Below, piece after piece: positions 1-42,694 of a stretch of DNA of 42,694 nt; position 1 is the stretch's first letter; each line of letters starts with the position of its first letter. The notes under the pieces are model-generated. The model ran no database searches. It was not told the DNA's origin and worked only from the letters and a program-made list of their open reading frames with translations. This DNA comes from Neglectibacter sp. X58 (GTDB taxonomy: Bacteria; Bacillota; Clostridia; Oscillospirales; Acutalibacteraceae). A program made the translations under genes and the position numbers. The stretch lies in NCBI RefSeq assembly GCF_009936035.1, contig NZ_QWEO01000021.1, forward strand, positions 1 to 42,694, read 5' to 3'.

Positions 1-400
1 AGGATATCCCCGGTGCGCAGGGGCACAATGCCGGAATAGGCGGCATAGCTGCTGCCAGCCTGATCCGTAGCGCTCACTCTGGCATACAAGTCTGCGTTTA
101 AGGGCAGGCCTGCAATGGGCAGGCGAAACAGGGCGCCAGCTCCCATCCTCCCCCCGGCCCTCCCGCAGGGGCGTTTCCGGGCCGAGAATGAAGCAGGGCC
201 GCACAATATGGGATACGGCGGCAGAGCTGGTATAATTGCCCAGTGCCCCATTGGCTTTTACGAAGTGTTTCCGCCATCCGGAGCTGTAATACATGGTGCG
301 GGTGAACCAGTCCGCCGGTTCCCCGTCCACACGGCAGATGCGCCGCTGGGCCGCCCCGGCCCCAGTGAAGAAAGCAAGGGCAGCGCCGTCCTTCGGACGT
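1..400 (-). pseudogene. remnant of a phage-type DUF6273-like protein, cut by the window edge
   Basis: Read on the minus strand, one frame (about 400 to 150) contains a stretch with W-x-TRTMYYSS, GNYTSSAAVSHIVRPCF and ILGPETPL. This resembles the DUF6273 domain of clostridial phage or exported proteins (usual pattern W-x-RTxY ... GVRPxF). The reading then moves to another frame (about 146 to 1) that continues plausibly with LPLNADLYARVSATDQ and runs off the window. No single frame carries the whole product and an in-frame TAG lies just before the domain, so I read it as a frameshifted remnant, not a live gene. The DUF6273 match is by eye only. It sits beside transposon debris, consistent with a decayed prophage or integrated element. 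Confidence 0.4.
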
Positions 401-519
401 TTCTTCTATTTGTGGAGCCTGCGGCTCCACTTTTGCCCCTCCATTAGCTGTTTGGGTTTGATTTTACCGCTGATTATCACTAAAAGAAAGTGCCGGAATA
501 CACAAAAGGGACGGCACGG
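401..519. other. junction sequence between phage remnant and transposon stub
   Basis: No gene is recognisable. A perfect 8-bp hairpin (GTGGAGCC-TGC-GGCTCCAC, 412-430) followed by TTTT could be a weak terminator on the plus strand. A short open minus-strand stretch encoding a proline-rich sequence (YPPPPIPAPLF) ends at a TAA near 470 and may be another fragment of the remnant. Confidence 0.3.
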
Positions 520-654
520 TCACCGCAAACAGCGGCGCAGGGATTGGTGGCGGTGGGTATAGTTCCACATATGGATGCCGAAAAAACAACTTGACTTCTC
601 ATCATCATGGGACAATCTCTCGTATAATGCCGTAATCTTCTTTGTTTTGTTCAT
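520..654 (-). pseudogene. 5' stub of a Tn4451/TnpX-type large serine recombinase
   Basis: The ATG at 654-652 overlaps the tnpW stop codon (ATGA), the coupling seen in intact clostridial Tn elements. The first 19 codons read MNKTKKITALYERLSHDDE, the characteristic start of the TnpX-type recombinases of Tn4451-like elements, with the catalytic-serine motif YERLS. After codon 19 (about position 598) the similarity stops abruptly, and the frame runs through unrelated sequence to a stop at 522-520. So more than 500 codons of the usual recombinase are missing and the element cannot excise by itself. The breakpoint near 598 marks a deletion or recombination joint. Confidence 0.7.
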
Positions 655-863
655 AGCGAACTCCCTTCCGGCGGCTGGCTCGTTTGTGGTACGTCCATTG
701 GGACGGCACCGCCTGCCAGGGTTTCTCGCTGAATCAAGCGCAGTATTTTGTCATTCATGGTTTCTGTGGCGGTATCGCTGAAATGGATACGCACCTTGTA
801 TGTTGTCGAGCCGATACGCCGGTATAAAGTAACAATATTATTCCTCAGATTATCTATAAGCAT
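651..863 (-). CDS. tnpW: transposon-encoded protein TnpW family
   Basis: This 70-residue protein contains TTYKVRIHFSDTATETMNDKILRLI, matching the small TnpW family found just upstream of the recombinase in Tn4451/Tn6218-like integrative elements. Its molecular role is not established. The stop overlaps the start of the truncated recombinase, so the pair was translationally coupled. The annotated ATG at 863 directly abuts a perfect AGGAGGT, which is too close for a ribosome site; the real start may be a non-ATG codon a few residues downstream, before TLYRRIGS. The gene survives intact although its partner is truncated, so it is probably a non-functional passenger. Confidence 0.7.
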   Translation of the reverse strand: MLIDNLRNNIVTLYRRIGSTTYKVRIHFSDTATETMNDKILRLIQRETLAGGAVPMDVPQTSQPPEGSSL

Positions 864-1100
864 ACCTCCTTCACTTGTATCAATTCCTAAAAGCGACAGA
901 TTTTGGGCTTTACCACAAACGAGTCATCCGCTACACTATATTGGGTGGAATCTCACTTCCACCTTTTATAGCGTATATATTTTGTACGATCCAACGGCAA
1001 AATCTTCGCCGCCTGCAGTGCGTTCACATTAGAGGCAGCGTCGCGCGGGGCGGCGCTGGAAAAATCCAGCTTCCCTGCGTTCGTACTTTAGGCAGAAGCT
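864..1100. other. leader of the decayed transposon, no gene seen
   Basis: This spacer between tnpW and the MarR terminator holds an inverted repeat GGTGGAA (944-950) / TTCCACC (957-963) and a short hairpin GCTGG-AAAAA-TCCAGC near 1056-1071. It probably includes the old tnpW promoter region. No convincing coding sequence. Confidence 0.35.
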
Positions 1101-1101
1101 G

Positions 1102-1136
1102 AAAAAAAGCACCCGGGAAGCCTTCCCAGGTGCTTT
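1102..1136 (-). terminator. Rho-independent terminator of the MarR gene
   Basis: On the minus strand a long GC-rich stem (AAGCACCTGGGAAG / CTTCCCGGGTGCTT, one G-T type mismatch) is followed by a run of seven T residues, directly downstream of the MarR stop. Confidence 0.85.
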
Positions 1137-1144
1137 GTATGCGT

Positions 1145-1609
1145 TTATCCCTGCCGGGATTTTGTCTGCCCAGTGGTTTTGGTGAGGAGGGCCAGCAGGG
1201 TGGCTTTTTCTTCCTCCTGCAGGCCGGCAGTAATTTCCTTGCCCCACTGGCCCAGATAGGAACGGATTTCCGGGGCCAGGGCCTTGCCTTTTTCGGTGAG
1301 GTACAGGTTATTCTGGCGACGGTCTGCCTGATCCGTTTCCCGGCGCAGATATCCTAAAAGCTCCAGCTTTTTTGTGTGGCGGGCCACATTGCATTTATTG
1401 ATGTACATATGGTTGGCGATGCTGTCCTGGCTGGCGCCAGGATGCCGGTCTACGTGAAGCAAAATCATGTACATGGCCCCGGAAAAGCCATAGTCCCGCA
1501 GGCGCTCCCCCATAAACTTGCTGCGGCTGCGCTGCAAAAAGGTAAGGGCACGGCCGAATTCCCGGACAAATGTATCCTGGCGTGCCGTCCTTTTCCCTGC
1601 TTCGTCCAT
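1145..1609 (-). CDS. MarR family transcriptional regulator
   Basis: A 154-residue winged-helix repressor of the MarR family, which usually dimerises and binds a palindromic operator, releasing it on binding small phenolic or other ligands. The central region (GASQDSIANHMYINKCNVARHTKKLE) is the helix-turn-helix, followed by the wing ETDQADRRQNNLYLTEKG with the family's typical D-x-R-R motif. I start it at the ATG at 1609 (MDEAGKRT), placed after GAGGAGGGG, rather than the GTG at 1627 that overlaps that ribosome site. It has its own strong promoter and terminator and no obvious partner: the neighbouring gene upstream runs in the same direction but is separated by a repeat element. Ligand and targets cannot be told from sequence; a palindromic AT-rich stretch over its own promoter suggests autoregulation. 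Confidence 0.9.
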   Translation of the reverse strand: MDEAGKRTARQDTFVREFGRALTFLQRSRSKFMGERLRDYGFSGAMYMILLHVDRHPGASQDSIANHMYINKCNVARHTKKLELLGYLRRETDQADRRQNNLYLTEKGKALAPEIRSYLGQWGKEITAGLQEEEKATLLALLTKTTGQTKSRQG

Positions 1610-1646
1610 GCCACCCCTCCTCAGCACTTTATAAATTCATATGTAC

Positions 1647-1676
1647 ATTATAATCCCCCCGGGATGAAAAAGTCAA
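1647..1676 (-). promoter_or_regulatory. sigma-A-type promoter of the MarR gene
   Basis: TTGACT (1676-1671), an 18-bp spacer and TATAAT (1652-1647) point toward the MarR gene. The -10 box sits in an AT-rich imperfect dyad (TTATAATGTACATATGAATTTATAA) that is a plausible autoregulatory operator. Confidence 0.8.
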
Positions 1677-1724
1677 AGAATTTTCTGTAAAGATTTTGTG
1701 ATGCAAAGCTAGGAAAGAAACGCC

Positions 1725-1887
1725 AGAGTCTGTCTTAAAACTCCGGAAAACTGTCTTTTTGTCCAGTGACAAACGGTTTCTGTGTTAAAAATCCTCGAAA
1801 GGCGACAGCCTTTCTTGCGGTTTTCGCCTTGAAACCGTCCGCCCTGAACAAAAATCCTGGCATTCCTCTGGTTTTAAAACAGACTCT
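1725..1887. repeat. MITE-like structured element, copy 1
   Basis: A 163-bp element with 17-bp terminal inverted repeats (AGAGTCTGTCTTAAAAC at the left, complement of GTTTTAAAACAGACTCT at the right, one mismatch). A second nested pairing is ACGGTTTC (1773-1780) with GAAACCGT (1831-1838), enclosing a hairpin GAAAGGC-GACA-GCCTTTC. The core from about 1782 to 1833 is nearly identical to 21704-21755, while the arms of the two copies differ but remain self-complementary. The right tip overlaps the stop codon of the ABC permease, so it may also serve as that operon's transcript end. The ends resemble those of IS5-group elements; no transposase lies inside. Confidence 0.75.
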
Positions 1888-4252
1888 AGTCGCTCACCAG
1901 CTCCTTGACAGACACCCTGCCAATGGATTTTATAACCGCGAACGTCCCCAAAAACATACAGCCCGGCAGCAAAACAAGGCAGAACACTATTCCAGCCGGG
2001 GAAATTGCAAAGGGGAAATCTGCCAGCCCCAGCAGCCGGGTATATGGGGACAGCAGGCCGGGGACAACCCACACTCCCAGCAGGATCCCCAGGCCGTTTC
2101 CTGCAAAAGCGGCCAGGCAGTTGCGCCCTGCATACACACGCAGAATCTGCCGCGGCGTCATCCCGATGACTTTTAGAGAACCTATCAGGCGCTGCTCGCG
2201 CCGGATGAGCAGGGAAGTCAGGCTGATTGTTATCAAGACTGTCACTGCCAGCAAAACAGTTACAACCGTGCCAACAGCCGGGGCCAGTATGCCGGAGATA
2301 TTCTCCCCGTTGGATTTGGAGGGGATGAAGGAAAAGTCCCCGCCATACCGCTCAGCCAGTTCCTCCGCATATTCCCACTTGTCCACGCCGTTTTCCAGGA
2401 CAAGCATATAATCCCCAAAGCCATCTTCATGCTCCATAAAACCGTCCAGATCTTCTGTGCCCATCCGGATTATGTTCCCAAAATTAGAGAGCGTTTGGAA
2501 CACCCCTGTAATAACGAGTTTCCGTTTCTGGCCGCCTGCCACCAGTTCTATGCTTCCGCCGGGTTCCAGCCCGTATGCCTTTGCCAGCGCCAGGCCAACA
2601 CCTGCTTCGCCCTCTCCCTGAGGCCGCCTGCCATAGAGGGAGCGGTCTTTTATGGCGTCCTTCCAGGGAAGCTGGTAAACCTCTACAGGAATGCTTTGCC
2701 AGGCATCCCCATTGCCGGGTTTATACTGGGCTGTCACCTTGTTCGCGCCGTAGGTGTAATCCACCTGGGGATCCTCCCGCAATTCCTCCACAATGCTGCT
2801 TACCGGCCTGCCTGCCTGTGATGTAACATATATGTCCGTCTTGATAAAGCCCCAAACCTCTGGTTCCTGGTCAATGTTCTGCACCGCATACAAACCGCCC
2901 AGGCAGATAACAGTTAAACACCCCAATATCAGGGATACGCCAGCCATAAATCCATACCGCAGCTTTTTCTCCCGCATCCCTCTGAAGGCATAGCACAGCG
3001 CAAAAGAGCGCCTGCCGCGATAGCGGGTGTTTCGCGCCTCCTTGCGGTTCTGCCCTTTTGCCTGCCATGCACCTGTCCGTACCGCAGAGGATGCATTCAG
3101 CCCCTGCACCTTAAAAACGGAGCAAAGGCAAACCGCCATGACGGCAGCCAGCACCAGAAGCCCCGCCAGGGCTGGAAACCGGCCTGTTCCCCCAAAGGAA
3201 ACAGCGTATAGCCCCACATCCCTTAAAATTTTTGTGATGACCCCTTTGCTCAGCCAGCCGCCACAAAAGCTCCCCAGCGCGGCGCCTGTCAGGCCGATGA
3301 CGCCGTAGCAGGCGGCATACATCCCTATAATCTGCCCTCCGGTTAAGCCCAGCGACTTATAAATGCCGATGTTCCGCACATCTTCTTCCATATCGCTTTG
3401 GATTAGAAACAGCGTCAGCGCAATAACCGTCCCAGCCAGGATAACGCTTACAAAGCATAGCAGCGTCCCGATCATCTGGTAAGGCCATGTATACCCGCTT
3501 TTAATGCGGTCGTAGGTGTACAGGGCATCCCCCAGCGGCACCTGGAAATACGCCTCCGCGTCCCGGATAAAAGCCTGTTCAGCCTGGGGGCTGTACGCCT
3601 GGAACTGAAGCTCCAGATAGCTTGCCGCGCTGTTCTCAGCCAGGGGGAACCCTGCCAACTGCCCGGGGCCGCACCACATGCGGTAAATATTTGTGCTGCC
3701 GCCGCCAAAAACGGGATCTGTTACAATGGCTGCCACGCGCACAGTCACAGCCTTGTCCGCAAATTGCAGCACCAGGCTGTCCCCCGCCGCCAGATGGAGG
3801 ACATGGGCAATTTTTGTTGTCACCCAGACTTCCCCCCTGCCGGGGAATTTTAGTTTTCCACCGTCCAGGCTTTTAGGGGACAGCATATGGTCCTCTGCCT
3901 CCTGGGGAAGCTCTAACAGGATGCCGTTGCTCAGCCTGACACCCTCCCGCTCCAGGTAATCCACTGTTTTTGTGTTGCTTGTGATTTGATAAGCGCCCTC
4001 CTGCCAGGCATCCAGATATTGCCGGACTTTATCCACCGGGACAGCCTCCCGGCTCCACAGGCAGCACAACTGCGGCCCGTCCATTTCCCGGTAGGCCTCA
4101 TCGAACAGCCCGTCCAGATCCATCACCATGGTAAGCGCGTTTCCCAGCAAGGCCGCTGTGAGAAGGATACAAACCCCCAGCAGCAGGTTCGGGAGCTTCC
4201 GCCTTTTCAGCTTTGCCAGCGCGCACATGAGAATCGTCCGCAACGTCACCAC
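1886..4252 (-). CDS. ABC transporter permease, FtsX/MacB-like
   Basis: A 788-residue membrane protein with the layout of the large two-module FtsX permeases of Firmicutes peptide- or antibiotic-sensing ABC systems: an N-terminal membrane helix (about 20-43), a long extracellular region, three helices in the middle (about 255-390), another helix near 435 with a second extracellular region, and a terminal three-helix FtsX module (about 655-775). The start ATG at 4252 overlaps the end of the ATPase gene (ATGGTGA), so the two are coupled. Such pairs act in mechanotransmission: export of lipoproteins or peptides, or antimicrobial peptide resistance. The substrate cannot be named. The stop TAG lies inside the right tip of a MITE-like repeat. 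Confidence 0.88.
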   Translation of the reverse strand: MVTLRTILMCALAKLKRRKLPNLLLGVCILLTAALLGNALTMVMDLDGLFDEAYREMDGPQLCCLWSREAVPVDKVRQYLDAWQEGAYQITSNTKTVDYLEREGVRLSNGILLELPQEAEDHMLSPKSLDGGKLKFPGRGEVWVTTKIAHVLHLAAGDSLVLQFADKAVTVRVAAIVTDPVFGGGSTNIYRMWCGPGQLAGFPLAENSAASYLELQFQAYSPQAEQAFIRDAEAYFQVPLGDALYTYDRIKSGYTWPYQMIGTLLCFVSVILAGTVIALTLFLIQSDMEEDVRNIGIYKSLGLTGGQIIGMYAACYGVIGLTGAALGSFCGGWLSKGVITKILRDVGLYAVSFGGTGRFPALAGLLVLAAVMAVCLCSVFKVQGLNASSAVRTGAWQAKGQNRKEARNTRYRGRRSFALCYAFRGMREKKLRYGFMAGVSLILGCLTVICLGGLYAVQNIDQEPEVWGFIKTDIYVTSQAGRPVSSIVEELREDPQVDYTYGANKVTAQYKPGNGDAWQSIPVEVYQLPWKDAIKDRSLYGRRPQGEGEAGVGLALAKAYGLEPGGSIELVAGGQKRKLVITGVFQTLSNFGNIIRMGTEDLDGFMEHEDGFGDYMLVLENGVDKWEYAEELAERYGGDFSFIPSKSNGENISGILAPAVGTVVTVLLAVTVLITISLTSLLIRREQRLIGSLKVIGMTPRQILRVYAGRNCLAAFAGNGLGILLGVWVVPGLLSPYTRLLGLADFPFAISPAGIVFCLVLLPGCMFLGTFAVIKSIGRVSVKELVSD

Positions 4253-4998
4253 CCCCTCTGCTGGAGAAAGGCTGACAGCGCTTCCTCCCGGCCTTTGCCT
4301 TCCGGCAGCTTCAGTTCCCCTGCTGCGCGGCCGTCCTGGATGTACAGGATGCGCTTCCCCTTGGCAGCCACCTTTATATCATGGGTCACCAGGATAATGG
4401 TCTGCCCGTTTTCGTTCAGCTTCCCCAGCAATTCCATCACTGCCTCCGACTGGGCCGAGTTCAGGCTGCCGGTAGGCTCGTCACACAGCAGGAGCGGCGG
4501 TTTGTTAATCACTGCCCGCAGGATAGCGGCCCGCTGCTGCTGGCCGCCAGACAATTGGGAGGGGTATTTGCGGACGTGATCCCGCAGCCCAAACTGCCCG
4601 CACAGCTCCAGTATGGACTCTTTCCCAGCCTCTTTCCGCTTCTTCCGCAGCAGCACAGGCAGCAGAATATTTTCATAAACCGTAAGATCCGGCACCAGGC
4701 AATGCTGCTGGAAAACAATGCCGATATTTTCCCGCCGGAACACAGTTCGGGCAGGTTCGCCCATGCGGCTGAGTTCTGCCTGCCTGCCGTCCCGGGCATA
4801 CTGTATGGTGCCGCTGTCAGCCTGGTCTATGCCGGCGATTAAGTGCAGCAGGCTTGTTTTCCCGGAGCCGGAGGCCCCCATAATGACAAGGAAATCCCCC
4901 TGGTCTGCCAGCAGATCCACCTGATCCACAGCCTTGCTCTCAACTGAACCTTCCCGGTATTTTTTCACCAAACCCTTCGCTTCCAATAACGTTCCCAT
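4246..4998 (-). CDS. ABC transporter ATP-binding protein, MacB/LolD-like
   Basis: A 250-residue ATPase with Walker A GASGSGKTS (41-49), Q-loop at FQQ (97-99), signature LSGGQQQ (150-156), Walker B LLLCDEP (170-176) and the switch histidine in THD (207). Sequence style and the FtsX-type partner place it with the MacB/LolD group, which drives permeases that work on periplasmic or extracytoplasmic substrates. It starts three bases after the regulator's stop, preceded by AAAGGGGG, and overlaps the permease start, so the three genes form one operon. Intact, with all catalytic motifs. Confidence 0.92.
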   Translation of the reverse strand: MGTLLEAKGLVKKYREGSVESKAVDQVDLLADQGDFLVIMGASGSGKTSLLHLIAGIDQADSGTIQYARDGRQAELSRMGEPARTVFRRENIGIVFQQHCLVPDLTVYENILLPVLLRKKRKEAGKESILELCGQFGLRDHVRKYPSQLSGGQQQRAAILRAVINKPPLLLCDEPTGSLNSAQSEAVMELLGKLNENGQTIILVTHDIKVAAKGKRILYIQDGRAAGELKLPEGKGREEALSAFLQQRGW

Positions 4999-5001
4999 TT
5001 T

Positions 5002-5772
5002 TTATTCCCCCTTTCTGAAATTCCCCCGCTCCAGCCTGAAAGACAGGATGACGTAAGCCGTTTTGAGAACAGCGGTATACAGCAGGGCCGGCAGCACCTG
5101 GGCCAGGCTTGGCCCTGCAATGCCTGGGCCGTCTGTGTAATTGAGCAGCGAAAACAACCCCAGCAGTGCCAGCAGGCTTCCCAGGGAAAGGGTTAAGGCC
5201 CCGGCGTATTTCACAGCCTGCTTGGCAAGGCCCAGTTCCTTTTCGGAAAGCCTTCTTCCCGGAAGGCACATTTTCCAGGCGTTCCGATAATCATGGAACC
5301 ATCCGGTGATGGACAGGATGGCAAGTTTCAGCCCCAGCAGATAGAGCAGGGTGGGCAGGTCGATTAAATCCGTAACCCGCCCTGTCCGCAGGGAAAACAG
5401 GAATAGATACAGCAGAGCCGCGGCAACAAGCAAAACGCCGGCGGCTGTGCCAATAGTCCGGCTTCGCCCCCGCTTGTCAATTTCATTCAGCTCACCGACC
5501 AGATCCACCAGGTTGTGCTGGGCCTTCTGTGCGTATTCCTCAGGAGAAAGGCCGTCAGCTAAAAACGCCTCCCCTGCCAAAAGCTCGTTTATGTCTGTTT
5601 TCAGCACAGAGCTGAGTTCCGGGAGCATAGCGGCATCCGGCAGGCGGACGCCTGTTTCCCATTTAGATACAGTTTTGTCGGTCACATGCAGCGGCTCTGC
5701 CAACTGCTTCTGGGTCAGCCCCAGCTTCCTCCTTCGTTCTGCAATAAACCGGCCTATTTTTTCCTGATCCAT
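5002..5772 (-). CDS. XRE regulator fused to membrane segments, ABC operon regulator
   Basis: 256 residues. The first 65 form an XRE/Cro helix-turn-helix (RKLGLTQKQLAEPLHVTDKTVSKWETG, PDAAMLPELSSVL). A linker leads to hydrophobic helices near 105-125, 140-160, 190-210 and 215-240, so the DNA-binding head is tethered to the membrane. Such HTH-membrane proteins are frequent next to clostridial ABC exporters and are thought to link membrane state or transporter activity to transcription; that is family inference. It is the first gene of the operon and is followed by the ATPase after three bases. Two GGGAGAAT direct repeats 20 bp apart upstream of its promoter are candidate binding sites. Confidence 0.85.
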   Translation of the reverse strand: MDQEKIGRFIAERRRKLGLTQKQLAEPLHVTDKTVSKWETGVRLPDAAMLPELSSVLKTDINELLAGEAFLADGLSPEEYAQKAQHNLVDLVGELNEIDKRGRSRTIGTAAGVLLVAAALLYLFLFSLRTGRVTDLIDLPTLLYLLGLKLAILSITGWFHDYRNAWKMCLPGRRLSEKELGLAKQAVKYAGALTLSLGSLLALLGLFSLLNYTDGPGIAGPSLAQVLPALLYTAVLKTAYVILSFRLERGNFRKGE

Positions 5773-5802
5773 TGTCTTTCCCTCCTTGCAGGCTGCGTTT
5801 AC

Positions 5803-5870
5803 AGTATAGCGCGCTTGGCAGGCTCAGGCAATCCCCAAAGGGGAGAATTGCTCTCCAGGCGGGAGAATCT
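5803..5870 (-). promoter_or_regulatory. promoter and candidate operator of the ABC operon
   Basis: TTGCCT (5831-5826), a 17-bp spacer and TATACT (5808-5803) precede the XRE-membrane gene. Two direct repeats GGGAGAAT at 5841-5848 and 5861-5868 (top strand) lie just upstream, spaced 20 bp or two helical turns, as expected for a dimeric or tandem activator or repressor site. Confidence 0.7.
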
Positions 5871-5951
5871 GTCTGTCATCTGTTCTTAAAGCTGGAAAGA
5901 ACACGCCCTTTTTGCGCCCCTTTTGCCCAAAAGCCGCGGATGTTGCAAACT

Positions 5952-5994
5952 GTCACACGCATGCGACCCGCCGTCACGCATTTGCTGGTATAAT
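5952..5994 (+). promoter_or_regulatory. promoter region of the recombinase cassette with repeated half-sites
   Basis: A perfect TATAAT at 5989-5994 lies 30 bp before the XRE start; its -35 is weak. Upstream are two similar half-sites, GTCACACGCAT (5952-5962) and GTCACGCATTT (5973-5983), 21 bp apart and covering the -35 position. This is a likely operator for the repressor encoded immediately downstream. Confidence 0.6.
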
Positions 5995-6023
5995 TTCTAC
6001 TAAACAGCAAGGTGGTACTGAAC

Positions 6024-6341
6024 ATGATATTTCTTTTCCCTTCCAGGCTCAAAGAGCTTCGCCAGTCCATGAATCTCCACCAGGAAGCGCTGGCCAGTTT
6101 GTTAAGCGTAGACAGAAGCACCATCTCCTCTTACGAAAGCGATATGCGGCAGCCTCCGTTAGGCACGCTTATGCGGATCGCAGACGTATTTGGCGTAAGT
6201 ACAGATTATCTGCTGGGAAGGACAAAGCAGCTTTCCTTTGATGAATTTGACCTGGACGGGGAAGACATTGCGGCTCTCCGCAGGATGGCCTTCGCGCTTT
6301 CCGAAAAAAACAAGCGGATTCATCAGATGCAGGAACACTAA
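6024..6341 (+). CDS. XRE family repressor of the recombinase cassette
   Basis: A 105-residue phage-repressor-like protein. Residues 5-65 are an XRE helix-turn-helix (LRQSMNLHQEALASLLSVDRSTISSYESD, PPLGTLMRIADVFGVSTDYLLG); the short tail has no membrane segment. The ATG at 6024 follows AAGGTGG at good distance, better than the GTG at 6012, which lies in the ribosome site. It ends 12 bp before the serine recombinase and shares its direction, so it is probably the cassette's own repressor, like CI-type regulators of integrative elements. Repeated half-sites in its promoter support autoregulation (inference). Confidence 0.85.
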   Translation: MIFLFPSRLKELRQSMNLHQEALASLLSVDRSTISSYESDMRQPPLGTLMRIADVFGVSTDYLLGRTKQLSFDEFDLDGEDIAALRRMAFALSEKNKRIHQMQEH

Positions 6342-6353
6342 GGAGGTTATATA

Positions 6354-8180
6354 ATGCCCCAGGATAACAGGGAACCATTCGGAAAGATGTATCAAAGCGC
6401 GGAAGATGGCGGGACGGTATTCATCCCGGCCAGGCCGAGGGCCGGCTTGGGCGATCAAGCCAGGATATTAAGGGTATGTGCTTATTGCCGCGTATCTACA
6501 GGCAACGACGAGCAGCTTTCTTCCTTTGAGCTCCAGCAGGCGCACTATAAGCAGCTAGCCAAGGACAAGCCTAACTGGGATTTAAAGCATATTTATGCAG
6601 ACGCGGGCATTTCGGGCACTTCCCTGAAAAACCGCGACGCCTTCAACGCAATGATTGCCGCCTGCGAAAACGGGGAATATGATCTGATTGTGACAAAGCA
6701 GGTTTCCCGCTTTGCCAGGAACCTGGTAGACTGCATCTCCCTCATCCGGAAGCTCAAGAACCTTGAACCGCCTGTTGGCGTGCTTTTTGAAACAGACAAC
6801 CTGAACACGCTGGACAAAGACTCAGAATTCATACTGGCCTTTCTCGCCTCTTTCGCACAGGAAGAATCGATTAAAAAGCGGGAAGCCATGATCTGGTCGC
6901 TGGCACAGCGCTTCAAAGACCGCAGGCTGCTGACGCCCCCCTTGCTTGGATATGACCGGCAAAGGGATGCTGCCGGCAGCTATATCAAATACGCCCCCCT
7001 GATAGTCAATGAAGCCGAGGCCAGGGTCGTCCGCTTTATTTTCGATGCGTATTTATACGGCTGGACGCAGGCAGATATCGCGGCCTTCCTGACAGGCATT
7101 GACTGCCGGACAAAAACCGGAAGCACGAAATGGAACAGCAGCTCCATCGGGTATATCCTTTCAAACGAACGCTATTGCGGGGATGTCCTGACCTGGAAAA
7201 CCTTCACCTCAGACTTGTTCGAGCACAGGCGCAAAAAGAACAGGCAGGACATGGATCAATACTGCTATAAGGGGCAGCATGAAGCCATCATACCCCGGGA
7301 AAAGTTTGAGATGGTGCAGGCGCTCCTTCAAAACAGGAAACACCATATCCGGGGCGCCTTCCCCTGCCTTCACGTTATTGACGGCGGGGTATTCCGCGGC
7401 TTTGTCCCTATCAACCACCATTGGATCAATGAAGATCCAAGGCTTTACTATGATTCGTCCAACAGCGTGGATCAGAAGGCCGGGAAGATGCGGTTTGCGA
7501 AAAGTTCCTTCTCCGCGTTTGACCTGAAGGGCTACCAGGTGGTGCGGAACCAGTTTACGCAGGCCCGCTATGAAGGCCCGGCGGTGACAATATCCAACAA
7601 CCGGATCACATTCAACCTGTTTTGCATGCGGAAATTTGCAGACGCGGGCTATGCCCAGCTGCTTTTGCACCCTTCGGAACGGAAGCTGGCCATAAGGCCC
7701 TGCCAGGAAAGCGCCATGCACAGCATCCCTTGGCGTTCCGGCGCGGCAAAATCCTTGTACGCTAAAACCTTGTGCTGCCGGCACTTTGGCGCCGCCCTCT
7801 TCCGCATTATGGAGTGGGATCCGGATTTCCTTTACAGGGTGCGCGGGACATGGATACAGCGCGGGGAGGAGCAGATTATCATTTATAATCTGGAACATGC
7901 CGTATCTGCCGTCCTCCTGCCGCAAATGCGCGAAGCCCCTGGCCGGGAAACGCGGGCGGAGTGCTTCCCGGAACCATGGGAGGACAGCTTTGGGGAGGAG
8001 TTTTACGACCACATTATGGGAAACGAAGCCTTTTACATGGCGCGGGGCACGGCCTGGCAGGCGGGCAGGCCCAGCGTCCTGGCTCCAGGGATTGGGCAGT
8101 ATGTCCCGCAAACCGGCGGGGAGTTTCAGAAAATGATGGAAACATTGAGAAGAAAGGCGGCTTCCGGCGATGGCGGATAA
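6354..8180 (+). CDS. large serine recombinase with C-terminal uncharacterised domain
   Basis: 608 residues. The N-terminal resolvase domain holds the catalytic serine in AYCRVST (Ser48) and the usual DAGISGTSLKNRDAF, VTKQVSRFARN and ETDNLNTLDKDSEF motifs, with the long helix ending near 190. The recombinase DNA-binding domain follows (GYDRQRDAAGSYIKYAPLIVNEAEA ... WNSSSIGYILSNERYCGD, about 200-285). The four-cysteine zinc ribbon common in this family is not visible. Instead, about residues 393-510 form a domain (GYQVV ... ITFN ... LAIRPC ... MEWDPDFLYRV) that reappears in the three small genes downstream. RBS AGGAGGT precedes the ATG. It overlaps the next gene by 11 bp. Expected to integrate, excise or invert DNA between att sites; I could not identify those sites. 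Confidence 0.88.
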   Translation: MPQDNREPFGKMYQSAEDGGTVFIPARPRAGLGDQARILRVCAYCRVSTGNDEQLSSFELQQAHYKQLAKDKPNWDLKHIYADAGISGTSLKNRDAFNAMIAACENGEYDLIVTKQVSRFARNLVDCISLIRKLKNLEPPVGVLFETDNLNTLDKDSEFILAFLASFAQEESIKKREAMIWSLAQRFKDRRLLTPPLLGYDRQRDAAGSYIKYAPLIVNEAEARVVRFIFDAYLYGWTQADIAAFLTGIDCRTKTGSTKWNSSSIGYILSNERYCGDVLTWKTFTSDLFEHRRKKNRQDMDQYCYKGQHEAIIPREKFEMVQALLQNRKHHIRGAFPCLHVIDGGVFRGFVPINHHWINEDPRLYYDSSNSVDQKAGKMRFAKSSFSAFDLKGYQVVRNQFTQARYEGPAVTISNNRITFNLFCMRKFADAGYAQLLLHPSERKLAIRPCQESAMHSIPWRSGAAKSLYAKTLCCRHFGAALFRIMEWDPDFLYRVRGTWIQRGEEQIIIYNLEHAVSAVLLPQMREAPGRETRAECFPEPWEDSFGEEFYDHIMGNEAFYMARGTAWQAGRPSVLAPGIGQYVPQTGGEFQKMMETLRRKAASGDGG

Positions 8181-8760
8181 GCAACTGGAGGATATTTTCT
8201 CAAAGGCAAAGCCCATTGAGGAAGGAACGGAAACGGTAGCAGACCTGGCTGGGTACCAGGTCACAAAGGCAGAGCTTTTTTCCCATACCCGCGAGCCTGC
8301 CATCACGATTTGGCCTGCCCGCATCCGGTTCAATATGGCCTGCCTGCGGCGGTTCCCCGGCATCACCCACATACAGATTTTGATACATCCGGGGCAAAAA
8401 AGGCTGATCATCCGCCCCTGCCTTCCGGATGCGCCGGACTCCCTGCGATGGGCCAAAGGGAGTGAGAAGGAACGCGCAAGCCGCGACATGCTGTGCAGGA
8501 TATTCGCGGCAAAGGTTTTCGATCTGATGGGCTGGGACGGGGAATACCGCTATAAAGTGATGGGGAACCCGGCCGTCTATCAGAATGAAATGCTGTTCCT
8601 GTTCAAGCTGACAGATTTTGAATTATTTGCAGGCGGCAGCCAAAGGCATTCCTACCTTCCGGGGGAATGGAGGGATTATTTCGGGGTTCCGGCAGAACGC
8701 CATGAGGACAGCTATAAAATTGATTTGGCAGACGGCTATATTACAACAGAAAGCGTATAG
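8170..8760 (+). CDS. recombinase accessory protein 1, same domain as recombinase C-terminus
   Basis: 196 residues, overlapping the recombinase gene by 11 bp. Residues about 30-150 align by eye with the recombinase tail: GYQVTKAELF, ITIWPARIRFNMACLRRF, ILIHPGQKRLIIRPC, SLRWAKGS, then MLCRIFAAKVFDLMGWDGEYRYKV and a hydrophobic EMLFLFKL. There is no resolvase domain or catalytic serine, so it cannot recombine DNA alone. Homologues in gut Firmicutes are often labelled integrase without evidence. A DNA-binding or directionality role alongside the recombinase is my inference. The ATG at 8170 follows GAAAGGCGG. Translation is probably coupled to the recombinase. Confidence 0.75.
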   Translation: MADKQLEDIFSKAKPIEEGTETVADLAGYQVTKAELFSHTREPAITIWPARIRFNMACLRRFPGITHIQILIHPGQKRLIIRPCLPDAPDSLRWAKGSEKERASRDMLCRIFAAKVFDLMGWDGEYRYKVMGNPAVYQNEMLFLFKLTDFELFAGGSQRHSYLPGEWRDYFGVPAERHEDSYKIDLADGYITTESV

Positions 8761-8852
8761 GAGGGAAGGGTTTTGAAAAATACAACGAGAGGAGCGGTGC
8801 CAGGCGCACAAGGGCGGATATTGCCCGCCTTTATGCGCAAATTCCGTACCGC

Positions 8853-9320
8853 ATGGCGATTGATATGCCCATGAATCCATTCAGCACCGAGGTAGAGGCA
8901 ATTTCAATGGACGGCTTCCAGGTTGTCAGCGGGGAGTATTTCTCCCATTTCAACCGCTCTGTCACCCCTTCCTGCACGATTTGGAACGGCGGCATAACCT
9001 TTAACAAGGCATCGCTGACAGCGCTGAATAACTGCGAGCGGATACGCGTCGAGATAAACGCCCGGAAAATGTGCCTCCTGGCTGTCCCGGTCACCGCCAA
9101 AGACCGGGACGCCATCGTATGGAGGAAAAATGTGAAGGAATACGTGCCCAGGCGGATGGAATCCATCCGGTTTTCCTCCAGGATCTATGAAATGTGGGGC
9201 TGGGATCCGGATTTTACCTATCGGGCGCCGGGGCGCTTGGTAACAGTGGACAGCAAGGTGATGCTCCTCTATGATTTCAGCAGCCCGGAGCAGTGGGAGT
9301 CGAAAGGAAAAACGCGGTAA
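8853..9320 (+). CDS. recombinase accessory protein 2, start probably lost by frameshift
   Basis: The open frame from the ATG at 8853 gives 155 residues with the shared domain: DGFQVVSGEYFSHF, CTIWNGGITFNKASLTAL, IRVEINARKMCLLAVP, AIVWRKN, then SRIYEMWGWDPDFTYRAPG and VMLLYDFS. No ribosome site precedes 8853. A good one, GGAGGGAAGGG (8760-8770), precedes a TTG at 8773. Reading from there needs one extra A in the run at 8776-8780 to give MKKYNERSGARRTRADIARL and join the frame smoothly. The natural gene was therefore likely 8773-9320, with a one-base loss or read error in the A run. It ends one base before the next gene. Confidence 0.65.
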   Translation: MAIDMPMNPFSTEVEAISMDGFQVVSGEYFSHFNRSVTPSCTIWNGGITFNKASLTALNNCERIRVEINARKMCLLAVPVTAKDRDAIVWRKNVKEYVPRRMESIRFSSRIYEMWGWDPDFTYRAPGRLVTVDSKVMLLYDFSSPEQWESKGKTR

Positions 9321-9321
9321 A

Positions 9322-9672
9322 ATGAGCGGTATCCATATTTCTTTTTATTTAAAAGCAGGCCGCATCCATGTCTTTTCCCAGTCTCTCCGATGCCTGGGAA
9401 ACCCCGGGCGGATATGCTTTTTGATTGCCCGGGACGGGCAGACCTTGATGATGCGGCCCCACAAAAGCAGGGACTTCATTTCCCATAAGGTTCCCCGGGA
9501 GGTATACGGGGGCGGGCGCCCCTTTGAAGTCTCCAGCCGCAGGCTGTGCCGGGTTTTGTCCGGCATCCATGGCTGGGACTGCAACTGTTCCTACCGCGCG
9601 CCCGGCAAAGCCGCAGAAGGTTCAAAGGAAATCTTGTTCTTTCTGGATAAAGCGGATATGCTTTGCGTATAG
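9322..9672 (+). CDS. recombinase accessory protein 3
   Basis: 116 residues starting at the ATG at 9322, one base after the previous stop. It carries a shortened version of the shared domain: GIHISFYLKAGRIHVFSQSL, RICFLIARDGQTLMMRP, RPFEVSSRRLCRVLSGIHGWDCNCSYRAPG and a final EILFFLDKADMLCV. The first strand segment is reduced compared with accessory proteins 1 and 2. It is the last gene of the cassette and is followed by a strong terminator. Function unknown; its position implies a joint role with the recombinase. Confidence 0.7.
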   Translation: MSGIHISFYLKAGRIHVFSQSLRCLGNPGRICFLIARDGQTLMMRPHKSRDFISHKVPREVYGGGRPFEVSSRRLCRVLSGIHGWDCNCSYRAPGKAAEGSKEILFFLDKADMLCV

Positions 9673-9757
9673 TTTTGCCCATCTTTGGCCTTTGCCGATG
9701 ATGCGGAAGGGAAAACGCCTGTCTAAAAGAACAGTTTTTAATAGAATTTCGCGTAAG

Positions 9758-9806
9758 AAAAGCAGCGGAAAAGCCACCGGCAAGGTGTCCATTTCCGCTG
9801 CTTTTT
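9758..9806 (+). terminator. terminator of the recombinase cassette
   Basis: A 14-bp stem AAAAGCAGCGGAAA / TTTCCGCTGCTTTT, with a smaller CACC/GGTG pairing in the loop, ends in CTTTTTCTC. It closes the XRE-recombinase-accessory operon. Confidence 0.85.
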
Positions 9807-10112
9807 CTCAATCCGCTCTGCTGCATACTGATACCGTATACCCGCCTGCCTGCCGTCTGGTAAGCCGCGAAAGAAAATGGCGCTTACTAATTTTTGCTCA
9901 TCCTCGGACAATTCGAGTAAGCGCGGAGCGAAGCTTGTCCAACGTCTAAAAGTACATGCCCTTTCGGGCTTTCGATTTCACAAATTATCCATCTGCCGAA
10001 AGAAGGCGTTGCCCCAGGCACGCGACCATACACGCAAGCCGCAAATTTTGCGGCGGAAAAAACATCCCAGTCTCCCGCGTCTTGGGTGCAGCGTCACGCT
10101 GCCGTCATGCTG
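9807..10112. other. intergenic region with several hairpins, possible cassette boundary
   Basis: No gene is seen in 306 bp. It holds an imperfect long hairpin whose tips are GCGCTTACT (9890-9898) and AGTAAGCGC near 9931, GCCGCAAATTTTGCGGC (about 10039-10055), and CAGCGTCACGCTG near 10090. This is where the right end or attachment site of the recombinase cassette would be expected, but no direct repeat matching the left flank (5773-6000) longer than chance was found. Confidence 0.4.
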
Positions 10113-12176
<2,064 letters not shown>

Positions 12177-12200
12177 TTACCCTAAAAGTTTTCCCGCACA

Positions 12201-12223
12201 AAATTTTTTCATCCGCATACAAT
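12201..12223 (+). promoter_or_regulatory. candidate sigma-E promoter of yunB
   Basis: CATACAAT at 12216-12223 matches the -10 of mother-cell sigma-E promoters; an AT-rich ACAAAAT lies roughly at the -35 position, 11 bp upstream. A sporulation gene starts 70 bp downstream, which supports the reading. The -35 is weak and the spacing a little short. Confidence 0.5.
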
Positions 12224-12292
12224 AGCGGGAATCAACATGCACAGCCTGGAAAAGGATCTCTTCAAGCTGTGCGGCTATTATGGAGGTGGCCT

Positions 12293-12934
12293 ATGAGATG
12301 GAAAAGACGCCGCAGGCCCCCGGCCCGGCACAAAAGGGCCTTTGGGGCCGTAGGGCTGGCGCTGCTGCTGTGCGCCCTCTGGACACTGTGCTGGGAACGG
12401 GGCCTTGCCGCCCTGTCGCCAGAGCTTATTGAGGAAGCGGCCCGGGGCTATGTGCTGGAATGCCTAACGCAGGCGGTAGAGGAGGAAATGGCCGGGGAAG
12501 AAAGCCCTTACATACAGGTGGAACGGGACAGCAAAGGCCAGATTACCGCCGCCAGCGCCAATCCACATGCCCTGAACCAGCTAAAAGCCAGGGTGCTGGA
12601 ACGGCTTTCCCAAAGCCTGAACGGGCGCAGGGAAATAAAGGTGCCCCTGGGCAGCCTGACAGGCATTAGGATCTTAAACGGCAGGGGCTTCTGCGTGCCG
12701 GTGCGCATGGCTTTTGAAGGCTCTGCCAACCTCCGCTTTGACACAGAGTTCGCCACCGCCGGGGTAAACCAGAGCCTGCACAGGATTACCATGACTGTAA
12801 CCGCCTATGCCTATTCCCAATCCCGCCGCTTTGAAGCCAAGGTGGAGGAATCCACCTCCACTGTGCTGGCAGAAACCCTGGTGGTAGGCCCTGTGCCCTC
12901 CCTGGCCCTGGCAGGCGGCAAGGGAGGAGGTTAG
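12293..12934 (+). CDS. yunB: sporulation protein YunB
   Basis: 213 residues: a basic start (RWKRRRRPPARHKR), one membrane helix near 20-37, then an outside or intermembrane domain with the YunB pattern: LSPELIEEAARGYVLECLTQAV, a central NALNQL-type segment, REIKVPLGSLTGIRILNGRG, VPVRMAFEGSANLRFDTEFATAGVNQSLHRI and a final LVVGPVPS. YunB is needed for normal endospore formation in Bacillus and is widespread in spore-forming Firmicutes; its biochemical role is unknown. I start it at the ATG at 12293 after TGGAGGTG rather than the GTG at 12269. Its stop overlaps the stop of the convergent next gene by 3 bp (TTAG). It indicates that the host forms spores. Confidence 0.88.
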   Translation: MRWKRRRRPPARHKRAFGAVGLALLLCALWTLCWERGLAALSPELIEEAARGYVLECLTQAVEEEMAGEESPYIQVERDSKGQITAASANPHALNQLKARVLERLSQSLNGRREIKVPLGSLTGIRILNGRGFCVPVRMAFEGSANLRFDTEFATAGVNQSLHRITMTVTAYAYSQSRRFEAKVEESTSTVLAETLVVGPVPSLALAGGKGGG

Positions 12935-13716
12935 GGCTTCTCCCCACTTTTCAGCCGCTCCACAAAGGCGGCGCTGGCGGCGTGGTAGGCAGACACATCC
13001 GGGTCTGCCAGGATGGTGCCCGCCGCCCCCCGGAGCGTCACATTCAAAGACTGGCACAGCTCCAGGTAAATCTGAGGATCCCACAGGTTCAGCCTGCTTT
13101 CGTCCGGCTGGAAGGCGGAAAGGGCCTTGCAGTCCCCCCAGGGGATGAGGGCCTTCTCGAAATCCTTTGCCCCCTGGGGCATGGCTGTGCCGTCTGTATA
13201 CTGAAGCTTCCCGTCCATCTCCCCGGCAACCTCATGCAGGGCACCCTTGTCCTGGAGGAAAATCATGCACTCATCGCTTATCAGGCTCACCTGTAAATCC
13301 AGCAGCGATTCCTCCCGCTGGGCCTGGTCTGTGGTGCCGGGCACAAAGGTGTATGTCTGCAGCTTCACCATCACCCTGCCGTCCCCGTTGCGGTCATCGG
13401 CATAGGAGGCGAGCAGCTCCTCCAACTGTTTGCGCCCTGGCTCCGGCATGGTGTAGGAAGTGACCAGCCCTACAATGTAGTCAGGCCCGGACTGCAAAAA
13501 CAGGGTATACAGCAGCACCCCCAGCACCAGCATCAGCGCCAGCGCGCCCATCATAAAGGACATGTTCCGGTTCATCCAGTTCTGGCGGCGCTTTTTAGGG
13601 GTGTCCGGGGTGTCGTCCCCCTCCCGTATCAGCCTTTCCGGATCGTCCAGGTATAAAAGCTCCTCCGGCAGGCTGGGGTCGTCATAATAGCTTTCTTCTT
13701 TCTGCTTTTTCTTCAT
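12931..13716 (-). CDS. single-pass membrane protein of unknown function
   Basis: 261 residues from the ATG at 13716 (MKKKQKEE); the frame stays open upstream but has no ribosome site there. A charged cytoplasmic head (about 1-55, SYYDDPSLPEELLYLDDPERL) precedes one membrane helix (about 58-76, MSFMMGALALMLVLGVLLYTLF). An extracytoplasmic domain follows with a conserved-looking SLLDLQVSLISDECMIFLQD and PWGDCKALSAFQPDES. The layout resembles the unnamed 'DUF-type' anchored proteins common in Ruminococcaceae and Lachnospiraceae, where a short acidic head is followed by a helix and a folded outer domain. I do not recognise a family. It converges on yunB with overlapping stops. Confidence 0.7.
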   Translation of the reverse strand: MKKKQKEESYYDDPSLPEELLYLDDPERLIREGDDTPDTPKKRRQNWMNRNMSFMMGALALMLVLGVLLYTLFLQSGPDYIVGLVTSYTMPEPGRKQLEELLASYADDRNGDGRVMVKLQTYTFVPGTTDQAQREESLLDLQVSLISDECMIFLQDKGALHEVAGEMDGKLQYTDGTAMPQGAKDFEKALIPWGDCKALSAFQPDESRLNLWDPQIYLELCQSLNVTLRGAAGTILADPDVSAYHAASAAFVERLKSGEKP

Positions 13717-13909
13717 GGGGATCTTTGCGCGGCAGAGGGATTCTGCCGCCCCTTTCTTGTATTTATCGGGAGAAAAACAGGGTAAAAAGCAAATTGTGAA
13801 CAAACTGTTAAACGTAGTAAAACCCGGGCAAAAACAGTTGTTTTGAAAGAATTTGTTCCTGAATTGTCACCCATTTGTCATCACTGCAAGCCTTGGAAAA
13901 AACGCCGCC

Positions 13910-15193
13910 TCAGGCCTTGCCGGCTTTTTCAATGGCCTGCTTCAAATCTGCCAAAATGTCCTCCAGGTTTTCGATGCCCACGGAGAGGCGGATGAGGTCG
14001 GCAGGCACGCCGGCCTCCTGAAGCTGCTGGTCGGAAAGCTGGCGGTGGGTGGTGCTGGCGGGATGGAGCACGCAGGTGCGCAGGTCTGCCACATGGGTGA
14101 CAACAGAGGCCAGCTCCAGGCTGTCCATAAATTTCTGGGCCGCTTCCCTGCCGCCCTTGATGCCAAAGGCCACCACGCCGCAGGATCCATGGGGCATATA
14201 TTTCTGGGCAAGGGCATAATACGGATTGCCCGGCAGGCCGGGATGGTTCACCCAGGAAACGCGGGGATCAGACTGGAGGTATTCCGCCACCTTCTGGGCG
14301 TTCTGGCAGTGGCGCTCCATGCGCAGGGCCAGGGTTTCCAGGCCCAGGTTCAAAAGGAAGGCGTTCATGGGCGCGGCCTGGGCGCCCAGATCCCGCATCA
14401 GGTGGCAGCGGGCCTTGGCGATATAGGCGGCAGGGCCAAACTGCTTGGTGTACACCACTCCGTGGTAGGATTCATCCGGCTCTGTCAGGGCGGGGAATTT
14501 GCCGTTATCCCAATTAAACTTCCCGGAGTCCACAATCACGCCCCCCACCTGTACGGCGTGGCCGTCCATATACTTGGTGGTGGAGTGTACCACAATGTCG
14601 GCCCCAAACTCTATAGGCCGGCAGTTGATGGGGGTGGGGAAGGTGTTGTCCACAATCAGGGGCACGCCATGCTCATGGGCGGCCTGGGCGAACAGCTCCA
14701 GATCTGTGACCACCAAAGAGGGGTTGGAGAGGGTTTCCGCAAAGACGCAGCGGGTGTTCTCCCGCATGGCGGCCCGCAGCTCTTCCAGGGAAGCGGCGGG
14801 GGGCACAAAGGTAACCTCCACCCCCATTTCCTTGATGGTTTTGAAAAACAGGTTGAAGGTGCCGCCATAGATGGCGCTGGAGCAGACCATGTGCTGGCCC
14901 GCTGTGCAGATGTTCAGCACAGACAGCAGGGAGGCCGCCTGGCCGGAGGAGGTGATCATGGCCCCCACGCCGCCCTCCAGGGCCGCGATTTTCTGCTCCA
15001 CGCAGTCGTTGGTGGGGTTGCCCAGACGTGTGTAAAAAAAGCCTTCTGCCTTTAAATCGAAAAGATCCCCCATTTCCTGGGAGCTTTCATAGGTGTAGGT
15101 GGTGCTCTGGACAATGGGCACCACCCGGGGCTGCCCGTTTCCCGGCTTATAGCCCGCGTGGATGCAAAGGGTGTCTCTCTGTAAATCTTTCAT
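13910..15193 (-). CDS. O-acetylhomoserine sulfhydrylase (Cys/Met metabolism PLP enzyme)
   Basis: 427 residues of the Cys/Met gamma-family of PLP enzymes. The Schiff-base lysine is Lys207 in VHSTTKYMDGH. The cofactor region SSGQAAS (82-88), YTRLGNPT (54-61) and DNTF (182-185) are typical. The overall length and the insertion ending in DSGKFNW fit O-acetylhomoserine aminocarboxypropyltransferase (MetY type), which makes homocysteine from O-acetylhomoserine and sulfide. Methionine gamma-lyase is the main alternative. The start at 15193 follows AAGGAAGAAG. It stands alone, with a hairpin between it and the upstream zinc-ribbon gene, and there is no S-box or T-box in the 70-bp leader. Confidence 0.88.
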   Translation of the reverse strand: MKDLQRDTLCIHAGYKPGNGQPRVVPIVQSTTYTYESSQEMGDLFDLKAEGFFYTRLGNPTNDCVEQKIAALEGGVGAMITSSGQAASLLSVLNICTAGQHMVCSSAIYGGTFNLFFKTIKEMGVEVTFVPPAASLEELRAAMRENTRCVFAETLSNPSLVVTDLELFAQAAHEHGVPLIVDNTFPTPINCRPIEFGADIVVHSTTKYMDGHAVQVGGVIVDSGKFNWDNGKFPALTEPDESYHGVVYTKQFGPAAYIAKARCHLMRDLGAQAAPMNAFLLNLGLETLALRMERHCQNAQKVAEYLQSDPRVSWVNHPGLPGNPYYALAQKYMPHGSCGVVAFGIKGGREAAQKFMDSLELASVVTHVADLRTCVLHPASTTHRQLSDQQLQEAGVPADLIRLSVGIENLEDILADLKQAIEKAGKA

Positions 15194-15227
15194 CTTTCTT
15201 CTTCCTTTCCTGATACAAAATGTATAA

Positions 15228-15250
15228 CAAGGGGCGGGGCCGCCCCCTTG
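15228..15250 (-). terminator. GC-rich hairpin after the zinc-ribbon gene
   Basis: CAAGGGG-GCGG / CCGCCCCTTG with one bulged G, followed on the minus strand by TTATACATTTTG. It is a likely attenuating or terminating hairpin between the zinc-ribbon gene and the sulfhydrylase. Confidence 0.5.
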
Positions 15251-15264
15251 AAAACTGTTTGGGC

Positions 15265-15738
15265 TTATCCGAACCAAAGGGATTTCAGCCAGTTGGCAAG
15301 GCCGTCCGCCGCGAACACCACGCAGATGATAACCAGGATAAAGGCCAGGGCAGAAAGGGACTGCACTACCAGCCGCTTTTTGCTGGACATTTCCTCCCAC
15401 TGGGGCGCGGGATCGTCCTCCTCCAGCTCCCGGCACAGGGCGGCGGAAAGCTCCCGGGCGGCGGGGAGATCCCGGAAGGGCACAAAAACGCTTTTGTCTG
15501 TGGGCATAATCTCGCTGTCATACAGGGGCACCGGCCTGCCCTTGGAAAAAGACTCCAGGCGGCAGTCTATATCGTGTTCCGCAAACAGGCTTTCCAGGCG
15601 GCCCGCCGTATACAAATCTGCCCGCTGGAGAAAAACGAAGTCCTCCTCCAGAGCCTCCCGGAGTTTGTTGCTTTTGCAGTTGGGGCAGCGGTGTTCATAG
15701 TCCTCGCAGACAGACTGGCAACGCTTGCAGTACAGCAC
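15265..15738 (-). CDS. zinc-ribbon membrane protein
   Basis: 157 residues starting at a GTG (15738) after AGGAGGGATT. The N-terminus is a four-cysteine zinc ribbon (CKRC at 4-7, CPNC at 18-21). Residues about 30-90 resemble the DUF2007-type ligand domain (LQRADLYTAGRLESLFAEHDIDCRL ... VFVPFRDLPAARELSAAL), known as a putative signal-transducing domain. One membrane helix follows (about 126-147, LSALAFILVIICVVFAADGLA). Function unknown; the fold suggests sensing rather than catalysis. It has its own promoter. Confidence 0.7.
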   Translation of the reverse strand: MLYCKRCQSVCEDYEHRCPNCKSNKLREALEEDFVFLQRADLYTAGRLESLFAEHDIDCRLESFSKGRPVPLYDSEIMPTDKSVFVPFRDLPAARELSAALCRELEEDDPAPQWEEMSSKKRLVVQSLSALAFILVIICVVFAADGLANWLKSLWFG

Positions 15739-15774
15739 CGGAATCCCTCCTTTTCAGGTTTTGCGTCCTTGACT

Positions 15775-15803
15775 ATAATAAACCAAAAGGGCCGGTTTGT
15801 AAA
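15775..15803 (-). promoter_or_regulatory. promoter of the zinc-ribbon gene
   Basis: TTTACA (15803-15798), a 17-bp spacer and TATTAT (15780-15775), 37 bp before the GTG start. Confidence 0.65.
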
Positions 15804-15878
15804 GGCAATCTCACAATAAGGCAGGAGGAACCGCCTGAAAACTTTTCCGCCCAAGCCGCGTCCCGCCGAAGGGCGGCC

Positions 15879-15907
15879 TTGATTTATGGGGAAAAATATG
15901 AAATAAT
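15879..15907 (+). promoter_or_regulatory. promoter of the pseudouridine synthase gene
   Basis: TTGATT (15879-15884), a 17-bp spacer and AATAAT (15902-15907), about 35 bp before the start codon. Confidence 0.55.
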
Positions 15908-15942
15908 GGGAAGGAGAAAAAAGGGTTGAAAGGGGCATGGAC

Positions 15943-16908
15943 ATGCCAAGAAGAACGGTTGCCATTGAAAAAAACGACGGAGGGCAGCGGCTGGATAAAT
16001 TCCTGTTAAAGGCTTATCCAAACCTGCCTCCGGCGGTGCTGTATAAATGCGTGCGGACAAAGGATGTGAAGCTGAACGGCAAACGGTGTCAGGCCGACCA
16101 GCGGCTGCGGGAGGGGGATGTGCTTACCCTGTACTGGCAGGAGGATTTTTTCCAGAAGGCGCCGGAAAGCCATGATTTCCTCAAGGCCCCCAAAGCCCTG
16201 TCCATTGTCTATGAGGACGAAAACCTTCTGCTGCTGGACAAAAAGCCGGGGCTTATCGTCCATCCGGACGAGCACTACCACTTCGATTCCCTCATTGCCC
16301 GGGTGCAGCACCTGCTTTACGACCGGGGGGAATATGACCCCCAGGCAGAGAACTCTTTTGCCCCGGCCCTTATCAACCGCATTGACCGGAACACCGGGGG
16401 CATCGTCATGGCGGCAAAAAACGCGGAAGCCCTGCGGGTGATGAACCAGAAGGTGAAAGACAGGGAGCTGGAAAAGAAATACCTGTGCGTGGTGTGCGGG
16501 CGCATGGAGGAAAAAGAGGGGCTGCTGACAGGATACCTCCAGAAGAACGAATCCCAGAACCGGGTGTATATCAGCAAAAAGCCTGTGCCCGGGGGCAAGT
16601 CTATCCGCACGAAATACCGGGTGCTGGAGGAGAGGCGGGACTTTTCCCTCCTGGAGGCAGAACTGCTTACAGGGCGCACCCACCAGATACGCGCCCACTT
16701 TGCCGCCATCGGGCACCCCCTGGCCGGGGACGGGAAGTATGGCAAAAACGCGGTGAACAAAAAGACAGGCTTTCCCTATCAGGCCCTGTATTCCTATAAG
16801 CTGGGGTTCCGCTTTACCACTCCCGCCGGGGCGCTGGATTACCTGAACGGCAGGGTGTTCACCGCGGGGGAGCCTTGGTTCCTCCGGGAATTCCGGCAGT
16901 TCCCCTAA
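15943..16908 (+). CDS. RluA-family 23S rRNA pseudouridine synthase
   Basis: 321 residues. An S4 RNA-binding domain (about 14-62, GQRLDKFLLKAYPNLPPAVLYKCVRTKDVKLNG) precedes the RluA catalytic domain, with LLLLDKKPGLIVHPDE, the active-site motif NRIDRNTGG (catalytic Asp148) and LLTGRTHQIRAH. The enzyme converts uridine to pseudouridine in large-subunit rRNA; RluC or RluD specificity cannot be told apart here. The usual HRLDRDTSG motif has Asn in place of His and NTGG in place of DTSG, a variant common in one clostridial subgroup; the essential Asp is kept. The second ATG (15943) is 7 nt after AAAGGGG; the first (15937) is only one base away, so I prefer 15943. Confidence 0.88.
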   Translation: MPRRTVAIEKNDGGQRLDKFLLKAYPNLPPAVLYKCVRTKDVKLNGKRCQADQRLREGDVLTLYWQEDFFQKAPESHDFLKAPKALSIVYEDENLLLLDKKPGLIVHPDEHYHFDSLIARVQHLLYDRGEYDPQAENSFAPALINRIDRNTGGIVMAAKNAEALRVMNQKVKDRELEKKYLCVVCGRMEEKEGLLTGYLQKNESQNRVYISKKPVPGGKSIRTKYRVLEERRDFSLLEAELLTGRTHQIRAHFAAIGHPLAGDGKYGKNAVNKKTGFPYQALYSYKLGFRFTTPAGALDYLNGRVFTAGEPWFLREFRQFP

Positions 16909-16989
16909 AGAGGGCAGGCGGGTACAGCAGCCCGGCCCCAGCCGCATGCGCTTCGCGCAGGCGGGCCGCGCCTGGAAAAGGCGCAGGCC

Positions 16990-17012
16990 GCGGGGCTTCC
17001 GGGAAGCCCCGC
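16990..17012. other. GC-rich hairpin downstream of the pseudouridine synthase
   Basis: A perfect stem GCGGGGCTTCC / GGAAGCCCCGC with no T run. The rest of the spacer is very GC-rich with further small dyads (GCCGCGCAACTGCCGGTTGCGGC) and GGCGCCGGCGTTTTTT near 17060, which may together end the upstream transcript. Confidence 0.45.
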
Positions 17013-17177
17013 GCTTGGGCCGCCCGGAAGCCAGCAGGGCCTTTGAAAAAGACGGCGCCGGCGTTTTTTGCCGCGCAACTGCCGGTTGCGGCATTTCCAA
17101 GCCCGCATGGTGGCCCGCAACCGGGAAAAATGCTATGCTGGGGACGCTATCCAAGCAGAAAGGCAGGCGAACAGGCA

Positions 17178-17828
17178 ATGGAAAGAAACGTAATGGAAAA
17201 CAACATGGCACTGGGGGAAAGGCTCCAGGCCCTGCGGAAGTCCCGGGGGCTTTCCCAGGAGCAGCTTGCGGAACAGGCAGGGGTGTCCCGGCAGGCGGTG
17301 AGCAAGTGGGAGCTGGGGGAATCGGTTCCGGAACTGGGCAAGGTGGTGGCCCTCAGCGAGTTTTTCGGCGTGACTACGGACTACCTTTTAAAAGGCAGCG
17401 AAACAAAGGCCGTCCCTAAAAGCGGCTGGGACCGGAAAAGCATCGGACAGGTGCAGTATGTGGTATCGGCAGGGCTTATGGCTATTGGGCTGCTGCTGGC
17501 CTTTAGGGGCTGGTATGACAGCCAGGAGGATTCCGTTATATGGAGCAGCATGATTATACAGGTGGCCGGGGTGGTTTGGTACTTCGCGGGTAAAATCGTC
17601 TCCCACCAGGAGGCCCCCTTTTTCATTAAAATGCTGGACTGGGCTTTGGGGCTGTTTATGCCCTGTTCCATGGCGACGGGGTACATCTTCTTCAGGCTGC
17701 TTACGCCGTACCCCCTGGATGTGGGCGTGCCCGCCACAGTGGTGTTCCTCTTCCTGTACGGGGCGGCGCTGCTGGCGGTGTACCGGATTTTAAAGAAAGC
17801 AGAGGCGCAGAAGCCTCCCGCAGATTAA
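17178..17828 (+). CDS. XRE regulator fused to membrane segments
   Basis: 216 residues. Residues about 10-70 are an XRE helix-turn-helix (RLQALRKSRGLSQEQLAEQAGVSRQAVSKWELGESVPELGKVVALSEFFGVTTDYLL). Membrane helices follow near 95-112, 120-138, 150-172 and 182-203. It is similar in design to the regulator at 5002-5772 but stands alone, without an ABC exporter next to it. A start at 17193 (MENNMALG) is equally possible. Role unknown: a membrane-tethered regulator by architecture. Confidence 0.8.
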   Translation: MERNVMENNMALGERLQALRKSRGLSQEQLAEQAGVSRQAVSKWELGESVPELGKVVALSEFFGVTTDYLLKGSETKAVPKSGWDRKSIGQVQYVVSAGLMAIGLLLAFRGWYDSQEDSVIWSSMIIQVAGVVWYFAGKIVSHQEAPFFIKMLDWALGLFMPCSMATGYIFFRLLTPYPLDVGVPATVVFLFLYGAALLAVYRILKKAEAQKPPAD

Positions 17829-17858
17829 GGGTTCCACCACCTATGAGGGAGAACTAAG

Positions 17859-17975
17859 AACCTGTATTCATAATCGAAACTGCTGGATGAGCGGGAATTT
17901 TGGGGGCAAGGAAATTTAACAAAGAGCGTCTCCCATAAGACCGCTTAGATGATGGCTGCAGGTTGTGAATACATT
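17859..17975. mobile_element. MITE-like element flanked by CTAAG duplications
   Basis: The ends GAACCTGTATTCATAA and, reversed, GAATGTATTCACAA form an imperfect terminal inverted repeat. The sequence is flanked on both sides by CTAAG (17854-17858 and 17976-17980), a target of the YTAR type favoured by IS5-family transposases. The 117-bp interior has no reading frame and does not match the core of the elements at 1725 and 21643. Probably a non-autonomous derivative of an insertion sequence. Confidence 0.65.
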
Positions 17976-18072
17976 CTAAGGACTCAGCCCCTAAAGGGGC
18001 ACCAGCGCATTACCTTCAAGGGCCGCTTTTGCAGCGGCTCTTTCATTTGCGGCCTATAAGGCTGTAAGAAAA

Positions 18073-18094
18073 GCCAGCGCCTTTAGGCGCTGGC
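18073..18094. other. perfect hairpin downstream of XRE gene
   Basis: GCCAGCGC-CTTTAG-GCGCTGGC; an 8-bp GC stem within a 200-bp spacer that otherwise holds short dyads such as GGCCGCTTTTGCAGCGGCTC near 18021. Possible transcript-end structures; no T run. Confidence 0.4.
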
Positions 18095-18175
18095 CGGTAA
18101 CCGGGGCTTTTAGCCCTTATGCCCCCCCTTTTTGCCGGGCGGTTTTGTTTTCTTAACTCTCCAAAAGCGCGTGCC

Positions 18176-18272
18176 CTATAGTAAACGCACTTGAAAATCG
18201 GGATGTACCGATTTTCAAACCAGGCGGCTTTACCGCCTGGTTCAAAAGAGGCATTCTGCCTCTTTTGGACTG
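18176..18272. repeat. triple-hairpin intergenic repeat, copy 1
   Basis: Begins CTATAGTAAACGCACTT and contains three successive perfect hairpins: GAAAATCGG..CCGATTTTC (18193-18216), CCAGGCGGctttaCCGCCTGG (18220-18240) and CAAAAGAGGcattctgCCTCTTTTG (18243-18267). The same arrangement in reverse orientation occurs at 42071-42160. It ends three bases before the stop codon of the kinase gene at 18275, so it could act as a terminator or RNA-stability element for that transcript. Confidence 0.85.
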
Positions 18273-18274
18273 CA

Positions 18275-18865
18275 TTAACGATATCCTTCCAGCTCAAAGC
18301 ACAGCGCGCACCGCTCCCCTATCCCAAAGGCTTCAAAATACCGCTCCTCCAGGGGGATCCATTTGTCCCGGAACTGGGAGAGCGCCTGGGAGCCATTGCG
18401 GGCTTCAATGCGGGCAAGCTGCTTTTGGGGGCTGACATGCAGGAACACCCGCAGGTGGTATGCGTCCCACAGGGCAGGATGGCAGCTATAGGAACCTTCT
18501 ATAATGACGGCAGGGCCTGCCTCTATCCGGACAGGCGGGGAAAAGCTTTGGCTGTGGCAGTCATAGGGGCGGTAAACCGCATCCCGGCCTGCCTGGAGGG
18601 GGAGGAGCACTTCCTCTAAAAAGCGCTCCCTATCCACATTGCCTCCCGGTTCTGCCAGTCGGGCCTCCGTCCGCTGGGCTGGGCGCAGAAAGAAGTGATC
18701 CATATGCACAACGCCCCAGCCTGTCTCCTGGCGGAGCGCCTGGGCCAAGGTGGTTTTCCCGGCGGCGCAGCGGCCGTCTATGGCCACCAGGAAGGGAGAC
18801 CCTGTCCGGGGTACCCCGGCGACTTTAGCGGAAGCGGCAGCCGCGTTAAGCTTCTGTATGTTCAT
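18275..18865 (-). CDS. uridine kinase-like P-loop kinase
   Basis: 196 residues of the uridine kinase/phosphoribulokinase-like group. Walker A is GRCAAGKT (31-38). Following motifs are VVHMDHFFLRPAQR (a substrate-binding Asp of the DxFY type), YDCHSQSF and PAVIIEGSYSCHPAL (EG of Walker B), then the lid RIEARNG. The length is normal. The start overlaps the end of the ECF-S gene by 20 bp, so the two are translationally coupled and may handle the same vitamin or nucleoside: uptake followed by phosphorylation trapping. The substrate is not known. Uridine is only the nearest family name. Confidence 0.78.
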   Translation of the reverse strand: MNIQKLNAAAASAKVAGVPRTGSPFLVAIDGRCAAGKTTLAQALRQETGWGVVHMDHFFLRPAQRTEARLAEPGGNVDRERFLEEVLLPLQAGRDAVYRPYDCHSQSFSPPVRIEAGPAVIIEGSYSCHPALWDAYHLRVFLHVSPQKQLARIEARNGSQALSQFRDKWIPLEERYFEAFGIGERCALCFELEGYR

Positions 18866-19415
18866 GGGTCTTGTCCTTGTGCGCTTTAAAAGGCACCAGC
18901 CCGGTGCGGCCCAAAGCCAGCATGATGGTGGGGATTAAGATGAGCTGGGCCAGAATGCCGGGAATGGCGTTGATGAAGGCCCCTGCCAGGAACATCTGCA
19001 AGGTAAAGCCGTTTCCAAACACGCCCATTTGGATGGTCTGGACAATCCCCCAGACTACCCGGCCTGCCAGCATAGCCAGCACCAGGCTGCGGTAAAGCGC
19101 CAGCAGGCAGTGCCACTTGGAAAGGCTGTAAAGCAGGCCCGCGACCAAGCCGTAGGTCATCAGCTCAAAGGCCATGCCGGTTGCCATGGGGTAAAACGCC
19201 GGCGCGCCGAACAGCGCCGAGCGCAGCAGGGGCAGGACAAGCCCCACCACAGCGCCCTGCTGCCAGCCGCAAATCAGGCCGCAGAGCAGCACCGGGATAT
19301 GCATGGGCAGGAGCATCTGGCCGATTTGGGGAATTTGCCCGGTGAAAAAGGGAAGCACCAGGCCAATCGCCAGAAACAGGGCGGGCAAGACAAGATTTTT
19401 TGAGATGGATTTCAT
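18846..19415 (-). CDS. ECF transporter S component
   Basis: 189 residues, five to six hydrophobic helices, typical of the substrate-binding S subunits of energy-coupling-factor vitamin transporters, which share a common ATPase/T module encoded elsewhere. The pattern ALFLAIGLVLPFFTGQIPQIGQMLLPMHIPVLLCGLICGW, then GLVLPLLRSALFG and MAFELMTYGLVAGLLY, matches the large unspecific ECF-S family (pantothenate/biotin-type relatives). The start at 19415 (MKSISKN) follows AAGAAGGAGGG. A strong promoter lies about 150 bp upstream, leaving a leader in which I recognise no known riboswitch. It is followed by, and overlaps, a P-loop kinase. Confidence 0.82.
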   Translation of the reverse strand: MKSISKNLVLPALFLAIGLVLPFFTGQIPQIGQMLLPMHIPVLLCGLICGWQQGAVVGLVLPLLRSALFGAPAFYPMATGMAFELMTYGLVAGLLYSLSKWHCLLALYRSLVLAMLAGRVVWGIVQTIQMGVFGNGFTLQMFLAGAFINAIPGILAQLILIPTIMLALGRTGLVPFKAHKDKTHEHTEA

Positions 19416-19561
19416 AAAGGTCCCTCCTTCTTGATAATGGGGGGAGCGGTCAAACGCGCATGTTGCCATGTGCCCGGTCGGGCAGGGAATATGTACAAGG
19501 GTTTGCTGGGCGGATTTCAGAAGCTGCGCGGGGCGAACACACTCCGTAATGGTACGGGATG

Positions 19562-19592
19562 ATTATAATACTTGGAGTGAGGTTTATGTCAA
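19562..19592 (-). promoter_or_regulatory. promoter of the ECF-S/kinase operon
   Basis: A perfect TTGACA (19592-19587) and TATTATAAT (19570-19562), with 16 bp to TATTAT or 19 bp to TATAAT. Transcription would start near 19556, giving a leader of about 140 nt before the ECF-S start. Confidence 0.75.
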
Positions 19593-19696
19593 GCTTTATT
19601 TTCCAGCACAGCCCCCGTCTGCCGGGACAGCGGCAAGCTGGGCAGGGTTATATGATGAAACTTTTTTGAAAGGACATCCCCCAAACGTCTTTCCAG

Positions 19697-19725
19697 TTGC
19701 CATTTTTTGCCCAAGGTGCTATACT
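19697..19725 (+). promoter_or_regulatory. promoter of the lipoprotein gene
   Basis: TTGCCA (19697-19702), a 17-bp spacer and TATACT (19720-19725), 36 bp before the GTG start. Confidence 0.75.
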
Positions 19726-19760
19726 ATAAATAAACGCCTTTGCGGGAGGAGTGTGCAGCT

Positions 19761-21623
19761 GTGGGGAAGATGTGCGGGAAAAGATGGCTGCCTTTTATGC
19801 TGGCAGCGTGCCTGCTGCTGGCGGCCCTGGCGGGCTGCGGCAACAGGGAAAAGGAGAAAGTGACGGTGGCCTTCTGGAGCGATCAGCTTACAGAGCGATA
19901 TGGGCCGTATCTGCAGGAGTCCTTTCCGGAAGTGGACTTCGAGTTTTACGTGGCTACAAATTCCACAGACTTCTACCGCTTCAAGGAGGAAAACGGCAGC
20001 CTGCCGGATATCCTGACTGTCCGCCGCTTTTCCCTCAGCGACGTGGAGGGCTGGCGGGATTCCCTGATGGACCTCAGCGGGACGGAAATTGCCGCCTCCA
20101 TCCACCAGTCCTACCTGCGCAGCTATACTTACAGCGACGGGGCGGTAAACTGGCTTCCCACCTGCGCGGAGGTAGACAGCATTGTGATAAACCAGCCCCT
20201 GCTGGAAAAGCACGGCCTTTCCGTTCCGGAAAACTATGAGGAGTTTGTGGCGGTGTGCAGGGCGCTGGAGAAAAAAGGGGTGCGGCCTTTCCTGTCCAAT
20301 TACAGCGCGGACTTTACCTGCATGGAGCTGCTGCAGGGGCTTTCCGCTTCCCAGCTTACCTCCCAGGAGGGGCGGGAATGGCGGCAGCTTTATGAAAGCG
20401 GGCAGACAAGCAGGCTCAGCGAGGAGGTCTGGCTTCCTGTTTTCCAGCGCATGGAGGAGTTCCTGGACTACACCGGGGCTGTCCCGTCGGATGTGGGGCT
20501 GGAGCACCAGCAGGTGCTGGAGGCCTTCAGGAACGGGGAAGCGGCCATGATACGGGGAACAGGCAACGAGGAGGCTATCCGGGACAGCCAGGCCGGAGAC
20601 GTTCTTTTGATGCCTTATTTCGGGGATACCCAGGAGGATAACTGGTATCTGACATATCCGGCCTTTCAGGTTGCCGCCAGCGCCCGGGCAGAGGAAAGCC
20701 CGGAGCGCAGGGCGCTGATTCTGGAAATCCTGGAAACTATGCTGAACGGGGAGGGGCAAAAGCACATTGCCGGCGGGCATAACATGATCCCCTACAGCAA
20801 ATCGGTGGAGCTGCCGCTTTCAGAAGGGCTTTCCCATTTACAGCCCTACGCCGACAAGAACCGGCTGTATATCCGCCTTGCCTCTTCCGATATGTTTTCC
20901 ATTTCCCAACAGGTGGTGCAGGGCATGATAAAGGGGGATTACCCCGACGCCCAGTCAGCCTTTGACGCCTTTAACCAGGCCATGTCCGCCCCAAAAGAGG
21001 AAAAACCTCCTGCCGCCCGCATTGAAACAGCCTACCCCTATGCTTTTAACCCCCAGGGGGGCAGCCCGGCGGCTTCGGCACTTTTCAATTCCCTGCGGGA
21101 AATCCTGGGGGCCGACCTGCTCATCGGGCAGGCCTCCAATGTGGCGGGAGACATAGCCGCTGGGGACTACACCCTGGAGGAGCTGGGATACCTGACCATG
21201 GGGGAATCCTCCCTGGGCATTTTTTCCTGCCGGCTTACAGGGGAGCAGCTATACCGGTATGTGGAATATCTGCTTACCACCCCGGGCAAGCGCGGCTCTG
21301 TGTGCAACGACTCCACCCTGTACGTCTCCAGCGGCTTTGAAATGGAGGTTAAGCGGGAGGGCAAAGGCTATGCCCTCCGGAAGCTTACCATACAGGGCAG
21401 GGAGCTGGAGGGGCATTACGATGAAGGGCAGGCCTTCGATAAGGGGCGCCTTTACGAGCTTTTCCTGGTAGGGGATGAAAATGAGATGCAGCGGGAAGCC
21501 CTGGCGGCCGCAGGCGTGGAGGAGTACCTCCAGGTGGAGACAACCTTCAAGCTGGCCATTGCAGGCTTTCTGGCAGAAGGCAGGCAGCTTTGCGCCCCTA
21601 CAGACTATATCACCCTGGAATAA
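19761..21623 (+). CDS. lipoprotein: solute-binding domain fused to a 5'-nucleotidase C-terminal domain
   Basis: 620 residues from a GTG at 19761 (RBS GGGAGGAG). A signal peptide ends in the lipobox LAGC near residue 26. Residues about 32-410 are an extracellular solute-binding protein of the type 1 (sugar) family (VAFWSDQLTERYGPYL, FPEVDFEFY, WLPTCAEVDSIVINQPLLEKHG, FRNGEAAMIRGTGNE). Residues about 435-600 match the 5'-nucleotidase C-terminal domain (FNSLREILGADLLIG, GDIAAGDYTLEELGYLTMGESSLGIFSCRLTGEQLYRYVE, FEMEVKREG). The metallophosphatase half of nucleotidases is absent, so it likely binds rather than hydrolyses. A hybrid sensor kinase follows 350 bp downstream, and no ABC permease is near, so a ligand-capture role for signalling is likely (inference). 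Confidence 0.8.
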   Translation: MGKMCGKRWLPFMLAACLLLAALAGCGNREKEKVTVAFWSDQLTERYGPYLQESFPEVDFEFYVATNSTDFYRFKEENGSLPDILTVRRFSLSDVEGWRDSLMDLSGTEIAASIHQSYLRSYTYSDGAVNWLPTCAEVDSIVINQPLLEKHGLSVPENYEEFVAVCRALEKKGVRPFLSNYSADFTCMELLQGLSASQLTSQEGREWRQLYESGQTSRLSEEVWLPVFQRMEEFLDYTGAVPSDVGLEHQQVLEAFRNGEAAMIRGTGNEEAIRDSQAGDVLLMPYFGDTQEDNWYLTYPAFQVAASARAEESPERRALILEILETMLNGEGQKHIAGGHNMIPYSKSVELPLSEGLSHLQPYADKNRLYIRLASSDMFSISQQVVQGMIKGDYPDAQSAFDAFNQAMSAPKEEKPPAARIETAYPYAFNPQGGSPAASALFNSLREILGADLLIGQASNVAGDIAAGDYTLEELGYLTMGESSLGIFSCRLTGEQLYRYVEYLLTTPGKRGSVCNDSTLYVSSGFEMEVKREGKGYALRKLTIQGRELEGHYDEGQAFDKGRLYELFLVGDENEMQREALAAAGVEEYLQVETTFKLAIAGFLAEGRQLCAPTDYITLE

Positions 21624-21642
21624 GGCTTTTCCAAGGCAACTA

Positions 21643-21810
21643 CTAGAGCGTGTACACACAAAGCAATCACACGCATCTTTTCGGGTTATTTTATGGGCTT
21701 CTTGTGTTAGGAATCCTCGAAAGGCGACAGCCTTTCTTGCGGTTCCTGCCTTGAACCCCACTAAATCCCCTCGAAAATCTGCATATTCAACTTATGTGAA
21801 CACGCTCTAG
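21643..21810. repeat. MITE-like structured element, copy 2
   Basis: A 168-bp element bounded by CTAGAGCG ... CGCTCTAG. Its arms AGAGCGTGTACACACAA and the complement of TTATGTGAACACGCTCT pair with few mismatches. Its core (21704-21755, with hairpin GAAAGGC-GACA-GCCTTTC) is nearly identical to that of the copy at 1725-1887. The inner pairing TGGGCTTC / GAACCCCA replaces ACGGTTTC / GAAACCGT of copy 1 at equivalent places. CTAG on both sides fits an IS5-type YTAR target. It lies between the lipoprotein and sensor kinase genes. Confidence 0.75.
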
Positions 21811-21969
21811 AATGAAAACAGAAAATAAGGAGCGGCGCGGGGTGCAGGAAAGGCTTTTTTGTGCGGCCCCGGCCCCATTATATATCAGGCAAACGCGTTT
21901 GAAGGAGGCGCCCTGTTTCCTTTGGACTGCGCTGCTTATCACAACTATGACAGAGGGAACGTGGCTGGT

Positions 21970-24627
21970 ATGAAATGGATGAAAACAAAGCAGAATATAG
22001 TATTGCCGGCTGTGCTGGCGGCAGGCCTTATCCTGTTCCTGCTGGTAGGGGGCGGATATTTCAGCGGGTATTTGCAGGAACAGATTTTCAGGGAGCGCTC
22101 TACCCAGCTCAATGAAATTACGGATCAGGTGCGCATAAACCTGAACAACGCCCTGGACGCCCACTGGATTTATCTGACTGCGGCGGTAAACCTTCTGGAA
22201 GAAGGGGAATATGCCGCGGGGGATGAGGCGGTGGCAACCCTGGGCAAGCTGGAGGAGCTGCTGGAAACGGAGAGCTACAGCGCCATCCTGATGCTGGTGG
22301 ACAGCCAGGGCAACTGCTATGACCGGGAGGGCAAGCATGGGGTTTGGTCAGACCTGGACCGCATTTCCACCGGGGAGGAACGGTATACCTTTATCTCTGA
22401 CAGCTTCATCTATGAGGGCAGCTACTGGGCCTTTGTGGAAAAGCTGGATACGCCCCTGGAAACAGGGGAGGGAGGCCCGGCCTTTACCCATGCCGTCCTG
22501 CTTAAGGATGTCAACACCCTGGCCCAATACTATAGCAGCGCTGCCTATGGCAGCCAGAACGAGACATATATCCTGAAAAGCAACGGCACCAGGATGCACG
22601 ACAAGGTATCAGACGGCAACACCATCCAGGCCTACAATGTGCTGACTGTGCTGGAGGGGATGGAGGGCCAGAAGATCCCGGATATCCGGGCTGCCCTGCA
22701 GGGGCAGGACGCCGTCAGCACCAATTTCATGATGGACGGCAAGGAATATTACTACTGCCTGACCTCCCTTTCGGCATATGACACCCTGCTGCTCTTTTTA
22801 ATCCCGGCAGAGTTTGTGGCCTCCGGGACCGTGGAAATGGTGGGCATGGTGCTGCGCACGCTGCTTATCCTCATTGTGGTGCTGTTCATTATGCTGGCGC
22901 TGGCGGCTGTGTCTATGGCCCGGCAGCACAGCAGCGCCCGGCTGTTTAAGCGGGAGCAGGAAAACCTGCGCCGCCAGGAAGAAATGAACAGGCGGCTGGA
23001 GGAATCCAACACCATGCTGCAAAGGGCCAAGGAGTCGGCAGAGCAGGCCTTCCAGATTGCGGAGGAGGCAAACCGGGCCAAAAGCTCTTTCCTGTCCAAC
23101 ATGAGCCATGATATCCGCACGCCTATGAACGCTATAGTGGGCTTTGCCGCCCTCCTGGCCCGGGATGCGGGAAACCCGGAAAAGGTGCTGGAATACACCA
23201 AGAAAATCACTGCCTCCAGCCAGCATTTGCTGGGGCTGATTAACGATATCCTGGACATCAGCAAGATAGAGGCCGGCAAGACCACCCTGAACCTTTCAGA
23301 TGAAAGCGTGGTGGATCTGATTGAGAATATTGACTCCATTATCCGGCCCCAGATGAAGGCCAAGGGCCACACCTTTGAGGTGTACAGCCGGGAGTTAAAG
23401 CATGAACGGGTGGTTATGGATAAGCTGCGGCTGAACCAGATTCTTCTGAACCTTCTGTCAAACGCGGTGAAATACACCCCGGACGGCGGGCACGTCACCC
23501 TTACTGTGCAGGAGCTGCCCCAGCTTGCCAAGCACCTGGCCCATTACAGGTTTATTGTGGCAGACAATGGCTACGGCATGAGCGAGGAATACCAGCAGAA
23601 AATTTTCCACGCCTTCACCCGGGAGGAGGACAGCGTTACCAATAAAATCCAGGGTACAGGCCTGGGCATGGCTATCACCAAGAACCTGCTGGATCTGATG
23701 GGCGGTAAAATTTCAGTGGAAAGCCAGAAGGGGAAAGGCTCCACCTTTACGGTAGATTTGGAACTGCACATCAGCGAGCAGGCCATGGACCGGGATTTCT
23801 GGCAGAAGCACAACATTACCCGGCTGCTGGCAGCAGACGACGAGGAGGTTATCTGCCAGAATATCCAGATGACCATGGAGGGCACCGGCGTGGCGGTGTC
23901 CTATGCCCTGGACGGGCGCAGCGCCCTGGAGCAGGTAAAGCAGGCGGAGGAAGCGGGAGAACCATTCCACATTGTGCTGCTGGACTGGAAGATGCCCGGC
24001 ATGGACGGCGTGGAAACAGCCCAGCGCATCTGCCAGGAGACAGCGCAGCCCCCTATCCTGCTGCTTACCAGCTCCGACTGGCCTGAGATAGAGGAGGAAG
24101 GCCGGGCTGCCGGGATAGACGCCTTCCTGCCCAAACCCTTCTTCCTTACCAGCTTTCGCCAAAAGGTGGAAGGGGTGCTGGGAAAAGGAGGCACAGAACC
24201 CGCCCCGGCAGAGCCTGAAGGGAAGGGAATCCTGGAGGGAATGCACATCCTGGTGGCGGAGGACAATGAAATCAACGCGGAGATACTGAGTGAGCTGCTG
24301 GATATGGCGGGGGCCTCCTGCCATATCTGCGAAAACGGCCAATTGGTGGCAGAGGCATTTGCCGCCTCTGCCCCGGGCCAGTACCAGCTAATCCTGATGG
24401 ACGTACAGATGCCGATTTTAAACGGCTATGATGCCACCCGGAAAATCCGGGGCATGAGCCATCCCCTGGCGGTGCGCATCCCCATTATCGCCATGACGGC
24501 AAACGCCTTTGCCGAGGACATCCGGGACGCCCTGGAGGCCGGCATGAATGCCCATGTGGCAAAGCCCATTGACATGGGCGTATTGGAACAGACTGTCCGG
24601 GCTGTGCTGGAGGCCCAGGAAAAATAA
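21970..24627 (+). CDS. hybrid sensor histidine kinase with two receiver domains
   Basis: 885 residues from the ATG at 21970 (RBS AGAGGGA); the open frame extends upstream without a good start. Membrane helix near 11-31, an extracellular Cache-like sensor region (about 35-275), a second helix near 285-310 and a coiled coil (about 320-365). Then come the HisKA domain with NMSHDIRTPMNA (phosphorylated His380), an HATPase domain (LLNLLSNAVKYT, DNGYGMS, GTGLGMAI) and two receivers with phospho-acceptor Asp672 (LLDWKMPGMDG) and Asp811 (LMDVQMPILNG). There is no output domain, so signal must pass to a partner regulator not in the window. It probably works with the upstream lipoprotein, a common pairing in gut clostridia. 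Confidence 0.9.
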   Translation: MKWMKTKQNIVLPAVLAAGLILFLLVGGGYFSGYLQEQIFRERSTQLNEITDQVRINLNNALDAHWIYLTAAVNLLEEGEYAAGDEAVATLGKLEELLETESYSAILMLVDSQGNCYDREGKHGVWSDLDRISTGEERYTFISDSFIYEGSYWAFVEKLDTPLETGEGGPAFTHAVLLKDVNTLAQYYSSAAYGSQNETYILKSNGTRMHDKVSDGNTIQAYNVLTVLEGMEGQKIPDIRAALQGQDAVSTNFMMDGKEYYYCLTSLSAYDTLLLFLIPAEFVASGTVEMVGMVLRTLLILIVVLFIMLALAAVSMARQHSSARLFKREQENLRRQEEMNRRLEESNTMLQRAKESAEQAFQIAEEANRAKSSFLSNMSHDIRTPMNAIVGFAALLARDAGNPEKVLEYTKKITASSQHLLGLINDILDISKIEAGKTTLNLSDESVVDLIENIDSIIRPQMKAKGHTFEVYSRELKHERVVMDKLRLNQILLNLLSNAVKYTPDGGHVTLTVQELPQLAKHLAHYRFIVADNGYGMSEEYQQKIFHAFTREEDSVTNKIQGTGLGMAITKNLLDLMGGKISVESQKGKGSTFTVDLELHISEQAMDRDFWQKHNITRLLAADDEEVICQNIQMTMEGTGVAVSYALDGRSALEQVKQAEEAGEPFHIVLLDWKMPGMDGVETAQRICQETAQPPILLLTSSDWPEIEEEGRAAGIDAFLPKPFFLTSFRQKVEGVLGKGGTEPAPAEPEGKGILEGMHILVAEDNEINAEILSELLDMAGASCHICENGQLVAEAFAASAPGQYQLILMDVQMPILNGYDATRKIRGMSHPLAVRIPIIAMTANAFAEDIRDALEAGMNAHVAKPIDMGVLEQTVRAVLEAQEK

Positions 24628-24631
24628 AGGA

Positions 24632-24668
24632 ACCGGGAGGCCCTTTGCTGGGGGCCTCCCGGTTTTTT
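24632..24668 (+). terminator. terminator of the sensor kinase gene
   Basis: CCGGGAGGCC / GGCCTCCCGG stem with a 9-nt loop followed by TTTTTT, eight bases after the stop. Confidence 0.9.
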
Positions 24669-24672
24669 GACG

Positions 24673-24703
24673 GCCTGGCTTGGGAAAAATTCCCAAGCCA
24701 GGC
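24673..24703. other. perfect 14-bp hairpin between convergent genes
   Basis: GCCTGGCTTGGGAA-AAA-TTCCCAAGCCAGGC. Followed by GCAGCTTTGCCGC, which resembles the middle hairpin of the triple-hairpin repeats at 18176 and 42071; it could be a decayed relative or the terminator of the minus-strand isomerase gene (no T run). Confidence 0.5.
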
Positions 24704-24719
24704 AGCTTTGCCGCGCTCA

Positions 24720-25451
24720 CTATATTTTCGCGTCAACCTCTTTCAGGAAGTCAATGCAGCGCTTAACCTCCTCCAGGCCGGTAGGCTCCAGCCCTTCGCT
24801 TTCCACCACCATCTCCATGCCAAGGGCAATGGCGGTTTCCCGCACCTGGAGCACAGGGGCTTTGCCCAGCCCCAGGGACTTGCCTTCATGGCCGCCGATG
24901 CCGTCCTTGAGATGGATGACGCTGATGCGATCCTTGTGCTCTTTGAGGAAGGCCACGGGATCCTTATCAGCAGCAAAGACCCAGTATGTATCCACCTCCA
25001 GGTTAATGCTTGTGCGGCTGAGGATTTCCTCCTCAGGGATAAGGCCGTCCTCGTTGGGCTTGAACTCGTGGTCGTGGTTGTGGTAATGGAGGGTGATGCC
25101 TTCCTTTGCCAGCCGGGGCTGCAAAACGTTTACCCGGTCAATAAAGGCGTCTACCGCCGCCTTATTCTCCAGCTTCTCAAAGGGGATGATAATGTTTTCG
25201 CAGCCGATTGCCTTGTGGTATGCAATGGTTTCTTCCAGCACGTCATCCGTAAGCCCGGCAAGGCCCGTGTGGGTGCCGCTTACACGCAGTCCATACTGGT
25301 CAAGCCAGGCCTTAATCTGTTCTGCCGGATGGCCCATAAACCCGGCAAACTCCACTGCGGCATAGCCCATAGCCGCCACTTCCCGCAGGGCGCCTTCCAT
25401 ATCCTCCTTGGTAATGTCCCGGACGCTGAACATCTGCAAGCCATATTTCAT
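24720..25451 (-). CDS. sugar phosphate isomerase/epimerase-like TIM-barrel protein
   Basis: 243 residues of the AP-endonuclease-2-like TIM-barrel family. Metal-binding and barrel motifs are visible: GYAAVEFAGF, SGTHTGL, GITLHYHNHDHEF, NLEVDTYW, ISVIHLKDGI and VVESEGLEP. The E-x-D, H-x-H and E residues expected to bind a divalent metal are kept. Members isomerise or epimerise sugars (inositol, hydroxypyruvate, psicose), but the substrate cannot be read from the sequence. Own promoter, no sugar-catabolic neighbours. Intact and of family length. Confidence 0.85.
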   Translation of the reverse strand: MKYGLQMFSVRDITKEDMEGALREVAAMGYAAVEFAGFMGHPAEQIKAWLDQYGLRVSGTHTGLAGLTDDVLEETIAYHKAIGCENIIIPFEKLENKAAVDAFIDRVNVLQPRLAKEGITLHYHNHDHEFKPNEDGLIPEEEILSRTSINLEVDTYWVFAADKDPVAFLKEHKDRISVIHLKDGIGGHEGKSLGLGKAPVLQVRETAIALGMEMVVESEGLEPTGLEEVKRCIDFLKEVDAKI

Positions 25452-25491
25452 AGTTATGTACGCTCCTCATCATAAAATTTGGTACTCCTTA

Positions 25492-25520
25492 ATCATACGG
25501 CGCAAACTGGAAAAAGTCAA
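25492..25520 (-). promoter_or_regulatory. promoter of the isomerase-like gene
   Basis: TTGACT (25520-25515), a 17-bp spacer and TATGAT (25497-25492), about 40 bp before the ATG. The spacing and boxes are near consensus. Confidence 0.8.
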
Positions 25521-25686
25521 GCACCCGGAAACCTTTTAACAGGCTGAAACAGGATTTCTTTTTAAAAGCCTGGAGAATTTGCCGGAAGGCCTCGTCTTGC
25601 TGGTGCAGTGCCTTTCCTCCCTGCCAGGAGAGATGCACAAACAGCGGCAGATGAAGCCGCCGTCACTCCAGCAAGGCGGTATGCCC

Positions 25687-25752
25687 TTGAAATTTTTCCG
25701 CTAATTTGCTATGATATAGTCATATAAGGTGAAAAATGACATTTCTCACCTT
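25687..25752 (+). promoter_or_regulatory. promoter of the CyuA-like gene with a 27-bp dyad at the start site
   Basis: TTGAAA (25687-25692), a 17-bp spacer and TATGAT (25710-25715). Immediately downstream lies AAGGTGAAAAATG-A-CATTTCTCACCTT (25726-25752), a 13-bp dyad with one mismatch beginning at about +4. It would block transcription if bound by a repressor, or form a 5' stem-loop in the mRNA. About 75 bp separate it from the start codon. Confidence 0.75.
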
Positions 25753-25826
25753 GCGGGACAGTGGGAAGGGCAGGCTGCCGGTGCGGGCATTGGCAGGAGG
25801 ATAAGGGAAAAACAGGAGGCGTTATA

Positions 25827-27104
25827 ATGAACGTGAAAGAAATGGAAAAAACTTTCCTCGCTATTTTATCTGAAGAGCTGATCCCTGCCATGGGATGTAC
25901 AGAGCCGATTGCCCTGGCTTACGCAGCCAGCCGGGCCAGGAAGGAACTGGGCAAAGCGCCTACAGACATCACAGCATATTGCAGCGGCAATATGATTAAA
26001 AACGTGCGGTGCGTTTCCATCCCCAATTCCGGCGGGCTTATCGGCATTGAAGCCGCTGTGGCCCTGGGAGCCTTCGGCGGCGCAGCCAGCCGGGGCATGG
26101 AGGTGCTGGAAGCCGTCACTACGGAAGCCCAGGCCCAAACTGCCGCCTTTTTGCAGGAAGGCCGCTGCCGGGTGGAGTACTTAAATTCGGAAATTCCCCT
26201 CCACTTTGTGGTGAAAATGACAGATGGGACAGATACTGTGGAGGTAGAGGTTCAGCATTCCCATATGAACATAGTTTCTGCGGCAAAAAACGGGGAAAGC
26301 ATCTATCAGGGCGGCAGCGTGTCCGGGGAAAAGCCTGGAGCAGACCGCTCCTGCCTGGACATTGAGAGCATTAAACAATTTGCGGACACAGTGCCCCTGG
26401 AGAAAATAAAGCCGCTGATAGACCGGCAGATTCGGTGCAACATGAATATTGCCTACGAGGGCATATCCGGCGATTACGGGCTTTCCATCGGCCGCACCAT
26501 ACGGGCGTCTTATGCGGACGGCGTGGTAACCCGGATGAAAGCCTATGCCGCTGCTGCCTCGGAGGCCCGTATGAGCGGCTGCGATATGCCGGTTATCATC
26601 AACTCTGGCAGCGGGAACCAGGGCATTGCCTCTTCCGTTCCTGTTATCATCTACGCCAGGGAAAAAGATATCTCCCAGGAACGGCTGTACCGCGCCCTGG
26701 TTTTCTCGGCGCTGCTGACCATCCATCAGAAAGACCACATTGGCAAGCTTTCCGCCTTTTGCGGGGCGGTTTCCGCTTCCTGCGCGGCATGTGCGGCGGT
26801 GACCTATATGGTGGACGGCTCTGTGGAGCAGATTAAGGCCACCATCGACAACACCCTTGCCAACATCCCCGGCATCCTCTGCGATGGCGCCAAGATCTCC
26901 TGTGCCGCCAAAATTGCCACCAGTATCGACGCAGGCATGATGGCCCATTTCCTGGCCATGAACGGCAAAGAATATGAGGCGTTTACAGGGATATTGAAAG
27001 AGGAGTGCGAGGAAACCATTAGCTGCGTGGGATATATTGGCAAGGTCGGCATGCGCGAAACAGACAGGGAAATTGTAAAGCTGATGCTGTCCCAGAAGGG
27101 ATAG
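25827..27104 (+). CDS. UPF0597/CyuA-like L-cysteine desulfidase family protein
   Basis: 425 residues of the UPF0597 (YhaM/CyuA) family, related to the Fe-S L-serine dehydratase alpha chain. Members cleave L-cysteine to pyruvate, ammonia and sulfide. Signature stretches: ELIPAMGCTEPIALAYA (Cys24), GNMIKNVRCVSIPNSGG, INSGSGNQGI, LSAFCGAVSASCAACAA and ILCDGAKISCAAK, providing the cysteines expected for a [4Fe-4S] cluster. The ATG at 25827 follows ACAGGAGGC. Single gene with own promoter, dyad and terminator. Activity on cysteine versus another amino acid is by family only. It is common in anaerobic gut Firmicutes. Confidence 0.88.
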   Translation: MNVKEMEKTFLAILSEELIPAMGCTEPIALAYAASRARKELGKAPTDITAYCSGNMIKNVRCVSIPNSGGLIGIEAAVALGAFGGAASRGMEVLEAVTTEAQAQTAAFLQEGRCRVEYLNSEIPLHFVVKMTDGTDTVEVEVQHSHMNIVSAAKNGESIYQGGSVSGEKPGADRSCLDIESIKQFADTVPLEKIKPLIDRQIRCNMNIAYEGISGDYGLSIGRTIRASYADGVVTRMKAYAAAASEARMSGCDMPVIINSGSGNQGIASSVPVIIYAREKDISQERLYRALVFSALLTIHQKDHIGKLSAFCGAVSASCAACAAVTYMVDGSVEQIKATIDNTLANIPGILCDGAKISCAAKIATSIDAGMMAHFLAMNGKEYEAFTGILKEECEETISCVGYIGKVGMRETDREIVKLMLSQKG

Positions 27105-27172
27105 CTTTTCCGCTGGTGTCCTGGATGAGGACAGGCTGGACACTATGCAGGCAATGAAATCTGTTGTAACAG

Positions 27173-27199
27173 GCCCCCGGCTTTGCCGGGGGTCTTTCT
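27173..27199 (+). terminator. terminator of the CyuA-like gene
   Basis: CCCCCGGC-TTT-GCCGGGGG followed by TCTTTCT, 70 bp after the stop. Confidence 0.85.
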
Positions 27200-27581
27200 A
27201 ATGCGGGCAGACCCTGTGCTGTTAAGCTGCGTGTCATGTTAGCCTGGTCTGACACCTGGATACTGTCTTTATCTGCAGCCCGTAAGCAGGCTGTTCTCTA
27301 GAAGTTTTCCATCGTCAGTTGTTTCCCGGCCTTGCCCTCCTCTAACTAGTGCCGGATGTATTCCTGAATTTTTTCCCTTTCTTGGCTTTACTTTAGCTTG
27401 AATTGATTTCCTTTGTGTGGCTGGTATGCTGCTTAGGTGCAGATAAATTTCTGTAATATTCGGGATGCCTCACCTTGATGCCCTCCATGAAGCAGAAAGC
27501 GGATCCACAGCGCCTTGCCTTTGCCGCATTCTGCTTTCACAGGACTTTACAGCGTATCATCAGTTACAGAATACCACAGCG
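27200..27581. other. island boundary, no gene seen
   Basis: 382 bp with no supportable reading frame. Base composition shifts from GC-rich to AT-richer sequence here; the left edge of the restriction-modification island probably lies in this stretch. No repeat or tRNA marks it. Confidence 0.4.
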
Positions 27582-29380
27582 TCATGGCAATAATCTTAAT
27601 CCCAATTCCTTCAAAAACTCATTATGCCGGGCCTTTGCATCTTTAATATCATTCTCAATTTTTTCAAGCTCCTGCCGTACTTCTTCAATATCAACAATTT
27701 CTTCTTCAGGTGCAGTGCTGACATAGCGAGAAATATTTAGATTATATCCGTTTTTCTTGATTTCTTCCATAGAAACTCGGCGGGAATATTTTTTGTCATC
27801 TTCTTTTCGATATTGATATGTTTCAATAATCTTATCAATATGATCCGGATTCTCTGGATCAAGTTCATTTTGTCGTTTTCCTTTTTTAAAATACTCACTT
27901 GCATTGATAATCAATACATCCTCGTATTTTTTACACTTTTTGAGAACTAAAATGCAAACTGGAATACCCGTAGAGAAAAACAGGTTTGCAGGCAAGCCAA
28001 TGATAGCGTCAATATTGCCGTCTTCAAGAAGTTTTGTTCTGATTTTTTCCTCAGCGCCGCCACGGAATAGTACTCCATGGGGTAAAATAATTGCCATTGT
28101 CCCATCATCGCTTAAAAAATGGAATCCGTGCAATAAAAAAGCAAAATCTGCTGCTGACTTTGGCGCAAGTCCATAGTTTTTGAAGCGGAAATCTTTTGTC
28201 ATTTCTTCTTTTGGCTGCCACCTATAGCTAAAGGGTGGATTGGCAACAACTGCTTCAAACTGCATTTTTTTTGCTGGATTCATCTCGTTTAAGATATTCC
28301 AATCATTTAATAAGGAATCTCCGTGATGAATCTGAAATTCAGAATCCTTTACACCGTGAAGCAGCATATTCATACGAGCAAGGTTATAAGTAGTAATATT
28401 TTTTCCTGCCCATAAATCTGCCCGATACCATTCGCCCCAAATTGTTTCCGCACATTGATTAACAAAGAACCTGAACCACAAGCAAAATCAAGTACATTTT
28501 TCAGTTTGCTCTTTTTCCCGGTGCTGGGATCTTGACTGTCAAGGGATACAATTTGGGAAAGGATGGTTGAAACCTGCTGTGGGGTATAGAATTCGCCCGC
28601 TTTTTTACCAGAACCAGCAGCAAACTGACCAATCAAATATTCGTAGGCGTCGCCCAGAAGATCTGTTTCATTTGGGAATTTTGAAAGTCCTTGTGCGATT
28701 TCAGTTATAATCGAACAAAGCATAATATTTCGTTCGCCATAATTCTTTCCCAATTTATCAGAGTCAAGATTTACTTCTGAGAATAAACCACGAAATCTGC
28801 TTTCAAACGACTCATTCTCAATATATTTAAACCCACTTTGTAAAGTTTTCAGCAATTGACTGTTTTGTGTTCTTGCCAATTCATATATATTGCTCCACAA
28901 ATATGCCGGTTTTATCACATAATGAATTTTACGACGCATTTGTTTTTCAAACATATCAACTTGATCTAAATTGCGAATATACCAGACTGCAAGAGGGATT
29001 ACGTTGTGGCTATAGAGCATCTTATTATTACCATTCACAAAATCTTGTTTTGCTTTTTCAATTTTTTGATTGTCTTCTTCGTCTTCTTGTAACCCTAATT
29101 TCTCTGGTGAAAGAGATCTGCTGTATTTGGCAATAACGGATTTAAGCTCGCCAATATAGGCATCCAGATTCTCTTCGTTCTTTTTGATTTCTAGCGCACT
29201 TTTCTGATAATCACTACCCAATTCCTTTTTTACTGCCTCTTCATAATTATCGGACAGGTAGCGCAAAAAGAGAAAAGACAGCATATAATCTCTAAAATCA
29301 TCAGCATTCATTGCGCCGCGCAGTTTATCAGCAATCGCCCATAATGTTGAGCCTAACTGTTTTTGTTGTGTGTCATTCAT
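27582..29380 (-). pseudogene. hsdM: type I restriction-modification methyltransferase subunit, one-base frameshift
   Basis: Two minus-strand frames together make an otherwise complete N6-adenine methyltransferase. Frame one (29380 to about 28405) has the N-terminal helical domain (FRDYMLSFLFLRYLSDNYEE) and SAM motif DFACGSGSLL (298-307). Frame two continues with NITTYNLARMNMLLHG, motif IV NPPF, FLSDDGTMAIILPHGVLFRGGAEEKIR and a coiled C-terminus. The switch occurs in an A run (six A on the minus strand, 28404-28399) in GQIYGQEK-NITTYN; adding one A restores a 599-residue protein. Without repair the product ends after about 336 residues, shortly after motif I and before NPPF, so the system would lack methylation. 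Phase variation, recent decay or a read error are all possible. Start ATG at 29380 with a weak AGAGGT site. Confidence 0.85.
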
Positions 29381-29392
29381 AATTTGCTACCT

Positions 29393-30516
29393 CTATCTTT
29401 CTGTAAACAGCTTATCGTTAAACTTGTAATTTTCCAGAAATCTATTCAGTATATTTCTAAAAATTTCCTTATTATCCTCAACCATTTCGAGAGGGTTAAA
29501 TATCGAATGATTTCCATGGCTTAGCAGGTTTACCATTCGGGCAAAAAGCACATCGTCTAAATCGTCATCTTCCCGCTTTATGCAGTCGGAAAAATTATCG
29601 AACCCATGAAAAGCCGCTGTTTTCTCAAGGACATTTCTTAAAACATTAAAATGATACGTATAGATCTTTCCATTATCAGCCACTTTTTTTAGTTCCTTTA
29701 ACAAAGCAACATGGTGAAAAAACGGAGTATCTCCGGTGGCTTTTACTATGTATTTGCTTGTCTCCTTATCAAAACTCAAAAAGCGGCTTGCTGTGCTTTC
29801 TTTTCTCAATTCATTATACATTACATTAAAAAACAGTGTGTGGTGGGTGGAAATAGCAGTTTTAATTTTACAATCTTTAAGCAATGCTGAAAGCTGACAT
29901 GCTAACGCTACAACATTATTGTCGTCAAGGGAAGAAATTGGATCGTCAATATAAATATATTTAACCCAGTCATAAGATAAAGCTTCGTCATTTACAAGTT
30001 GAACAATAGCAAGAAAGAAACACCAAATAAACAGATTCTCTTCGCCACGGGAAATTTTTATTCCAGTTACCGTTTCCTCTCCAGTTCTGCTTTGCACGTC
30101 TCGTGAAAAACTGACATATCCTTCATCATAATAAATTGTAAAGTCGAAATCCGCGTGAATCCGCAAAAACCCCCGTATGCGGGTGTCCATTTCAAGATCT
30201 CTCAAGCCATCAAAGAAGTGAGAATTTGTGTTAAAAGTAACTTTCTGTCTATATCTCCTTCCAAATCATTGTTCCAAGTGAAAAGATCTTCAGTAAATGC
30301 ATTATAATATAGAGTATCTTGTATTCTTTCATCACTGCCTCGAATTTTTTTCTTTCCCAAATTTTTAAATTCAATAGAGAGCCTTGTTTTTCCGGTTCCA
30401 TTATAGGCAAACAGAAGATAGTAGCTTTTTGTGTCGGGTGTATCTTCAGTTCCCAGCGTATCACGAATATTGCGCGCTAGTCTTTTTAGGTTTGTAAATC
30501 GTTTTGTACTACTCAT
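29393..30516 (-). pseudogene. PrrC-like anticodon nuclease, one-base frameshift
   Basis: Two overlapping frames form one product of about 374 residues. The first (30516-30202) carries Walker A AYNGTGKT (37-44) and YYNAFTEDLFTWNNDLEG. The second (to 29393) holds SRGEENLF (ABC signature-like), Walker B YIYIDDPISSLDDNN, the STHH switch and a tail with LRNVLEKTAAF ... MVNLLSHGNHSIF. The tail matches the R-x3-E ... H triad of PrrC anticodon nucleases with very similar spacing (Arg, Glu +4, His +36). PrrC cuts tRNA-Lys when a phage protein disables its type I RM partner. Length, lack of a zinc hook (unlike RloC) and location inside hsd favour PrrC. The frame breaks at AGAAAGTT (30244-30242); one more A gives RKVTFNTNSHFFDGL. 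Start overlaps the hsdS stop. Confidence 0.72.
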
Positions 30517-31772
30517 ACATCTGCCTCCTCAAGAGAAGGAAACAATCCCTGCATTAATCCTTTCTTGTGTTTTTTTAACTGCTTCACTTTGTTTGACTGC
30601 TCTGTAATCATGGTATCTATCTCTGACAAGCAGTTGGCAATTTTTTGTTGTTCATTTTTATCTGAAACTACCGGAATTTTTATTTTTAAAAAATCAGTTT
30701 TATTAATAATAGGTAAAGTGGACTTTGGAATTTTAGTTTTTATAGAAAAGCTTTTTTGAAGCAAAGAGTAATAAATAAATTCATTATCGTAGCAAGGTTT
30801 AGGGATAATAGAATTAATCTGTTGGTTTGTAACACAATGATATACGGATAACGCCATCTTTCCGATAGATGCTATGCATGTAAACATTATAGTGTGCTTA
30901 GGCAAAATCTTTATTTTAGGAGTTCCTACAACAGTTCTTTGAGTGTGGTACTGATACTTGTTTTCTGTAATATCTGTTGGTGTAACAAATTGTATATCAC
31001 CATCCCACAAAGCAGCATCTGAAGTAGATGGAGTTTTTCCAGTTGCTATATCGCCAAGTTTTCCTATTTCTTCATGTTTCCACTCTCCACATCCCTTAAA
31101 CTCAGGAAATCTCCATTCAGGCAGAGCTTTTCCCTCCACAGGGAACAGCTTTTGCATCAAGCCTTTTTTGTGTTTTTCTAATGCTTTCAGTTTGCTGCTT
31201 TCTGCGTCAATCAGCTCATCAATGGAGGATAAACAATCAGCAATCTTTTGTTGTTCATCGAAATCAGGTAACGCAAGTGGCATACTCCATAAATATTTTG
31301 TATCAACACTTAAAGCCCCGTGCGCTCTTGCGCCTACCTCAATATATTTCCTCAGCCAATGTCCGTGATAGTTATTGTGCCACAGATAATCAAAAAATGG
31401 AGGATATGAGCCATTATCAGTAATTCTAAAGCAAGTAAAAATACTGTTGGGGACAGCAGCTATATCGTTTTCTCCAAGCATAGAAATATAGCCTTCTGGG
31501 AATTGCTTTGTTGCGCTTTTGTTATATGCAAAATCATATTTCTTTATAACAATATAATTTTTATAAGAGTCCCCAGCTATTTCTCTCCCGAACTTTTCTG
31601 CTTGTGGTACTAAACCAACTCCAGATGTCACACTCATAAGAGTGTATTTATTTTCTCCAGCTTTTTCTTTTATGATAGACGATATTTTCCCCAATTTCGT
31701 AATCCTCAACCCATTCCCGGTATATTCTGGAAACCTTAATAATTTAGGCACTATTCCTTTTTTCTTATTCAT
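30513..31772 (-). CDS. hsdS: type I restriction-modification specificity subunit
   Basis: 419 residues with two target-recognition domains (about 20-170 and 225-375), each followed by a conserved spacer helix. The spacers are near repeats: DEQQKIADCLSSIDELIDAE with KHKKGLMQKLFP in the middle, and NEQQKIANCLSEIDTMITEQ with KHKKGLMQGLFPS at the end. These fix the distance between the two half-sites recognised by HsdS, so the site is bipartite; the bases cannot be predicted. It overlaps hsdR by 8 bp and the nuclease by 4 bp. Intact in frame. No second hsdS copy or inverted recombination partner is present in the window. Confidence 0.92.
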   Translation of the reverse strand: MNKKKGIVPKLLRFPEYTGNGLRITKLGKISSIIKEKAGENKYTLMSVTSGVGLVPQAEKFGREIAGDSYKNYIVIKKYDFAYNKSATKQFPEGYISMLGENDIAAVPNSIFTCFRITDNGSYPPFFDYLWHNNYHGHWLRKYIEVGARAHGALSVDTKYLWSMPLALPDFDEQQKIADCLSSIDELIDAESSKLKALEKHKKGLMQKLFPVEGKALPEWRFPEFKGCGEWKHEEIGKLGDIATGKTPSTSDAALWDGDIQFVTPTDITENKYQYHTQRTVVGTPKIKILPKHTIMFTCIASIGKMALSVYHCVTNQQINSIIPKPCYDNEFIYYSLLQKSFSIKTKIPKSTLPIINKTDFLKIKIPVVSDKNEQQKIANCLSEIDTMITEQSNKVKQLKKHKKGLMQGLFPSLEEADV

Positions 31773-34770
31773 ACGCGTTCAACCCCACAATTTTACGGCC
31801 CTCTGCTAATTTCTTTAACAAGGGAATCAGGTCATCCATCAAATCAAGTTCTTTTTGCGTTCTTTCTCTCCAGCTTAAGTCAAGCGGAGCCAGAAGATCG
31901 CTAAGTTTTTCTCCGTCAAAAATCATCCGGTCGATGATTTCCTGAATGAATGCCTGCAAACTTTGGATTTCAATTCCGTGCTTTTCTGCAATGGCAGTGA
32001 TTTCTTGATTGTTTTTCCGTTCTCTGAATTTCTGATACCCTGCTTTAATTTCCTTTTCATCCAAAGCCACACCAACTTGAAGCGAGTCGATATATTCAAT
32101 AATGTCTTCTCTTTCATCAAGCAAATTGGAGGTAGCAGAAAGCTTACCGATGAGTTGTTCTTTGCTCATTTTTTTCTTTTTTGACTCGAGCTGAGTATAC
32201 TTAGAAATCAACGCCATGATATAGTCATAATCAATAATGGCAGACGAAAACAGAACAAACTCGAAATCAAGCTGTTCAACTTCAGAATTTTTATCCTCGT
32301 TCTCTTTTCCTTGTTCCGCTTTCAGCCTTTGTGCCACATCAATATAAGCGCCACGGAACGCACGCAGGGTATCCTCCGGCAACAGCTCCTCAATTTTTTC
32401 TGCGTCTTTTTCTTCAATTTCCGTGTACTGCTCCAACTGTGTTTTTAAACGCTGCACTTCCTTGAATTTATTGATAAATTCACATCTTGCGGCGTCACCT
32501 TTCAGATTGCTCACTTCTTCAGGCCTGCACTCCAGGCCCTGAGATTCCATAAACTTTTCCAATTCACTTACTGCCTTATCCAACTTCTCAACAACCTTTG
32601 GCGCTGGGTCAACAAGCCAGATTTCTTTTGCCCGATTGTTATTATCTTCACCGGAAAACAGAGCAATTGCTTTATCTACTTCATCTGACTGGCTTCTGAA
32701 ATCAAGAATATTACCATAAGGTTTTGTATCGTTTAAAACCCGATTTGTTCTGGAAAATGCCTGAATTAGCCCATGATATTTTAAGTTCTTATCTACATAC
32801 AAAGTGTTCAGATACTTAGAATCAAAACCAGTCAGAAGCATGTCCACGACAATGGTGATATCAATCTTGTTTTTATGGGGATAATCTGCGTTGGTATATT
32901 TTTGATCTTTAATTCTTTGCTGTACATCCTGATAATACACATCAAAATTGATAATGTCATGACTGGCTCCATACTGTTCATTATAGTCTTTGATAATACC
33001 TGTCAATGCTTGCTTCTTTTTATCAGGTTCTTTTTTGTTATCTTCTTTTTCCTGTGGAAGATCCTCTTGAATTTGCTGAACATCCTTATTACCTTCCGCC
33101 GGTGGCGAAAATACGCAGGCGATATTCAATGGCGTAAATTTACTTTCAGCAGCATCAATACAATTTTGTTGTGCTTCTTTGAACAAGTTATAATATTCAA
33201 TGGCGTCATTGATGGATGATGTGGCTAAAATAGCATTGTATCTTCTGTAGCTTGTTACAGCATCATGTTTTGACAAAATAGTTTGTACCACAGCCTTTTT
33301 TTGTTGTTCCTCATTGATTCTTGAAGCATCTCTGTCATTTTCCGGCTTGAAGTAGTCAATATGGAATCGCAATACATTTCTGTCGTCGATGGCATGAGTA
33401 ATCGTATAAGCATGCAGCTCTTTTTCAAAAATATCCTTCGTGGTTGTATAAGAGCCTATTGTTCCATCAATTTGCTTGTAAGTTGCATTTTCTTCAAAAA
33501 TAGGCGTGCCAGTAAACCCAAAAAGCTGAGCCTTTGGGAAGAAGTCTCTGATTGCTTTGTGGTTCTCTCCGAACTGCGAACGATGGCATTCATCAAAGAT
33601 GATGACGATCCTACTATCTCTCAAAGGCGCTAATCTTTCTTTATATGTCAGCTCACCTTTTTTCTTTTTGCCCTTACTTCGTTTATTATCGTCGTCAAGC
33701 GCCAAACCCAACTTTTGAATAGTCGTTACAATGACCTTATCCCGATAGTCCTCTGAAACAAGCCTTTTTACCAAAGTTTCCGTATTGGTGTTTTCTTCCA
33801 CACATCCCTCTTGGAACTTATTGAATTCCTCTCTGGTCTGTCGGTCAAGATCTTTTCTGTCCACCACAAAAAGACATTTTGCTATGTTGCGATTATCTTT
33901 TAATAAAGTAGATGCTTTAAAAGATGTGAGAGTTTTACCGCTTCCTGTTGTATGCCAAATATAGCCATTTCCTCTGTTTTGCTCAATGCAGTCTATAATG
34001 GCTTTAACCGCATAAATTTGATATGGCCTCATAATTATCATTTTCTGTTCACTTGCTACTAAGACTATATATTTGCTAATTAGTTCACCCAAAGCACATT
34101 TGCGTAGCACAGCCTCAGAAAAATTGTGCAAATGGGTAATTTTCTTATTATCCTTATCGGCAAATTGATATATCGGTAAAAATCGCTCATCAGCATCAAA
34201 AGCAAAATGTTCTTTGTTGTTGTTGGCAAAATAATAGGTATTGCTCTCATTGCTGACAATAAAAAGCTGCATGAAACAGAGCAAAGAATTTGTATATCCA
34301 TTCCCGGGATCATTTTTATAATCGACAATCTGTTCCATCGCCTTTTTGGGAGTAATTTGCAGCGACTTTAATTCAACTTGTACAACAGGAATGCCATTGA
34401 TAAGAATAATAACATCGTATCTATGGTAACTATTTTCAGTGTTAATACGAAGCTGATTAATCACCTCATACTCGTTTTTGCACCAATTATTTGTATTTAC
34501 AAGGGTGTACTGTAAGGGTGTATCATCATCTCTTTTAAATGTGTTCGTTTCTCTCAAGATTTTTGCCGCTGAAAACACATCAGGTGTAATAATATTTTCT
34601 TTTAACCTGGCAAATTCAACGTCGCTTAATCTCACTCTATTAAGTGCCTGAAAATGCTTCCTGAAGTTTTCCTCCAAAGAGGCTTTGTCTTTAATATCTT
34701 CTCGATATATATACTTTAACTCTTTAAGTTTTTCAATAAAACTCAATTCAATTTGTTTCTCATTCTTCAT
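31765..34770 (-). CDS. hsdR: type I restriction endonuclease subunit R
   Basis: 1001 residues. The nuclease site is D119 ... E133-L-K135 in VIILINGIPVVQVELK; the helicase motor has Walker A TTGSGKT (274-280), DECHRSQFGE (motif II), GFTGTPIF (motif III) and the later LLTGFDSKYLNTLYVDK and QAFSRTNR (motifs V-VI). The C-terminal helical region ends with ERTQKELDLMDDLIPLLKKL. HsdR translocates DNA and cuts far from the site once HsdS/HsdM recognises an unmodified target. The start overlaps the stop of the XRE gene. Intact, unlike hsdM, a combination that would be toxic unless HsdM is functional in part of the population or the frameshift is an error. Confidence 0.95.
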   Translation of the reverse strand: MKNEKQIELSFIEKLKELKYIYREDIKDKASLEENFRKHFQALNRVRLSDVEFARLKENIITPDVFSAAKILRETNTFKRDDDTPLQYTLVNTNNWCKNEYEVINQLRINTENSYHRYDVIILINGIPVVQVELKSLQITPKKAMEQIVDYKNDPGNGYTNSLLCFMQLFIVSNESNTYYFANNNKEHFAFDADERFLPIYQFADKDNKKITHLHNFSEAVLRKCALGELISKYIVLVASEQKMIIMRPYQIYAVKAIIDCIEQNRGNGYIWHTTGSGKTLTSFKASTLLKDNRNIAKCLFVVDRKDLDRQTREEFNKFQEGCVEENTNTETLVKRLVSEDYRDKVIVTTIQKLGLALDDDNKRSKGKKKKGELTYKERLAPLRDSRIVIIFDECHRSQFGENHKAIRDFFPKAQLFGFTGTPIFEENATYKQIDGTIGSYTTTKDIFEKELHAYTITHAIDDRNVLRFHIDYFKPENDRDASRINEEQQKKAVVQTILSKHDAVTSYRRYNAILATSSINDAIEYYNLFKEAQQNCIDAAESKFTPLNIACVFSPPAEGNKDVQQIQEDLPQEKEDNKKEPDKKKQALTGIIKDYNEQYGASHDIINFDVYYQDVQQRIKDQKYTNADYPHKNKIDITIVVDMLLTGFDSKYLNTLYVDKNLKYHGLIQAFSRTNRVLNDTKPYGNILDFRSQSDEVDKAIALFSGEDNNNRAKEIWLVDPAPKVVEKLDKAVSELEKFMESQGLECRPEEVSNLKGDAARCEFINKFKEVQRLKTQLEQYTEIEEKDAEKIEELLPEDTLRAFRGAYIDVAQRLKAEQGKENEDKNSEVEQLDFEFVLFSSAIIDYDYIMALISKYTQLESKKKKMSKEQLIGKLSATSNLLDEREDIIEYIDSLQVGVALDEKEIKAGYQKFRERKNNQEITAIAEKHGIEIQSLQAFIQEIIDRMIFDGEKLSDLLAPLDLSWRERTQKELDLMDDLIPLLKKLAEGRKIVGLNAYE

Positions 34771-35003
34771 ATTGCGACACCTTTCACCTGGCTGGCTGCT
34801 TCTAATGCCTCTATCAGTTCTTGATCCAAATTGTTCTTTTTACAAAGTTCAACCAAAGCGTGTCTTGCAATCTGATTTGGTTTCGATTTATTATTCTCCC
34901 ATCTATTAACCGAAGTGAATCCCATATGTAATTCTCTGGCTAATCCTTCCTGGGATAAACTCAGTTGGGATCGAATATTTTTAACAACTTCAGAAATCAC
35001 CAT
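34767..35003 (-). CDS. XRE family regulator of the restriction-modification operon
   Basis: 78 residues with a helix-turn-helix (VKNIRSQLSLSQEGLARELHMGFTSVNRWENNKSKPNQIARHALVELCKKN), similar to the C-proteins and XRE repressors that control RM expression timing. The ATG at 35003 follows AAGGGGA, and the stop overlaps the hsdR start (ATGA), so it is the first cistron of the whole operon. A perfect 6-4-6 palindrome overlaps its promoter, which supports self-repression. Confidence 0.85.
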   Translation of the reverse strand: MVISEVVKNIRSQLSLSQEGLARELHMGFTSVNRWENNKSKPNQIARHALVELCKKNNLDQELIEALEAASQVKGVAI

Positions 35004-35043
35004 AGCGCGGTTCCCCTTATCTGTTCAAACTCTTGCATCGTGT

Positions 35044-35073
35044 ATTATAGCATAAGCTATAGCAAATTGTAAA
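35044..35073 (-). promoter_or_regulatory. promoter of the RM operon with an internal palindrome
   Basis: TTTACA (35073-35068), an 18-bp spacer and TATAAT (35049-35044). TATAGC-ATAA-GCTATA (35046-35061) is a perfect palindrome overlapping the -10 box and spacer: the expected operator of the XRE regulator. Confidence 0.78.
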
Positions 35074-35796
35074 CATCCCACAACCGTTTGGGAATGCAGC
35101 GGCCAAATTGAAAAGGGGCCAGAGGAAACGGGTATAGATAGTGAATCAGTAAGGAATAGTTGTAAGTCCGTATCTGAATGAGCACATTTTATCAGGAGCA
35201 CTGTCCAGAGAACGCCAGGCGGACAAAAGCATGATATGTCTGCGCCCCACAGGCTTTTAGGCAACCCCATAACCGTGGCATTGAACGGATGGATAAAAGA
35301 AAAATTATCCCTTGGCTTTGGACTGGCATTCGCTGAAGATTTGCCTAAGTATGTTTATTGCTGCGGCATTGGGGTATAGAAGCCCCTCCCGTATAAGCCT
35401 GGCTGTGTTTTGAACCTTCGTGTGGTTTTACGCCTGCCTTTCAGGAGACTCATGTAGTGACTATGCAGAAAAACTTGTGAAAACAGTTCTCCTTGCTTTT
35501 TGTTATCCTGCTTTTGGCAGCAGCACCGTTTGTCCGCCGTAAGCTGAATTTTATACTGCCTCTATACTGGATTATTAGAGCTGCTGAAGGCTGTTTTCTG
35601 CTGCATATTATTGACATGGTCAGGCGGAACATGGTATTATAACATAGATTTTTCGGTGGATTTGTGAGGACAACAGAAAACGATACCAGCATTGTGAGAT
35701 AGCAATTTATTTTTGGGAAAAGCGTTTCGGCATATTTTTGGAAATGTGCTGGGGAAGCGCGGACTGGGAATCGTTTAATACGGAGGGCAGGCATAT
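35074..35796. other. 700 bp without a recognisable gene
   Basis: Short open stretches on both strands have no family-like sequence, no ribosome site and no coherent codon pattern. This is the right flank of the RM island and may hold decayed genes. It ends with the ribosome site GGAGGGCAGG of the next gene. Confidence 0.4.
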
Positions 35797-38361
35797 ATGG
35801 ATTATTCAGGGGAGCTGTTGGAACGGGCTTTGGAGGCTCACGAGCAGCACAGCGGCATGCGAAGCGTTCAGAATTTGGAAGCTGTTATCAACGAGGGCCT
35901 GCGCGTGGCCCTGCTGGAGGAGACGCCGGATCAGTCGCTGCAGGTGTTGCTGGAGCATCTGGGGAATGCGCTGAGCGGGGAACGGACCTATATATTCGAG
36001 CAGAACGAGTCTGGCTGCGATGATAATACTTATGAATGGGTGGCCGAGGGGGTGGAGCCAGAAAAAGACAGCCTCCAAAACGTCCCTCCGGAGGTGTGCG
36101 CAAGCTGGTACCGGAAGTTCCGCGTTGGCAAGCACATTGTCATTGGAAGCCTGGAGGATATCCGGGAGACAGAATCGCTTCAGTATGAAAACCTGAAGAG
36201 GCAGGGCGTACATTCCCTTGTGGTGGTTCCCCTGTATGACGGCAAAAAACTCATTGGCTTTTACGGCGTGGACAACCCTCCTGTAAGGTCGCTGGAGTAT
36301 GCGTCGAATATGCTCCAGACCGCGGCATACTTTATCGTATCCTCCCTGAAACGGCGGAATCTGGTTCGGGAGCTGCAAAAGCGGAGCTATAACGTGTTTC
36401 ACGCCCTTAGCATGGACTATCTTGGCATATATAAGGTGAATTTCGACACAGGCGAATGCGAGGTTTACCGCAACAGCGGGCAACTGGAAGTGGATTGGGC
36501 GGTTAATTTCCAGGACGGCTATGCGGCGGCAATGGAGCGGTATATTTCCACCTATGTGGTTCCCCGGGATCGGGACCGGCTTCGCGCTGTGACAGACAAA
36601 GGCTATGTGCTGGCCCGGCTTAAGGCCAAGAAAAAGTTTTCGGTTCGATACCAGGTAGAGGACTGTTCTTCCGGGCTGAAGCACCTGGAGATTCATTTTT
36701 CCGCCACTGAGGACACAACGGCGGAAAACTGCGCCATTTTCGCCCAGCGGGATGTGAATGCCCTTGTAGAGCAGGAGGAGAAGTACAAGCTGGAGGCAAG
36801 GCAGAGCCTGGAGGACATTCTGGAAGGAGCACGGACGGGCATCTGGACTATAGAGCTGGAAGACGGCTGCCCGCCCAGAATGTATGCGGACAGAACCATG
36901 CGGATTCTCCTGGGCGTGCCAGAGGAAATTGAGCCGGAGGCGTGCTACCGGCACTGGTTTGAAGGCGTTGATCCGGATTATGTAGAGATGGTGGAGGAAG
37001 CGGTGCGGGAGATGCTGAAAAGCGGGCGTTCTGAAGTGGTTTATCCCTGGAACCATCCAAAGCTTGGGAAGATCTATGTCCGCTGCGGCGGCGTGCCGGA
37101 CAAAACCTTCAAAAAGCCCGGCGTCAGCCTGAACGGATACCACCAGGACATCACGGAGACTATGGTGACGAGGAAGAAGCAGGAGCAGTCCATCATGGAG
37201 CTTCTGGAGCGGGTGAGGCAGGCGAACTCGGCAAAAAGCGAATTCCTCTCCCACATGTCCCATGATCTCCGCACGCCTATCAACGGGATTCTGGGCATGC
37301 TGGCTATTCTGGAAAAAAGCCAGCACGATGCCCAAAAGCAGCAGGAATGCCGGAAGAAGATCCGCGTGTCAACAGAGCATTTGCTGTCCCTGGTGAACGA
37401 CGTTTTGCAGGTCAGCAAGCTGGAGAGCGGAAGGCCAGCGGCAGTGGAAGAGCCTTTTGACCTTCACGAGGCGCTGGAAGACTGCATTATGATTCTGTCT
37501 CCCCTGGCAGAGGAGCGGGAAATCCGGCTGGAGCTGGAGGATTCCGGGCTGCGGCACAGCAGGGTCATCGGAAATCCGCTGCATTTGAAACAAATTATGA
37601 CCAATGTTATCGACAATGCGCTGCGGTATAACCGGCCCTATGGCTCTGTTTTCGTCCGGGCTGAGGAAACCTCCTTCCACGACGGGACGGCAAACTGCCG
37701 GTTTGTTATTGAGGACACTGGAATCGGCATTGGAGAAGATTTCAAGAAGCATATTTTTGAGCCGTTCACACAGGAGCATCAGGGCGCGAGAACCAACTAT
37801 AACGGCGTAGGGCTTGGCATGTCTATCGTAAAGAAGCTGGTCGATCAGATGAAGGGGACGGTGAAGATAGACAGCCAGGTTGGCAAGGGGAGCGTGGTTC
37901 AGATCACGCTTCCTGTCCGGGCCGACGAGGCGGGAAATGGAGCGTCCGCAGACGAGAACTGGAGTATGCCGGAGAATATTGCCGGGATGCGTGTGCTTCT
38001 GGTGGAGGACAATGAGATCAACTGTGAGATTGTGGAGTATATTCTCCGGGACGCAGGCGTGGAGGTTGTAACTGCCAACAACGGAAAAGCCGCTGTGGAC
38101 GCGTTTGCAGGGTCTGAGCCGGAGGCCTTCGACTGCGTGCTCATGGATTTGATGATGCCGGTCATGAGCGGATATGAGGCGGCGCGGGTGATCCGCAGCC
38201 TGGGCAGGAGCGATGCGGAAACTGTGCCCATCATAGCGCTGTCCGCCAACGCTTTCGACGAGGATATTGCAATGGCAAAGGACGCCGGGATGGATGAGCA
38301 CCTGGCAAAGCCGGTGGATCTCCGGAAAATGTTCCAGGCCATGAGCCGGCTGAAAGGCTGA
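35797..38361 (+). CDS. cytoplasmic hybrid sensor histidine kinase (GAF-PAS-PAS-HisKA-HATPase-REC)
   Basis: 854 residues with no membrane helix. A GAF domain (about 40-185, NALSGERTYIFEQNE ... VPLYDGKKLIGFYGVDNPP) is followed by two PAS-like regions (about 205-330 and 345-455), the latter with HWFEGVDPDYVEMVEEAV. HisKA has SHMSHDLRTPINGI (His489), the ATPase domain has VIDNALRYNRP, DTGIGIGEDFKKHIFEPF and GVGLGMSIVKKL, and a single receiver has MDLMMPVMSG (Asp784). This sensor-kinase layout is frequent in gut Lachnospiraceae; the signal is unknown. It has no adjacent response-regulator partner. The start at 35797 follows GGAGGG at a suitable distance. Confidence 0.9.
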   Translation: MDYSGELLERALEAHEQHSGMRSVQNLEAVINEGLRVALLEETPDQSLQVLLEHLGNALSGERTYIFEQNESGCDDNTYEWVAEGVEPEKDSLQNVPPEVCASWYRKFRVGKHIVIGSLEDIRETESLQYENLKRQGVHSLVVVPLYDGKKLIGFYGVDNPPVRSLEYASNMLQTAAYFIVSSLKRRNLVRELQKRSYNVFHALSMDYLGIYKVNFDTGECEVYRNSGQLEVDWAVNFQDGYAAAMERYISTYVVPRDRDRLRAVTDKGYVLARLKAKKKFSVRYQVEDCSSGLKHLEIHFSATEDTTAENCAIFAQRDVNALVEQEEKYKLEARQSLEDILEGARTGIWTIELEDGCPPRMYADRTMRILLGVPEEIEPEACYRHWFEGVDPDYVEMVEEAVREMLKSGRSEVVYPWNHPKLGKIYVRCGGVPDKTFKKPGVSLNGYHQDITETMVTRKKQEQSIMELLERVRQANSAKSEFLSHMSHDLRTPINGILGMLAILEKSQHDAQKQQECRKKIRVSTEHLLSLVNDVLQVSKLESGRPAAVEEPFDLHEALEDCIMILSPLAEEREIRLELEDSGLRHSRVIGNPLHLKQIMTNVIDNALRYNRPYGSVFVRAEETSFHDGTANCRFVIEDTGIGIGEDFKKHIFEPFTQEHQGARTNYNGVGLGMSIVKKLVDQMKGTVKIDSQVGKGSVVQITLPVRADEAGNGASADENWSMPENIAGMRVLLVEDNEINCEIVEYILRDAGVEVVTANNGKAAVDAFAGSEPEAFDCVLMDLMMPVMSGYEAARVIRSLGRSDAETVPIIALSANAFDEDIAMAKDAGMDEHLAKPVDLRKMFQAMSRLKG

Positions 38362-38379
38362 CAAAGTGGGAGGAGGAAG

Positions 38380-38407
38380 ATGGCAACCAAGTGTTCTTGG
38401 CTGCCAT
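38380..38407 (+). other. hairpin after the second sensor kinase
   Basis: ATGGCA-ACCAAG-TGTT-CTTGG-CTGCCAT, 18 bases after the stop, with a mismatched bulge and no T run: a possible weak terminator. Confidence 0.4.
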
Positions 38408-38547
38408 TCGAGAGATTTCAAGATTTGTCCCGAAATTATAAAACTACTGGAATGCAAACCCGAGAAAGGGCACAGCCCAAAGAGCCAATCTGTTCTTTGG
38501 TAGCTTAATGATATACCGCGCCGGACATTCCCCTTCTGGCACAGTTC

Positions 38548-38576
38548 TTGACATCTTTTTGAAAATTTGGTATCAT
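38548..38576 (+). promoter_or_regulatory. promoter of the small membrane protein gene
   Basis: Perfect TTGACA (38548-38553), a 17-bp spacer and TATCAT (38571-38576), 41 bp before the ATG. Confidence 0.8.
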
Positions 38577-38617
38577 GATTTTATTATAAATCAGATTTCC
38601 CGCAAGGAGGCACAGCC

Positions 38618-38989
38618 ATGAAACCCCGGCTAAAACGCATAGGCATTGGCGCTGCAGGAGGCGCAGGACTTTTACTGATTTTCTGGCTGTTAGGCGACGT
38701 TGCCCATATTATCGGACTGAGCCTGCAGGACAGCAGCTTCTTTCTTGGGCTGGTTTTATTCCTTCTGGGCCTGCTGATGATTACCCGGGGCGGGAAAGGC
38801 ACAAAATATGTACCTGCCTTTGGCCATCCCAATCAGAATGCTGTCCAGAATTCTATCAATCCCAGCCTCGCTGGGGAAAAGGAACCCAAGCAAACAAGAG
38901 ATGCAAAGGAAGTGCGTACCGCTCCCCTTGTCTGCGTTGGTGCGGGCCTGCTGAACCTTTTGGTCTGTGCCATCACGTTTTTATTCTAA
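38618..38989 (+). CDS. small membrane protein of unknown function
   Basis: 123 residues with three hydrophobic segments (about 8-30, 38-57 and 103-122) separated by a polar loop (KGTKYVPAFGHPNQNAVQNSINPSLAGEKEPKQ). I do not recognise a family. The start follows AAGGAGG at 38606-38612 and a strong promoter. Single-gene unit, ended by the hairpin at 39161-39209. Small membrane proteins of this shape are common in Firmicutes without assigned roles. Confidence 0.7.
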   Translation: MKPRLKRIGIGAAGGAGLLLIFWLLGDVAHIIGLSLQDSSFFLGLVLFLLGLLMITRGGKGTKYVPAFGHPNQNAVQNSINPSLAGEKEPKQTRDAKEVRTAPLVCVGAGLLNLLVCAITFLF

Positions 38990-39160
38990 AAAATCCAGCA
39001 AAAATCTTGGCTATCCTCTGTTATATGTATGATAAAACCTTGAGCAAATTTCTGAACTATCTTTTCATAATCCCGGCAAATAGCAATACGTTATGGCTTT
39101 ACTGTGATAAGGAAGTATTCGCGGCAACTTATTATCAACGCTGATAAACAGAGTGCAGAC

Positions 39161-39209
39161 AAAAGCAGAGAACACATCGCTTTCATTAGTGATGTGTTCT
39201 CTGCTTTTC
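39161..39209. terminator. bidirectional terminator
   Basis: A perfect long stem AAAAGCAGAGAACACATC / GATGTGTTCTCTGCTTTT with an 11-nt loop; T-rich on both strands, so it can end the small membrane protein transcript and the GNAT gene that runs the other way. Confidence 0.8.
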
Positions 39210-39347
39210 TGTTCTGCAATAGAACACCGTTTTTGAGAGCAGATATATAAAACCTTGCCCTATCATTGGCGGGAAAAGGCTCCCGTCCTCTTCGTGGGAT
39301 TTGACTGGCGCTTCTTGAGCGGGGCCGTAAGAACAAAAGCGCGCTGC

Positions 39348-39776
39348 TTATAAAGCCATGTGCAGCTCTCCGGTAGGGCTGAAGCCCAGGCTTTTATAAA
39401 AGGCCTGGGCTGTGAAATTATCGTCCCCGGTGAGGAGGGTAAGCTCGGAAGCGCGTTGGCCCTCACAGAACTTGACGGCGGATTCCAGCAGGGCGCGGCC
39501 TGCCCCCTGCCTGCGCCAGGCGGGATCCACAAAAAATTCCGTGATCTCCCCAGAAGGCTCCTGGTAGCAGAAGGAACGCTTGAGCAGACAGCAGCAAAAG
39601 CCGATTAAAGCCCCGCTTTCTTCTGCTTCTGCCACGAAAACCTGTTCAGGGCCGGGAGCCTCCAGGGCAGCCCGGATGCCCTCTGGCGTCTGATCCCCAG
39701 GGCCGTTGAAGGCCTCATTCAGGCGCAAAAGCTGGGGCGCATCTTTTGGCTGGGCAAACCGGATAGTGATAGGCAT
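39348..39776 (-). CDS. GNAT family N-acetyltransferase
   Basis: 142 residues with the acetyl-CoA binding pattern of the GNAT fold: ITEFFVDPAWRRQGAGRALLESAVKF (Q/R-x-x-G-x-A loop near 83-95) and NFTAQAFYKSLGFSPTGE at the end. It transfers an acetyl group from acetyl-CoA to an unknown small molecule, peptide or protein amine. The ATG at 39776 follows AGAAGGAGG; the upstream codons of the open frame (MRRRLF) overlap that site and are excluded. Alone on its strand, ended by the bidirectional terminator. Confidence 0.85.
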   Translation of the reverse strand: MPITIRFAQPKDAPQLLRLNEAFNGPGDQTPEGIRAALEAPGPEQVFVAEAEESGALIGFCCCLLKRSFCYQEPSGEITEFFVDPAWRRQGAGRALLESAVKFCEGQRASELTLLTGDDNFTAQAFYKSLGFSPTGELHMAL

Positions 39777-39944
39777 AAAGAGCCTCCTTCTCAATCCTAT
39801 TTTGGGTATAGGGCGCAGTGCCCGGGAAGTAAGAAAAGTATAGCATTTTCAAAGGGTTTCCACAAGAGAGACTGCGGATTTCTCAGGTTCAGTCCTGGCA
39901 GATGGCCATCTTTGGGAAGAAATTTCACATTCCGGCAGACTTAA

Positions 39945-39973
39945 TTGCTTTCCTTCGGGAAGAATGGTATAAT
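39945..39973 (+). promoter_or_regulatory. promoter of the cohesin/cadherin-like gene
   Basis: TTGCTT (39945-39950), a 17-bp spacer and TATAAT (39968-39973), 48 bp before the ATG. Confidence 0.75.
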
Positions 39974-40020
39974 TTATCATATTATTACAGTACAAATTGA
40001 GGGGAAAGGGGCGCGGCTAT

Positions 40021-41928
40021 ATGAGACGCTGGTTACCCGGCCTGTTTTTGGCTTTGCTCCTGTTGCTCTTTTCCCTGCCTGCCGCTGCCCAGGAGGAGTG
40101 TGCCTTTCGCGGGACGCTCTCTGCAAAAGAGGGCCGGGGCGGCAGTACGGTTGATCTAACAGTATACTATGATGGAAGCTTAGGCCCTTTAGGGTCTTTT
40201 GTTTTTTGGGTAGATTTTGATTCCCAGCGTCTGGCCTGCCAGAAAGTGAGCCTGGGCGAGGGGCTGCGGGGGCATTACACCCTTGATGATACAGTGGGGG
40301 ATGGGCAGGCAGCCGCAGTCTACACCCAGAAAACGGCGGACACAGCCTACGGGGATGCCGGAGAGGTTCTGAAGTGCCGTTTCCAGGTGCGGGAGGGCGC
40401 GCCGGAGGGGGACGGGGATTTCCGGCTGCGGACAGCCCAGGTCTATTCCCCTCAGGGAGAGCCTCTATGCCCGGACAGGGAGGAGGCTTTGCCCTTTGCT
40501 GTCCTGGGGCCTGTCAGTTCCACAGCCGCTTTGTTGGATTTGGCCCCTTCCCAGGGGGCTTTGGATCAGCCCTTTTCCCCAGAACAGTTTTTTTATACCA
40601 TGACAGTGCCCTATGAGGTGAAAACCCTCACTTTTACGGCAACTCCGGCGGAGGGGGCTTCCTGCCGGGTGAACCGGAAAAACCTGGGGGCCGGGGGCAG
40701 CGAAACAGAGTTTCAAATTACGGTGACAGCGGCAGACGGGAAAACAAAGCAGGTGTACCGGGTTACAGTCTACCGGCAGGAAAAGGAGCCTTTAAGCGGG
40801 GAAGCGTCCCTCTTGGAGCTTGCCCCTGACACAGGGAAGCTGGAGCAGACCTTTTCCCCGGACAGGCTCTCCTATACCATGACAGTGCCCTATGAGGTAA
40901 AAACCCTCACTTTTACGGCAACCCCGGCGGAAGGGGCTTCCTGCCGGGTGAACCGGAAAAACCTGGGGGCCGGGGGCAGCGAAACAGAGTTTCAAATTAC
41001 GGTGACAGCGGCAGACGGGAAAACAAAGCAGGTGTACCGGGTTACTGCCTACCGGCAGGAAAAGGAGCCTTTAAGCGGGGAAGCGTCCCTCTTGGAGCTT
41101 GCCCCTGACACAGGGAAGCTGGAACAGGCTTTTTCCCCGGACAGGCTCTTCTATACCATGACAGTGCCCTATGAGGTGAAAACCCTCACTTTTACGGCAA
41201 CCCCGGCAGAAGGGGCTTCCTGCCGGGTGAACCGGAAAAACCTGGGGGCTGGGGGCAGCGAAACGGAGTTTCAAATTACGGTGACAGCGGCAGACGGGAA
41301 AACAAAGCAGGTGTACCGGGTTACTGTCTACCGGCAGGAAAAGGAGGACAATCTGGAAAGCGGGACAGGGGAAGCGCTGCTGCTGTCCCTTGTCCCGGAA
41401 ACAGGGCAGTTGGATCAGGCCTTTTCCTCTGACAAGCTCCGTTACACCATGACAGTGCCCTTTTCCGTTACAGCGGTCACCTTCCAGACCCAGCCTGCCC
41501 CAGGGGCTTCCTGCCGGGTAAACCGGAAGAATTTAGGGGCCGGAGGCAGTGACACGGAGTTCCTCTTTACCGTAACGGCGGCAGACGGAAAAACTAAGCA
41601 GGTATATAGCGTTACTGTACACAGGGAAGAAAGGGAAAGCAGCAGCGCTTCAGGAAAGCTTTCTCCCTCCCCTGGGCAAAGCCCGGCACCCTCCCCGTCC
41701 CCGCCCCGGGAGGGTGAGGATGGCCCATACCCCACCAGCGTGCCGGTGCCTGTAGAAGGAGAGGAAGGGCAGGAGGCCGCCCTGCCGGAAATACTGGTGG
41801 AAAACCAGGACAGATCCCTTGCGTACACCCTGGCGCTGGCAGCTTTCCTTGTCCTGCTGTATGTTTCCGGACCGGTTTCCCGCTGGATTTTTCAAAAGAA
41901 AGAGAAGGCCGGGAAGGACAAGAAATAG
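40021..41928 (+). CDS. membrane-anchored protein with a cohesin-type domain and four cadherin-like repeats
   Basis: 635 residues. Signal peptide 1-23 (cleavage AAA-QEE). Residues about 28-155 resemble a cohesin-type beta sandwich (GSTVDLTVYYDGSLGPLGSFVFWVDFDSQRL, AGEVLKCRFQV). Four tandem cadherin-like beta-sandwich domains of 93 residues follow (about 165-545), each with FSP-x-x-x-x-YTMTVP, EGASCRVNRKNLGAGGS and TVTAADGKTKQVYRVTVYRQE. A proline/serine linker (about 548-590) and a C-terminal helix (AYTLALAAFLVLLYVSG) ending in lysines anchor it; no LPxTG motif. No cellulosome or dockerin gene is nearby, so the cohesin domain probably serves display rather than cellulosome assembly (inference). 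The start at 40021 follows GGGGAAAGGGG. Confidence 0.85.
   Translation: MRRWLPGLFLALLLLLFSLPAAAQEECAFRGTLSAKEGRGGSTVDLTVYYDGSLGPLGSFVFWVDFDSQRLACQKVSLGEGLRGHYTLDDTVGDGQAAAVYTQKTADTAYGDAGEVLKCRFQVREGAPEGDGDFRLRTAQVYSPQGEPLCPDREEALPFAVLGPVSSTAALLDLAPSQGALDQPFSPEQFFYTMTVPYEVKTLTFTATPAEGASCRVNRKNLGAGGSETEFQITVTAADGKTKQVYRVTVYRQEKEPLSGEASLLELAPDTGKLEQTFSPDRLSYTMTVPYEVKTLTFTATPAEGASCRVNRKNLGAGGSETEFQITVTAADGKTKQVYRVTAYRQEKEPLSGEASLLELAPDTGKLEQAFSPDRLFYTMTVPYEVKTLTFTATPAEGASCRVNRKNLGAGGSETEFQITVTAADGKTKQVYRVTVYRQEKEDNLESGTGEALLLSLVPETGQLDQAFSSDKLRYTMTVPFSVTAVTFQTQPAPGASCRVNRKNLGAGGSDTEFLFTVTAADGKTKQVYSVTVHREERESSSASGKLSPSPGQSPAPSPSPPREGEDGPYPTSVPVPVEGEEGQEAALPEILVENQDRSLAYTLALAAFLVLLYVSGPVSRWIFQKKEKAGKDKK
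40513..41349 (+). repeat. 279-bp tandem repeats coding cadherin-like domains
   Basis: Units at 40513-40791, 40792-41070 and 41071-41349 share an exact 279-bp period (93 codons). Units two and three are nearly identical at DNA level, differing by scattered substitutions. A fourth, more divergent unit follows at about 41377-41634. The unit number can change by recombination without breaking the frame. Confidence 0.9.
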
Positions 41929-41964
41929 AACGGCAGGCAGCGCAAAAGAACACCGGAAATGCAA

Positions 41965-42002
41965 AAAAGCCTGAGGCGGATTTTTTCCGCCCCGGGCTTT
42001 TC
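41965..42002 (+). terminator. terminator of the cohesin/cadherin-like gene
   Basis: AAAAGCC-TG-AGGCGGA / TCCGCC-CC-GGGCTTTT stem with internal mismatch followed by TTTTC. Confidence 0.7.
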
Positions 42003-42070
42003 GTCTATCTCTTTAGCGCAAAGAATTATCGGCTAAGCCGGGGGGATAAAAAGCTTTATAGTTAACACAG

Positions 42071-42160
42071 TTCAAAAGAGGTGACCTCTTTTGAACCAGG
42101 CGGTAAAGCCGCCTGACTTTAAAATCGGTAAATACCAATTTAAAAGTGTGTTTACTATAG
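42071..42160. repeat. triple-hairpin intergenic repeat, copy 2 (inverted)
   Basis: In the opposite orientation to the copy at 18176-18272: TTCAAAAGAGG-TGA-CCTCTTTTGAA (42071-42095), CCAGGCGG-taaa-CCGCCTG (42096-42115), AAAATCGG..CCAATTTT (42121-42142), then AGTGTGTTTACTATAG, the complement of copy 1's CTATAGTAAACGCACTT. Loops differ and stems are kept. Confidence 0.85.
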
Positions 42161-42536
42161 CATAAAGCATTGAGCGAAGCGAGTTGACAGATAACATGTG
42201 CAGGACATAGATGCAGTCAATAGAGAAACAGGGCTTGGCCCATTTACGGATAGCAGTCGTTGCACTGGCGAATCTTTTTAGTACCTCTTGAGAGGCAACT
42301 GGCACTATGCCCTTTTAGGGCTGTGCAAACCATGCGTTCTGCGCGTATTATTGTAATGCTTGCAGAGTAACTATTTTTGCAAAAAGGCCTTGATTTTCTT
42401 TCGTGTGTCAGGTATAATAGAAGCTGCTTGATGGCGGCAATATAATACAGTATTTCTGTTTCATTATTGCTTTAGCATAAACCCTTGATTTTATGAGGCT
42501 TTTGGCAATTTAATCAGGGGTTGGGACTTAATAGAT
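42161..42536 (+). other. spacer before tRNA-Leu with its promoter
   Basis: No protein gene is seen. TTGATT (42390-42395), a 17-bp spacer and TATAAT (42413-42418) form a good promoter for the tRNA, about 115 bp upstream. Small hairpin CCTCTTGAGAGG near 42282 and TGCCCTTTTAGGGC near 42307. Confidence 0.6.
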
Positions 42537-42623
42537 GCCGGTGTGATGGAATTGGCAGACGTGATGGACTCAAAATCCATTGGTAGCGATACCGTGCCGG
42601 TTCGAGTCCGGCCACCGGCACCA
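42537..42623 (+). tRNA. tRNA-Leu, anticodon CAA
   Basis: 87 nt including encoded CCA. Acceptor stem GCCGGTG / CACCGGC, D-arm with GGAATTGGCAGACG, anticodon loop CTCAAAATC reading CAA between stems ATGGA and TCCAT, long variable arm as in class II tRNAs, T-arm GGTTCGAGTCC. Followed directly by a terminator, so it is a single-gene tRNA unit. Confidence 0.95.
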
Positions 42624-42625
42624 CG

Positions 42626-42665
42626 AAAGTCCTCAGTCGATGATACAATCGGCTGAGGACTTTTT
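42626..42665 (+). terminator. terminator of tRNA-Leu
   Basis: AGTCCTCAGTCGAT / ATCGGCTGAGGACT stem (one G-T pair) followed by TTTTT. Confidence 0.9.
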
Positions 42666-42694
42666 AATTTTGCCTATGAAAAAGCCTTGTAATC

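Follow-up and report, generated by a model that had tools for sequence, protein, structure and literature searches.

How large serine recombinases (LSRs) choose their sites and the direction of the reaction is a long-standing question, mainly studied in single-chain enzymes with unrelated RDFs. The window, a 42.7-kb contig (42,694 nucleotides) of a gut bacterium, contains at positions 6024-9672 an xre gene, a 608-aa LSR gene (rec) and three small genes (s1, s2 and s3).

A recombinase without a zinc ribbon

The ORFs were found as an earlier note had described them, in a compact set behind an Xre regulator, and the following features were assigned:

5926-6023, + strand: putative promoter/operator region of xre, shared by cassettes that differ in their surroundings
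6024-6341, + strand: xre, Cro/CI-type regulator, 105 aa from the ATG at 6024, ORF from 6012 (Pfam HTH_3, E = 4.7e-16)
6354-8180, + strand: rec, large serine recombinase, 608 aa (Pfam Resolvase, E = 2.8e-24; Recombinase, E = 1.4e-20)
6477-6911, + strand: catalytic (Resolvase) domain of Rec, residues 42-186 (PF00239)
7014-7337, + strand: Recombinase domain of Rec, residues 221-328 (PF07508)
7386-7424, + strand: cysteine-free motif G-V-F-R-G-F-V...W of Rec at the expected zinc ribbon position (36-row recombinase alignment)
7512-7952, + strand: shared tail domain of Rec, TAILD (pairwise BLAST; HMM E = 2e-56, partly by construction as the Rec tail is a row of the model)
8170-8760, + strand: s1, 196 aa, free tail-domain protein, overlapping rec by 11 bp (ORF and pairwise BLAST)
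8853-9320, + strand: s2, 155 aa, free tail-domain protein (ORF and pairwise BLAST)
9322-9672, + strand: s3, 116 aa from the ATG at 9322 (preferred start), the most diverged free tail-domain protein (pairwise comparison, HMM)
9758-9805, + strand: likely intrinsic terminator 3' of s3 (a perfect inverted repeat of 14 bp around a 20-nt loop, T-rich afterwards; read from the sequence, not a terminator-program call)

Cassettes at other loci resemble the window's DNA from 5926-5940 onwards, and visual inspection of the sequence upstream of xre (region 5926-6023) showed a TATAAT and a palindrome of the GTCRCA-N4-TGCGAC type. The neighbours, an ORF at 5002-5772 and ligA at 10113-12095, the latter matching the Pfam domains expected of it, N-terminal domain to BRCT, both lie outside the cassette, which interrupts no host gene at this locus and thus differs from skin-like gene-intervening elements. 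At E <= 0.001, rec was the only LSR matched in the 42.7 kb of the contig.

Both Pfam domains place Rec among the LSRs in the broad sense, and the best solved match of its model in Foldseek was 9dxd, a serine integrase with its RDF (E = 3e-17). Among 36 aligned recombinases, R46 and S48 were present in all 32 rows covering them (4 rows are gapped) and S118, R119, R122 and N123 in 36 of 36, Ser48 being the expected nucleophile by alignment. The absence of a zinc ribbon, proposed earlier, was borne out: Pfam returned Resolvase and Recombinase only, with no match to PF13408, and in none of the 36 rows, the window's Rec included, was a CxxC found in the stretch that joins the Recombinase domain to the tail, so that Rec lacks the cysteine pairs of the zinc-ribbon subclass (serine integrases). 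A CxxC does occur in L158, but past the inter-domain stretch. A motif like G-V-F-R-G-F-V...W was also present near the end of tail-less recombinases (C-termini of L148, L150 and L232). Inspected for the coiled-coil insertion that the zinc domain of that subclass carries, the AF2 model of Rec showed a C-terminal helix at 588-604 but, beyond residue 328, no pair of long helices; pLDDT in this part is < 50 around 376-404 and 544-564. As judged from sequence, the zinc ribbon of Rec is replaced by a previously undescribed domain of about 145 residues.

The tail domain and its free copies

By HMM, the tail domain covers about residues 387-533, slightly more than the 393-510 first proposed. In pairwise BLAST, with E values computed for a database size of only 2000 residues, the tail matched s1 (5e-28) and s2 (1e-10), s1 matched s2 (3e-16), and s3 was matched by s2 (5e-6) and s1 (6e-4), the comparison of tail and s3 not being significant (0.48-0.65). 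Smith-Waterman z scores (500 shuffles each) were 42.8 for tail-s1, 18.8 for tail-s2, 25.2 for s1-s2, 9.8 for s2-s3, 6.9 for s1-s3 and 2.7 for tail-s3. When the whole of Rec was used as query against one genome, s1 was found at E = 6.4e-24 and s2 at 2.8e-7, and a 17-row profile that includes s3 itself matched s3 at 8e-33. The claim that one domain is common to four proteins was thus supported: the tail, s1 and s2 are homologous, and s3 belongs to the family mainly through s2, with no direct match to the tail. Structural models, obtained for s1 and the whole of Rec, agreed with this claim as far as a near-identical order of strands and helices in s1 and the Rec tail, compared without coordinate superposition. 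The predicted pI is basic for the tail (9.5), s2 (8.8) and s3 (9.7), which would fit DNA contact, and 6.2 for s1.

Assignment of the domain to an unrelated known family was looked for and did not occur. No Pfam or NCBIfam model reached its cut-off with s1-s3, nor did any PHROG match at E 1. Pfam DUF6128 matched 13 of 73 tail-domain members at E <= 1 (best E = 0.0034), s1 of the window scoring 13.9 bits against a gathering score of 27 bits, and it matched none of 20 genomes of relatives, a negative that carries no information, as the 14 control genomes were all without match too. By eye, the strand and helix order, b-b-a-b-b twice, is like that of the MraZ/AbrB DNA-binding fold. Profile comparison did not support this fold (hhalign probability at most 1.2%); MraZ and AbrB were absent from the 16 Pfam families weakly matched by the 73 members and from the best 50 of 693 PDB Foldseek rows (best E = 0.12). 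Sliding clamps, the top PDB Foldseek rows, were rejected (E = 0.12, TM 0.10-0.17), and a sequence search against the PDB gave no match at E <= 10. Uncharacterised phage proteins in BFVD matched at E = 0.0018-0.03 with TM of about 0.34-0.46, which is taken as a lead only. A literature search by title and start of abstract, in which several queries covered the top of their lists (in one, 10 of 3,906 records), found no description of the domain. Genes of gut phages that are so far annotated as encoding hypothetical proteins (PV036435, PV036410) would gain a family in it.

Distribution, age and surroundings of the set

The tail domain was present in 34 of 394 genomes of the host's order, fused to an LSR in 21, adjacent to one in 6, and with no LSR within the stretch covered in 7. 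The proposed link to recombinases is therefore strong (27 of 34), and the contrary outcome, small genes commonly found without a recombinase, was not observed. In 5 of the 27 genomes an LSR ORF is followed by a single free domain gene, and in 3 of these 5 the tail-less end of the LSR was read directly; in the split pair of L148 the free protein has 158 aa. The domain thus shows a fused-versus-split pattern relative to the LSR.

These counts bear on the idea that s1-s3 have no part in recombination and serve the operon as regulators of transcription or as decoys. The seven genomes with no LSR in the stretch covered and the MraZ/AbrB-like order seen by eye favour it, but the domain belongs to the recombinase itself or comes from the next gene, the profile comparison with MraZ and AbrB was not significant and the operon already has an Xre protein, which makes it improbable.

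In a tree of the domain, all 24 s2 sequences fell in one clade (0.996), 34 of 36 s3 with one orphan in another (0.964) and 36 of 40 s1 with two fragments in a third (0.611). By this single FastTree tree, in which s1, s2 and s3 were labelled by gene order, s2 and s3 are old, separate paralogues. The dN/dS of rec, s1 and s2 was 0.06-0.29 except in one pair (L156/L159: s1 1.17, s2 0), and that of s3 was 0.15-0.50. The small genes do stand in tandem behind a tail-bearing gene, as recent, role-less copies of the recombinase tail would; nevertheless, the separate supported clades of s2 and s3 over many loci and the mostly low dN/dS already disfavour this origin, which we consider very improbable.

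The set was found alone, within an element at spoIIID, against the arm of another element at spoIVB, and in phage contigs. Four genomes of the genus carry it inside the spoIIID element, which has its own 515-aa LSR. In 13 viral contigs, other LSR ORFs lie just upstream of the operon, two in 9 contigs and one in 2 (L310, L311), with none in the covered stretch of the remaining 2 (L319, L320); two phage records, both labelled Ca. Heliusvirales, have the set beside two other LSRs. As these phages and integrative elements have other LSRs, the TAILD recombinase need not be their integrase. The set could then be an accessory module that serves phages or integrative elements, perhaps as a resolvase or by controlling the LSR of the element, and the copy in the window would be a stranded piece of one, not a unit that moves by itself. 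The LSRs upstream in 11 of the 13 viral contigs and those beside the set in both Ca. Heliusvirales records, the spoIIID element and the three-LSR element abutting the set at spoIVB speak for this, whereas the recurrence of a unit of about 3.8 kb in different flanks (96% identity of L161 and L162 over 3837 bp), the absence of any other LSR match from the window and the mostly low dN/dS speak against it. We regard this alternative as possible, though somewhat less than probable.

At spoIVB, one cassette (L034, genome G023) has an intact spoIVB on one side and a displaced 3' piece of spoIVB on the other, its 17-bp repeat being spoIVB coding sequence present twice, and in G011 the outer flank directly follows spoIVB. 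The TAILD recombinase was dropped as the spoIVB integrase because, when the far ends were traced in G008 and G026, that arm proved to belong to an element with three ordinary LSRs. Of the 40 loci with a located recombinase, 24 and then 30 were analysed for direct repeats; in the others xre was not located or the flank was too short. As an att core, the 9-bp repeat at the ends of the window cassette was not above the cross-locus control (15 of 47 cross pairs reach 9 bp), and end repeats stood out in only 2 of 30 loci, L034 (0 of 58 cross pairs) and L151 (1 of 58, with 12 bp exact and 78 bp imperfect); two loci do not suffice to define att. As a target, ligA, matched in 27 of 29 genus genomes, was rejected: the window's other ORFs of at least 90 aa were unmatched downstream of ligA in 10 genomes (only 5.4 kb in one). 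No relative with the flanks of the window cassette was seen among the genus genomes compared.

Proposed assembly and known systems

The set suggests a recombination machine built of separate parts. We give about an even chance to a multi-subunit LSR assembled with free tail subunits that set site choice or direction. The operon products would form one site-specific recombination machine of several proteins, its catalytic subunit a serine recombinase with the new domain in place of the zinc ribbon, and s1, s2 and s3 would be free copies of its tail domain, most likely assembling at the recombination sites with both DNA and the recombinase tail, and there determining site choice or the direction of the reaction. 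Xre would repress the operon, and the set would travel on mobile DNA as a compact module, either by itself or within mobilisable elements and temperate phages. This reading is built on the homology of the four regions, the LSR domains and fold, the conserved catalytic residues, the lack of CxxC in 36 rows, the LSR linkage in 27 of 34 genomes, the split forms, the clade-forming paralogues, the mostly low dN/dS, the basic pI of the tail, s2 and s3, and the varied contexts. Counted against it are the pI of s1, the lack of own att sites among the end repeats compared, the other LSRs in phages and elements, the 7 of 34 genomes with no LSR in the covered stretch, the missing direct tail-s3 match and the dependence of paralogue age on one gene-order-labelled tree. 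A more specific version, which we hold only tentatively, is a heteromeric integrase, in contrast to the usual enzyme of one chain, in which site recognition and control would lie with separate subunits and the catalytic chain and three different, exchangeable tail-domain proteins would jointly read asymmetric sites; the split tail-less forms would be its simplest version. If the multi-subunit LSR is real, a domain in a controlling position would exist naturally in fused and free forms, side by side in a single operon and across many phages and gut bacteria, and could be removed or added in trans.

As with skin, gin and SPbeta, LSR elements in sporulation genes, elements carrying or adjoining the set lie at spoIIID and spoIVB, but no gene is interrupted by the copy in the window, and at both sites the integrase is more likely to be another LSR. 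Ccr systems (CcrA/CcrB/CcrC) combine catalytic subunits, whereas the extra subunits s1-s3 have no catalytic domain. The NCBIfam CcrB model matched residues 39-327 of Rec (E = 1e-26), far under its cut-off (93.6 vs. 900 bits). In the excerpts available of PMC5595907, ccrA/ccrB of SCC is a multi-protein LSR system.

Small RDF partners control the LSRs of skin(Cd) and gin, according to the available excerpts of PMC5025042 and PMC5595907, and offer a precedent for small proteins controlling an LSR. In the same excerpts and those of PMC3783163, RDFs (CD1234 of skin(Cd), GirX of gin, phiC31 gp3 and Bxb1 gp47) are encoded with the LSR element and control direction, and no domain relation to their own recombinase is named there; here, two or three paralogues with a putative role have a domain in common with the recombinase. 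Serine integrases (phiC31, Bxb1, the Listeria integrase) are like Rec in their Resolvase and Recombinase domains and catalytic Ser and Arg, but where they have a zinc ribbon, Rec has the new domain of about 145 residues, with free copies in the same operon.

Recombinase operon and its shared domain

The positions of the five open reading frames proposed in the earlier note were borne out by ORF reading of the window; the start of s3 is most likely at 9322, one base past the s2 stop.

6024-6341, xre, gene for a Cro/CI-type regulator
6354-8180, rec, large serine recombinase (LSR) of 608 aa
8170-8760, s1, small tail-domain protein
8853-9320, s2, small tail-domain protein
9322-9672 with the likeliest start, s3, small tail-domain protein

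A domain common to the C-terminal tail of rec and the small proteins, here called TAILD, was confirmed by pairwise BLAST (database size fixed at 2000 residues) and by shuffling (500 shuffles per pair). The tail matched s1 (E 5e-28, z = 42.8) and s2 (E 1e-10, z = 18.8), s1 matched s2 (E 3e-16, z = 25.2), and s3 was matched by s2 (E 5e-6, z = 9.8) and s1 (E 6e-4, z = 6.9), whereas no significant direct match was detected between tail and s3 (E 0.48-0.65, z = 2.7); therefore, what links s3 to the others is its similarity to s2 and s1 and its match to the family profile, rather than any direct likeness to the tail. With rec as query against its whole own genome, s1 and s2 were recovered at E 6.4e-24 and 2.8e-7. 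The computed pI was basic for the tail, s2 and s3, which fits DNA contact, and 6.2 for s1, which fits a protein partner better.

In Pfam, rec showed Resolvase (42-186) and Recombinase (221-328) and no domain beyond the latter. Its AF2 model (36 sequences, mean pLDDT 76.4) resembled solved serine integrases, the best being 9dxd with its RDF (recombination directionality factor; E 3e-17, 306 alignment columns). S118, R119, R122 and N123 were kept in all 36 aligned rows, and R46 and S48 in the 32 rows covering them, the other four being gapped. No CxxC was found in any of the 36 rows between recombinase domain and tail, the expected zinc-ribbon place, which agrees with the proposed absence of this ribbon from rec; the single row with a CxxC (L158) had it further on. 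This place is occupied by a cysteine-free motif that includes G345, G349 and W357, the last of them almost invariant.

The s1 model (73 sequences, mean pLDDT 82.4, pTM 0.70) consisted of two b-b-a-b-b halves. In the rec tail model, the first half comprised 410-413, 417-420, a helix at 422-427, 433-439 and 444-450, and the second 471-474, a helix at 476-486, 493-503 and 506-512. Of the four regions for which a structural likeness had been suggested, s1 and the rec tail were compared by element order, and their models have nearly the same succession of strands and helices. Foldseek gave nothing at E <= 0.001 against the PDB (best 0.12) or viral models, the nearest of the latter being uncharacterised phage proteins (E 0.0018-0.03). 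An MraZ/AbrB fold, similar in strand order by eye, was not supported by hhalign (probability at most 1.2%). None of the small proteins passed a curated threshold of Pfam or NCBIfam, nor did any match a PHROG at E <= 1; over the 73 members, Pfam gave only a weak signal for DUF6128 (13 members, best E 0.0034). TAILD is thus a genuine family of domains that has no name in the searched libraries and is tied to serine recombinases.

Association with recombinases and operon variants

Including the window's own genome, the rec tail was matched in 9 of 29 genomes of the genus, a 17-row profile (window plus five genus loci) in 34 of 394 of the order, and a wider profile in 12 of 391 of the class. When the ORFs of one stretch in each of the 34 order genomes were scored for the co-occurrence proposed earlier, TAILD was fused to an LSR in 21, lay within 1.1 kb of one on the same strand (our own cut) in six, including the decayed copy of G007, and had no LSR in the examined stretch in seven. 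In the other five of these six (G008, G097, G279, G322 and G344), one free TAILD gene was found next to an LSR ORF; where the LSR C-terminus was read (L148, L150, L232), it stopped shortly past the cysteine-free motif, and L231 and L235 were taken as split from position and length. Fusion in one lineage and splitting in another is a classic sign of proteins working together. The sequence comparisons as a whole are good evidence that TAILD proteins and LSR may function jointly. Cases without LSR looked like fragments in G297, G379 and G411 and were open small genes in G039, G081, G157 and G294.

Open free TAILD genes were also seen in L146 (128 aa) and L147 (130 aa), with no LSR within the 9 and 13 kb examined. 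The window's own genome is rich in LSRs: rec had 31 matches there at E <= 0.001, of which rec itself, s1 and s2 lie in the window and several form tandem pairs or groups. In such genomes some adjacency could be due to chance, but fusion could not.

The fused form was present in 26 of 27 compared loci (8 from the genus, 19 from a wider contig search), with three small TAILD ORFs in 19 of those 26. The wider-search records, mostly MAGs, were titled Oscillospiraceae, Lachnospiraceae, Eubacterium, Clostridia or Clostridiales. Of 40 oriented loci, 12 had an AAA_25-like ATPase gene upstream of rec, which the window lacks. In a second operon type, rec-s1-s3 was followed by a gene with no Pfam hit in the one copy searched and by a DUF6551 gene. 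In a tree of 149 domains labelled by gene order, s2 formed one clade (24/24, support 0.996). The s3 clade (34/36 plus the L149 orphan, 0.964) lacked the L038 and L169 fragments, which fell in the weakly supported s1 clade (36/40, 0.611); 25 of 40 tails formed a pure clade (0.998). With ORFs taken stop to stop, so that some s1 values include the rec overlap, dN/dS was 0.06-0.29 for rec, s1 and s2 in seven pairs, except for L156/L159 (s1 1.17, s2 0, with few changes), and 0.15-0.50 for s3 in five.

Genomic surroundings and mobility

Close cassettes had about 3.8 kb in common and diverged beyond (L161/L162, 96% identity across 3837 bp; L151/L152, 84% across 3838 bp). In G002 (L036), G003 (L033), G009 (L037) and G020 (L035), the cassette was carried within a spoIIID-splitting element that has an MNT/HEPN pair and its own 515-aa LSR gene ending at the junction; a zinc ribbon was found in the G002 copy of this LSR. 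The junctions share the core ACATA, with the L036 ends being GGTACATATGG (left) and CCATACATAA (right). A 67-aa piece of the G002 element, without Pfam match, resembled (DNA, by eye) the relaxase start of the related element of G008, which has relaxase and MobC domains; G008 had no fused cassette. In G023, the cassette at spoIVB adjoined an arm that also ends a three-LSR element splitting spoIVB in G008 and G026.

Further arrangements were observed at these genes. In G008 (L306/L325) and G026 (L305/L326), the split in spoIVB fell at the GM|SGAP motif; the two halves of the gene lay on different contigs, three ordinary LSR genes (536, 564 and 547 aa) were near the 3' part, and the two arms look like inverted repeats, GAGTGTGTCA...TAGGGACAACA; this insertion is possibly a skin-like element. 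L034 had an intact spoIVB and a displaced 3' piece beyond the cassette (6836-8005 and 11428-11715), and its outer flank directly followed spoIVB in G011 (L282). In L040 of G026, an element at spoIIID with the whole gene at one end was flanked by directly repeated copies (159 bp, 99%) of the start of spoIIID (5226-5384 and 12719-12877). The decayed cassette of G007 (L038/L307) adjoined spoIVB, with xre and part of the rec N-terminal region inverted relative to the remainder; 107 bp of its region (L038, oriented 8559-8665) were 77.6% similar to window 18177-18283, possibly a dispersed repeat.

Phage records matched s1 (20) and the tail (24) at E <= 0.01. Among 13 viral contigs, two other LSR ORFs preceded the set in nine, one in two and, within the examined stretch, none in two. 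Phages PV036435 (L321) and PV036410 (L322), both labelled Ca. Heliusvirales, had three LSR genes each: the TAILD recombinase, annotated as hypothetical protein, and two beside the set, for which the annotations were integrase and hypothetical in one phage and, in the second, integrase and DNA invertase. The rec search of its own genome gave no other LSR match on the window contig, and the window cassette interrupted no gene. The cassette is thus a modular, travelling set, moved perhaps, but not necessarily, by its own activity.

Proposed role and comparison with known systems

In serine integrases, the zinc domain with its coiled coil touches the half-site and controls both synapsis and directionality, and it may also be where RDFs act; the RDFs gp47 and gp3 are described as having no mutual resemblance (PMC3783163). 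In the simplest account, TAILD would have taken over the role of zinc domain and coiled coil, and its free copies would bind alongside or against the rec tail; we infer that s1-s3 may act as RDFs or site selectors. The cassette is a variant of LSR systems whose chemistry itself is not of a new kind: where serine integrases have a zinc domain and a coiled coil, rec appears to have TAILD instead.
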